Assembly (NCBI GenBank): GCA_029226975.1
Contig: JAQXZB010000108.1
Location: 1-34,406, forward strand
Origin: Clostridiales bacterium
GTDB taxonomy: Bacteria > Bacillota > Clostridia > UBA1381
DNA: 34,406 nucleotides
Direction of reading: 5' to 3'
Shown: positions 1-34,406 of the stretch, piece after piece
Position numbering within the stretch: position 1 is the stretch's first letter
How the letters are laid out: every line of letters begins with the position of its first letter
Made by a program: the position numbers and the translations under genes
Notes under the pieces: model-generated
Seen by the model: the letters and a program-made list of their open reading frames with translations, nothing else
What the model was told of the DNA's origin: nothing
Database searches by the model: none

Positions 1-2
1 AC

Positions 3-2273
3 GATAAGCATTTTCCGTCGGGGTATGCTAACGGTATATTTGAGGAACGCTTGAAGGACTTGCAAATGTGGAATATTACCGAATTTCATGTTGACGTATG
101 CGGACCTGTAAACGACGGCTCTGTTTTGACCGATATTTGGAAACAGGAGGACGAAGATGAAATAATCGGAGCTTTGGCACTCAAACGTATCCCAAATTCA
201 GATAAGTACACAGGCGATGTTATAGATTTAACAGCAAATATATCTGACGGAGCGGTATATTTCAATCTTCCGGAGGGTGTTTTCTCAATAGTCATACTGG
301 TAAAATCGCGTGCCGGAATGACGGACTACAGCCGCGTTTTCTGCGATAAGCTCAATCCTGAGGCTGTTGACGCATTTATTCAAGAGGTATATGAGCAGCA
401 TTATGAGCATTTTGGAGATGAATTCGGAAAAACGTTTGCAGGTTTTTTCTCTGATGAGCCTGCGTTTATGAACAATACAAAGAATGAGTTTTTTACGCCG
501 ATAGGTGAAAAATTCATGTATTATCCATGGCATGAAAGTGTTATGAATGTGTTTTTAGATAAATTCGGAAAGAATGCGCTTGCAATGCTTAGCGGAATAT
601 GGTTTGATTTTGCCGACGGCAAGGGCCAAACCGCGCGGGAGGTATATATGAATACCATAACGCACATGTACAGCGAAAACTTCTGCGGTAAGATCGGAAA
701 GTGGTGCAGAGAACATGGAGTTATGTATATCGGTCACGTTGTAGAAGATAACAATGCCCACACAATGACCGGAAACGGTGCCGGACATTATTTTAGGGCA
801 ATTGCGGGTCAGGATATGTCGGGCGTTGATGTTGTGCTTCATCAGATTATACCGGGACTTACCGAATATTCAAATACCGGTGAGGTGTGTTACAAGCAGA
901 TGGACAACAAATTTTTTCATTACATACTTGCAAAGCTTGCGTCCGGGGCGGCACACGTTCAGGAGAATAAGCATGGCAGGGCAATGTGTGAAATTTTTGG
1001 CGCATACGGCTGGGCCGAGGGAACAAAAACGATGAAGTATCTGACAGACCATATGCTTGTAAGAGGTATAAATTATTTTGTTCCTCATGCCTTTTCGCCT
1101 AAAAAAGATGATGACGATTGTCCGCCGAATTTTTATGCGGGCGGAAAAAATCCGCAGTATAAATACTTCTCAAAGCTGATGGAGTATCAGAACAGAATGT
1201 GCCATTTATTAAACGGCGGACGATATGTGCCTGTATGCGCTCTGATATATGATGCAGAGACTCGCTGGAGTGCCGAGGAGTTTTATCCGATAGAAGATGT
1301 TGCTAAACAGTTGTATGACAATCAGCTGGATTACGACATTATATCCTTTGACGATTTGGATAAGTGCGGCGAGTATCCTGTTATAATAGTTCCGTATACC
1401 TCATATATTTCGCCGAAGAATTATGATAAACTCAAAAAACTCGGTAATCGCGTAATTTGTACCGGAAACTGTGGGATTGAAGATATAGCCTTTGTTCATT
1501 CGGATAATCTTATAGAGTTCATGGAGCAGTATCGTGAAGTGTTTATCAACGGCAGTAAGTTTATAAGATATTGCCATTATATTCATGACGATGCCAAACT
1601 GTATGTAATAAGTAATGAGGACATTACAAGAGCAATAAATGCAAGCATTAGATTTAAAGGTTTTAACGGCGGGAATTATATTATCTATGACGCATTTGAA
1701 AATAAGGCAGTAAGAGCGTACAGTGAAACGGGAGAGATAGATATTGTGCTTCATCCGTATAATGCTGTGGTTATAGTCCTTTCAGATATGCCAAAAGCCG
1801 ATGTTATAAAAAATGATACGAACAAACAGCTTGAGGAGCATGAGCTGAAATGCACATACGAAATAGAAATATGCAGGGAAGAGGATTTTCCGTCATTTGA
1901 GCCTTATAAAACAACGGACTGCACGATAAATATTACCGGCAAAGATGAGCTTCCTCGTTTTTCCGGAAACATAAAATATAAAACCGCATTTCATGTTGAT
2001 AATCTTAATTGTAATATCCTTGACTTGGGTTATGTGGGAGAAACAGCGGAAGTGACATTGAACGGAAAAAACATCGGAGTACGTTTGTTCCCGCCGTATG
2101 AGTTTGATATGTCTGATGCTCTTAAGATTGGCGAAAACATTCTTGAGGTCATTGTAACAAATTCATACGGGTATGAAATGCGCGACGGTTTTTCAAAATG
2201 GATGATGTTCGAGCCGTCGGGACTTATCGGACCGATAAAAGTAAAATCAAATAAATCTTTCGTTTTGATTTAA
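3..2273 (+). CDS. Glycoside hydrolase, GH106/rhamnosidase-like, 5' end missing
   Basis: The reading frame is open from base 3, so the gene begins before the window; an internal TTG at 51 is not a convincing start because codons upstream of it also read as protein. About 756 residues are visible. The first half contains acidic, aromatic motifs typical of a TIM-barrel hydrolase (FFSDEPAF, then GHVVEDNNAH). The last roughly 110 residues form a beta-sandwich sugar-binding module (LGYVGETAEVTLNGKNIG, ending GLIGPIKVK), as in GH2-type and GH106-type enzymes. Candidate catalytic residues are the Glu of SDEP and the Glu of HVVEDN, but this is a guess. No signal peptide can be judged because the N-terminus is absent. 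The family call rests on motif impression and is less certain than the general call of a large cytosolic or secreted glycosidase. Confidence 0.7.
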   Translation, partial: DKHFPSGYANGIFEERLKDLQMWNITEFHVDVCGPVNDGSVLTDIWKQEDEDEIIGALALKRIPNSDKYTGDVIDLTANISDGAVYFNLPEGVFSIVILVKSRAGMTDYSRVFCDKLNPEAVDAFIQEVYEQHYEHFGDEFGKTFAGFFSDEPAFMNNTKNEFFTPIGEKFMYYPWHESVMNVFLDKFGKNALAMLSGIWFDFADGKGQTAREVYMNTITHMYSENFCGKIGKWCREHGVMYIGHVVEDNNAHTMTGNGAGHYFRAIAGQDMSGVDVVLHQIIPGLTEYSNTGEVCYKQMDNKFFHYILAKLASGAAHVQENKHGRAMCEIFGAYGWAEGTKTMKYLTDHMLVRGINYFVPHAFSPKKDDDDCPPNFYAGGKNPQYKYFSKLMEYQNRMCHLLNGGRYVPVCALIYDAETRWSAEEFYPIEDVAKQLYDNQLDYDIISFDDLDKCGEYPVIIVPYTSYISPKNYDKLKKLGNRVICTGNCGIEDIAFVHSDNLIEFMEQYREVFINGSKFIRYCHYIHDDAKLYVISNEDITRAINASIRFKGFNGGNYIIYDAFENKAVRAYSETGEIDIVLHPYNAVVIVLSDMPKADVIKNDTNKQLEEHELKCTYEIEICREEDFPSFEPYKTTDCTINITGKDELPRFSGNIKYKTAFHVDNLNCNILDLGYVGETAEVTLNGKNIGVRLFPPYEFDMSDALKIGENILEVIVTNSYGYEMRDGFSKWMMFEPSGLIGPIKVKSNKSFVLI

Positions 2274-2309
2274 AATCCCGCGCGGTCTGACCAATTTGTC
2301 GACGGTCTG

Positions 2310-2337
2310 AAAGCGGCTGCAAAAATGCAGCCGCTTT
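2310..2337. terminator. Hairpin terminator between convergent genes
   Basis: A perfect 11-bp stem (AAAGCGGCTGC with GCAGCCGCTTT) closes a 6-base loop, 37 bases after the stop of the glycoside hydrolase and 5 bases from the stop of the thioredoxin-like gene on the other strand. The T-tract is weak on both sides, so it may serve both directions. Confidence 0.65.
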
Positions 2338-2342
2338 GTGTG

Positions 2343-2648
2343 TTACTGAAGAAGCAGCTTTTCTACTTCCGCTGCTTTGAGTACCTTGCCCGATGAAATG
2401 ACTTTTTCATTTACAACAATAGCCGGCATACTCATAACACCGTATTCCATGATTTTTTGCATATCGGTTATGTATTCGACTTCGATGTCAAGTCCCATGT
2501 TTTTTGCGGCTGCCTTTGCGTTTTCGTACTGTGCATGGCAGGATTTGCACCCTGACCCCAGTACCTTGATGCACTCAATACTGCCAAAGAGTGATGAGGA
2601 AGAAGTGATGTCTGCCGATTTGTTCTTTTTGAAATTAAATAATGCCAT
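2343..2648 (-). CDS. Small CxxC thioredoxin-like protein (redox-active disulfide protein family)
   Basis: This 101-aa protein is a thioredoxin fold of the Thioredoxin_3 / redox-active disulfide type: VLGSGCKSCHAQYENA carries the CxxC pair, and GVMSMPAIVVNEKVISSGKV carries the conserved cis-Pro followed by the last strands. It is cytosolic, with no signal peptide. The ATG at 2648 is chosen because GGAGGT lies 7 bases upstream; a TTG 15 bases further upstream would sit inside that ribosome binding site. It follows the permease gene by 18 bases and is surely co-transcribed with it. Proteins of this type are often encoded beside ArsP/DUF318 permeases, where a redox or metal/metalloid hand-over role is suspected; that role is inference. 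Confidence 0.88.
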   Translation of the reverse strand: MALFNFKKNKSADITSSSSLFGSIECIKVLGSGCKSCHAQYENAKAAAKNMGLDIEVEYITDMQKIMEYGVMSMPAIVVNEKVISSGKVLKAAEVEKLLLQ

Positions 2649-2666
2649 AATAAAGACCTCCAAGCT

Positions 2667-3680
2667 TTATAAAATTATATATTGAATTGCATTGAAGAAA
2701 TATCCCACAAGAATAATTCCCAATGTACAAATTCCGATAAATATTGTAAGCAGCTTCGGTTTAACCGCCTTGCGTAGCATAACCATTGACGGCAATGACA
2801 GCGTGGTTACACCCATCATGAACGAAAGCACAACACCGAGCTGTGCGCCTTTTTTCAGCAGTGCTTCGGCGATTGGAATTGTGCCGAATATATCGGCATA
2901 CATGGGAACTCCGGCAACGGTCGCTATAACAGTGCCGAAGGGATTTTCACTGCCGAGTATTTTAATGATAAATCTGTCGGGTATCCAGTTATGAATAACC
3001 GCGCCAATGCCAACGCCTATCAGAACATAGGGAAAAACCTTTTTTGCGGTGCTTAAAACCTGTTTTTTCGCATATTCAAGACGTTCTTTAAAATTCAATT
3101 TTGCCTGCGGCAGATTAAAGCTTTTGCCGCTTCTGATGAATTCCTCAACCTGATTGTCAAGATTAAGCCTTTCAATCAGCGTACCGCCCAAAACCGCAAT
3201 TATAAGACCGACTGCTACATAGCAAACAGCAACCTTCCAGCCGAAAATACTCATCAAGAGTACAAGCGAGCCTAAGTCAACCATGGGCGAGGATATGAGG
3301 AAAGAAAATGTCACCCCAAGCGGCAGACCTGCGCTTGTAAATCCCATAAACAGCGGAATTGACGAGCAGGAGCAAAACGGTGTTACCGTTCCCAAAAGTG
3401 CCGCGGCGGTATTTGCACCCAAGCCGTGAAATCTGCCGAGTATTTGTCTGCTTCTCTCCGGCGGGAAATAGCTTTGAATGTATGATATAATTAAAATCAA
3501 AACACCTAAAAGCACCATGATTTTAACAGTATCATACAAAAAGAATTGTATACTTCCGCCCGGTCTGCCGCTTATATCAATTCCAAAGCCCGACAGCATA
3601 TTTCCGATGAGCTCACTGAGCCATTTCATACCCAAAATCTGATTTTGAAAAAATTCCCATGCATTTTTTAATGTTTCCAT
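2667..3680 (-). CDS. ArsP/DUF318-family permease
   Basis: A 337-aa polytopic membrane protein with about eight hydrophobic segments. The conserved ArsP_1 (PF03773) core is visible: TPFCSCSSIPLFMGF with a Cys-Ser-Cys triplet, followed by GLPLGVTFSFLISSPMVDLGS, and a repeat-like second half (GVPMYADIFGTIPIAEALL). Family members include ArsP, which exports trivalent organoarsenicals, but most are uncharacterised, so the substrate is open. The start ATG at 3680 has GGAGGT a few bases upstream. First gene of a two-gene operon with the CxxC protein. No ArsR-type repressor is visible nearby. The 78 bases upstream are AT-rich and hold no promoter I can define. Confidence 0.88.
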   Translation of the reverse strand: METLKNAWEFFQNQILGMKWLSELIGNMLSGFGIDISGRPGGSIQFFLYDTVKIMVLLGVLILIISYIQSYFPPERSRQILGRFHGLGANTAAALLGTVTPFCSCSSIPLFMGFTSAGLPLGVTFSFLISSPMVDLGSLVLLMSIFGWKVAVCYVAVGLIIAVLGGTLIERLNLDNQVEEFIRSGKSFNLPQAKLNFKERLEYAKKQVLSTAKKVFPYVLIGVGIGAVIHNWIPDRFIIKILGSENPFGTVIATVAGVPMYADIFGTIPIAEALLKKGAQLGVVLSFMMGVTTLSLPSMVMLRKAVKPKLLTIFIGICTLGIILVGYFFNAIQYIIL

Positions 3681-3758
3681 AAAATACCTCCAACATAAAC
3701 AAATTGAAATATATCTATATATAGCTTAAAATAGATGCTATGTGATGCAAGGAAATCC

Positions 3759-4592
3759 TCATTGTGATTTCCGGTATGCGGTCGGGGACAGCCCTACCTT
3801 CTTTTTAAAAATCCCGGTGAAATAATTTGAATCACGGAAACCAACCAAAAATGCAATCTCCGTAATATTCAAATCCGAATACTTTAAAAGATATTTTGCG
3901 TCTTCAATCCGCAAAATATTTATATATGACTTAATACTCATCCCCATGTGCTTATTGAATTTATGGCTTATTGTTGAACGGCTGCAGGAAAAATGCCTGC
4001 AAATATCCTCCGAGGCGATGTTTTGCGTATGGTTTTGCTTTATATATTCTACAAGAGCACCGCAAAAGCTCTGCGTATTCGCTTGGTGTTCCGTTTGTCT
4101 GTGATAAGCAAGCTCAAGCATACAGCACAGAGGGGTTATAAGTGTGTCTATGAATGTCTTATCCGGTATATCGTCTTTAAGCGTGTCATATGCAGAAATA
4201 AGGTTCTCTTTAGGAAGCTTATATTTTTTTGAAACCGCATCAATGTATGTTGAAGCTTTGTCGCTTTTGTAGCCGCCTACGCTTATAAATCCTACAGTGA
4301 CGCCGTTATTGTTAATAGGATATATAAACTCTTTTACACCTGCATGGCAGACGCCGCAAAAAGCACCTGTACTGCATTTTTCTATAACTCTCATCTGCTT
4401 TTGCACACAACAGCTTTGGGCCTTGATGCTGCTTTTAATATAAGCGCAATACGAATTATCATGTATATTGAACTGCATCAGATCATCTGATAAAACTATT
4501 TTATCAAAATCGCTCACATGAAGTGAGATAAGAAGATTACATTCTTTCTTTAAATAAAGAATATATTTCTTAATTGCTTCGGTCAATTGCAT
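3759..4592 (-). CDS. AraC-family transcriptional regulator with PocR sensor domain
   Basis: A 277-aa regulator. Residues about 5-150 resemble the PocR ligand-binding domain (PF10114), with the Cys-rich stretch CCVQKQMRVIEKC, then GAFCGVCHAGVKEFIYPI. The C-terminal 100 residues are an AraC double helix-turn-helix, with SRSTISHKFNKHMGMSIKSY and the hallmark ITEIAFLVGFRDSNYFTGIF then GLSPTAYR. It is divergent from the FAD oxidoreductase gene and the shared 116-base intergenic region contains a 21-bp-period direct repeat, so it probably activates 4709-7124 and may control itself. PocR domains are best known from propanediol control; here the neighbours suggest a sugar-derived ligand, which is inference. 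Confidence 0.88.
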   Translation of the reverse strand: MQLTEAIKKYILYLKKECNLLISLHVSDFDKIVLSDDLMQFNIHDNSYCAYIKSSIKAQSCCVQKQMRVIEKCSTGAFCGVCHAGVKEFIYPINNNGVTVGFISVGGYKSDKASTYIDAVSKKYKLPKENLISAYDTLKDDIPDKTFIDTLITPLCCMLELAYHRQTEHQANTQSFCGALVEYIKQNHTQNIASEDICRHFSCSRSTISHKFNKHMGMSIKSYINILRIEDAKYLLKYSDLNITEIAFLVGFRDSNYFTGIFKKKVGLSPTAYRKSQ

Positions 4593-4608
4593 TTAACTAC
4601 ACCCCTTT

Positions 4609-4643
4609 TTGCACAAAAACAATGAAATCTTGCGTAAAAACAA
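4609..4643 (+). promoter_or_regulatory. Probable AraC-type operator: direct repeat with 21-bp period
   Basis: TTGCACAAAAACAA at 4609-4622 recurs as TTGCGTAAAAACAA at 4630-4643, 12 of 14 bases identical and exactly 21 bases apart. AraC-family proteins typically bind two direct half-sites on one DNA face with this period. The region separates the PocR-AraC gene from the FAD oxidoreductase, and no good -35 hexamer is present downstream, as expected for an activator-dependent promoter; TATTAT (4667) or TATAGT (4678) could be the -10. Confidence 0.6.
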
Positions 4644-4708
4644 AGGATAATCATATGGTTTTGTGTTATTATATGCTTATAGTAACATAAATTAAGGAGG
4701 AAGTCAAT

Positions 4709-6397
4709 ATGAAAACAATAAAGTATACAGGTGATTTATGTGTTATCGGCGGCGGTCTGGCAGGATTGTGTTGCGCAATAGCCGCTGCACGAAACGGCAT
4801 AAAAACATATCTCGTTCAGGACAGACCGGTTCTGGGCGGTAATGCATCCGAGGAAATTCGTATGTGGGTATGCGGCGCCCATGGTACCGACTGCAGAGAA
4901 ACAGGTATAATAGAAGAACTGATGCTTGAGAATTTTTACATCAATAAGGGATTAAAATATCCTATTTGGGACAGCGTTCTGTACGAAAAGGCAAAAGCTG
5001 AAAAAAATCTTACATTGCTGTTAAATACAAGCTGTTTTGACGCTCAGATGAACGGTAATGAGATTGTCAGCATAAAAGCATGGCAGTCAAATGCCGAAAC
5101 ATTCCATATAATAAATGCAAAATATTTCGCAGATTGTTCCGGTGATTCCATACTTGCACCATTAACGGGCGCAGAATTTATGTACGGACGCGAGGCAAAG
5201 TCTGACTATAACGAAACTATACCGCCCGATGTGGCTGATAAAAAGACCATGGGTATGAGCTGTCTTTTTCAGATAAGAGAAACCCCTTGCAAACAGGAAT
5301 TTATACCGCCTAAATGGGCATATAAATATGAAACTGATGCGGACTTACCGTTTAAGGATCATGACAGAGATAATAATTTTTGGTGGATAGAAATAGGCGG
5401 TGAATGGGACTGTATCCATGATACGGATAAATGTCGTGATGAGCTTTTAAAAATCTGTTACGGTGTATGGGATCATATGAAAAACTATGGCGATCACGGC
5501 GTCGATAATTGGGAGCTGGAATGGATAGGCTTTTTGCCCGGCAAGCGTGAAAGCAGAAGATATAAGGGCAAATATGTGATAACGCAGAATGACGTAGAAA
5601 GCGAAGGTAGATTTGATGATGTTGTAGCATATGCCGGCTGGACTATGGACGATCACTTCCCACAGGGATTTTATTATACAGAGGGACATCCTACAATATA
5701 TCATCCTGCGCCAAGTCCATGGGGTATTCCGCTCAGAGCGATGATTTCAAATAATATTTCAAACCTCGTGTTTGCGGGACGTAATATAAGCGTTACTCAC
5801 GCAGCATTAAGCTCCTCCCGCGTTATGGCAACCTGCGCTATATTGGGACAAGCTCTCGGCACAGCTGTTGCAATGGCAGTTGACAGCAAAACAAATATAG
5901 AAAATATTGATATTGTAAGCCTGCAGCAAAAGCTGATGGCTGATGACTGCTATATACCTTTCAGAGAAAGAAATGTATCCAAGCTAAGCAAAAAGGCTAT
6001 GTGCAGTCATGACATTATAAGAAATGGCAAGGATAGAGGCGACGAAAACTGTCTAAAGCTAAACAGCGGCGAGGTTGCTCAATACCGCTTTGAAGAAGAT
6101 GAACACATAAGCCAAATAAGATTGGTATTCGACAGTAATCTTAACAGAGCATATCACAATATGCCATGCAACTACCCTCTTGGAGAAAAGAATTTTAAAC
6201 TTCCCGATACACTGATAAAGGAATACATAATTGAGGGCAGTGACAAAAACGGAAATGTGCAAAGAATATCGGTAACGGATAATCATCAGCGATTTGTTCT
6301 GCATGATGTTGATTGGTGTGTAAGTACAGTAAGATTTATACCGGTTTCTACTCATGGATGCGGTGAATTTCGAATATTCGATTTTGAGTTAAAATAA
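4709..6397 (+). CDS. FAD-dependent oxidoreductase (FAD_oxidored family) with C-terminal beta-sandwich domain
   Basis: This 562-aa protein starts with a Rossmann dinucleotide fold: LCVIGGGLAGLCCAIAAARNG gives the GxGxxG at residues 14-19, followed by GGNASEEIRMWVCGAHG. A second FAD-contact region, NLVFAGRNISVTHAALSSSRVMATCAILGQALGTAVA, ends the PF12831-like body near residue 390. The last ~130 residues look like a discoidin-type beta-sandwich (KLNSGEVAQYRFEEDEHISQIRLVFD). ATG 4709 has AAGGAGGA upstream. No signal peptide, so it is cytosolic. Such proteins recur in polysaccharide utilisation clusters; the reaction is unknown, perhaps oxidation of a sugar or sugar acid. It is 25 bases upstream of the deacetylase gene and likely in one operon with it under the divergent PocR-AraC regulator. 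Confidence 0.85.
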   Translation: MKTIKYTGDLCVIGGGLAGLCCAIAAARNGIKTYLVQDRPVLGGNASEEIRMWVCGAHGTDCRETGIIEELMLENFYINKGLKYPIWDSVLYEKAKAEKNLTLLLNTSCFDAQMNGNEIVSIKAWQSNAETFHIINAKYFADCSGDSILAPLTGAEFMYGREAKSDYNETIPPDVADKKTMGMSCLFQIRETPCKQEFIPPKWAYKYETDADLPFKDHDRDNNFWWIEIGGEWDCIHDTDKCRDELLKICYGVWDHMKNYGDHGVDNWELEWIGFLPGKRESRRYKGKYVITQNDVESEGRFDDVVAYAGWTMDDHFPQGFYYTEGHPTIYHPAPSPWGIPLRAMISNNISNLVFAGRNISVTHAALSSSRVMATCAILGQALGTAVAMAVDSKTNIENIDIVSLQQKLMADDCYIPFRERNVSKLSKKAMCSHDIIRNGKDRGDENCLKLNSGEVAQYRFEEDEHISQIRLVFDSNLNRAYHNMPCNYPLGEKNFKLPDTLIKEYIIEGSDKNGNVQRISVTDNHQRFVLHDVDWCVSTVRFIPVSTHGCGEFRIFDFELK

Positions 6398-6422
6398 CAG
6401 AAGAACAAAAAGGAGAAGTAAA

Positions 6423-7124
6423 ATGTGGTTAGATAAGTACAATAAAGCAGTCACCTTCAGTTACGATGATGGTGTTACACAGGATAAGCGGCTCATTGAG
6501 CTATTCGACAAATACGGGCTTAAAGCGACATTCAATATCAATTCGGAGCTTTTGGGACTTTCGGGTGAGATTATGCATGACGGTCAAATTGCAACTCACA
6601 TCAAGAACAAGCCGGAGGAGATAAAGGATATTTACAAAAATCATGAGATTGCGGCGCATACTCTGACACACCCTTTCTTGCCCGATCAGACCGATGAGGA
6701 GGTCATAAGACAGGTTGAGCAGGACAGACTTAACCTTGAAAAGCTGTCGGGAAAGTCGGTTGTGGGAATGGCATATCCGTGCGGCGGAATCAATTTCAAC
6801 GAGCATATCGCAGAGGTTATACGTGATAATACGGGAGTGAAGTACTGCCGTACAACGGTATCGTCGCACAGCTTTGATATGCAGGATAACCTATATGTTT
6901 TTAAACCTACGGTATATCACCGCGCCGATGGGGACAAGATGTTTGAGCTGGGCAAAAGGTTTTTGGAAACAAAATCCGATAAGCCTCAGCTGCTTTACAT
7001 ATGGGGACACGCATATGAATTTGATTTTGAAAACACATGGGACAGATTTGAAGAATTCTGCAAGCTGATAAGCGGTCATGACGATATTTTCTACGGAACA
7101 AACCGCGAGGTATTCGGACTGTGA
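6423..7124 (+). CDS. Polysaccharide deacetylase (NodB homology, CE4-like), cytosolic
   Basis: A 233-aa NodB-fold enzyme. Motif 1 is FSYDDG with Asp15-Asp16, motif 2 is HEIAAHTLTHPFL with His79 and His83 as metal ligands beside Asp16, and motif 3 is the AYPCGG segment, where the usual Arg is missing. No signal peptide is present, unlike peptidoglycan deacetylases, which suggests an intracellular oligosaccharide or sugar-derivative substrate. ATG 6423 has AAGGAG upstream. It lies 25 bases after the FAD oxidoreductase and is probably in the same transcript. The gap to the next gene holds inverted repeats and a fresh promoter. Confidence 0.85.
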   Translation: MWLDKYNKAVTFSYDDGVTQDKRLIELFDKYGLKATFNINSELLGLSGEIMHDGQIATHIKNKPEEIKDIYKNHEIAAHTLTHPFLPDQTDEEVIRQVEQDRLNLEKLSGKSVVGMAYPCGGINFNEHIAEVIRDNTGVKYCRTTVSSHSFDMQDNLYVFKPTVYHRADGDKMFELGKRFLETKSDKPQLLYIWGHAYEFDFENTWDRFEEFCKLISGHDDIFYGTNREVFGL

Positions 7125-7153
7125 CACTTGGGGACAATGAGGACATCCAAAAA

Positions 7154-7204
7154 GCTTGACTTTAAAATTGTCCGGAATATCCGGTTTAGATTAGTTTGTC
7201 AAGC
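7154..7204. promoter_or_regulatory. Nested inverted repeats between deacetylase and GH36 genes
   Basis: GCTTGAC at 7154-7160 pairs with GTCAAGC at 7198-7204, and inside it CCGGAATATCCGG (7172-7184) is a second perfect inverted repeat with a 3-base centre. This could be a weak terminator of the upstream operon or an operator for the GH36 promoter downstream. There is no clear T-tract. Confidence 0.4.
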
Positions 7205-7273
7205 AAAATGTTAATGTTTATCAATTTATTACCTCTATATTCGGAAAAGTGTTACCTATCCAAAAAGTATTAC

Positions 7274-7302
7274 TTGACTCATAAAAAGGGATATCATATA
7301 AT
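7274..7302 (+). promoter_or_regulatory. Sigma-A-type promoter of the GH36 gene
   Basis: TTGACT at 7274-7279 and TATAAT at 7297-7302 are separated by exactly 17 bases. The start codon at 7359 lies about 50 bases beyond the predicted transcription start. Just upstream AAAAGTGTTAC and AAAAGTATTAC form an imperfect direct repeat with an 18-base period. Confidence 0.75.
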
Positions 7303-7358
7303 GAACTAAAGACTTTTAAAAGTAAAAATAAAGATATTATAAAGTGAGGAGTATTACA

Positions 7359-9332
7359 ATGGTTAATTTTAAAATTGCTGTAAATGATGAACAGAGTATA
7401 TCGTTATGCTGTCTTTATTTTAACAGCGAAGGTTTGCGTGAAATAAATCGATATATGATTGGCAATACGGAGTGTATTGTTTATTTGGATGAGGAGCATA
7501 ATCTTGAGGTAACGGAAGAAAAAGAGCGATTTAACGGTACGAGCGTGGTTCGCCAAAGAAATCGAGTAAGGAATATAGGTTCTCTTAGAATTAAAATAAA
7601 TCGATTCAGTTCTGCTTTTATTGATGAGGCGGGCAGTCTTGACAAAAGCACATTAATCCATTATTGCCGCAATACATGGGAAGGCGAAGGACAATGGGAG
7701 ACAGCATCAATTGAGAATTTTGGTTTACGAGCCGTTGCGGAGCATCCTGCGAGTTACCAAAAGATGACAATTTCCTCAAACGGCACGCGGAGTACGGGTG
7801 AGTATTATCCCTTTATCGTAATTGAGGATAAGAAATTCGGTAAATGCTATTATATGGAACATGAGGGGGGATTTAGCTGGGAAATTGAAATTGATGCCAA
7901 GGGCAACGGCATAACGGCGGATACAACTCTTTGCGCCGAGGTAAACAGCTTAAATGAATATAATAACGGATTAGCGGTTTTTCTCGAGCCAAACGAGGAG
8001 TATGTGACCTCCTACGTTTTATATGGTGTTTGTGACGGCGGTTTTGAGGAGGCAACTCATGAAATTTTAAAATATAAAAACAGGAATGGCAAAATACTTG
8101 CAGAATTACCGGTTTGCTTTAATGACTATATGAACTGCTTATGGGCAAGACCATCGGCAGAGCGGCTTATTCCGTTGATTGATGCCGCAGCGGAGGCGGG
8201 CGCCGAGATTTTTTGTATAGATGCAAATTGGCATACCAATATGGGAGATTGGATACCCGACGATAAGAAATTCGGTGATATCGGCTTTAAAGGGATTATC
8301 GATTATATAAAGTCCAAAAATATGCTTCCCGGTGTGTGGTTGGAAATAGAAACAGCAATGAGCGATGCAAAAATTCTTAAGCTGTCGGAACATTCCGTAC
8401 TGACAAGGGACGGAAACAAAATACAGTTTGGAAAGGGCTGTTACACACTTAATATGAATGATGAAAAAATCAGGGAATATATTCTGTCTGTATTTGATAG
8501 ACTCTACGATATGGGCATACGATATATTAAGAATGATTATAATCATTGCGTCGGAAACGGTTGTGACGATGTTCACGGGAAAGGGTACGGATTAAAAAAG
8601 AGTCTTGAAGGCTTTTATTCGTTAATTGACACTGTATATGAGAAGCATCCCGATATGATAATAGAAAACTGCGGCAGCGGCGCATTAAGATGCGATGAGG
8701 GAACATTATCACATTTTAACCTGCAAAGCACCTCCGACCAGGAGATATATTATTATAATCCGTCCATCATAAACGGTACAATGGCATTTATGCCCATTGG
8801 CAAAATGGGAATTTGGTCTTATCCGATACCGGTAAAGTTTTTTGACAAAGAGTTAGGCGAGGAAATTTTCACAAGCAGCTATTTATCAAGGTTTGCCGAC
8901 GGTGAGGAAACTGTTTTCAATATGATTACGTCAATGTTCGGAATAATGTATTTATCGGGAAGAATTGATAAAGCAGATAATAAGAACATGAATTTAATTC
9001 GGGAGGGCATAGGTGTTTATAAAAAAATGCGTAAGTATATAAAGAATGCTATACCGATTTTCCCCACCGGGATGTTTAAAATGAATGACAGCGGCATATA
9101 CGGTATTGGGGTTAAGAATGAGGAGGAACATAAAATTATTCTTGCGATATTCAGAATAAACACCGATGAAACAGAGCTTGAACTGAATTTCCACAAATGG
9201 GCAAAGGACAATTCGCGGATAAGGCTCGAATACCCTGCCGACAGTAATACGAGGTTTAGCTTTGAAAATTTAATTCTCAATGTAAATATGGAAAAAAACA
9301 ATTCGGCAAGACTGTTTGTGATTGATATATGA
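7359..9332 (+). CDS. Alpha-galactosidase, GH36 family
   Basis: A 657-aa melibiase-type enzyme that would remove terminal alpha-linked galactose from oligosaccharides. The N-terminal third is the GH36 beta-sandwich. The TIM barrel begins around residue 245 (WARPSAERLIPLIDAAAEAGAEIFCIDANWH). The nucleophile Asp393 sits in YIKNDYNH and the acid/base Asp460 in LQSTSDQE, in the order expected for the family. The C-terminal ~90 residues are a beta domain. The ATG at 7359 is preferred over an upstream GTG at 7344 because the ribosome binding sequence GTGAGGAG falls between them. No signal peptide, so it acts on imported sugars. It has its own promoter and is followed by gene debris. Confidence 0.9.
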   Translation: MVNFKIAVNDEQSISLCCLYFNSEGLREINRYMIGNTECIVYLDEEHNLEVTEEKERFNGTSVVRQRNRVRNIGSLRIKINRFSSAFIDEAGSLDKSTLIHYCRNTWEGEGQWETASIENFGLRAVAEHPASYQKMTISSNGTRSTGEYYPFIVIEDKKFGKCYYMEHEGGFSWEIEIDAKGNGITADTTLCAEVNSLNEYNNGLAVFLEPNEEYVTSYVLYGVCDGGFEEATHEILKYKNRNGKILAELPVCFNDYMNCLWARPSAERLIPLIDAAAEAGAEIFCIDANWHTNMGDWIPDDKKFGDIGFKGIIDYIKSKNMLPGVWLEIETAMSDAKILKLSEHSVLTRDGNKIQFGKGCYTLNMNDEKIREYILSVFDRLYDMGIRYIKNDYNHCVGNGCDDVHGKGYGLKKSLEGFYSLIDTVYEKHPDMIIENCGSGALRCDEGTLSHFNLQSTSDQEIYYYNPSIINGTMAFMPIGKMGIWSYPIPVKFFDKELGEEIFTSSYLSRFADGEETVFNMITSMFGIMYLSGRIDKADNKNMNLIREGIGVYKKMRKYIKNAIPIFPTGMFKMNDSGIYGIGVKNEEEHKIILAIFRINTDETELELNFHKWAKDNSRIRLEYPADSNTRFSFENLILNVNMEKNNSARLFVIDI

Positions 9333-9341
9333 GAATAAGGG

Positions 9342-9708
9342 ATGATGCCGCATGATAATATGCAAAAAGCAAAGTATCACAGTAGAGTTTTTAAAGTGAT
9401 TTATAAAATTACTGGTATCAAGAAAACCGCATTGGGCGGCAATTTCCGAGACCGGTTTATCTGTAGAGCGAAGAAGCGTCTTTGCGATAAAACAAACGGC
9501 TATGACGCAGTTTATTATAATGAGGTTATAAAGCCCGCACTTGTAGGTCTTGCAGGACCGTGGATCAGCGGCGGTATTGAGTTCAAAGCCATATGAGGAA
9601 AAGACATTTGTTCAGTATTTTATGCCGTATAAAGCAGTAGGCGCAGTAAAAAAAATGCTTCTATGGGATTCACAACAGCGGCCGTTATGTGAAAGTAATG
9701 CGTCATAA
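9342..9708 (+). pseudogene. Remnant of a DUF5107-like gene
   Basis: An 84-codon frame contains CDKTNGYDAVYYNEVIKPALVGLAGPWISGGIEF, broken here into NGYDAVYYNEVIKPALVGL and GPWISGGIEF, which I recognise as the hallmark core of DUF5107 proteins. The frame is lost after GGIEF, and the expected continuation reappears in a different frame as KTFVQYFMPYKAVGAVKK around 9598-9653, ending at TAA 9708. A complete protein would be several times longer. Intact relatives are large, often TPR-containing proteins of carbohydrate clusters. The remnant follows the GH36 stop directly and suggests that a co-operonic partner has been deleted. Confidence 0.7.
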
Positions 9709-9722
9709 ATATACGATATTAT

Positions 9723-9752
9723 AACTCCCTCTGCCAATTGACGGAGGGAGTT
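9723..9752. terminator. Hairpin between converging units
   Basis: AACTCCCTCTG pairs with CGGAGGGAGTT (11 bp including one G-T) around an 8-base loop, between the pseudogene and the end of the AraC gene on the other strand. There is no T-tract on either side, so it could also be a small dispersed repeat of the CTCCCTC/GAGGGAG kind seen in gut Clostridia. Confidence 0.5.
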
Positions 9753-9777
9753 GATTACATAATATTGAAATTCATCT

Positions 9778-10590
9778 CTACATTGCTACCTTGTGAATAT
9801 TCCGATATTCGCTTGGGGATATGCCGACATGCTTCTTAAAAAATTTAGAGCAGTATGACTCGCTGTCAAAATGCAGCTCTTTTGAAATATCGCCTATTGA
9901 AAGTGTAGTAACCAGCAGCAAATACCGAAGCCGTTCTACAATCGCAGAGGTTATATACTGTTTTATTGTGCTTCCTGTATCAGCCTTGAATTTCTGACCG
10001 ATATATGTCTGTGAAAAACCGATATGTCTGCAAACCTCTGCCACAGATATATCCGCATATAAATTATCCTCAATATATTTATATAACTTCTTATATTTGA
10101 GGTAAACAGCAATATCCCTTTCAATCTTATCTGCACTCGGTTCAATAATCTGTAATATAAGCGAGCGGACGCAGTTTTGCAGAAGAAGCGCCGACTTAAT
10201 ATTCTCGCTGTAAAGAATTTCACGAAGTGAGAGGATTTCATCATCACTTATCGGGAGTGTTATAATTCTGTTAATATCGGAAAGTAAATCCTGCTGCGGA
10301 ATAATTGTTGCGGTAAAATGAAAAAAGAATTTTTCCATATATTCATCACAACGACAGCTGTAAGTGTGATTTGCCGGAATGATATATATATTATTCGGCA
10401 GCATTGTGATATTTTCCGTATCATTGAAAAGCTTGGCACTGCCGTCAAGCACAACATAGATACGATTAAAATTATGGCAGTAATCATTAAACTGCCATTC
10501 ACTGCCGACGCTGCAGTGAAATATATGCGACGCTCTTATAGTTGTATAATTAAATAAATCCGTAAGCAGTCTGAAATTATGATTTAACAT
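9778..10590 (-). CDS. AraC-family transcriptional regulator with cupin sensor domain
   Basis: A 270-aa regulator. Residues about 20-100 look like the AraC N-terminal cupin arm (FNRIYVVLDGSAKLFND, then NNIYIIPANHTYSC). The C-terminal 100 residues are the DNA-binding pair of helix-turn-helices (ISVAEVCRHIGFSQTYIGQKF, in parts, then DISKELHFDSESYCSKFFKK and GISPSEYR). ATG 10590 has a G-rich AGGGGGC ribosome site. It is divergent from the 2077-aa secreted hydrolase and is the obvious candidate activator of it. A 21-bp-period direct repeat and a good promoter for the regulator itself both lie in the 161-base gap. The inducer is not known. Confidence 0.88.
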   Translation of the reverse strand: MLNHNFRLLTDLFNYTTIRASHIFHCSVGSEWQFNDYCHNFNRIYVVLDGSAKLFNDTENITMLPNNIYIIPANHTYSCRCDEYMEKFFFHFTATIIPQQDLLSDINRIITLPISDDEILSLREILYSENIKSALLLQNCVRSLILQIIEPSADKIERDIAVYLKYKKLYKYIEDNLYADISVAEVCRHIGFSQTYIGQKFKADTGSTIKQYITSAIVERLRYLLLVTTLSIGDISKELHFDSESYCSKFFKKHVGISPSEYRNIHKVAM

Positions 10591-10610
10591 TTTTGTCGCC
10601 CCCTGTTTCG

Positions 10611-10639
10611 ATTATACATCAAAATGCTCCGGAAGTCAA
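10611..10639 (-). promoter_or_regulatory. Promoter of the cupin-AraC regulator
   Basis: On the minus strand TTGACT (10639-10634) and TATAAT (10616-10611) are separated by 17 bases, one mismatch from consensus. The transcript would start about 15 bases before the regulator ATG. Confidence 0.75.
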
Positions 10640-10671
10640 TAAAAAGAGAAAAAGTACAAATTTTGGGAGAA

Positions 10672-10704
10672 TAAAGCCATATACATTTGACCTAAAGCTA
10701 TGTA
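10672..10704 (+). promoter_or_regulatory. Probable AraC-type operator: second direct repeat with 21-bp period
   Basis: TAAAGCCATATA at 10672-10683 recurs as TAAAGCTATGTA at 10693-10704, 10 of 12 bases identical, exactly 21 bases apart. The downstream copy covers the position of a -35 for the TATAGT at 10718-10723, and there is no -35 consensus there. This is the layout of an activator-dependent promoter driving the giant hydrolase at 10752. Confidence 0.6.
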
Positions 10705-10751
10705 TAATTTAGTTAGATATAGTATATTTAAAGCGAAAGGACGGTCATATT

Positions 10752-13700
10752 ATGAAAAAAGTATTATCAAGCATTTTGAGCATATCAATGCTGTGTTCGT
10801 CTGTTGTCGGATTGACGGCAAAAGCGGAAACGATTGATATTGGAACGGTGGTTTTCAAGCATCAGAATGTGGTCGGTTCTCAGACCTGCTACGGTGACGA
10901 TACGGATGAAAAGGTAATTACCGAAATCCCCGATGTTATTCAGGGAATGAGGATAAATCAGCCCGTATTCCGTGCGGAAGGACTTGAAGCAGGCAAAGAC
11001 TATACCGTTAAACAGAAGTTAAAGGACGGAACGGTATTAAGCACAGATGAGGTCACAGCGACAAGTGCGGGCGTTATTGAGTTCAAGCATGCGCGCAACT
11101 GTGAAATGCTTGAAATTTCAGACGGCGGCACGGTTATAGCGGCACTGGGCACGGATTTGGAGTATGTCAACGGTGTTGCGATCACATCGGCACCAATGTC
11201 ATATCAGATTTATCAGCGTGATGAAAACAATCAGGCTGTTATTACCATTAAAGGCGCCGTTTCCGGCGCATCGTCAGTAAGTATTGATATTGACGGTGTA
11301 TCGGAAAATGCGGATATTGTAAACGATGAATTTACATATACTAAAACACTTGATACGGGACTTTATGACATTACAGTAAACTCGGACAAGGGTGAGGCTG
11401 CAAGGTATGAAAAGGTCGGTGTCGGAGATGTATGGGTTGCGGCAGGTCAGTCTAACATGACGGACATGGGTGCGATAACAGATGGCTTTGACCCCGATAA
11501 CGACGACCCGATTAATGAGAATATGCATATAATATATGCCGAGGACTGCAAGTGGCACGAGATGTCGCATCCGGCAGGTGAGGGACGTTTCTTTAAAACA
11601 GGCGTAAGAACCTCACCGGTGACCTCCTTTGCAAGAGAAATTGCAGCGAGCGAGGGTGTGCCGGTAGGTATTGTGCAGTCGTCCGTCGGCGGCACGAATA
11701 TTTATCAGTGGGTTGACGGTGTGAGAAACGATGCAAACAGCGGCTATCTTATGAATGCACTTAAAGCCTGTTTCGACAAAATGCCGTCACACAACATAAA
11801 GGGTGTTTTGTGGTATCAGGGCTGCAATGATGCGATAAACGAGAGCTATGCCTATGATTATAAAAACTTACAGCAGAAGGTTTTTGACGCTATGCGTGAG
11901 TTCTTCGGAGCTGATACTCCGATAATCACAACACAGCTCAATGACGCAAATCAGGACAGCACATCGTCCTTGGGCTATTATGACGCGTGGTCATACGTTA
12001 AAGACGTTCAGCGTCAGAACGAAAGCCTTTACGATAACGTTTATGTTGTCGGTACGGGCGAGCTGGAGCTTGGCGACACAATTCATAACAGTGCCGCATC
12101 AAATGTAAAGCTCGGTACAAAATGGGCTAACACGGCAAAAAATGTTGTGTATGGAGATACTACGGTTGATTTCCGACAGCCGACAATCGAAAGTGCCAAA
12201 GTAACGGGCAGCAGAGAAATCACGCTTGCGTTTAAAGATACAGACGGTTTAACGGCGGCAACGGGTACAAAGCGCATAGGAATCACAAACTCACTTAACA
12301 ATATTGAGCTCGGCAATTTAAAAAATGAATTTGTCATAAGAAGCAATGCATCCCCGCTTGTTACTGCTTCAAACAGTGCAAAGGGTACGGATATGACAAT
12401 TACTTCAGCTGAAATAAAAGACGGTAACAAAGTTGTTCTTACTACTTCCGAAAATCTGCAAGGTTATGTAGCTGTTGATTGTATGTACGGCAAACGCTTT
12501 ACACCGACGCTTGTTGATGCCTCAACAAATGAAAGTGTGCTTGCCTTTTACAATGTTATGGCTGATTTGAACGGAATTGTTGAAGAACCGAAAGGTCCGT
12601 CAAATAAATTTGGTTCGGAATATAACGAAATCAAAGCATTTAATACATCATCATTATCAGCAACAGAAATCAGCAACACAGGATTTATGGTTTCAACAGC
12701 AAGCTCAAATTATAATAATGTTGTAGTAATGGACAACGAAACAAAAGTAAAAAGCGGCTATTATCCCTACGGCTCAGGACTTCCCGATAACGGATATTAT
12801 CTGTTTTTCGGCTCCGGCGGCAACGGCAGTGTGAGCGCGGCGCTGACAATGCCGGAGACGGTTGGAGCGGGTAAATACCTGAAAATTACCTATGCAAAGC
12901 CCTATGCGACAAACGACGGAAGAAACAACAGAAATCAGGATAACAGCGCGGAGGATAAAATAACAGTCGGCACTGAGGTGATTGACCTTAAGGCAAACTG
13001 TGACTTTGATAAATGGTATACCGCAACGGTAAAAGTAAATGACGCTGTTACAAAGCTCAATATAAATTTAGGAAAATGGGGTGCAATGGCAATTTCTGAT
13101 ATAGAAATTCTCGACAGCGCGGACACAATGGAATTTAACGTGGAAGATAACATAACATCGAGATATATAACTTCGCAAAATCAGACAGTCCAATATACCG
13201 CAAACGTATATAACAGCATAACAACGCTTATGGACAGCGCGGAAATTGTTACAAGAGGGACAGCGGACGCAAGCGCGGCAGTCACATATTCGGTAAACGG
13301 CTATAACGGAGTCAGCATTGACAGCAACGGACTTCTCACAATAACACCCAAAGCGCAGGAGGGAACGGTTATCGTAAGTGCCGAATATAACGGTATAAAA
13401 AATACGCTCAATCTTGAGCTTATGGCAGTAAGCAACGCGGACGGGGTTAAAATTGTAGGTGATGAATTGGTGAAAAAGGGTGAAGCTCTTTCGTTTAAAG
13501 CAATACCTACCGCAGACGGAACGGTTATTCCCGAAAGGGCAACCGCATGGAGCATTGAGGGCGACAATCATGGTGCTTCGATTGATGACGGTATATTGAC
13601 GGTACCTGCAAATGCAGAGTCGGGCAATATTACAATTAAGGCAGAGCTGCGGGTAGAAGGCTCACAGACAACATCGAATGTTTCTGACACTTTTACTGTT

Positions 13701-16700
13701 ACTGTAAAGGGAGAAGAAATCTCACCATACACAATAAAGGGTGTATTTCTTGAAAACTGCGCCGCCGATCTTACCAAAGCAGAGGGTGTTGACGGCGTTG
13801 CGGTAGATACGGACAGTGCGCAAAAAGGCTTTAAGGTAATTGTGAAGGCTGCTGACACCAACGGAATAGTAATTGCCCAAACGCAGGCTGTCCTTGATGA
13901 GCTTGCACAGGGCGTTTCGGAAATCAAAACTCCGCTGAACTTTAAGAATGCGGCGCAGGTAAAAGCGTATATAGTAAACGGCAATGATGAAATTGTATCG
14001 GAGGAAATATTCAAAACAACCGAAACAATATACAAAAATGTTCCTCTTGTTGCTGATTGGATAACAGGTGCAAAATCAGGTCTCGGTATGGGGGCGGGTA
14101 TTATGGCACCGCAGGGTGTGCCCTACGGAGTTGATCCGGATACGGTTGATGTATCCGAGCTTAATGTAAGCTATACATACGATAGTGAAACATATCCTAT
14201 GCCGACAACGGATAATGCGCTGTGGTATAAAACAGGCGCGTATCTTAAAGGCAACAGCAACGGAAATAACAGTATTTATGCCCGCGACGGTGTTGACTGG
14301 GAGCAGAAAGCACTGCCGATAGGCAACGGTTACATGGGCGGTATGCTTTTCGGACTTCCTGACAAAGACCAAATTCAAATTAACGAGGAAACCTTCTGGG
14401 CGGCAGGCTACAGGGGTGTTCAGACAAGCGTAGGTACGGGTAATGTAAATAAAAATATGAGTGAGGGCATCAACGGATATATGAGCGTCGGCAATATCTT
14501 TGTTGACTTCAATATGCCGGATAAAGCTCAGATAAAGAATTATTACCGCGACCTTAATCTTGATGAGTCTGTCGCGCATGTGCAGTACGAATATGACGGA
14601 GTTAAATACAATCGTGAATACTTTGCCTCATATCCGAAAGGGGTGCTTGTGTTCAGATATACGTCGGACACAGACGGAGCATTAAGCTTTGATGTAAAGC
14701 CTGTTTCAATGCATCCGGGCGAGGTAACGGTAAATAACGGCGAAATTACAATCATCGGCAGGTTAAAGGACAGTGAGCCTTATTCAGCAGGCGGTAATGC
14801 CGCATGGAATCAGGAGTCTGATTTGGAATACTGCACAAAAATTAAGGTTATAGCAGATGACGGCACTGTGACGGACGGTTACAACACTGTTAATATCAGC
14901 GGTGCGACAGGCGTTACAATTATCGTTGCTGCCGCGGCAGATTATGATGCGGAGCAATTTGAAATGAACGCAGACGGTACGGTAAATATGGATAAAACAC
15001 CGTACAAGAGTACAAGGGGAGTACAGGCGGCAATAGAAAAGGCTGAAAATAGAATAAAAAATGCCTCCGCTGTGACTTATGACGCGTTAAAGGCTGAGCA
15101 TACCGCAGATTACAAGGCGCAGTTTGACACGGTTAAGTTTTCTCTTACAGATAATGACGAGATTTGCACAACGCCTACAGATGAATTACAGTCATCATAT
15201 AACAGCGTGATAGGCACAAAAACATCAGACGGTGTAACAAATGTTTCTTATGACGCAGACGCGTATAAGAATCTTAATAAGCACCTTGAGGAACTGCATT
15301 ATAACTATGCAAGATATATGATGATTTCATCATCACGCTCAACAACAATGCCGGCTACCTTGCAGGGCAAGTGGTGCCAGTCTACAGCGGAAATATGGGG
15401 TTCGTGTTATTGTATCAACATCAATATGGAAATGAATTACTGGTTTGCGGGCGGTGCTAATCTTTTGGACAGCGGTAAGTCACTCATAGGCTGGTTTAAT
15501 TCCCAAATCCCCGCAGGACGAGTAACCGCAAAGAATATGTATAATGTAACGCCGAAGTCATATAAGCTTGAAAACGGCAAGCTTACCTTTGCTGACAGCA
15601 CCGATGAAAAGGACGATGTATTCATAATGCATACCAAGCAGGCAATAATGGGTACAACAGACCTTACGGGAGGCACTAACATTCAGTCGGCAGGCAACAC
15701 CGCATGGCTTATGTATAATCTTTGGGATTTGTATCAGACAAGCGGTGACAGGGAGCTTCTGGCAAATGACCTTTATCCGATAATGAGAAAGACTGCAAAC
15801 TTCTATACGCAGTATCTCTATACAAACGAGAAAAAGACGACATCCGATACAGATAAATATCCTGACGGCTACTATTACACCACATGGGCGGGACGTTCAC
15901 CCGAACAAGGACCTACTCATGAGGGTATCAAGTATGACCTGCAGCTTGTTGCGGGAATGTATGACTACACTATTGCGGCGGCTGAAACACTCGGAGTTGA
16001 CGCTGATAAGGTTGCCGCATGGAAGGAAATCAGAAATCATCTTGAGCTTCCCGTTGAGCTTGGCGATGACGGACAGATAAAGGAATGGGCAGAGGAAACA
16101 GCATATAACACAGACGCAAACGGAAATGCATTGGGAGATCCCGTTCACAGGCATATTTCGCATCTTGTGGGACTGTATCCCGGAACGCTTATAAACCGCG
16201 ATACTCCTGAATTGCTAAGCGGCGCTAAGGTGGTATTACAGAAGCGCGGCGACGATTCGACAGGCTGGTCCTGCTCGAACAAATTCCTGCTTTGGGCAAG
16301 AACGCTTGAGGGTGACAAGGCGCTTGAGCTGTTCCGCTATCAGCTTGCGAAGAAAACGTATTCAAACCTGTTCGATACTCACGCACCGTTCCAGATTGAC
16401 GGTAATTTCGGCTCTGCCGCGGGAGTTATGGAGCTTTTAGTGCAGTCACAGACAGGTGATATTTATATCCTTCCCGCGCTCCCCTCCGTTTGGGATAAGG
16501 GCGAGATAAGCGGTATAAGGGCTAAAAACGGTGCGGAAGTATCCATAAAATGGTCTGATAATGAAGCTGAAAGCTTCACAATCACACCTGCCGCGGACGG
16601 TGACATAACAATAGGCTATGATAAGGAAAACGGTACCTTTATGCTTAACGGCGAAACGTATGCCGACATGAGAAACGGCAAAAAATACACAATAAAGAAT

Positions 16701-16985
16701 GCAAAAGCCGGCACGATATACACGTTCACAGCGACAGAAGCGCAGAATAAGCCGGAAATTACCGTTACCGACAGCAGCGTAAGCGTAACAAATGCTTCCG
16801 AGGGTGTTCTTATGGTAGCGGGCTATGATACAAACGGAGTGCTTATTAAGACAGAATTTATAGACGGATACAGCGCGGAGCTTACGGGCTATGAGAATTG
16901 TCATAAGCTTGAAGCCTTTTTGTGGGACAGTATTTCGGGCATGAAGCCGCTTGCCGAAAGCGCTTCATACACAAAATCAAACTGA
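10752..16985 (+). CDS. Giant secreted SGNH acetylesterase (SASA) - GH95 fucosidase/galactosidase fusion
   Basis: A 2077-aa secreted enzyme. Residues 1-26 form a signal peptide ending near AKA-ET. An SGNH esterase of the sialate-O-acetylesterase/CE6 type follows: Ser235 in GQSNM, the GG block SSVGGTN, VLWYQGCND with Asn359, and Asp442/His445 in GDTIH complete the triad. Residues ~620-790 look like a carbohydrate-binding beta-sandwich and ~800-1000 like bacterial Ig-type domains. GH95 occupies about 1150-1935: the LPIGNGYMGGMLFG N-terminal domain, CININMEMNYW around 1555, a SPEQGPTHEG segment near 1717 and QIDGNFG near 1881, where the family keeps its Asn pair and catalytic Asp. A C-terminal module ends with ENCHKLEAFLWDS. 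No anchor is visible. ATG has GAAAGGA upstream. It probably removes acetyl groups and alpha-L-fucose or alpha-L-galactose from the same branched glycan. Confidence 0.88.
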   Translation: MKKVLSSILSISMLCSSVVGLTAKAETIDIGTVVFKHQNVVGSQTCYGDDTDEKVITEIPDVIQGMRINQPVFRAEGLEAGKDYTVKQKLKDGTVLSTDEVTATSAGVIEFKHARNCEMLEISDGGTVIAALGTDLEYVNGVAITSAPMSYQIYQRDENNQAVITIKGAVSGASSVSIDIDGVSENADIVNDEFTYTKTLDTGLYDITVNSDKGEAARYEKVGVGDVWVAAGQSNMTDMGAITDGFDPDNDDPINENMHIIYAEDCKWHEMSHPAGEGRFFKTGVRTSPVTSFAREIAASEGVPVGIVQSSVGGTNIYQWVDGVRNDANSGYLMNALKACFDKMPSHNIKGVLWYQGCNDAINESYAYDYKNLQQKVFDAMREFFGADTPIITTQLNDANQDSTSSLGYYDAWSYVKDVQRQNESLYDNVYVVGTGELELGDTIHNSAASNVKLGTKWANTAKNVVYGDTTVDFRQPTIESAKVTGSREITLAFKDTDGLTAATGTKRIGITNSLNNIELGNLKNEFVIRSNASPLVTASNSAKGTDMTITSAEIKDGNKVVLTTSENLQGYVAVDCMYGKRFTPTLVDASTNESVLAFYNVMADLNGIVEEPKGPSNKFGSEYNEIKAFNTSSLSATEISNTGFMVSTASSNYNNVVVMDNETKVKSGYYPYGSGLPDNGYYLFFGSGGNGSVSAALTMPETVGAGKYLKITYAKPYATNDGRNNRNQDNSAEDKITVGTEVIDLKANCDFDKWYTATVKVNDAVTKLNINLGKWGAMAISDIEILDSADTMEFNVEDNITSRYITSQNQTVQYTANVYNSITTLMDSAEIVTRGTADASAAVTYSVNGYNGVSIDSNGLLTITPKAQEGTVIVSAEYNGIKNTLNLELMAVSNADGVKIVGDELVKKGEALSFKAIPTADGTVIPERATAWSIEGDNHGASIDDGILTVPANAESGNITIKAELRVEGSQTTSNVSDTFTVTVKGEEISPYTIKGVFLENCAADLTKAEGVDGVAVDTDSAQKGFKVIVKAADTNGIVIAQTQAVLDELAQGVSEIKTPLNFKNAAQVKAYIVNGNDEIVSEEIFKTTETIYKNVPLVADWITGAKSGLGMGAGIMAPQGVPYGVDPDTVDVSELNVSYTYDSETYPMPTTDNALWYKTGAYLKGNSNGNNSIYARDGVDWEQKALPIGNGYMGGMLFGLPDKDQIQINEETFWAAGYRGVQTSVGTGNVNKNMSEGINGYMSVGNIFVDFNMPDKAQIKNYYRDLNLDESVAHVQYEYDGVKYNREYFASYPKGVLVFRYTSDTDGALSFDVKPVSMHPGEVTVNNGEITIIGRLKDSEPYSAGGNAAWNQESDLEYCTKIKVIADDGTVTDGYNTVNISGATGVTIIVAAAADYDAEQFEMNADGTVNMDKTPYKSTRGVQAAIEKAENRIKNASAVTYDALKAEHTADYKAQFDTVKFSLTDNDEICTTPTDELQSSYNSVIGTKTSDGVTNVSYDADAYKNLNKHLEELHYNYARYMMISSSRSTTMPATLQGKWCQSTAEIWGSCYCININMEMNYWFAGGANLLDSGKSLIGWFNSQIPAGRVTAKNMYNVTPKSYKLENGKLTFADSTDEKDDVFIMHTKQAIMGTTDLTGGTNIQSAGNTAWLMYNLWDLYQTSGDRELLANDLYPIMRKTANFYTQYLYTNEKKTTSDTDKYPDGYYYTTWAGRSPEQGPTHEGIKYDLQLVAGMYDYTIAAAETLGVDADKVAAWKEIRNHLELPVELGDDGQIKEWAEETAYNTDANGNALGDPVHRHISHLVGLYPGTLINRDTPELLSGAKVVLQKRGDDSTGWSCSNKFLLWARTLEGDKALELFRYQLAKKTYSNLFDTHAPFQIDGNFGSAAGVMELLVQSQTGDIYILPALPSVWDKGEISGIRAKNGAEVSIKWSDNEAESFTITPAADGDITIGYDKENGTFMLNGETYADMRNGKKYTIKNAKAGTIYTFTATEAQNKPEITVTDSSVSVTNASEGVLMVAGYDTNGVLIKTEFIDGYSAELTGYENCHKLEAFLWDSISGMKPLAESASYTKSN

Positions 16986-17052
16986 TTGCAGTTAAGTTGT
17001 GTGAGGACAATAACTTGATGTAATATATAATTTATAAAAGGAGGTTTTCAGA

Positions 17053-18054
17053 ATGAAAACAATTAAGAAACTGACTGCGATACTGTCATGTATAGCAGTC
17101 ACAGGCTCGTTGGCGGCAACTGTCGCAGCTGCGGAAAACGATGTCACTACGAATGTGACAATAAATGCCTATGCTATTGCCTGCGGTTACCAGAACTCTT
17201 GGGGAAATGATGGCTACAAAAATGATGGAAGTATACATCTCGGAGGAAGCTACACAGGCGATATAGTAGGTGCAATTGATACCGTCAAGTGGCCCGTAGC
17301 CGGTGGAGATGGTATAAAGTACAACGAAAAAGATGCGAAAAATAATCTTGACACAAACGTAAGCTATCTTAAGTTTACGCTTCCCGCAGAGGTAACGGCA
17401 AAAGATACATATACTCTTACTATGAAAGTCGGCGATTACGGTCATAATCAAAGACAAGCTAATATGGATATATTTGCGGCTATTGCGGATATGAACACAG
17501 CGGTTATGACTTCTACCCAAACGGCACCAGGTGATAACTGGACAACAATCACTTGGGCAACAAGACCTACAATAAGCGGTGTACAGACTGTAGCGACAGA
17601 CGTAGATACAACCAAAGGTAACACTGTTACACTTAACTTAACGAATGTTCTTATGGGAAGATCCGGAACGGTTACGGTTGCGCTGCTTAGTAAACCTAAC
17701 ACTACTACTACGACCGACAAGACGATGTCTGACTATTGGTTTACAGATGTTAATATAACGAGAACAGTGCCGGCAGCAGAACCAACCTTCACAGCATCAG
17801 TTGTACCGGACACTTTTTTCACAGTCAATGGTACCGGTGAATATGCAACCGAGACGGCGTCGGGCTTTATCGCAGAAATTACATCAGACAAGAGCGGTGC
17901 ATCGCCGACTTCATTGACCCTTTATGTTAACGAAGTTGATAAGGGTACACAGAATTTCAAAAATATAAGCGGTATTACCGGCAACATACATGTAGGCATT
18001 ATTGTATCGGGAATCATTAAAGATGAAAACGATATCAGTATGACTGTGAAATGA
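17053..18054 (+). CDS. Secreted DNRLRE/CBM96-like protein
   Basis: A 333-aa exported protein with a clear signal peptide (MKTIKKLTAILSCIAVTGSL, cleaved after ...VAAA). Residues ~30-240 resemble a DNRLRE/CBM96 beta-sandwich: SYLKFTLPAEV, then DNWTTITWATRPTISG, then a strand-rich end closing in DYWFTDVNITR. This fold binds carbohydrates in some proteins and is structural in others. Residues ~245-333 are a second small beta domain with no recognisable motif. AAAAGGAGG precedes the ATG. It lies 67 bases downstream of the giant hydrolase with no terminator between them, so co-transcription is likely. It may help hold substrate; no catalytic motif is seen. Confidence 0.75.
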   Translation: MKTIKKLTAILSCIAVTGSLAATVAAAENDVTTNVTINAYAIACGYQNSWGNDGYKNDGSIHLGGSYTGDIVGAIDTVKWPVAGGDGIKYNEKDAKNNLDTNVSYLKFTLPAEVTAKDTYTLTMKVGDYGHNQRQANMDIFAAIADMNTAVMTSTQTAPGDNWTTITWATRPTISGVQTVATDVDTTKGNTVTLNLTNVLMGRSGTVTVALLSKPNTTTTTDKTMSDYWFTDVNITRTVPAAEPTFTASVVPDTFFTVNGTGEYATETASGFIAEITSDKSGASPTSLTLYVNEVDKGTQNFKNISGITGNIHVGIIVSGIIKDENDISMTVK

Positions 18055-18072
18055 TAAAGGAGGTATGGGATT

Positions 18073-18237
18073 ATGAAAATGAATTTTGAAGCTCCGGAAA
18101 TAAAGATTGCACATTTTAAATGTAATCATGTGGTAACCACAAGCAGTGTTCCTGCTGTTGAACAAGCCTTGGCTCAGCTTCAGGGAAAAACGCCGGGCAG
18201 TATCACTGTACAAGAGATTCTTAAATTTGGGCTGTAG
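18073..18237 (+). CDS. Small protein of 54 aa, unknown function
   Basis: ATG 18073 opens a 54-codon frame starting MKMNFEAPEIKIAHFKC and ending ITVQEILKFGL. A strong AAAGGAGG sits 9 bases upstream, only 2 bases after the preceding stop codon, which argues for translation as the next cistron of the secreted-protein operon. There is no signal peptide and no membrane helix. The start resembles short clostridial proteins of the pattern 'xxPxIxIxxFxxxxVVTTSS', which I recall as common but uncharacterised. It could be a peptide precursor, a small regulator, or the shortened relic of a longer gene. I do not know its function. Confidence 0.55.
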   Translation: MKMNFEAPEIKIAHFKCNHVVTTSSVPAVEQALAQLQGKTPGSITVQEILKFGL

Positions 18238-18364
18238 GCGGGGACTTTGCAGTATCTGTCGATTGATTTTGCGGTTATATGAGTTTTATACAGTATCTCA
18301 TATGCGTCTGTGGCAATGCAGAATCGACAGGTGGATTACAGATAGGATTAAAAAAGTGATTAGT

Positions 18365-18758
18365 ATGAGAACGATTAAGGCTTCATGGGCAATTCTGCCG
18401 GTAATTTGCATGATGGCACAGCTTTTCACTGCCATGCCGGCTGTCACAGCGGCTGCCGATGTCGATATAATCGCTGTGGAAAAACTCCAAGTCGAGTATC
18501 AGACCAACCCTATCGGAATGGACAATACCGCTCCCCGCTTCAGCTGGACGCTGCAATGCGTCTGTTGGAGCGGGAAAAATATCCATCTTGGCTTTACAGC
18601 ATTAACCGGGGCGCTACCTGAAGACTGCGGACGGATACAGCGATACGCTTGACGGATTTGAAAACTGCAAACGCGTTAACGCGTTTCTGTGGGATGGCAT
18701 GAGCACCATGAAACAGCTCTGCGAACACAGCACAAAGGAAGTTGCTGACCAAAGCTAA
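18365..18758 (+). pseudogene. Decayed GH78 alpha-L-rhamnosidase
   Basis: Three pieces of a secreted rhamnosidase lie in three frames. From ATG 18365, frame 2 gives a signal peptide and the GH78 N-terminus (VEYQTNPIGMDNTAPRFSW). Frame 1 then gives REKYPSWLYSINRGAT near 18561-18617, matching the conserved YPSWLY...GAT(T) of the catalytic barrel. Frame 3 gives DGYSDTLDGFENCKRVNAFLWDGM and ends at TAA 18758. An intact enzyme would be around 900 residues or more, so most of the barrel is deleted and at least two frameshifts are present. The third piece resembles the C-terminus of the 2077-aa hydrolase upstream. The 127 bases before it (18238-18364) hold nothing I recognise. Confidence 0.8.
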
Positions 18759-18821
18759 GCTGAAAATATGCCGTTTCTGCGACGGCGAGGAAAATGTTAT
18801 GTAAACAGTATAAAAACAAAG

Positions 18822-18870
18822 CTCCTTGATGAAAAATATGGTAGAAGTAATTTTTATCAAGGGGTTTTTT
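18822..18870 (+). terminator. Rho-independent terminator of the AraC-controlled hydrolase operon
   Basis: CCTTGAT(g)AAAAAT pairs with ATTTTTATCAAGG, followed by GGTTTTTT at 18863-18870. It closes the transcription unit that begins at the 2077-aa hydrolase gene. The 114 bases to the next gene contain only a TATAAT at 18951. Confidence 0.8.
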
Positions 18871-18984
18871 CGATGAGAAATACCAAAAAACCTTATCAAA
18901 GAAGGCTAATGTATTAAAAACATATAGCAAAAGCATAAGCAGCCGCATATTATAATAATGGCATTAAAACCGGGAGGCGTTTTT

Positions 18985-19686
18985 ATGAAATTTTTGATTA
19001 TTGCGGGACATGGAGGGAGAGACAGCGGAGCGGTCGGAAACGGCTTTACCGAAGCGGAGCTTACACGGGAAGCAGCGGCTTTGCTCAAAAATGCGCTGGA
19101 TTTTTACGGCGAAGCTGAAATTGCCGATACCTCTTTAAACTGGTTTGAGTATTTAAAGACAAACAGCCACAGCTTTGTCGGATATGATTACGTTTTGGAG
19201 CTGCACTTTAACTCCGGCGGCGGCAGTGGTACGGAAATATATGTGACACCTTGGGAGAGCGGGGTTACTGTAGAAGAAGCTGTTGTTAAAAACATATGTG
19301 CCGCGGCGGGCTGGAAAAACCGGGGAGTGAAGGTAAATAACTGGAATGTCATATCAGAGGTAAAGCGTCAGGGCGTGAGTGCCGCGCTTTTGGAGATATG
19401 CTTTATTGACAGCCCGGCGGATATGGAAATATATGAAAATAAAAAGCGGGAGCTTATGGAAGCGGCTGCGGCGGGAATTGCCGAGGGCTTCGGATTGGAG
19501 GGAAGCGTTATGGAGGTATTTAAGGATTTGAACGGACACTATGCAAAACAGCATATAAACGAGCTTAAAGCAATGGGTGTAGTAAACGGCGACGGCAGCG
19601 GAAATTTCAACCCGGACGAAAAAATCACCCGTGCCGATGCGGCAATAATGGTCAGAAATGCGATAAGGTATATCACAGGAAAATAG
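18985..19686 (+). CDS. N-acetylmuramoyl-L-alanine amidase (Amidase_3) with one SLH motif
   Basis: A 233-aa zinc amidase that cleaves the MurNAc-L-Ala bond of peptidoglycan. The Amidase_3 metal ligands and acid are visible: His in IIAGHGG, Glu in GFTEAELT, His in LELHFNS, and catalytic Glu in AALLEICFID. After residue ~185 a single SLH module follows (VFKDLNGHYAKQHINELKAM... ending EKITRADAAIMVRNAI). There is no signal peptide; the catalytic domain starts at residue 2, as in phage endolysins and some clostridial germination or lysis enzymes. ATG 18985 is chosen over ATG 18958 because GGGAGG lies 7 bases upstream and a TATAAT at 18951 would start the transcript after 18958. It is a single-gene unit ending at a terminator. 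Confidence 0.87.
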   Translation: MKFLIIAGHGGRDSGAVGNGFTEAELTREAAALLKNALDFYGEAEIADTSLNWFEYLKTNSHSFVGYDYVLELHFNSGGGSGTEIYVTPWESGVTVEEAVVKNICAAAGWKNRGVKVNNWNVISEVKRQGVSAALLEICFIDSPADMEIYENKKRELMEAAAAGIAEGFGLEGSVMEVFKDLNGHYAKQHINELKAMGVVNGDGSGNFNPDEKITRADAAIMVRNAIRYITGK

Positions 19687-19687
19687 C

Positions 19688-19724
19688 AAAAAGGGGAGGG
19701 CAAAATCCATGCCGCTCCCCGTTT
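19688..19724. terminator. Bidirectional terminator between amidase and thiC
   Basis: GGGGAG-GGC and GCC-G-CTCCCC form the stem. On the minus strand it is followed by a run of T (CTCCCCTTTTTG), serving thiC; on the plus strand only GTTT follows. Confidence 0.7.
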
Positions 19725-19740
19725 GCGTATAAAATGATTT

Positions 19741-21063
19741 TTACTGAACATCAACCTTTTCGCCGGACAGGATTTTGTTCATTGTCCTTGCCGCACACAT
19801 CTTGCCGCACATGGAGCAGGTGTGCTTTTCCTCGGGAGGAAGCTCGTTATAGTATCTTTGGGGCTTCTCAGGCTCAATCGCGTATTGGAACATTTCCTCC
19901 CAGCATACGCGGCGGCGGGCGTCGCTCATTTTATTGTCTATATCCCTTGCGCCGGGTATGCCCTTGGCAATATCACCGGCGTGTGCCGCAATCTTGGCGG
20001 CTACGATGCCCTCTTTAACATCATCGGCGTTGGGCAGCCGCAAATGCTCCGCAGGAGTAACGTAGCACAGGAAATCCGCGCCGTTTGCCGCTGCAACTGC
20101 ACCGCCTATTGCGGAGGTTATGTGGTCATAGCCCGGTGCAATATCCGTTACCAGAGGACCTAACACATAAAAGGGTGCGTTATGGCAAAGCCGCTTTTCA
20201 AGCTTCATGTTTGCGGCAATTTCGTCTATTGCCATGTGACCGGGACCCTCGATCATTACCTGAACATTCTTTTCCCATGCGCGCTTTGTCAAAAGCCCTA
20301 ACTCCACAAGCTCGGTTATCTGTGCCGCGTCGGTGGAATCATGAGTTGAGCCGGGACGGCAGGCGTCGCCCAAGCTTATGGTAACATCGTATTTTGCCAG
20401 AATATCCAAAACCTCATCGTAAAATTCATACCAGGGATTTTCATTTCCCGTCATTTCCATCCATGCAAATATCAGTGAACCGCCTCTTGAAACTATGTTT
20501 GTAATGCGGCCGCCGTCCTTTTTTGCGGCTTTAAAGATTTCGGCAGTTCTGCGGTTTATTCCGGCATGAATTGTCATAAAATCCACGCCCTCCCGCGCGT
20601 GAGCCTCAATAACACTTAAAAATTCCTCGGCGGTAATATCTGCAAGCTCCTTGTCAAGATAGCCCACCGCATCATACATGGGCACAGTGCCTATCATCGC
20701 CGGACAGGTGTTTATAAGCTGCTGTCTGAAATCATGGGTTTTACCGTAGCAGCTTAAATCCATTATAGCCTCGGCGTTCATCTTAACAGCCATGTCAACC
20801 TTTGCCATTTCAAGGCTGTAGTCGGTGCAGTCCTTTGAAATGCCGAGATTTACGTTTATTTTGGTTTTAAGCCCCTCGCCGATACCCTCCGGCGAAAGAG
20901 CGGTGTGCATTTTATTTGCGGGTATTACAACCGTGCCGCGGGCAATTCTTTCCCGCAAAAGCTCAACGTCTATATCCTCCTTTGCCGAAACAATTTCCAT
21001 TTCCGGGGTTATGATGCCTTTTTTTGCGGCATCCATCTGCGTTGTATAAGTCATATACATCAT
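19741..21063 (-). CDS. thiC: Phosphomethylpyrimidine synthase ThiC
   Basis: A 440-aa radical-SAM-type enzyme that rearranges aminoimidazole ribotide into the HMP-phosphate pyrimidine of thiamine. Family landmarks are present throughout: [27 protein letters not shown]-like [46 protein letters not shown], and [21 protein letters not shown]. The cluster-binding Cys motif is near the C-terminus in [11 protein letters not shown], spaced C-x2-C-x3-C. It stands alone, without other thi genes, and is controlled by the TPP riboswitch directly upstream. The ATG at 21063 follows GAAAGGATG, giving AAAGGA as ribosome site. Confidence 0.95.
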
Positions 21064-21069
21064 CCTTTC

Positions 21070-21097
21070 AAAAAAAGGACAGCCTCAATGCTGTCCG
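21070..21097 (-). terminator. Terminator of the TPP riboswitch expression platform
   Basis: On the minus strand GGACAGC pairs with GCTGTCC around a 6-base loop and is followed by seven T. It lies between the aptamer and the thiC start, so ligand-bound RNA would terminate here. Confidence 0.88.
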
Positions 21098-21111
21098 TAA
21101 AAATCAAAATG

Positions 21112-21197
21112 TTTTCCTACGCCGGCATTATCCGAATCAGGTTACGGGTCGGAATTAACAATTCCCTCTCAGCCTGTCGCACAAGCTCCCCTTGTCA
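21112..21197 (-). promoter_or_regulatory. TPP riboswitch (THI element) upstream of thiC
   Basis: Read on the minus strand the aptamer core is GGGGAGC, GGCTGAGAGGG, GACCC, AACCTGATTCGGATAATG, then CCGGCGTAGGA, in the order of the conserved thi box. Binding of thiamine pyrophosphate is expected to favour the terminator that follows and switch thiC off. Confidence 0.96.
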
Positions 21198-21203
21198 ACA
21201 TAC

Positions 21204-21232
21204 AGTATATCATAAAAACGCGGCTTTTGCAA
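21204..21232 (-). promoter_or_regulatory. Promoter of the thiC riboswitch transcript
   Basis: On the minus strand TTGCAA (21232-21227) and TATACT (21209-21204) are 17 bases apart, placing the transcript start at about 21197, the beginning of the aptamer. Confidence 0.7.
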
Positions 21233-21262
21233 GGGGAATTTAATAATATTTACAAATATATC

Positions 21263-21297
21263 AAAAAAAACGCCCTCGGTATAAATACCGAGAGGGT
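21263..21297 (-). terminator. Terminator of typA
   Basis: On the minus strand CTCGGTA pairs with TACCGAG, extended by further C-G pairs, and is followed by eight T. It starts about ten bases after the typA stop codon. Confidence 0.85.
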
Positions 21298-21305
21298 TTT
21301 TGGGT

Positions 21306-23135
21306 TTAGAGCTGCTTTCTTGAGTTGGCTTTTGCTCTTAAATCGGTTTTTAAAATTCTCTTTCTCATTCTGAGGTTTTCGGGAGTAACTTCCAAAAGCT
21401 CATCGTCCGCTATAAAATCTAAACACTGCTCAAGGCTCATCTGCTTTGGCGGGGTAAGCTTTAAGGCATCGTCCGAGCCGGAAGCGCGGGTGTTGGTGGC
21501 GTGTTTTCTCTTGCACACGTTTATTACAATATCCTCAAGTCTTGCGTTCTCGCCGACAATCATTCCCTCATAAACCTTTACGCCGGGACCTATAAAGAGA
21601 GTGCCGCGCTCCTGGGCATTGTAAAGCCCGTAGGTGATTGATTCGCCGTCCTCCCAGGCGATTATTGCACCGCGGTTTCTGCCGGCAAAATCGCCGCGGT
21701 ACGGCTCATAACATTCAAGAATACTGTTTACGATGGCAGTGCCCTTTGTGGCGGTCATAAGCTCGCTTCTGAAACCTATAAGTCCGCGGGAGGGAATGAG
21801 AAATTCAAGCCGGGTGTAATTCATTGCCGCCGGAGACATATTGGTCATTTCGCCCTTTCTTGCCGTAACACTTTCCATTACAACGCCGTTGTATTCGTCC
21901 GGCACGTCTACGGTAAGGCGCTCGATAGGCTCGCATTTTACTCCGTCAATCTCCTTGTAGATAACAACGGGGTTTGATACCTGAAACTCATAGCCCTCGC
22001 GGCGCATATTCTCTATAAGTACGGAAAGATGCAGTTCGCCGCGTCCCGATACGGTAAAGGCTTCGGTTGAGTCCGTTTCCTCAACTCTCAGGCTGACGTT
22101 TGAGTCAAGCTCTCTGAATAATCTGTCGCGCAGATGCCGCGAGGTGACAAATTTTCCCTCTTTTCCGGCAAAGGGGCTGTCATTGACGCTGAAGGTCATT
22201 GATAAAACCGGGTCATCAATCTTAACGAAGGGCAGCGGCTCGGGATGCTCCGGGTCGCAGACGGTTTCGCCTATGTTTATATCGGAAATACCGGATATTG
22301 CAACAACATCTCCCGCGCCGACCTCGTCTGCAACAGCCTTGTTAAGCGCTTCAAAGGTATACAGCTTGGTTGCCTTTGCGCGAGTGGTTGAGCCGTCGGG
22401 TCTGCATACCGTAATCGGCATATTTGTAGTAATTTTTCCTCTTTCAATCTTGCCTACGGCAATTCTTCCGGTGTATTCGTCATAATCGATGTTTGATACA
22501 AGCATCTGAAAAGGTCCGTCATCATCACAGTCGGGGCAGGGAATGGCGTTTACTATAAGCTCGAAAAGCTCCGTTAAATCATCGTTGGGCTGTTCGGGAT
22601 TATATTCGGCTGTTGCCCAGCCGTCTCTGCCCGATGCATATATTACCGGGGTGTCAAGCTGTTCCTCGCTTGCGTCAAGGTCGATAAACAGTTCAAGCAC
22701 CTCGTCAACAACCTCATAAGGCCGCGCGTTGGGACGGTCAACCTTGTTTACAACAATTATCGGCTTTAAATCAAGGGCAAGTGCCTTTGAAAGGACAAAC
22801 CGAGTCTGGGGCATACAGCCCTCAAAGGCGTCTACCAAAAGCAGAACGCCGTCCGCCATTTCCAATGCGCGTTCCACCTCGCCGCCGAAGTCCGCATGTC
22901 CCGGCGTATCTATTATATTTATTTTTGTACCCTTATAATAAAGTGATGTGTTTTTTGCAAGAATGGTAATTCCGCGTTCGCGCTCCAAATCATTTGAGTC
23001 CATAACGCGCTCGTCCACAACCTCATTGTCCCTGAAAATTCCGCTCTGCTCCAGCATCGCGTCCACAAGCGTTGTTTTGCCGTGGTCAACATGGGCGATT
23101 ATGGCAATATTTCTTATGTTTTCTCTGCTTATCAT
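21306..23135 (-). CDS. typA: Translational GTPase TypA/BipA
   Basis: A 609-aa EF-G-like GTPase, the usual length for TypA, involved in 50S ribosome assembly and stress adaptation. G-domain motifs: AHVDHGKTT (P-loop), RERGITI (switch I), DTPGHADF (G3), NKVD (G4). The BipA-specific C-terminal domain follows, with [20 protein letters not shown], in parts, and [19 protein letters not shown], in parts. ATG 23135 has AGAGGT 7 bases upstream. Its own promoter and terminator make it a single-gene unit, directly next to a second translational GTPase. Confidence 0.95.
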
Positions 23136-23183
23136 GCAATATACCTCTGTTTCTTTTAAATTTCTCGTTTTTTCTCATTCTGT

Positions 23184-23212
23184 ATTATACACCGCTTTTT
23201 TTGTATTTACAA
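23184..23212 (-). promoter_or_regulatory. Promoter of typA
   Basis: On the minus strand TTGTAA (23212-23207) and TATAAT (23189-23184) are separated by 17 bases, about 50 bases upstream of the start codon. Confidence 0.65.
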
Positions 23213-23281
23213 TATTTTGGAGTTAATTTTGTGCAAGTATTAAAAAATGCACCGAAACATCGGTATTTTCTCGGCAATTTG

Positions 23282-25852
23282 TTAAAACCGCATTGTTCGG
23301 ATAAATTCCCGTATTTCCTGCTCCGCCTGTTCCACCTCATCGCGAAATTCCTGTGCCGAAACGCGTATGGCACCGCTGCCGAGTATGATGAGCTGTTCGA
23401 GAGCGTCCGAGGTGGCAACCCGTACCCGACGCTTCCGGCCTAACTTATGGGCGGTTTTTTCTATATACATATCCGCGGTTTCCGCTTCCTTGGTATATAC
23501 CACGCTGATATTATGGATTTTTTCCACCTCGCCGGGATTTCCCTTTACCTTATACGCGTCAAAAACCAGTATAAGCTCACACTGCCTGTAGCCCTGATAA
23601 TTGCACAGCTTGTCGATGAGCATACCGCGCGCGGCTTCAAGGCTTTGTTCGGCAGCCTTTTTTGTATCCTCCCATGCAAAGATTATATTGTAGCCGTCAA
23701 CGAGAAGATATTCAGGTCCCTTGGGTATCGGGGAGACCTTTGTTTTCTTTTTGGGAGCGGGCTCGCGGCGGGTTTGAAGCGCATGATATTTGTCACTCTT
23801 TATTGAGCCGTAAGTCTTTTCAAAAATCCGCATAAGCTCCTTATCGCTTGCGGCACTGTCAAGATATGCGCTGACCCGCGCGCCCACGTCCGGCTCCTCC
23901 TCTTCCTCCGGCTCAAAGCTTATTCCCGTATCTATATGCATATAATCGCGCACCTTATCCCATTTTACGACAAATCCGGCACCGTGGGAGCAGAATACGG
24001 AATCGGCGGGATTTTCCAAATCATTGTCGCTGTTGTAGCCGATTTCTTCGATTACTTGTTCGGGATTGTGACATTCCTCATAGCCCTTGGGCAGACAGAT
24101 AAGCCGTCCTCGGCCGCCGGTGTAGCCGATGACCTCCCGGTGATAATCCCGCATTTCAAAAACCGGGGCGGCGCCTGTGATGACCGCCCGTTCGTCAAGC
24201 GTTTCGGGGGGATTAAAACGTCCGCTCATTCGCTGTATGTCCGTAAGAGCGCGTCCGACACATTCTTGCGGAACTTCAAGCCTAAATTCATACCATGGCT
24301 CCAAAAGAACGCTCTCGGCGCATTTTAAGCCATGGCGTACGGCGCGGTATGTTGCCTGTCTGAAATCTCCGCCTTCCGTATGCTTTTGATGAGCGCGCCC
24401 GGCTATCAGGGTGATGTTTATATCCGTTATGGGAGAGCCGGTAAGAGTGCCGATATGCTGTTTTTCCTCAAGATGCGTAAGTATCAGCCGCTGCCAGTTT
24501 CTGTCAAGCTCGTCCTCGGGGCAGTCGCTGTAAAAATGCAGTCCGCTGCCGCGCTTGGCAGGCTCTAAGAGCAGATGCACTTCGGCATAATGGCGAAGAG
24601 GCTCGTAATGTCCGATTCCCTCTGCGGGAGCGGCAATGGTTTCTTTATAAGCAATGCTGCCCCGGCCGAAGGTGACATTCATGCCGAACCGCTCGGCAAT
24701 CAGCCGCTGCAAAACTTCAAGCTGTATTTCGCCCATCAGCCGAACCTGTATTTCGTGAAGCTGCTCGTTCCAGAGAATATGCAGCTGCGGATCCTCGTCC
24801 TCAAGCTTTTTAAGCTCGCTAAGCGACTTTGCAATATCCGCACCATCGGGAAGAATTATGCTGTAGGATAAAACCGGCTCAAGCAGGGCAGGCTCGGAGT
24901 CGCTTTGCGCACCCAAGCCCTCGCCGGGATAGGTTTGAGTAAGTCCGGTTACGGCGCAGACGCTCCCTGAGGGGGCTTCATCAACGGCAATGAATTTGGC
25001 ACCGGAATATATGCGTATTTGATTTACCTTCTCGGACCACTTATCACGTCCGTTTCGGGTGCCGCAAAGCAGGTCGCGGACACGCAAAGTACCGCCGGTG
25101 ATTTTCATATGCGTAAGCCGTCTGCCCTGTTCGTCCTCCGAAAGCTTAAACACCTTTGCGCCGAAGCTTTCGCCGACAACAGGATTTTTTGTGTATTCGT
25201 CAAAGCCTTTCATAAATTCACTCACGCCATCAAGCTTTAGGGCAGAGCCGAAATAGCAGGGGAAAAGCTGACGCTTGCATATTGCCGAGCGTATATCGCG
25301 GATATTGGGAACGCCGTTTTCAAGATAGCCGTTCATAAGCTGTTCACTGCACATTGCCATATCCTCATAAAGGCCCTCCTTATCGGTAAAATCCACACAG
25401 CAATCGCCGAGACGGCTCTTTATCATACTCATCAATTCTTCATGGGAGAATGAGGAAATGTCGGTTTTATTTACAAAAATAAACACCCCAACATTATAGC
25501 GCTCCAAAAGCCGCCACAGTGTTTCGGTATGGGTCTGAACACCGTCTGAGGCGCTTATGACAAGTACGGCGTAATCCAAAACCTGAAGTGTTCGTTCGGT
25601 TTCAGCCGAAAAGTCAACATGACCGGGAGTGTCCAGTAAAGTAAGCTCCATATCGCCGAAGCTCATTACCGCCTGCTTGGAAAAAATCGTTATTCCCCGG
25701 TCGCGCTCTATTTCATTGGTGTCGAGAAACGCGTCTTTGTGATCCACCCTGCCGAGGGTACGGATTTCACCGGCTGTGTAGAGCATTGCCTCGGAAAGTG
25801 TTGTCTTGCCGGAGTCAACATGGGCAAGAATACCTGTTACAAGTCTTTTCAT
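23282..25852 (-). CDS. EF-G/Tet(M)-like translational GTPase fused to a C-terminal NYN (YacP-like) nuclease domain
   Basis: An 856-aa protein. Residues 1-~625 have the layout of ribosomal-protection/EF-G GTPases: AHVDSGKTTLSEAML, RDRGITIFSK, DTPGHVDF, NKTD, then domains II-V (ALLEPVLSYSIILPD in parts; SVLLEPWYEFRLEVPQECVG in part). A charged linker of about 80 residues leads to a NYN domain in the last ~150 residues: LLVDGYNIIFAW, LILVFDAYKVKG, EAETADMYIEK, VATSDALEQ, with the acidic residues of this PIN-like RNase fold in place. The second ATG (25852) is chosen because AAAGGA is only 2 bases from the first ATG (25858) and 8 from the second. Whether it gives tetracycline resistance is doubtful: domain IV lacks a Tet(M)-like YSPVS loop. 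It likely acts on ribosomes and may cut RNA. Confidence 0.85.
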   Translation of the reverse strand: MKRLVTGILAHVDSGKTTLSEAMLYTAGEIRTLGRVDHKDAFLDTNEIERDRGITIFSKQAVMSFGDMELTLLDTPGHVDFSAETERTLQVLDYAVLVISASDGVQTHTETLWRLLERYNVGVFIFVNKTDISSFSHEELMSMIKSRLGDCCVDFTDKEGLYEDMAMCSEQLMNGYLENGVPNIRDIRSAICKRQLFPCYFGSALKLDGVSEFMKGFDEYTKNPVVGESFGAKVFKLSEDEQGRRLTHMKITGGTLRVRDLLCGTRNGRDKWSEKVNQIRIYSGAKFIAVDEAPSGSVCAVTGLTQTYPGEGLGAQSDSEPALLEPVLSYSIILPDGADIAKSLSELKKLEDEDPQLHILWNEQLHEIQVRLMGEIQLEVLQRLIAERFGMNVTFGRGSIAYKETIAAPAEGIGHYEPLRHYAEVHLLLEPAKRGSGLHFYSDCPEDELDRNWQRLILTHLEEKQHIGTLTGSPITDINITLIAGRAHQKHTEGGDFRQATYRAVRHGLKCAESVLLEPWYEFRLEVPQECVGRALTDIQRMSGRFNPPETLDERAVITGAAPVFEMRDYHREVIGYTGGRGRLICLPKGYEECHNPEQVIEEIGYNSDNDLENPADSVFCSHGAGFVVKWDKVRDYMHIDTGISFEPEEEEEPDVGARVSAYLDSAASDKELMRIFEKTYGSIKSDKYHALQTRREPAPKKKTKVSPIPKGPEYLLVDGYNIIFAWEDTKKAAEQSLEAARGMLIDKLCNYQGYRQCELILVFDAYKVKGNPGEVEKIHNISVVYTKEAETADMYIEKTAHKLGRKRRVRVATSDALEQLIILGSGAIRVSAQEFRDEVEQAEQEIREFIRTMRF

Positions 25853-25887
25853 TGACATTGTCCTTTCGCTAAATTGTCTTTATATGA

Positions 25888-25916
25888 ATTATACCACATT
25901 GCCGCGCTGCAGTCAA
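25888..25916 (-). promoter_or_regulatory. Promoter of the GTPase-NYN fusion gene
   Basis: On the minus strand TTGACT (25916-25911), 17 bases, TATAAT (25893-25888). The predicted 5' leader is only about 30 bases, with no room for an attenuator of the kind found before many tet(M) genes. Confidence 0.78.
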
Positions 25917-25985
25917 CAGCGGTGTTCACTTGAAATTCTTTCTTTATTTTTTATCAAAAATTATGTGTAATTTGCTGATAAATTA

Positions 25986-26014
25986 TTGACATAAAATGAC
26001 AAATATGGTATAAT
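25986..26014 (+). promoter_or_regulatory. Consensus promoter of the cas operon
   Basis: TTGACA at 25986-25991 and TATAAT at 26009-26014, spacer 17: a perfect sigma-A consensus. The predicted start near 26021 lies after the ATG at 26019, which supports the GTG start of cas3 at 26049. No other strong promoter is seen until the array leader. Confidence 0.85.
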
Positions 26015-26048
26015 TAACATGACATATTTGAAAAAAAGAGGGATTGCC

Positions 26049-28202
26049 GTGGCTGATAAATACATAGCGCACAAAACTGAAGCGGGAGATGAACAAAGTC
26101 TTAAAACACATCTTGAAAACGTGGCACAGCTTGCCGAGGAATATGCGGTGGACGAATTTAAGGAATATGCCCGATTGTGCGGACTTATGCATGATCTGGG
26201 AAAGTATACGCAGGCGTTCCAAAATCGAATAAACGGGACAGGACCTCGTACGGAACACGCAAGATACGGAGCCCAGGAGCTGCATAAAAATAAGCTTAAT
26301 ACATACATACCCATGCTTGAATACTGCATTGCAGGGCATCATACGGGACTGTGCGACGGAGGAAGCAGAAGCGATTTGCCCGATACACCTACACTGCATG
26401 GGATTTTAAAGCGGGATACGGAGGATTATTCCGCCTTTCAAAATGAGATTTCTTATCAGCTTCCCGAAGATACAATAAAAAAAATGGTTATATGCGGCAA
26501 TGACCGGGAGGAGAGCATTGAACGCTATGCATTTTTGACAAGGTATATATACTCATGTCTTACAGATGCGGATTTTATCGATACCGAAAGCTTTTGCGCG
26601 CCGGATACAAAAAGGGGACTGCCCGGAGATTTTGCGGCGGCGTATGACGCGGTGTGCAGAAAGCTTGGGGCATTTGTACCCGAAACAGAGCTTCAAAAAG
26701 CCAGGAATAAGCTGCAGGAGCAGGTATATAAAAGTGTTGAGGAAAATAAGAGTATATATATTGTGGATATGCCTACCGGCAGTGGAAAAACTCTTTGCAG
26801 TATAAAGGCGGCGCTTAAACAGGCTTTGGACGAGGGAAAAAAGCGCATTATTTATGTTATACCCTATGTGAGCATAATCGAGCAGACCGCGGAGATTTTT
26901 CGTTCTGTTTTCGGTGATGTTCTGCCTGTGGTTGAGCACCATTCAAATTTTGATTTTGATGATAAGGATGTTAACGAGAACGAATCGGAAAGAGAAAAGC
27001 TGAAGCGAAGCTGTGAGAACTGGGACGCGCCGCTTATAGTGACCACAAATATACAGTTTTTTGAATCGCTGTATCATCACAAAAGCAGCAGATTAAGAAA
27101 GCTTCATAACCTGGCTCAAAGTGTAATTGTGTTTGATGAAATACATATGCTGCCCACGCAATATATCAAGCCTTGTATGCGGGCGATAGGCTATATAACA
27201 AGGTATCTGCACAGTACGGTGCTGCTGATGTCGGCAACCATGCCGGATTACGGGCATTTGCTTGAAAAATATGCCGACAAGGATGAGTGTGTATATGCGG
27301 TGAAAGATAAATCATGCTTTGACGCATTTAAAAAATGCCGCTACAGCTTTATCGGCGAGGTGTCGGCTGAAGGTCTTGCGGATAAGGCAATGCAGTGTAA
27401 AAATGCTCTTATAATTGTAAACAAGCGTGAAACGGTAAGACAGATTTATAATCTGTGCAAAGATGCTTGTGAGGTGTATCAACTGTCTACCTATATTACT
27501 CCCGAGCACCGCTCAAGGATTATCTCGGCAATTCGTGACCGTCTTAACAGAGGTGAGCGGATAATAGTTATATCAACCTCGCTTATTGAGGCGGGAGTGG
27601 ACTTGGATTTTGAAACGGTATTTCGTGAAAATGCGGGACTTGATAATATTATTCAGTCCGGCGGTCGCTGCAACCGGGAGGGCAGAGCAAAAACCGGTGA
27701 TGTGTTCGTGTTTGAAACGTCGGCTGTAACAAGAGAAATTCAGCTAAAGGCGAATATAACAAGAAGCCTGTTTAACGAATTTGAGGATATTACTTCACAG
27801 GAATGTGTGAGGGAATATTATGACAGACTTTTTGCGGTGTATGATGAGGAAATTGAAGAAAACAGCATTGCCAATCTTGCCGGAAAAAATATAAATGTAT
27901 ATGAAATACCATTTAGGCAATATTCGGAAAATTTCGGATTTATACAAAACGAAACCTGCGCTGTGGTAATACCCGGTAAAGAAAACCAAAATCTGCTTGA
28001 TGAGTTAAGCTTCGGCAAGCTTTCGGTTAAGCGTCGGCTTCAGAAATACTGCGCTTCGCTGCACCGATATGAGCTTGATGAGTTTATGAAAGTGGGACTT
28101 ATAAAGCAGCTTCCCGGAGGCGTGTATGTGCTTACAAACAGCGATTATTACGATGAGTATTCGGGTTTGGATATGCATAAGGAAATGAATTATTGTATTT
28201 AA
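26049..28202 (+). CDS. cas3: CRISPR-associated nuclease-helicase Cas3 (type I-C)
   Basis: A 717-aa fused HD-nuclease/DExH helicase that degrades DNA opened by Cascade. The HD domain is N-terminal: LMHDLGKYTQAF with His48-Asp49, EHARYGAQEL, and AGHHTGLCDGG. The helicase follows with MPTGSGKTL around residue 241, the DEIH box in VIVFDEIHMLP near 363, LLMSATMP (motif III), and motif VI in QSGGRCNREGRA. GTG 26049 is used as start because AGAGGGA lies 5 bases upstream and the promoter would begin transcription after the alternative ATG 26019. First gene of the operon; a small hairpin separates it from cas5c. Confidence 0.95.
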   Translation: MADKYIAHKTEAGDEQSLKTHLENVAQLAEEYAVDEFKEYARLCGLMHDLGKYTQAFQNRINGTGPRTEHARYGAQELHKNKLNTYIPMLEYCIAGHHTGLCDGGSRSDLPDTPTLHGILKRDTEDYSAFQNEISYQLPEDTIKKMVICGNDREESIERYAFLTRYIYSCLTDADFIDTESFCAPDTKRGLPGDFAAAYDAVCRKLGAFVPETELQKARNKLQEQVYKSVEENKSIYIVDMPTGSGKTLCSIKAALKQALDEGKKRIIYVIPYVSIIEQTAEIFRSVFGDVLPVVEHHSNFDFDDKDVNENESEREKLKRSCENWDAPLIVTTNIQFFESLYHHKSSRLRKLHNLAQSVIVFDEIHMLPTQYIKPCMRAIGYITRYLHSTVLLMSATMPDYGHLLEKYADKDECVYAVKDKSCFDAFKKCRYSFIGEVSAEGLADKAMQCKNALIIVNKRETVRQIYNLCKDACEVYQLSTYITPEHRSRIISAIRDRLNRGERIIVISTSLIEAGVDLDFETVFRENAGLDNIIQSGGRCNREGRAKTGDVFVFETSAVTREIQLKANITRSLFNEFEDITSQECVREYYDRLFAVYDEEIEENSIANLAGKNINVYEIPFRQYSENFGFIQNETCAVVIPGKENQNLLDELSFGKLSVKRRLQKYCASLHRYELDEFMKVGLIKQLPGGVYVLTNSDYYDEYSGLDMHKEMNYCI

Positions 28203-28204
28203 TA

Positions 28205-28219
28205 CGGGATACTATCCCG
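28205..28219 (+). other. Hairpin between cas3 stop and cas5c ribosome binding site
   Basis: CGGGAT-ACT-ATCCCG is a perfect 6-bp stem with a 3-base loop, starting 2 bases after the cas3 stop and ending just before AAGGAGGA of cas5c. It has no T-tract, so it is not a terminator. It may keep the ribosome site single-stranded or mark an RNA-processing point. Confidence 0.5.
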
Positions 28220-28234
28220 AGTAAGGAGGATAAA

Positions 28235-28957
28235 ATGAGTTATGGATTTAAAATAATGGTAAGCGGAGATTATGCTTGTTTTACGAATCCGGCGATGAAG
28301 GTTGAAAGGGTGAGCTATGACGTGCCCACACCGGGAGCGCTGGAGGGGCTTTTAAAAAGCATTTACTGGAAGCCTGCCATACGGTATGAGATTGATAAAA
28401 TCATAGTTTTTAATCCGATTGATTTTATCAATATACGCCGCAATGAGGTGACGGACAAGGTCAGCTTATCAAAGGTGAAAAAGCAGATGAAAACCAAAGT
28501 GGAGGAGGCGGACATATGTACTAAAGATACAATTATGCAGCGCGGCGGCATGGTTTTAAAAAATGTACTCTACGGAATTGAGTTTCATTTTGAGCTTACC
28601 GGAATAAGGAGCGAAAACGGTGACGAAAATCGGGAGAAGCATTATAATATTTTGTTAAGGCGTCTAAAGAACGGACAGTGCTTTCGTCAGCCGGTACTGG
28701 GCTGTCGCGAATTTTCGGTAAGAAGCATTGAACCGGTGGATGAATTTCCCATGGATAAAATATCACCGTCGCTTTTGGGTGACAGGGATTTGGGGTATAT
28801 GCTTTATCGAATGAATTTTAAGGATAAGGGCAGACCCAAAAACGATGACTGGGAGGAGAGAAAATTCTCGGACGATGCCGACGCTTCTTTTTACAGACCG
28901 CATATGATTGACGGTGTGATAGATGTAGAAAAATACAGGGGGACGGTAAAATGCTGA
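28235..28957 (+). CDS. cas5c: Cas5c (Cas5d), Cascade subunit and pre-crRNA endoribonuclease
   Basis: A 240-aa RAMP protein. In type I-C this subunit replaces Cas6: it cuts the repeat hairpin at its 3' base and stays on the 5' handle. The N-terminal RAMP strand (YGFKIMVSGDYACF) is followed by the Cas5 signature YDVPTPGALEGLLKSIYWKP; the Tyr of SIYWKP sits where the catalytic Tyr of characterised Cas5c lies, though I have not aligned it. A Gly-rich/basic stretch at IMQRGGMVLKNVLYGIE precedes the second half. ATG 28235 has AAGGAGGA at proper distance; an in-frame TTG at 28193 inside cas3 is not credible. The end overlaps cas8c by 7 bases. Confidence 0.94.
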   Translation: MSYGFKIMVSGDYACFTNPAMKVERVSYDVPTPGALEGLLKSIYWKPAIRYEIDKIIVFNPIDFINIRRNEVTDKVSLSKVKKQMKTKVEEADICTKDTIMQRGGMVLKNVLYGIEFHFELTGIRSENGDENREKHYNILLRRLKNGQCFRQPVLGCREFSVRSIEPVDEFPMDKISPSLLGDRDLGYMLYRMNFKDKGRPKNDDWEERKFSDDADASFYRPHMIDGVIDVEKYRGTVKC

Positions 28958-30729
28958 TAAATGCGCTTAATCAATATTATGATATGCTTTCCCGTGCCGG
29001 CAAGGTATGCCCCGAGGGCATTTCAAAACAGAAGGTCAGTCATATGATAATGCTTCGTCCGGACGGGAGCATAAGCAGTATTACGGATATACGAAGACAG
29101 TCAAAGCCTGATAAAAAAGGCAAAACAAAGCTTGAAATGCGAGAGATTGACTTGCCCGAAAGAACACAGAAGCCCGGAATAGATTTTAATATAATAGAAC
29201 ACAGACCGCTCTATATTTTCGGCCTGAATTACGATAAAAAAACAGGTGAGTTTTCGCCGGAGGATAAAACCATGAAGGCGAAAAAATCACATGAGTGCTT
29301 TGTAAAAGGAAACCTTGATTTTACCGAGGGTATGAGTTCTGAAATTGTAAAAGCTTACAGAAACTTTATAAGCCGCTGGAAGCCTGAGGAGGAAACCGAA
29401 AATAAGCATCTAAAACAGCTTGGCAAGGACTATGACGGAGGGTATTTCTGCTTTGCTCTTGACGGAAATACAAAATGCACGCTCCATGATATGGACGGCG
29501 AGATAATGAAAAAGGTTTTAAACAGCCCAAATACAGCCGCCGAGCCGGACGGAATATGTGCCGTAACGGGAGAATGGGACCAAATTGCCCGTATACATGA
29601 TAAGGTACAAGGGATTGCAGGAGGACAGGCTTCGGGCTGTTCCCTGGTATGCTTTAAGGGTACGGCGGTAGAGTCATACGGAAAAACACAGTCCTATAAC
29701 AGCTCAATATCTCAGTCAGTGATGAAACGATATACACAGGCGTTAAACATTTTGCTTAAGGACAGAACCCATAAAATGTACCTTGAGGATTTAACTGTTG
29801 TGTTCTGGGCAATGAGCGAGGATGACAGTGCGGAAACCGATATGTTTTCCATGCTTATGGAGGGGGATAAGGCGGACTCAGAGCAGACGGATAAAGCAAT
29901 CTTTAATGCAATGCGGGAGCTTGGGCAGGGAAGACAGGCGGATTTGGCGGCTCTTAATATTGACGAAAATGTCGAGTTTTACATTGCCGGGCTTGCTCCG
30001 AATAATTCAAGGATAGCGCAGAAGTTCGTATACCGCGACAAATTCGGGAAAATATTTGAAAATCTTGCAAGGCATCAGGCTGATATGCTTTTGGAGGACA
30101 CAAAGGCACAGATACCGCTGTGGCGTATATGCAGTGAGCTTAAGTCGCCCAAAAGCAATAAGGAAAAAACACCGCCGCCGCTTCTGTCGGCAATGTTTAC
30201 GGCAATACTTAACGGAACAAGATACCCGGATGCCTTGCTCGAAACTGCAGTGAGACGTGTAAAAACGGATAAATTTGTAAATTATGTTCGTGCGGGAATA
30301 ATAAAGGCCTGCATAAACAGAAAAGTAAGAATAAATAATGAAACGGAGGAAATAAAAATGGCGTTGGACAAGGAAAATATCAATCAGGCGTATTTGTGCG
30401 GAAGATTGTTTGCAGTGTTGGAGCGAGTGCAGAAAAATGCGGCAAAGACCAAGCTTGACCGCACAATAAAGGACTCATACTTTGCCTCGGCATGCGCAAA
30501 GCCGGCAACCGTATTTCCAAAGCTTATGGTGCTTGCTCAGTATCATCTGGGAAATGATGATTTTGCGGTAGCGGACAATAAGCTTATGGGAGAAATAACG
30601 GACAAGCTATGCTGTGAGTTCCCACAGACGCTGCCCTTAAATGAACAGGGCAGATTTATCCTGGGATATTATCACCAAAATCAAGATTTTTACAAAAAAT
30701 CTTCTGATAAAACCGAGATTTCGGAGTAA
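28951..30729 (+). CDS. cas8c: Cas8c (Csd1), large Cascade subunit
   Basis: A 592-aa type I-C large subunit that recognises the PAM and unwinds target DNA. Csd1 landmarks: the N-terminal MLINALNQYYDMLSR, GKTQSYNSSISQSVMKRYT in the middle, FYIAGLAPNNSRIAQKF around residue 340, and the terminal RFILGYYHQNQDFYK. ATG 28951 overlaps the cas5c stop and has AGGGGGA upstream, indicating translational coupling. The last 123 codons carry an internal start for a separate small subunit. Confidence 0.95.
   Translation: MLINALNQYYDMLSRAGKVCPEGISKQKVSHMIMLRPDGSISSITDIRRQSKPDKKGKTKLEMREIDLPERTQKPGIDFNIIEHRPLYIFGLNYDKKTGEFSPEDKTMKAKKSHECFVKGNLDFTEGMSSEIVKAYRNFISRWKPEEETENKHLKQLGKDYDGGYFCFALDGNTKCTLHDMDGEIMKKVLNSPNTAAEPDGICAVTGEWDQIARIHDKVQGIAGGQASGCSLVCFKGTAVESYGKTQSYNSSISQSVMKRYTQALNILLKDRTHKMYLEDLTVVFWAMSEDDSAETDMFSMLMEGDKADSEQTDKAIFNAMRELGQGRQADLAALNIDENVEFYIAGLAPNNSRIAQKFVYRDKFGKIFENLARHQADMLLEDTKAQIPLWRICSELKSPKSNKEKTPPPLLSAMFTAILNGTRYPDALLETAVRRVKTDKFVNYVRAGIIKACINRKVRINNETEEIKMALDKENINQAYLCGRLFAVLERVQKNAAKTKLDRTIKDSYFASACAKPATVFPKLMVLAQYHLGNDDFAVADNKLMGEITDKLCCEFPQTLPLNEQGRFILGYYHQNQDFYKKSSDKTEISE
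30358..30729 (+). CDS. cas11c: Cas11c small subunit, translated from an internal start in cas8c
   Basis: Within cas8c, in the same frame, ATG 30358 is preceded by GGAGGA at 30345-30350, 7 bases away. It gives a 123-aa helical protein beginning MALDKENINQAYLCGRLFAV and ending in the Cas8c C-terminus. The sequence around this start is identical for 17 bases (from GGAGGAAA to ATGG) to the start region of cas7c, which is strong evidence of real initiation. Internal translation of Cas11 from cas8 is established for type I-C, I-B and I-D. The product forms the inner belly of the Cascade complex with Cas7. It is normally missed by gene callers because it lies inside another gene in the same frame. 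Confidence 0.87.
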   Translation: MALDKENINQAYLCGRLFAVLERVQKNAAKTKLDRTIKDSYFASACAKPATVFPKLMVLAQYHLGNDDFAVADNKLMGEITDKLCCEFPQTLPLNEQGRFILGYYHQNQDFYKKSSDKTEISE

Positions 30730-30772
30730 ATTTTTCAATCGTAACCAATATAAATTAAAGGAGGAAATAAAA

Positions 30773-31636
30773 ATGGAAGCTATTAACAACAAGTATGAAT
30801 TTACGGTACTCTTCGATGTGGAGAACGGAAACCCCAACGGGGATCCGGATGCGGGGAATATGCCCAGAGTGGATCCGGAAACCTCATACGGGATAATAAC
30901 GGATGTGTGCATAAAAAGAAAAATACGCAATTACGTAGAGCTGTGTATGGAGGGTAAGGAGGGCTATAATATTTTAATAAAGCCGGATAAATCCCTTAAT
31001 TCAAAGTTTACCGAGGCATATAAAGAAAGCAGCTTAAAAACGGGACAAAAGGGAAAAAATCCCGATGATGTCAAGGCTGCAAGAGATTATATGTGCGAAA
31101 ATTATTTTGATGTAAGGACATTCGGTGCCGTAATGAGCACCGGAAACGATCCCTGCGGAATTGTAAGAGGTCCGGTGCAGATTAACTTTGCAAGAAGCAT
31201 AGACCCGGTATATATTCAGGATATTTCCATTACACGTCAGGCGCGCACAACGGAGGACAGAATGGAAACGGGCGAGACGGAAATGGGAAGAAAGAGCATT
31301 ATTCCGTATGCGCTCTACCGCGTTGACGGATATGTTTCGGCAGCCCTTGCCCAAAAGGTGACCGGCTTTAGCGAAGATGATATAGAAATTTTGTGGAAAG
31401 CAATTATAAATATGTTCGAGCATGACAGAAGCGCCGCAAGGGGCAAAATGTGTGTAAGAAAGCTTATTGTGTTTAAGCACGAAAGCCCTCTGGGCAATGC
31501 ACCGTCACATACGCTGTTTGACAAGATAAAGGTTTCAAAAAAAGACGGAGTGGTATCTGCACGCTCATACGAAGATTATGAGGTAAGCATTGATGCCCGG
31601 ATGCCGGACGGAGTTTACATAGAGGAAAAGCTGTAA
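30773..31636 (+). CDS. cas7c: Cas7c (Csd2), Cascade backbone subunit
   Basis: A 287-aa RAMP protein that polymerises along the crRNA. Signatures are NKYEFTVLFDVENGNPNGDP at the N-terminus, YFDVRTFGAVMSTG in the middle with the FGAV motif, and GPVQINFARSIDPV followed by SITRQA. ATG 30773 is taken because AAAGGAGG lies 8 bases upstream; longer in-frame extensions run back into cas8c. It lies 43 bases after cas8c, the largest gap within the effector genes. The stop codon overlaps the cas4 start by one base. Confidence 0.95.
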   Translation: MEAINNKYEFTVLFDVENGNPNGDPDAGNMPRVDPETSYGIITDVCIKRKIRNYVELCMEGKEGYNILIKPDKSLNSKFTEAYKESSLKTGQKGKNPDDVKAARDYMCENYFDVRTFGAVMSTGNDPCGIVRGPVQINFARSIDPVYIQDISITRQARTTEDRMETGETEMGRKSIIPYALYRVDGYVSAALAQKVTGFSEDDIEILWKAIINMFEHDRSAARGKMCVRKLIVFKHESPLGNAPSHTLFDKIKVSKKDGVVSARSYEDYEVSIDARMPDGVYIEEKL

Positions 31637-32283
31637 TGATAAACATACGCTCAATACAGCATTATATGTATTGTCCTCGGAGATTTGGTCTGCTTGAGAT
31701 AAATAAGGACTGGGCGGAAAATGTGTTTGTTGTTAAAGCAAATCTCATGCATGAGAGAGTACATTCGGGAAGTCACGATTACAGAAGCGCCAAAAAAATT
31801 GAAATGAGCTCGGTAGCGGTTTACAATGATGAGCTTGATTTATATGGTGTAACCGACTGCATTGAATTTGAAAAGTCCTCAGCCGGAAATGAAATTGAGG
31901 GATTGGAGGGAAAATATAAAGTTCATATAATTGAATATAAGCCCAAGCAGCCAATGTCGGGTGAAATACGGGAAACCGACGCTATTCAGGTTTTTGCGCA
32001 AATGCTGTGTGCAGATTATGTGTGGAACTGCAAAAGTGACGGTTATGTGTATTATGCGGATACAAGAAAAAGAGTAAAGCTGCCGCTTCGGGAGGAGTTT
32101 GACAGATATTATGCGCTGCTTAAAGAGCTTATGCAAAACATGAAGAATTGTATGGAAAGCGGCGTAATTCCTCCGCGAGTAAAGGGACAAAATTGCAGCG
32201 GGTGCTCCGTAAAGGATGTATGCATGCCGGCAAATAAGAAATATGAGGTTAAAAAGCTTGTAATGAGCGAGGAGGACATATGA
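31636..32283 (+). CDS. cas4: Cas4, Fe-S exonuclease for spacer acquisition
   Basis: A 215-aa RecB-like nuclease with a 4Fe-4S cluster; it trims prespacers and checks the PAM together with Cas1-Cas2. Cys13 in YMYCPRRF and Cys187, Cys190 and Cys196 in NCSGCSVKDVC are the cluster ligands. The nuclease core shows GVTDCIEF (Asp), HIIEYKPKQP (Glu-x-Lys) and the QVFAQMLCADY helix. ATG 31636 overlaps the cas7c stop (TAATG) and the end overlaps cas1 through ATGA, so translation is coupled throughout the adaptation genes. Confidence 0.95.
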   Translation: MINIRSIQHYMYCPRRFGLLEINKDWAENVFVVKANLMHERVHSGSHDYRSAKKIEMSSVAVYNDELDLYGVTDCIEFEKSSAGNEIEGLEGKYKVHIIEYKPKQPMSGEIRETDAIQVFAQMLCADYVWNCKSDGYVYYADTRKRVKLPLREEFDRYYALLKELMQNMKNCMESGVIPPRVKGQNCSGCSVKDVCMPANKKYEVKKLVMSEEDI

Positions 32284-33302
32284 GAAAGTTGTTAAATACT
32301 TTGTATGTTACCGATGAAAACATATATCTCACACTGGACGGAGAAAACATTGTGTGCAAGGCGGATAACGAGGTGAAGCTCAGACTGCCGTTTTCAAATC
32401 TTGAGGGGATTTTTTGCTTTAGCTATTTGGGCTGTTCTCCGGCGCTTATGGGTAAATGTGCGCAGTACGGTATTCCTATAAGCTTTATTTCGCCGTCGGG
32501 ACAGTTTCTTGCCAGGGTGCAGGGGAAAAGCAGAGGAAATATTCTTTTGAGAAAAAGACAGTTTGAGTTGTTTAAAGAACCGCCGAGTGTGCTTTTGCAA
32601 AATACTGTGGCGGCAAAGCTTGCAAATACCCGAAGCGTCATAAAGCGTACATTGAAGGATTATCCTCAAACAGATGAGGACGGCGAGCTAAGCGGTTGTA
32701 TAAAAAAGCTTACCGATTATATTGAACAGGTATATAATGAAGAAAATCCAACTGCAATACTCGGTATAGAGGGGAGCGGGGCAAAAGCGTATTTTGATAT
32801 ATTTAACCGGCTTATTTTAAAGCAAAAAGAGGATTTTTGCTTCGTCATGCGAAGCAAAAGACCGCCGCTTGACAGAGTGAATGCGGTTTTGTCATTTATG
32901 TATACCATTCTTACGCTGGATTATGCTGCCGCACTTGAAAGTGTCGGATTAGACAGCTATATGGGTTTTTATCATACACCGAGACCGGGCAGAGAATCTC
33001 TTGCCTGTGATTTGGTTGAGGAGGCAAGATGTATAGCGGAAAGATTTGTGCTGACTGCGATTAACCTAAAAATACTTCAGGCAGATGACTTCGAAACTCA
33101 AATAAGCGGGGCGGTTTTTCTGAATAAGGACGGAAAAAAGAAAATACTCACAAAATGGCAGGAAAAGAAACGCAGTGATATTATGCATCCGTATCTTAAG
33201 CAGAAAATCCAGCTGGGACTTTTGCCGTATGTGCAAAGTACACTCCTTGCAAAGTACATAAGGGGAGAGCTTGATGAATATCCCTGTTACATAGTGAGGT
33301 GA
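32280..33302 (+). CDS. cas1: Cas1, CRISPR integrase
   Basis: A 340-aa metal-dependent integrase that inserts spacers at the leader end. The metal ligands are visible: Glu164 in GIEGSGAKAYF, His232 in GFYHTPRPGRESLACD and Asp244 at the end of that segment. The N-terminal beta domain begins LLNTLYVTDENIYLTLDGEN, as in type I-C Cas1. Starts inside the cas4 stop (ATGA). Ends 5 bases before the cas2 ATG. Confidence 0.96.
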   Translation: MRKLLNTLYVTDENIYLTLDGENIVCKADNEVKLRLPFSNLEGIFCFSYLGCSPALMGKCAQYGIPISFISPSGQFLARVQGKSRGNILLRKRQFELFKEPPSVLLQNTVAAKLANTRSVIKRTLKDYPQTDEDGELSGCIKKLTDYIEQVYNEENPTAILGIEGSGAKAYFDIFNRLILKQKEDFCFVMRSKRPPLDRVNAVLSFMYTILTLDYAAALESVGLDSYMGFYHTPRPGRESLACDLVEEARCIAERFVLTAINLKILQADDFETQISGAVFLNKDGKKKILTKWQEKKRSDIMHPYLKQKIQLGLLPYVQSTLLAKYIRGELDEYPCYIVR

Positions 33303-33307
33303 TCGAT

Positions 33308-33598
33308 ATGATGACTTTGGTAAGTTATGATGTGTCAACCGTAGATGCAGCCGGACGAAAACGCTTGCACAAGGTTGCAAAGGAATGTGTAAACTACGGT
33401 CAGAGGGTTCAGAATTCGGTATTTGAGGTTGATGTGGATTATTCGACATTTTTGAAGCTAAAGGATAGGCTGATTAAAATTATTGATAAGGATAAGGACA
33501 GCCTAAGGTTTTATTATTTGGGCAACAATTGGAAGAACAAGATTGAGCATATAGGTGCAAAGGAGACATATGATCCTGAGGGCGCGCTTATATTGTAG
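33308..33598 (+). CDS. cas2: Cas2, adaptation complex subunit
   Basis: A 96-aa ferredoxin-fold protein that bridges two Cas1 dimers. VSYDVSTVDAAGRKRLHKVA with Asp8 after the first strand, then NYGQRVQNSVFEVDVD, is typical of type I-C Cas2. ATG 33308 is chosen because GTGAGG lies 8 bases upstream; ATG 33311 is possible, and GTG 33299 overlaps the cas1 stop but would sit on the ribosome site. Last gene of the cas operon; the leader follows at once. Confidence 0.95.
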   Translation: MMTLVSYDVSTVDAAGRKRLHKVAKECVNYGQRVQNSVFEVDVDYSTFLKLKDRLIKIIDKDKDSLRFYYLGNNWKNKIEHIGAKETYDPEGALIL

Positions 33599-33735
33599 CA
33601 GCGAACCCATGATAAAAGTGATTTTCCGGGGAGGTTCGCCGCAAAAAGAAGGGTATTTTGCCGTTTTAGCGGCAAAAATACAGTAATAGTCCGCTTCATG
33701 TGGGTGCAAACGAGATATTTTATACAATATCTAGG
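33599..33735 (+). promoter_or_regulatory. CRISPR leader
   Basis: The 137 bases between cas2 and the first repeat contain no gene. Three inverted repeats are seen: GCGAACC (33601-33607) with GGTTCGC (33633-33639), TTTTGCCG (33656-33663) with CGGCAAAA (33670-33677), and AGATATT (33713-33719) with AATATCT (33726-33732), the last ending 3 bases before the first repeat. CATGTGGGTGC at 33697 resembles the middle of the repeat. The repeat orientation (ATTGAAA-like end distal) and cas2 position make this the acquisition end. I cannot assign a promoter for the array with confidence. Confidence 0.85.
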
Positions 33736-34406
33736 GTCGCACCCCGCATGGGGTGCGTGAGTTGAAATCTGTATAGAACGGTTGTCAATAGTTCCGACAG
33801 CAGTCGCACCCCGCATGGGGTGCGTGAGTTGAAATTGATATTTGAATATCACTTGTGACCCCTCATAAAGTCGCACCCCGCATGGGGTGCGTGAGTTGAA
33901 ATATCCTCAAACTCAGCGCCGCTTTTGGTGGTATAGAGTCGCACCCCGCATGGGGTGCGTGAGTTGAAATGCTTGACCGCTTCAACCTCATCAATAAACC
34001 CCGTGTCGCACCCCGCATGGGGTGCGTGAGTTGAAATATTGCGTCTGCAAGTCCGTCAAATACGCCGGGGTGTCGCACCCCGCATGGGGTGCGTGAGTTG
34101 AAATCCGTCATAAATGTAGTCTATTATTAGTGACTGATGTCGCACCCCGCATGGGGTGCGTGAGTTGAAATTTTCGAGGGTATTGTAAAAAAGCTTGAGC
34201 CGGTAAGTCGCACCCCGCATGGGGTGCGTGAGTTGAAATCCATTACATGAACAAGGGAGAGCTGGAAGCGTAGTCGCACCCCGCATGGGGTGAGAGAGTT
34301 GAAATAATTATGCCGTAAAAATGCAATATATTCCACAAGTCGCACCCCGCATGGGGTGCGTGAGTTGAAATTAAAACACTTATCGGCGAATAATACAGCA
34401 GTTTGT
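33736..34406 (+). CRISPR. Type I-C CRISPR array, 10 repeats, right end cut
   Basis: Ten 33-base repeats start at 33736, 33803, 33870, 33938, 34005, 34072, 34139, 34207, 34273 and 34339. Each begins GTCGCACCCC, has the loop GCAT, the return arm GGGGTGCG, and ends TGAGTTGAAAT. CGCACCCC and GGGGTGCG form the 8-bp hairpin cut by Cas5c, leaving the 11-base handle. Spacers are 33-35 bases and all nine complete ones are different. Nine repeats are identical; the ninth has two changes. The tenth spacer reaches the window edge after 35 bases, so the array probably continues. Perfect repeats and the intact adaptation genes suggest an active locus. Confidence 0.98.
34273..34305 (+). repeat. Variant ninth CRISPR repeat
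   Basis: This copy differs from the other nine at position 21 (C to A, base 34293) and position 23 (T to A, base 34295), reading GGGGTGAGAGAGTTGAAAT at its end. The first change breaks the penultimate pair at the base of the hairpin; the second alters the first base of the 11-base 5' handle. A perfect repeat follows it, so this is not a normal end-of-array decay. Confidence 0.95.

Follow-up and report, generated by a model that had tools for sequence, protein, structure and literature searches.

The cas8c gene of a type I-C CRISPR-Cas operon from a Clostridiales bacterium almost certainly contains the start of a second, in-frame gene, cas11c, at an internal ATG (positions 30358-30360), and the 17-base identity between this start region and that of cas7c is most likely a coincidence. 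A probability of ∼0.92 was assigned to the reading in which the locus is an ordinary I-C arrangement of one coding region and two proteins, with an internal Cas11c start that is used and a resemblance to cas7c that arose by chance.

The DNA analyzed is a stretch of 34,406 nucleotides (the window), which carries a complete type I-C CRISPR-Cas operon on the + strand. The operon comprises cas3 (HD and helicase; 26019-28202; TIGR01587 and TIGR01596 over cut-off), cas5c (28235-28957; TIGR01876, 160.7 bits against a cut-off of 85), cas8c/csd1 (28951-30729; TIGR01863, 378 bits, and PF09709), which encodes a full-length large subunit of 592 residues and 67.1 kDa, cas7c/csd2 (30773-31636; 287 residues; TIGR02589, 338.6 bits against 182), cas4 (31636-32283; TIGR00372 over cut-off), cas1c (32280-33302; TIGR03640, 404 bits against 385), and cas2 (33299-33598; TIGR01573 over cut-off). 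All seven genes exceeded the NCBIfam cut-off and lie adjacent to a CRISPR array, and the models matching cas5c, cas8c, cas7c, and cas1c are specific to type I-C. The array, located by repeat search at 33728-34406 on the same strand, runs toward the end of the window and contains at least 10 repeats with the core GTCGCACCCCGCATGGGGTGCGTGAGTTGAAAT; the repeat at 34265-34307 deviates from the others, with GGGGTGAGAGAG in place of GGGGTGCGTGAG. Elsewhere in the window, an open frame of 2077 residues occupies 10752-16985 on the + strand, and an EF-G/Tet-protection-like GTPase of 858 residues is encoded at 23282-25858 on the - strand. The top model for the latter, tet_protect, scored 386 bits, below its cut-off of 775, and ∼250 more residues follow the matched region, which ends at residue 593; the protein is likely to be a translation-factor GTPase and not a resistance protein. 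A search of viral contigs with the Cas8c of the window found no relative.

The predicted cas11c gene (30358-30729, + strand) begins at codon 470 of the 592-codon cas8c and would encode a protein of 123 residues with a computed mass of 14.0 kDa. Its putative Shine-Dalgarno (SD) sequence, GGAGGA at 30345-30350, ends 7 bases upstream of the ATG; an in-frame, SD-preceded start is thereby found near the 3′ end of cas8c, at the Cas11 domain boundary. The predicted product is homologous to the solved Cas11 small subunit and aligns with solved chains end to end and with the same N terminus, from residue 2 of the chains (8g9s_H, E 1e-19; 7kha_K, E 4e-18). The Cas11 of 8G9S, 8G9T, 8G9U, and 8GAF is a 124-residue chain annotated as both “Cas11” and “Phage associated protein,” and it matches residues 3-118 of the window product with an E value of 1e-19. 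The type I-C Cascade of these entries is the Neisseria lactamica system; the host is another one, and there is no difference in principle. The Cas11c of Desulfovibrio vulgaris (7KHA chain K; PMC7684278) is likewise produced in frame from within the 3′ part of cas8c, has ∼124 residues, and shares homology with the window product along its full length, in register from residue 2, although the sequences differ and the Cas11c of the window is a prediction from sequence. Internal translation of Cas11 is described for D. vulgaris type I-C in PMC7684278, and PMC11899642, with the work cited there, describes internal starts in cas8b and cas10d that yield Cas11b and Cas11d. The premise of the earlier note, that such translation is established for type I-C, is borne out by these sources; the phenomenon is already published, and the present locus adds another instance of it. 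The likeness to Cas11b and Cas11d is one of principle, in that a small subunit is obtained from one gene that specifies two proteins, whereas these small subunits belong to other subtypes with other large subunits.

Conservation of the internal start was assessed with cas8c genes gathered from the same family, order, class, and phylum using the Csd1 model, of which 128 were aligned. A start codon (ATG, GTG, or TTG) was present at the aligned column in 109/128 loci, and 106 of these 109 starts had an SD of at least 5 bases; the start codon itself varied (53 ATG, 53 GTG, and 3 TTG). When the best nearby start was considered, an SD was found in 118/126 loci compared with 3.6% of 3,366 other in-frame ATG, GTG, or TTG codons in the same genes. 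The conserved SD-start was also present in 31/32 loci of an extension set, two of which repeat earlier ones, and in 39/39 loci from named genomes, many of which are shared with the first set. For the scan of named genomes, an alignment of 11 sequences was too diverged, and the 39 loci were obtained with a closer alignment of seven sequences. At loci L076, L077, L079, L095, and L098, the SD is separated from the aligned ATG by only 4 bases, but two codons further on is an in-frame TTG at a distance of 10 bases, and the Cas11 start in this subgroup may be that TTG.

The peptide encoded immediately upstream of the Cas11 start varies (KEEIK, KEVLT, KEGY, and GEVID) while the SD persists. Where Glu occupies position -4, it is coded GAG in 82/84 cases, and Lys at position -5 is coded AAG in 54/54 cases, against a background of 37% for each; elsewhere in the same cas8c genes, GAA and AAA are commoner than GAG and AAG. 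Synonymous codons are thus fixed so as to spell the SD, and the internal site is under constraint at the nucleotide level. These data bear on the idea that the internal SD-ATG arose by chance and is not used. Motifs of this kind do arise randomly, given that cas8c contains a second in-frame ATG, at 29272, that is preceded by GGAGG with the same 8-base spacing as the real site. Taken as a sham control, however, the ATG at 29272 was kept in 0/19 close relatives, whereas the site at 30358 was kept in 19/19. In view of this difference, the fixed synonymous codons at the internal site, and the solved Cas11 chains that begin in register with the product, an unused chance motif is extremely improbable. 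The earlier note had proposed the hidden Cas11c gene and had named poor conservation of GGAGGA-ATG in close relatives as an outcome that would speak against it; the conservation found is complete among those 19, and the gene is strongly supported by its conserved start and SD, the constraint on synonymous codons, and the register with solved Cas11. On these grounds, the internal start would be expected to be translated in this organism.

The sequence GGAGGAAATAAAAATGG is present at 30345-30361, in frame within cas8c, and at 30760-30776, where it contains the SD (GGAGGA, 30760-30765) and the ATG (30773) of cas7c. The identity of these 17 bases and their coordinates, as first reported in the earlier note together with the 7-base spacing before ATG 30358, proved exact at both places. 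The exact 17-mer has just two copies in the 2.8-Mb genome, both of them in this operon, and the 16-mer through the ATG, with up to 2 mismatches allowed, was found twice in the window compared with a chance expectation of 0.04. Across the genome, however, 51 places lie within 2 mismatches of the same 16-mer and many resemble ordinary SD-start sites, which implies that GGAGGAAATAAAAATGG is close to the usual initiation site of this genome. Local RNA folding predicted a similar openness from SD to start at the Cas11 and cas7c sites (0.73 to 0.79 unpaired) and therefore does not discriminate between them.

Two origins had been suggested for the identity, namely a past duplication and selection for matched output. 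According to the first, the two initiation regions would be one sequence that a duplication or gene conversion had copied in this lineage, and the 17 identical bases with their two genomic copies are what such an event would leave; moreover, the 17/17 match of the window is the highest Cas11/cas7 identity of 126 loci, albeit a single extreme case. The flanks of the two sites do not bear this out, with 15/46 bases identical (33%) from -60 to -14 and 12/46 (26%) from +4 to +50, on both sides the level of shuffled sequence. A copy or duplication from cas7c was therefore rejected, there being no likeness outside the initiation region. Comparison with other loci fits vertical descent with few substitutions: the cas7c site of the window matches those of L035, L037, and L039 at 17/20 bases, and the Cas11 site of the window agrees at 18/20 with that of the sister locus L041. 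Loci L063 and L066 have the identical 17-mer at the Cas11 start, yet AAAGGATGGATTGAAAATGG and AAAGGACGATTTGAAAATGA at cas7, which, taken with the 17/20 kin of the cas7c site, points to a few substitutions in the cas7c site of this lineage. Descent of both regions from one sequence is accordingly judged highly improbable.

The second suggestion, that selection holds the Cas11 and cas7 sites alike for matched rates of synthesis, draws on the fact that both proteins are multi-copy subunits. For 126 loci, a 20-base segment spanning the Cas11 start was set against the 20-base segment spanning the cas7 start, taken both from its own locus and from every other one, which is the comparison across related I-C loci that the earlier note had recommended. 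Mean identity was 9.21/20 within the same locus and 9.21/20 across loci; in the close clade of the 20 closest loci, the corresponding values were 12.70 and 12.73 (p 0.59). Similarity within a locus is therefore not above that between loci, a result that tells against duplication and matched output alike. SD lengths at the two sites were uncorrelated (rho 0.07, p 0.45), SD spacing showed a weak negative correlation (rho -0.20), and many loci pair GTG at Cas11 with ATG at cas7. A weak excess of the longest shared run was seen over all loci (p 0.011, or 0.052 when the window was omitted), with p 0.17 in the close clade and 0.44 there without the window; this one nominal signal leans on the window itself and vanishes within the clade. 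In addition, the Cas7:Cas11 ratio of 7:2 given for D. vulgaris in PMC7684278 means that equal output of the two proteins is neither needed nor expected, and 17 shared bases would not bind the sites to equal rates because ribosomes translating cas8c presumably sweep the internal one. Matched output was rejected on the combined evidence of same- and cross-locus identity, longest run, and the correlations of SD length and spacing, and it too is most improbable.

A narrower version, in which the cas7c site was overwritten by the Cas11 site, or selected to equal it, in this lineage alone by short gene conversion or co-tuning, is considered very unlikely. Within the close clade, runs of at least 17 identical consecutive bases occurred in 2/380 cross-locus pairs, both involving the cas7c site of the window and reaching 19/20 identity. 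The match between the Cas11 and cas7c sites is thus most likely a coincidence, one that is mildly unusual but was chosen after the fact.

In the ordinary arrangement preferred here, ribosomes initiating at 28951 would produce the 592-residue Cas8c, and other ribosomes would initiate at ATG 30358 after binding the internal GGAGGA (30345), producing the 123-residue Cas11c, identical to the C terminus of Cas8c. In the I-C Cascade described in PMC7684278, seven Cas7 and two small subunits accompany a single Cas8c and a single Cas5c. The Cascade of the window, if built like the solved I-C complexes, would combine crRNA with seven Cas7c, two Cas11c, and a single copy each of Cas8c and Cas5c, and the Cas11c copies would help to hold the non-target strand. 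The Cas11 site would have been fixed by its codons and by an old constraint, and the cas7c site of this lineage would have drifted onto the same letters; the identity would then be a chance likeness of two SD sites, both strong and both with A-rich spacers, in a genome that is itself rich in A+T.

Among the loci surveyed, two encode Cas8c proteins with extra Cas11 domains. In genome G704, cas8c of locus L106 (L106:1085-3841; G704:C4:87584-90340) is a single frame of 919 residues with the usual C-terminal Cas11 domain and two extra Cas11 domains in tandem. DNA identity among the copies is 70-72%, which indicates an old duplication and not an assembly error, and the frame lies within an intact cas5-cas8-cas7-cas4-cas1 order, in which cas4, cas5, and cas1 were called from the open reading frame sequences with no profile search. 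The usual internal start position reads ATT, and no SD-preceded ATG, GTG, or TTG was found at the boundaries of the three Cas11 domains; L187 and L188, family relatives of G704, have an ordinary single Cas11 domain and retain the internal start. The three Cas11 lobes per L106 chain equal in number those of solved I-C Cascade, where one belongs to Cas8c and two are free Cas11. In genome G348, locus L107 (minus strand; G348:C86:15205-17490) has a Cas8c frame of 784 residues with one extra fused Cas11 domain. Its two Cas11 copies are 63% identical in DNA, and it keeps a strong internal SD-GTG, from which the predicted product is a Cas11-Cas11 protein of 254 residues. From their sequences, L106 and L107 look like natural cases in which covalent fusion has replaced or supplemented internal initiation. 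No further tandem Cas11 fusions were recognized in plasmids, phages, or 398 genomes of the class of G704; multi-piece plasmid matches were rejected as fusions, since in each of them a single Cas11 domain was hit by several copies in the query. A literature search, which was not a full literature check, found no reports of fused Cas8c of the L106 or L107 type. A different anomaly was seen at L108 (G225:C1:1794520-1797583), where Cas8c is in two open frames ∼1.1 kb apart (profile positions 2-403 and 401-587) and is probably split by an insertion.

In summary, across the type I-C loci surveyed in this phylum, the internal Cas11c start is near-universal and constrained at the nucleotide level, and with this start confirmed, an annotation of the present locus that names cas8c alone overlooks one subunit of Cascade. 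The claim that its ribosome site was copied can be abandoned. A natural test of the purpose of the internal start is provided by the relative that is without it, whose Cas8c has exactly two additional Cas11 domains fused to it, as many as there are free Cas11 copies in solved I-C Cascade.

Follow-up and report, generated by a model that had tools for sequence, protein, structure and literature searches.

The type I-C CRISPR array at the end of this Clostridiales contig raises the question of whether a single internal repeat, altered on both sides of its expected cleavage site, was shaped by selection on crRNA processing or simply carries the scar of a mutation. Across the window (the whole stretch of DNA analysed, 34,406 nucleotides, which is the entire contig C108), a 33-nt repeat occurs in ten copies. 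Nine of these are identical (GTCGCACCCCGCATGGGGTGCGTGAGTTGAAAT), whereas repeat 9 differs from the other copies by C to A at position 21 and T to A at position 23. Shuffling the window 100 times yielded no such repeat with up to three mismatches allowed, so the array is not a product of chance. The reading that we prefer, with a rough probability of 0.57, is that repeat 9 carries a private mutation in an older repeat of a well-kept I-C array, with at most a local effect.

Array layout and continuation

The features of the array in the window are as follows:

33736..34371, + strand: type I-C CRISPR array with 10 repeats; contig C108 ends after spacer 10
33599..33735, + strand: presumed leader, between cas2 and repeat 1, assigned by position only
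34273..34305, + strand: variant repeat 9 (C21A, position 34293; T23A, position 34295)
between 34294 and 34295, + strand: expected Cas5c cut in repeat 9, on the basis of the published 11-nt handle

A second contig of the genome (C32) carries an array end with the same repeat, comprised of a 15-base partial repeat and four full repeats that are all perfect, followed by non-array DNA. This contig is probably the continuation of the C108 array, given that the repeat is common to both, and repeats between the two pieces may be missing. The two substitutions recorded in the initial annotation are present, and repeat 9 is the sole variant among the 14 full repeats (10 in the window and four on C32), or among 15 when all repeats readable at positions 21 and 23 are counted. 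The annotation had also proposed searching for the variant past base 34406; it is absent from C32, with all four full repeats of that array end, including the last repeat of the array, being perfect.

Two riboswitches were recorded in passing. A cobalamin riboswitch (Rfam RF00174, L009:481-684) lies soon after the last repeat of the C32 array, and an ordinary TPP riboswitch occupies 21098-21202 on the minus strand of the window, just before an open reading frame (19741-21063) that we take, by eye, to be thiC.

cas genes and the expected cleavage site

The array lies directly 3' of seven type I-C cas genes, each identified by a family-model match:

26019..28202, + strand: cas3
28193..28957, + strand: cas5c, the expected pre-crRNA nuclease, with a likely start at 28235
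28951..30729, + strand: cas8c
30773..31636, + strand: cas7
31636..32283, + strand: cas4
32280..33302, + strand: cas1
33299..33598, + strand: cas2

Each of the seven proteins matches the Cas family expected at its place in the gene order, and the matches include subtype-c models (Cas3c, Cas5c, Cas8c, Cas7c, Cas4c, Cas1c, Cas2c); this bears out the earlier assignment to type I-C. The genes adjoin one another, and coverage of the family models is near complete.

According to reviews, type I-C crRNAs carry an 11-nt handle, which sets the junction after G22; the two changes flank this expected cut, as had been proposed. In the type I-C Cascade structure report (PMC7684278), the handle is described as clamped by Cas5c and Cas7.7 from U1 onward, and these conserved contacts are taken to suggest that Cascade assembly depends critically on the handle's 5' end. 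The structural reading in the initial annotation holds in that C21A removes the G4-C21 stem pair, a pair preserved across the related arrays examined, and in that T23A alters the first handle base, but it overlooked the new U2-A23 pair that T23A makes available.

The pairing rules of the repeat family make clear how far repeat 9 departs from its relatives. Every one of 23 distinct 33-nt consensuses from related arrays forms pair 4-21, which occurs as five types (GC, AU, CG, UA and GU), so that pairing at this position seems to be selected. Over the whole stem, 98.9% of cells are paired, and changes on both sides are seen at five of the eight pairs. Pair 2-23 is formed in none of the 23 consensuses; both changes therefore depart from the normal shape of the repeat. 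Base 23 is T in 36 of 37 array pieces; the exception, with C, is an 89-repeat array of a putative system, and the first handle base can thus vary in nature. That I-C type array (L095, from G447) carries C rather than T as the first handle base throughout and contains three repeat haplotypes arranged in blocks.

Predicted folds of the variant repeat

Predicted fold energy rises from -16.6 kcal/mol for the consensus repeat to -12.9 kcal/mol for the variant. In the predicted fold of the variant, G4 is mismatched with A21, and this mismatch is flanked by C3-G22 followed by the newly formed U2-A23. These folds, and the pair probabilities below, are predictions for RNA without protein. In context, the probability of pair 4-21 drops from 0.907-0.999 in the nine perfect copies to 0 in the variant. 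For pair 3-22 in the context of repeat 9, the consensus gives a probability of 0.975, which C21A on its own lowers to 0.255 and which stands at 0.822 when both changes are present; the corresponding values for pair 5-20 are 0.994, 0.672 and 0.964. The new U2-A23 pair is thus predicted to partly re-close the stem opened by C21A, placing the expected cut inside a helix, and cleavage at repeat 9 may be altered. By a measure of stem re-closure picked after the pattern had been seen, second changes that follow C21A restore both pairs as well as T23A does in only 3 of 96 cases in context (4 of 96 for the repeat alone). Pair 3-22 is itself weakly predicted in the native contexts of two perfect repeats (0.167 in repeat 2 and 0.609 in repeat 4), and in these predictions pair 4-21 is the clearer contrast between the perfect repeats and repeat 9.

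Private repeat variants in related arrays

Arrays of relatives were gathered through Cas1 (17 loci, listed as uncultured Monoglobus and Clostridia, with 14 of the 17 from 'Lapin' samples) and through the repeat pattern. The survey used 16 of the 17 Cas1-found loci and 18 of the 20 pattern-found stretches (L089 being a duplicate and L099 lacking an array); the pattern-found arrays are among the matches listed and are biased towards arrays within two to three mismatches of the pattern. Rows for L012 and L089 (duplicates of L049 and L052) and for repeat 18 of L037 (more than four changes) were left out, as were the first and last repeat of each piece and groups of fewer than three repeats, such as L051.

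With the window included, private changes were found in 21 of 1251 internal repeats (37 array pieces, 1325 repeats), which is an upper count because some variants share one change with neighbouring repeats (L041, L101) or resemble a repeat-boundary effect (repeat 16 of L098). One-off internal repeat changes are therefore uncommon but ordinary. Excluding the window repeat, there was no enrichment at the cut site, with 3 of 27 changes on the four cut-flanking positions against approximately 3.3 expected; the three cases are C21T in repeat 8 of L088, G22A in repeat 38 of L087 and T23C in the second array of L041. Changes that have been copied on look different, occupying blocks of repeats in L044, L087 and L095. 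In L044 and L087, the blocks, defined by loop changes that their repeats have in common, alternate along the array; recombination or invasion by a second repeat version could give such a pattern.

Repeat 9 resembles the other private type I-C substitutions in being a single internal copy that was not copied on, and some of these fall at the same spot. It is unlike them in having two changes within three bases and a new 2-23 pair, and it breaks pair 4-21 fully, whereas C21T in L088 retains a G-U pair. With one mismatch allowed, the variant pattern was found in one of 398 genomes of a phylum sample, the window's own; this test of spread is limited by the I-C repeat pattern itself, which matches a minority of genomes (at least 36 of 391 in a class sample).

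Degenerate terminal (leader-distal) repeats are a second point of comparison. Substitutions in 3'-end repeats were counted in 10,425 of 39,378 arrays in the CRISPRidentify report (PMC7913763), and they share with repeat 9 substitutions that could weaken processing. Repeat 9 differs in its internal position, and the repeat that closes the array on C32 is perfect. Terminal repeat decay is ruled out by position, with the variant being the ninth of ten repeats in the window and four full repeats plus a partial one lying on C32.

Probable origin and possible effect of the variant

The private-mutation reading builds on the sequence itself, its uniqueness in this genome, the pairing rules and the predicted folds. 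Both changes probably arose in one event, since independent mutations would seldom fall two bases from each other; a templated slip converting TGCGTGAG to TGAGAGAG could be the origin. The event would date from a time when repeat 9 no longer lay next to the leader, or would have struck the freshly filled-in copy as the repeat was duplicated; either way, the variant would for that reason never have been copied on. Repeats 1-8, nearer to the presumed leader, are all perfect, so the variant was absent from the leader-side template during those acquisitions; copying on at acquisition, which the initial annotation had entertained, is ruled out.

As for its effect, the G4-A21 mismatch and the new U2-A23 pair may slow or shift Cas5c cutting between G22 and A23. 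The consequence would be local: crRNA of spacer 9 would be scarcer and would start with a changed handle base, part of the crRNA of spacer 8 would have an extended 3' end, and the other spacers would be unaffected. Any action of the variant is most likely confined to crRNA 9 and to the 3' end of crRNA 8, and selection on the variant would be weak or absent. Against any effect stand the weakness of pair 3-22 in perfect repeats 2 and 4 and the private changes that other arrays carry at the same spot. Two observations could instead mean selection, namely the location of the variant between two spacers that match the same genome and the membership of T23A among the few re-closing second changes.

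Possible sequencing or assembly error

The strongest competitor, though an unlikely one, is that the changes are a sequencing or assembly error. Repeat 9 is 101-133 bases away from the point at which this draft contig broke off, within a repeat region, and two changes in three bases are unusual. An error of this kind is at odds with the other 13 full repeats being letter-perfect, with normal spacing and with the unchanged length of the repeat.

Self-matching spacers and possible escape from autoimmunity

Searching the whole array and the C32 end, four of 14 spacers were found to match the organism's own genome elsewhere. Three of these are in the window and the fourth is spacer 3 of C32, the last one on that contig, which matches exactly with a CCTC flank and has perfect repeats on either side. 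The three spacers in the window are:

34172..34206, + strand: spacer 7, exact match to contig C23 of the same genome (from 7956), 5' flank CCTT, both flanking repeats perfect
34240..34272, + strand: spacer 8, 33/33 match to C23:2325-2357, 5' flank CCTC
34306..34338, + strand: spacer 9, 31/33 match to C123:4156-4188 in an integrase gene, 5' flank CCTT

Outside the array, the next best own-genome matches were at chance level (E of 0.14 or worse). The 5' flank of all four self-protospacers is CCTY, as compared with NTTC or TTC for the published type I-C PAM. C23 (L139) encodes terminase, portal, head and tail proteins, and C123 (L140) looks like a prophage edge because it combines a RodA-like gene, a tRNA-Ala with an integrase beside it, and a repressor. 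Both spacers flanking repeat 9 thus match prophage-like DNA of the same genome, a feature that the initial annotation did not contain. In a draft genome, the phage and the array could come from different cells of one population. Spacers 8 and 9 had no exact matches in viral contigs, and the search of spacers against phage records returned one chance-level match (24 bases, E = 8).

These matches suggest an account in which the variant was selected for weakening the crRNAs of spacers 8 and 9 and thereby avoiding autoimmunity. Mutated repeats beside self-targeting spacers are given as one way of avoiding autoimmunity in a paper citing Stern 2010, and repeat 9 is like that route in that both of its neighbours match the genome, with similar flanks. 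The near-complete family-model coverage of the seven cas genes also fits, as does a case in another genome: in G361, the sole private variant repeat (repeat 8, C21T, at the cut site) adjoins spacer 8, the weakest self-match of that array.

The local picture differs from that route in an important respect, in that the two further self-matching spacers adjoin perfect repeats. Escape would be incomplete because spacer 7 and the C32 spacer, both matching exactly, keep perfect repeats; moreover, with repeat 9 uncut, spacer 8 keeps its own normal handle. Of the 12 repeats whose spacers are known on both sides, adjacency alone would place two between a pair of self-matching spacers (hand count). Two related arrays extend the comparison, both chosen because they hold private variants near the cut. 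In G361, three of eight spacers match the own genome (97%, 95% and 89% identity), and in G345, five of 39 spacers have exact own-genome matches and one more matches over 28 bases. The two better self-matches of G361 and most self-matching spacers of G345 adjoin repeats without private changes. Over the three arrays, a small and hand-counted sample, three of six private variants touch a self-matching spacer against approximately 2.0 expected, giving no clear general link between variant repeats and self-matching spacers. Escape is ranked below the simple scar since it would be partial and since the three of six so little exceeds the expected number; we regard it as improbable, slightly more so than an error.

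As a separate observation on G345, the five exactly matching spacers of its array (G345:C6, L087) all match one 20-kb stretch of its own genome (G345:C3:103197-123141).

Possible compensation, tuned cleavage and double-length crRNA

The predicted folds invite a two-step history in which C21A opened the stem base and T23A was then kept for re-closing it through U2-A23. The recovery of pairs 3-22 and 5-20 and the small share of second changes that restore both are in keeping with such a history, although the measure was chosen after the pattern was seen. Closure of pair 3-22 may also matter little, since perfect repeats 2 and 4 have it only weakly; one spacer would have to confer an unusually strong benefit for selection to retain a second change in a lone repeat, and one double event is simpler. 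We consider compensation quite unlikely, well behind escape.

A still more speculative extension would make repeat 9 a tuned, slow-cutting junction, in which the stem base would be opened by one change and half closed again by the other, burying the cut in the helix and giving low-dose crRNAs of two adjacent anti-prophage spacers; we hold the chance of this to be slim. The least probable proposal is a functional double-length crRNA, with repeat 9 uncut and spacers 8 and 9 in one RNA of approximately 132 nt with its own role: the predicted burial of the cut inside a helix would favor it, but the variant shows no conservation in the phylum sample, and we know of no role for a double-length crRNA.

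Mini-arrays upstream of cas3 in relatives

Four related loci (L037:3550-3640, L046:2042-2130, L048:3540-3630 and L050:3551-3640) contain diverged mini-arrays upstream of cas3, each comprised of a promoter-like sequence, a diverged I-C repeat, a 21-nt spacer and a decayed second repeat. In all four, the spacer matches the ribosome-binding region of cas3 on the opposite strand with a CCTC flank. The match covers 15 of the 15 positions from 1-17 that are not multiples of six, with mismatches at 6, 12, 18 and the last three bases; this scoring rule was set after a first look at the data. Spacer and target co-vary in L037, L046 and L048, matching within each genome and falling to 10-13 of 15 across genomes, and none of 2000 shuffles reached the score in each of these three loci. 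The mini-array looks like a cas-regulating (CreR-like) RNA in type I-C, judging by its sequence. A 2026 review names cas-regulating RNAs in types I-B, I-E and V-A, and no type I-C case was found in the literature searched, as far as its available text goes. Upstream of cas3 in the window there is no such spacer-target match (best 11 of 15); a hairpin at 25902-25936 ending in CTTGAAAT lies upstream of cas3 and is possibly a remnant of a mini-array repeat, with no matching target found nearby.

Implications

The occurrence of four self-matching spacers among 14 beside apparently complete cas genes suggests that an anti-CRISPR is present or that the system is repressed or silent. If repeat 9 were a tuned slow-cutting junction, a lysogen could retain its prophage without giving up a functioning type I-C system. 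As a single scar, the variant matters little in itself. It does offer a naturally occurring test of how specific Cas5c is, with a repeat that has lost a strictly kept pair (4-21) and gained, at the cut, one unseen in related consensuses.
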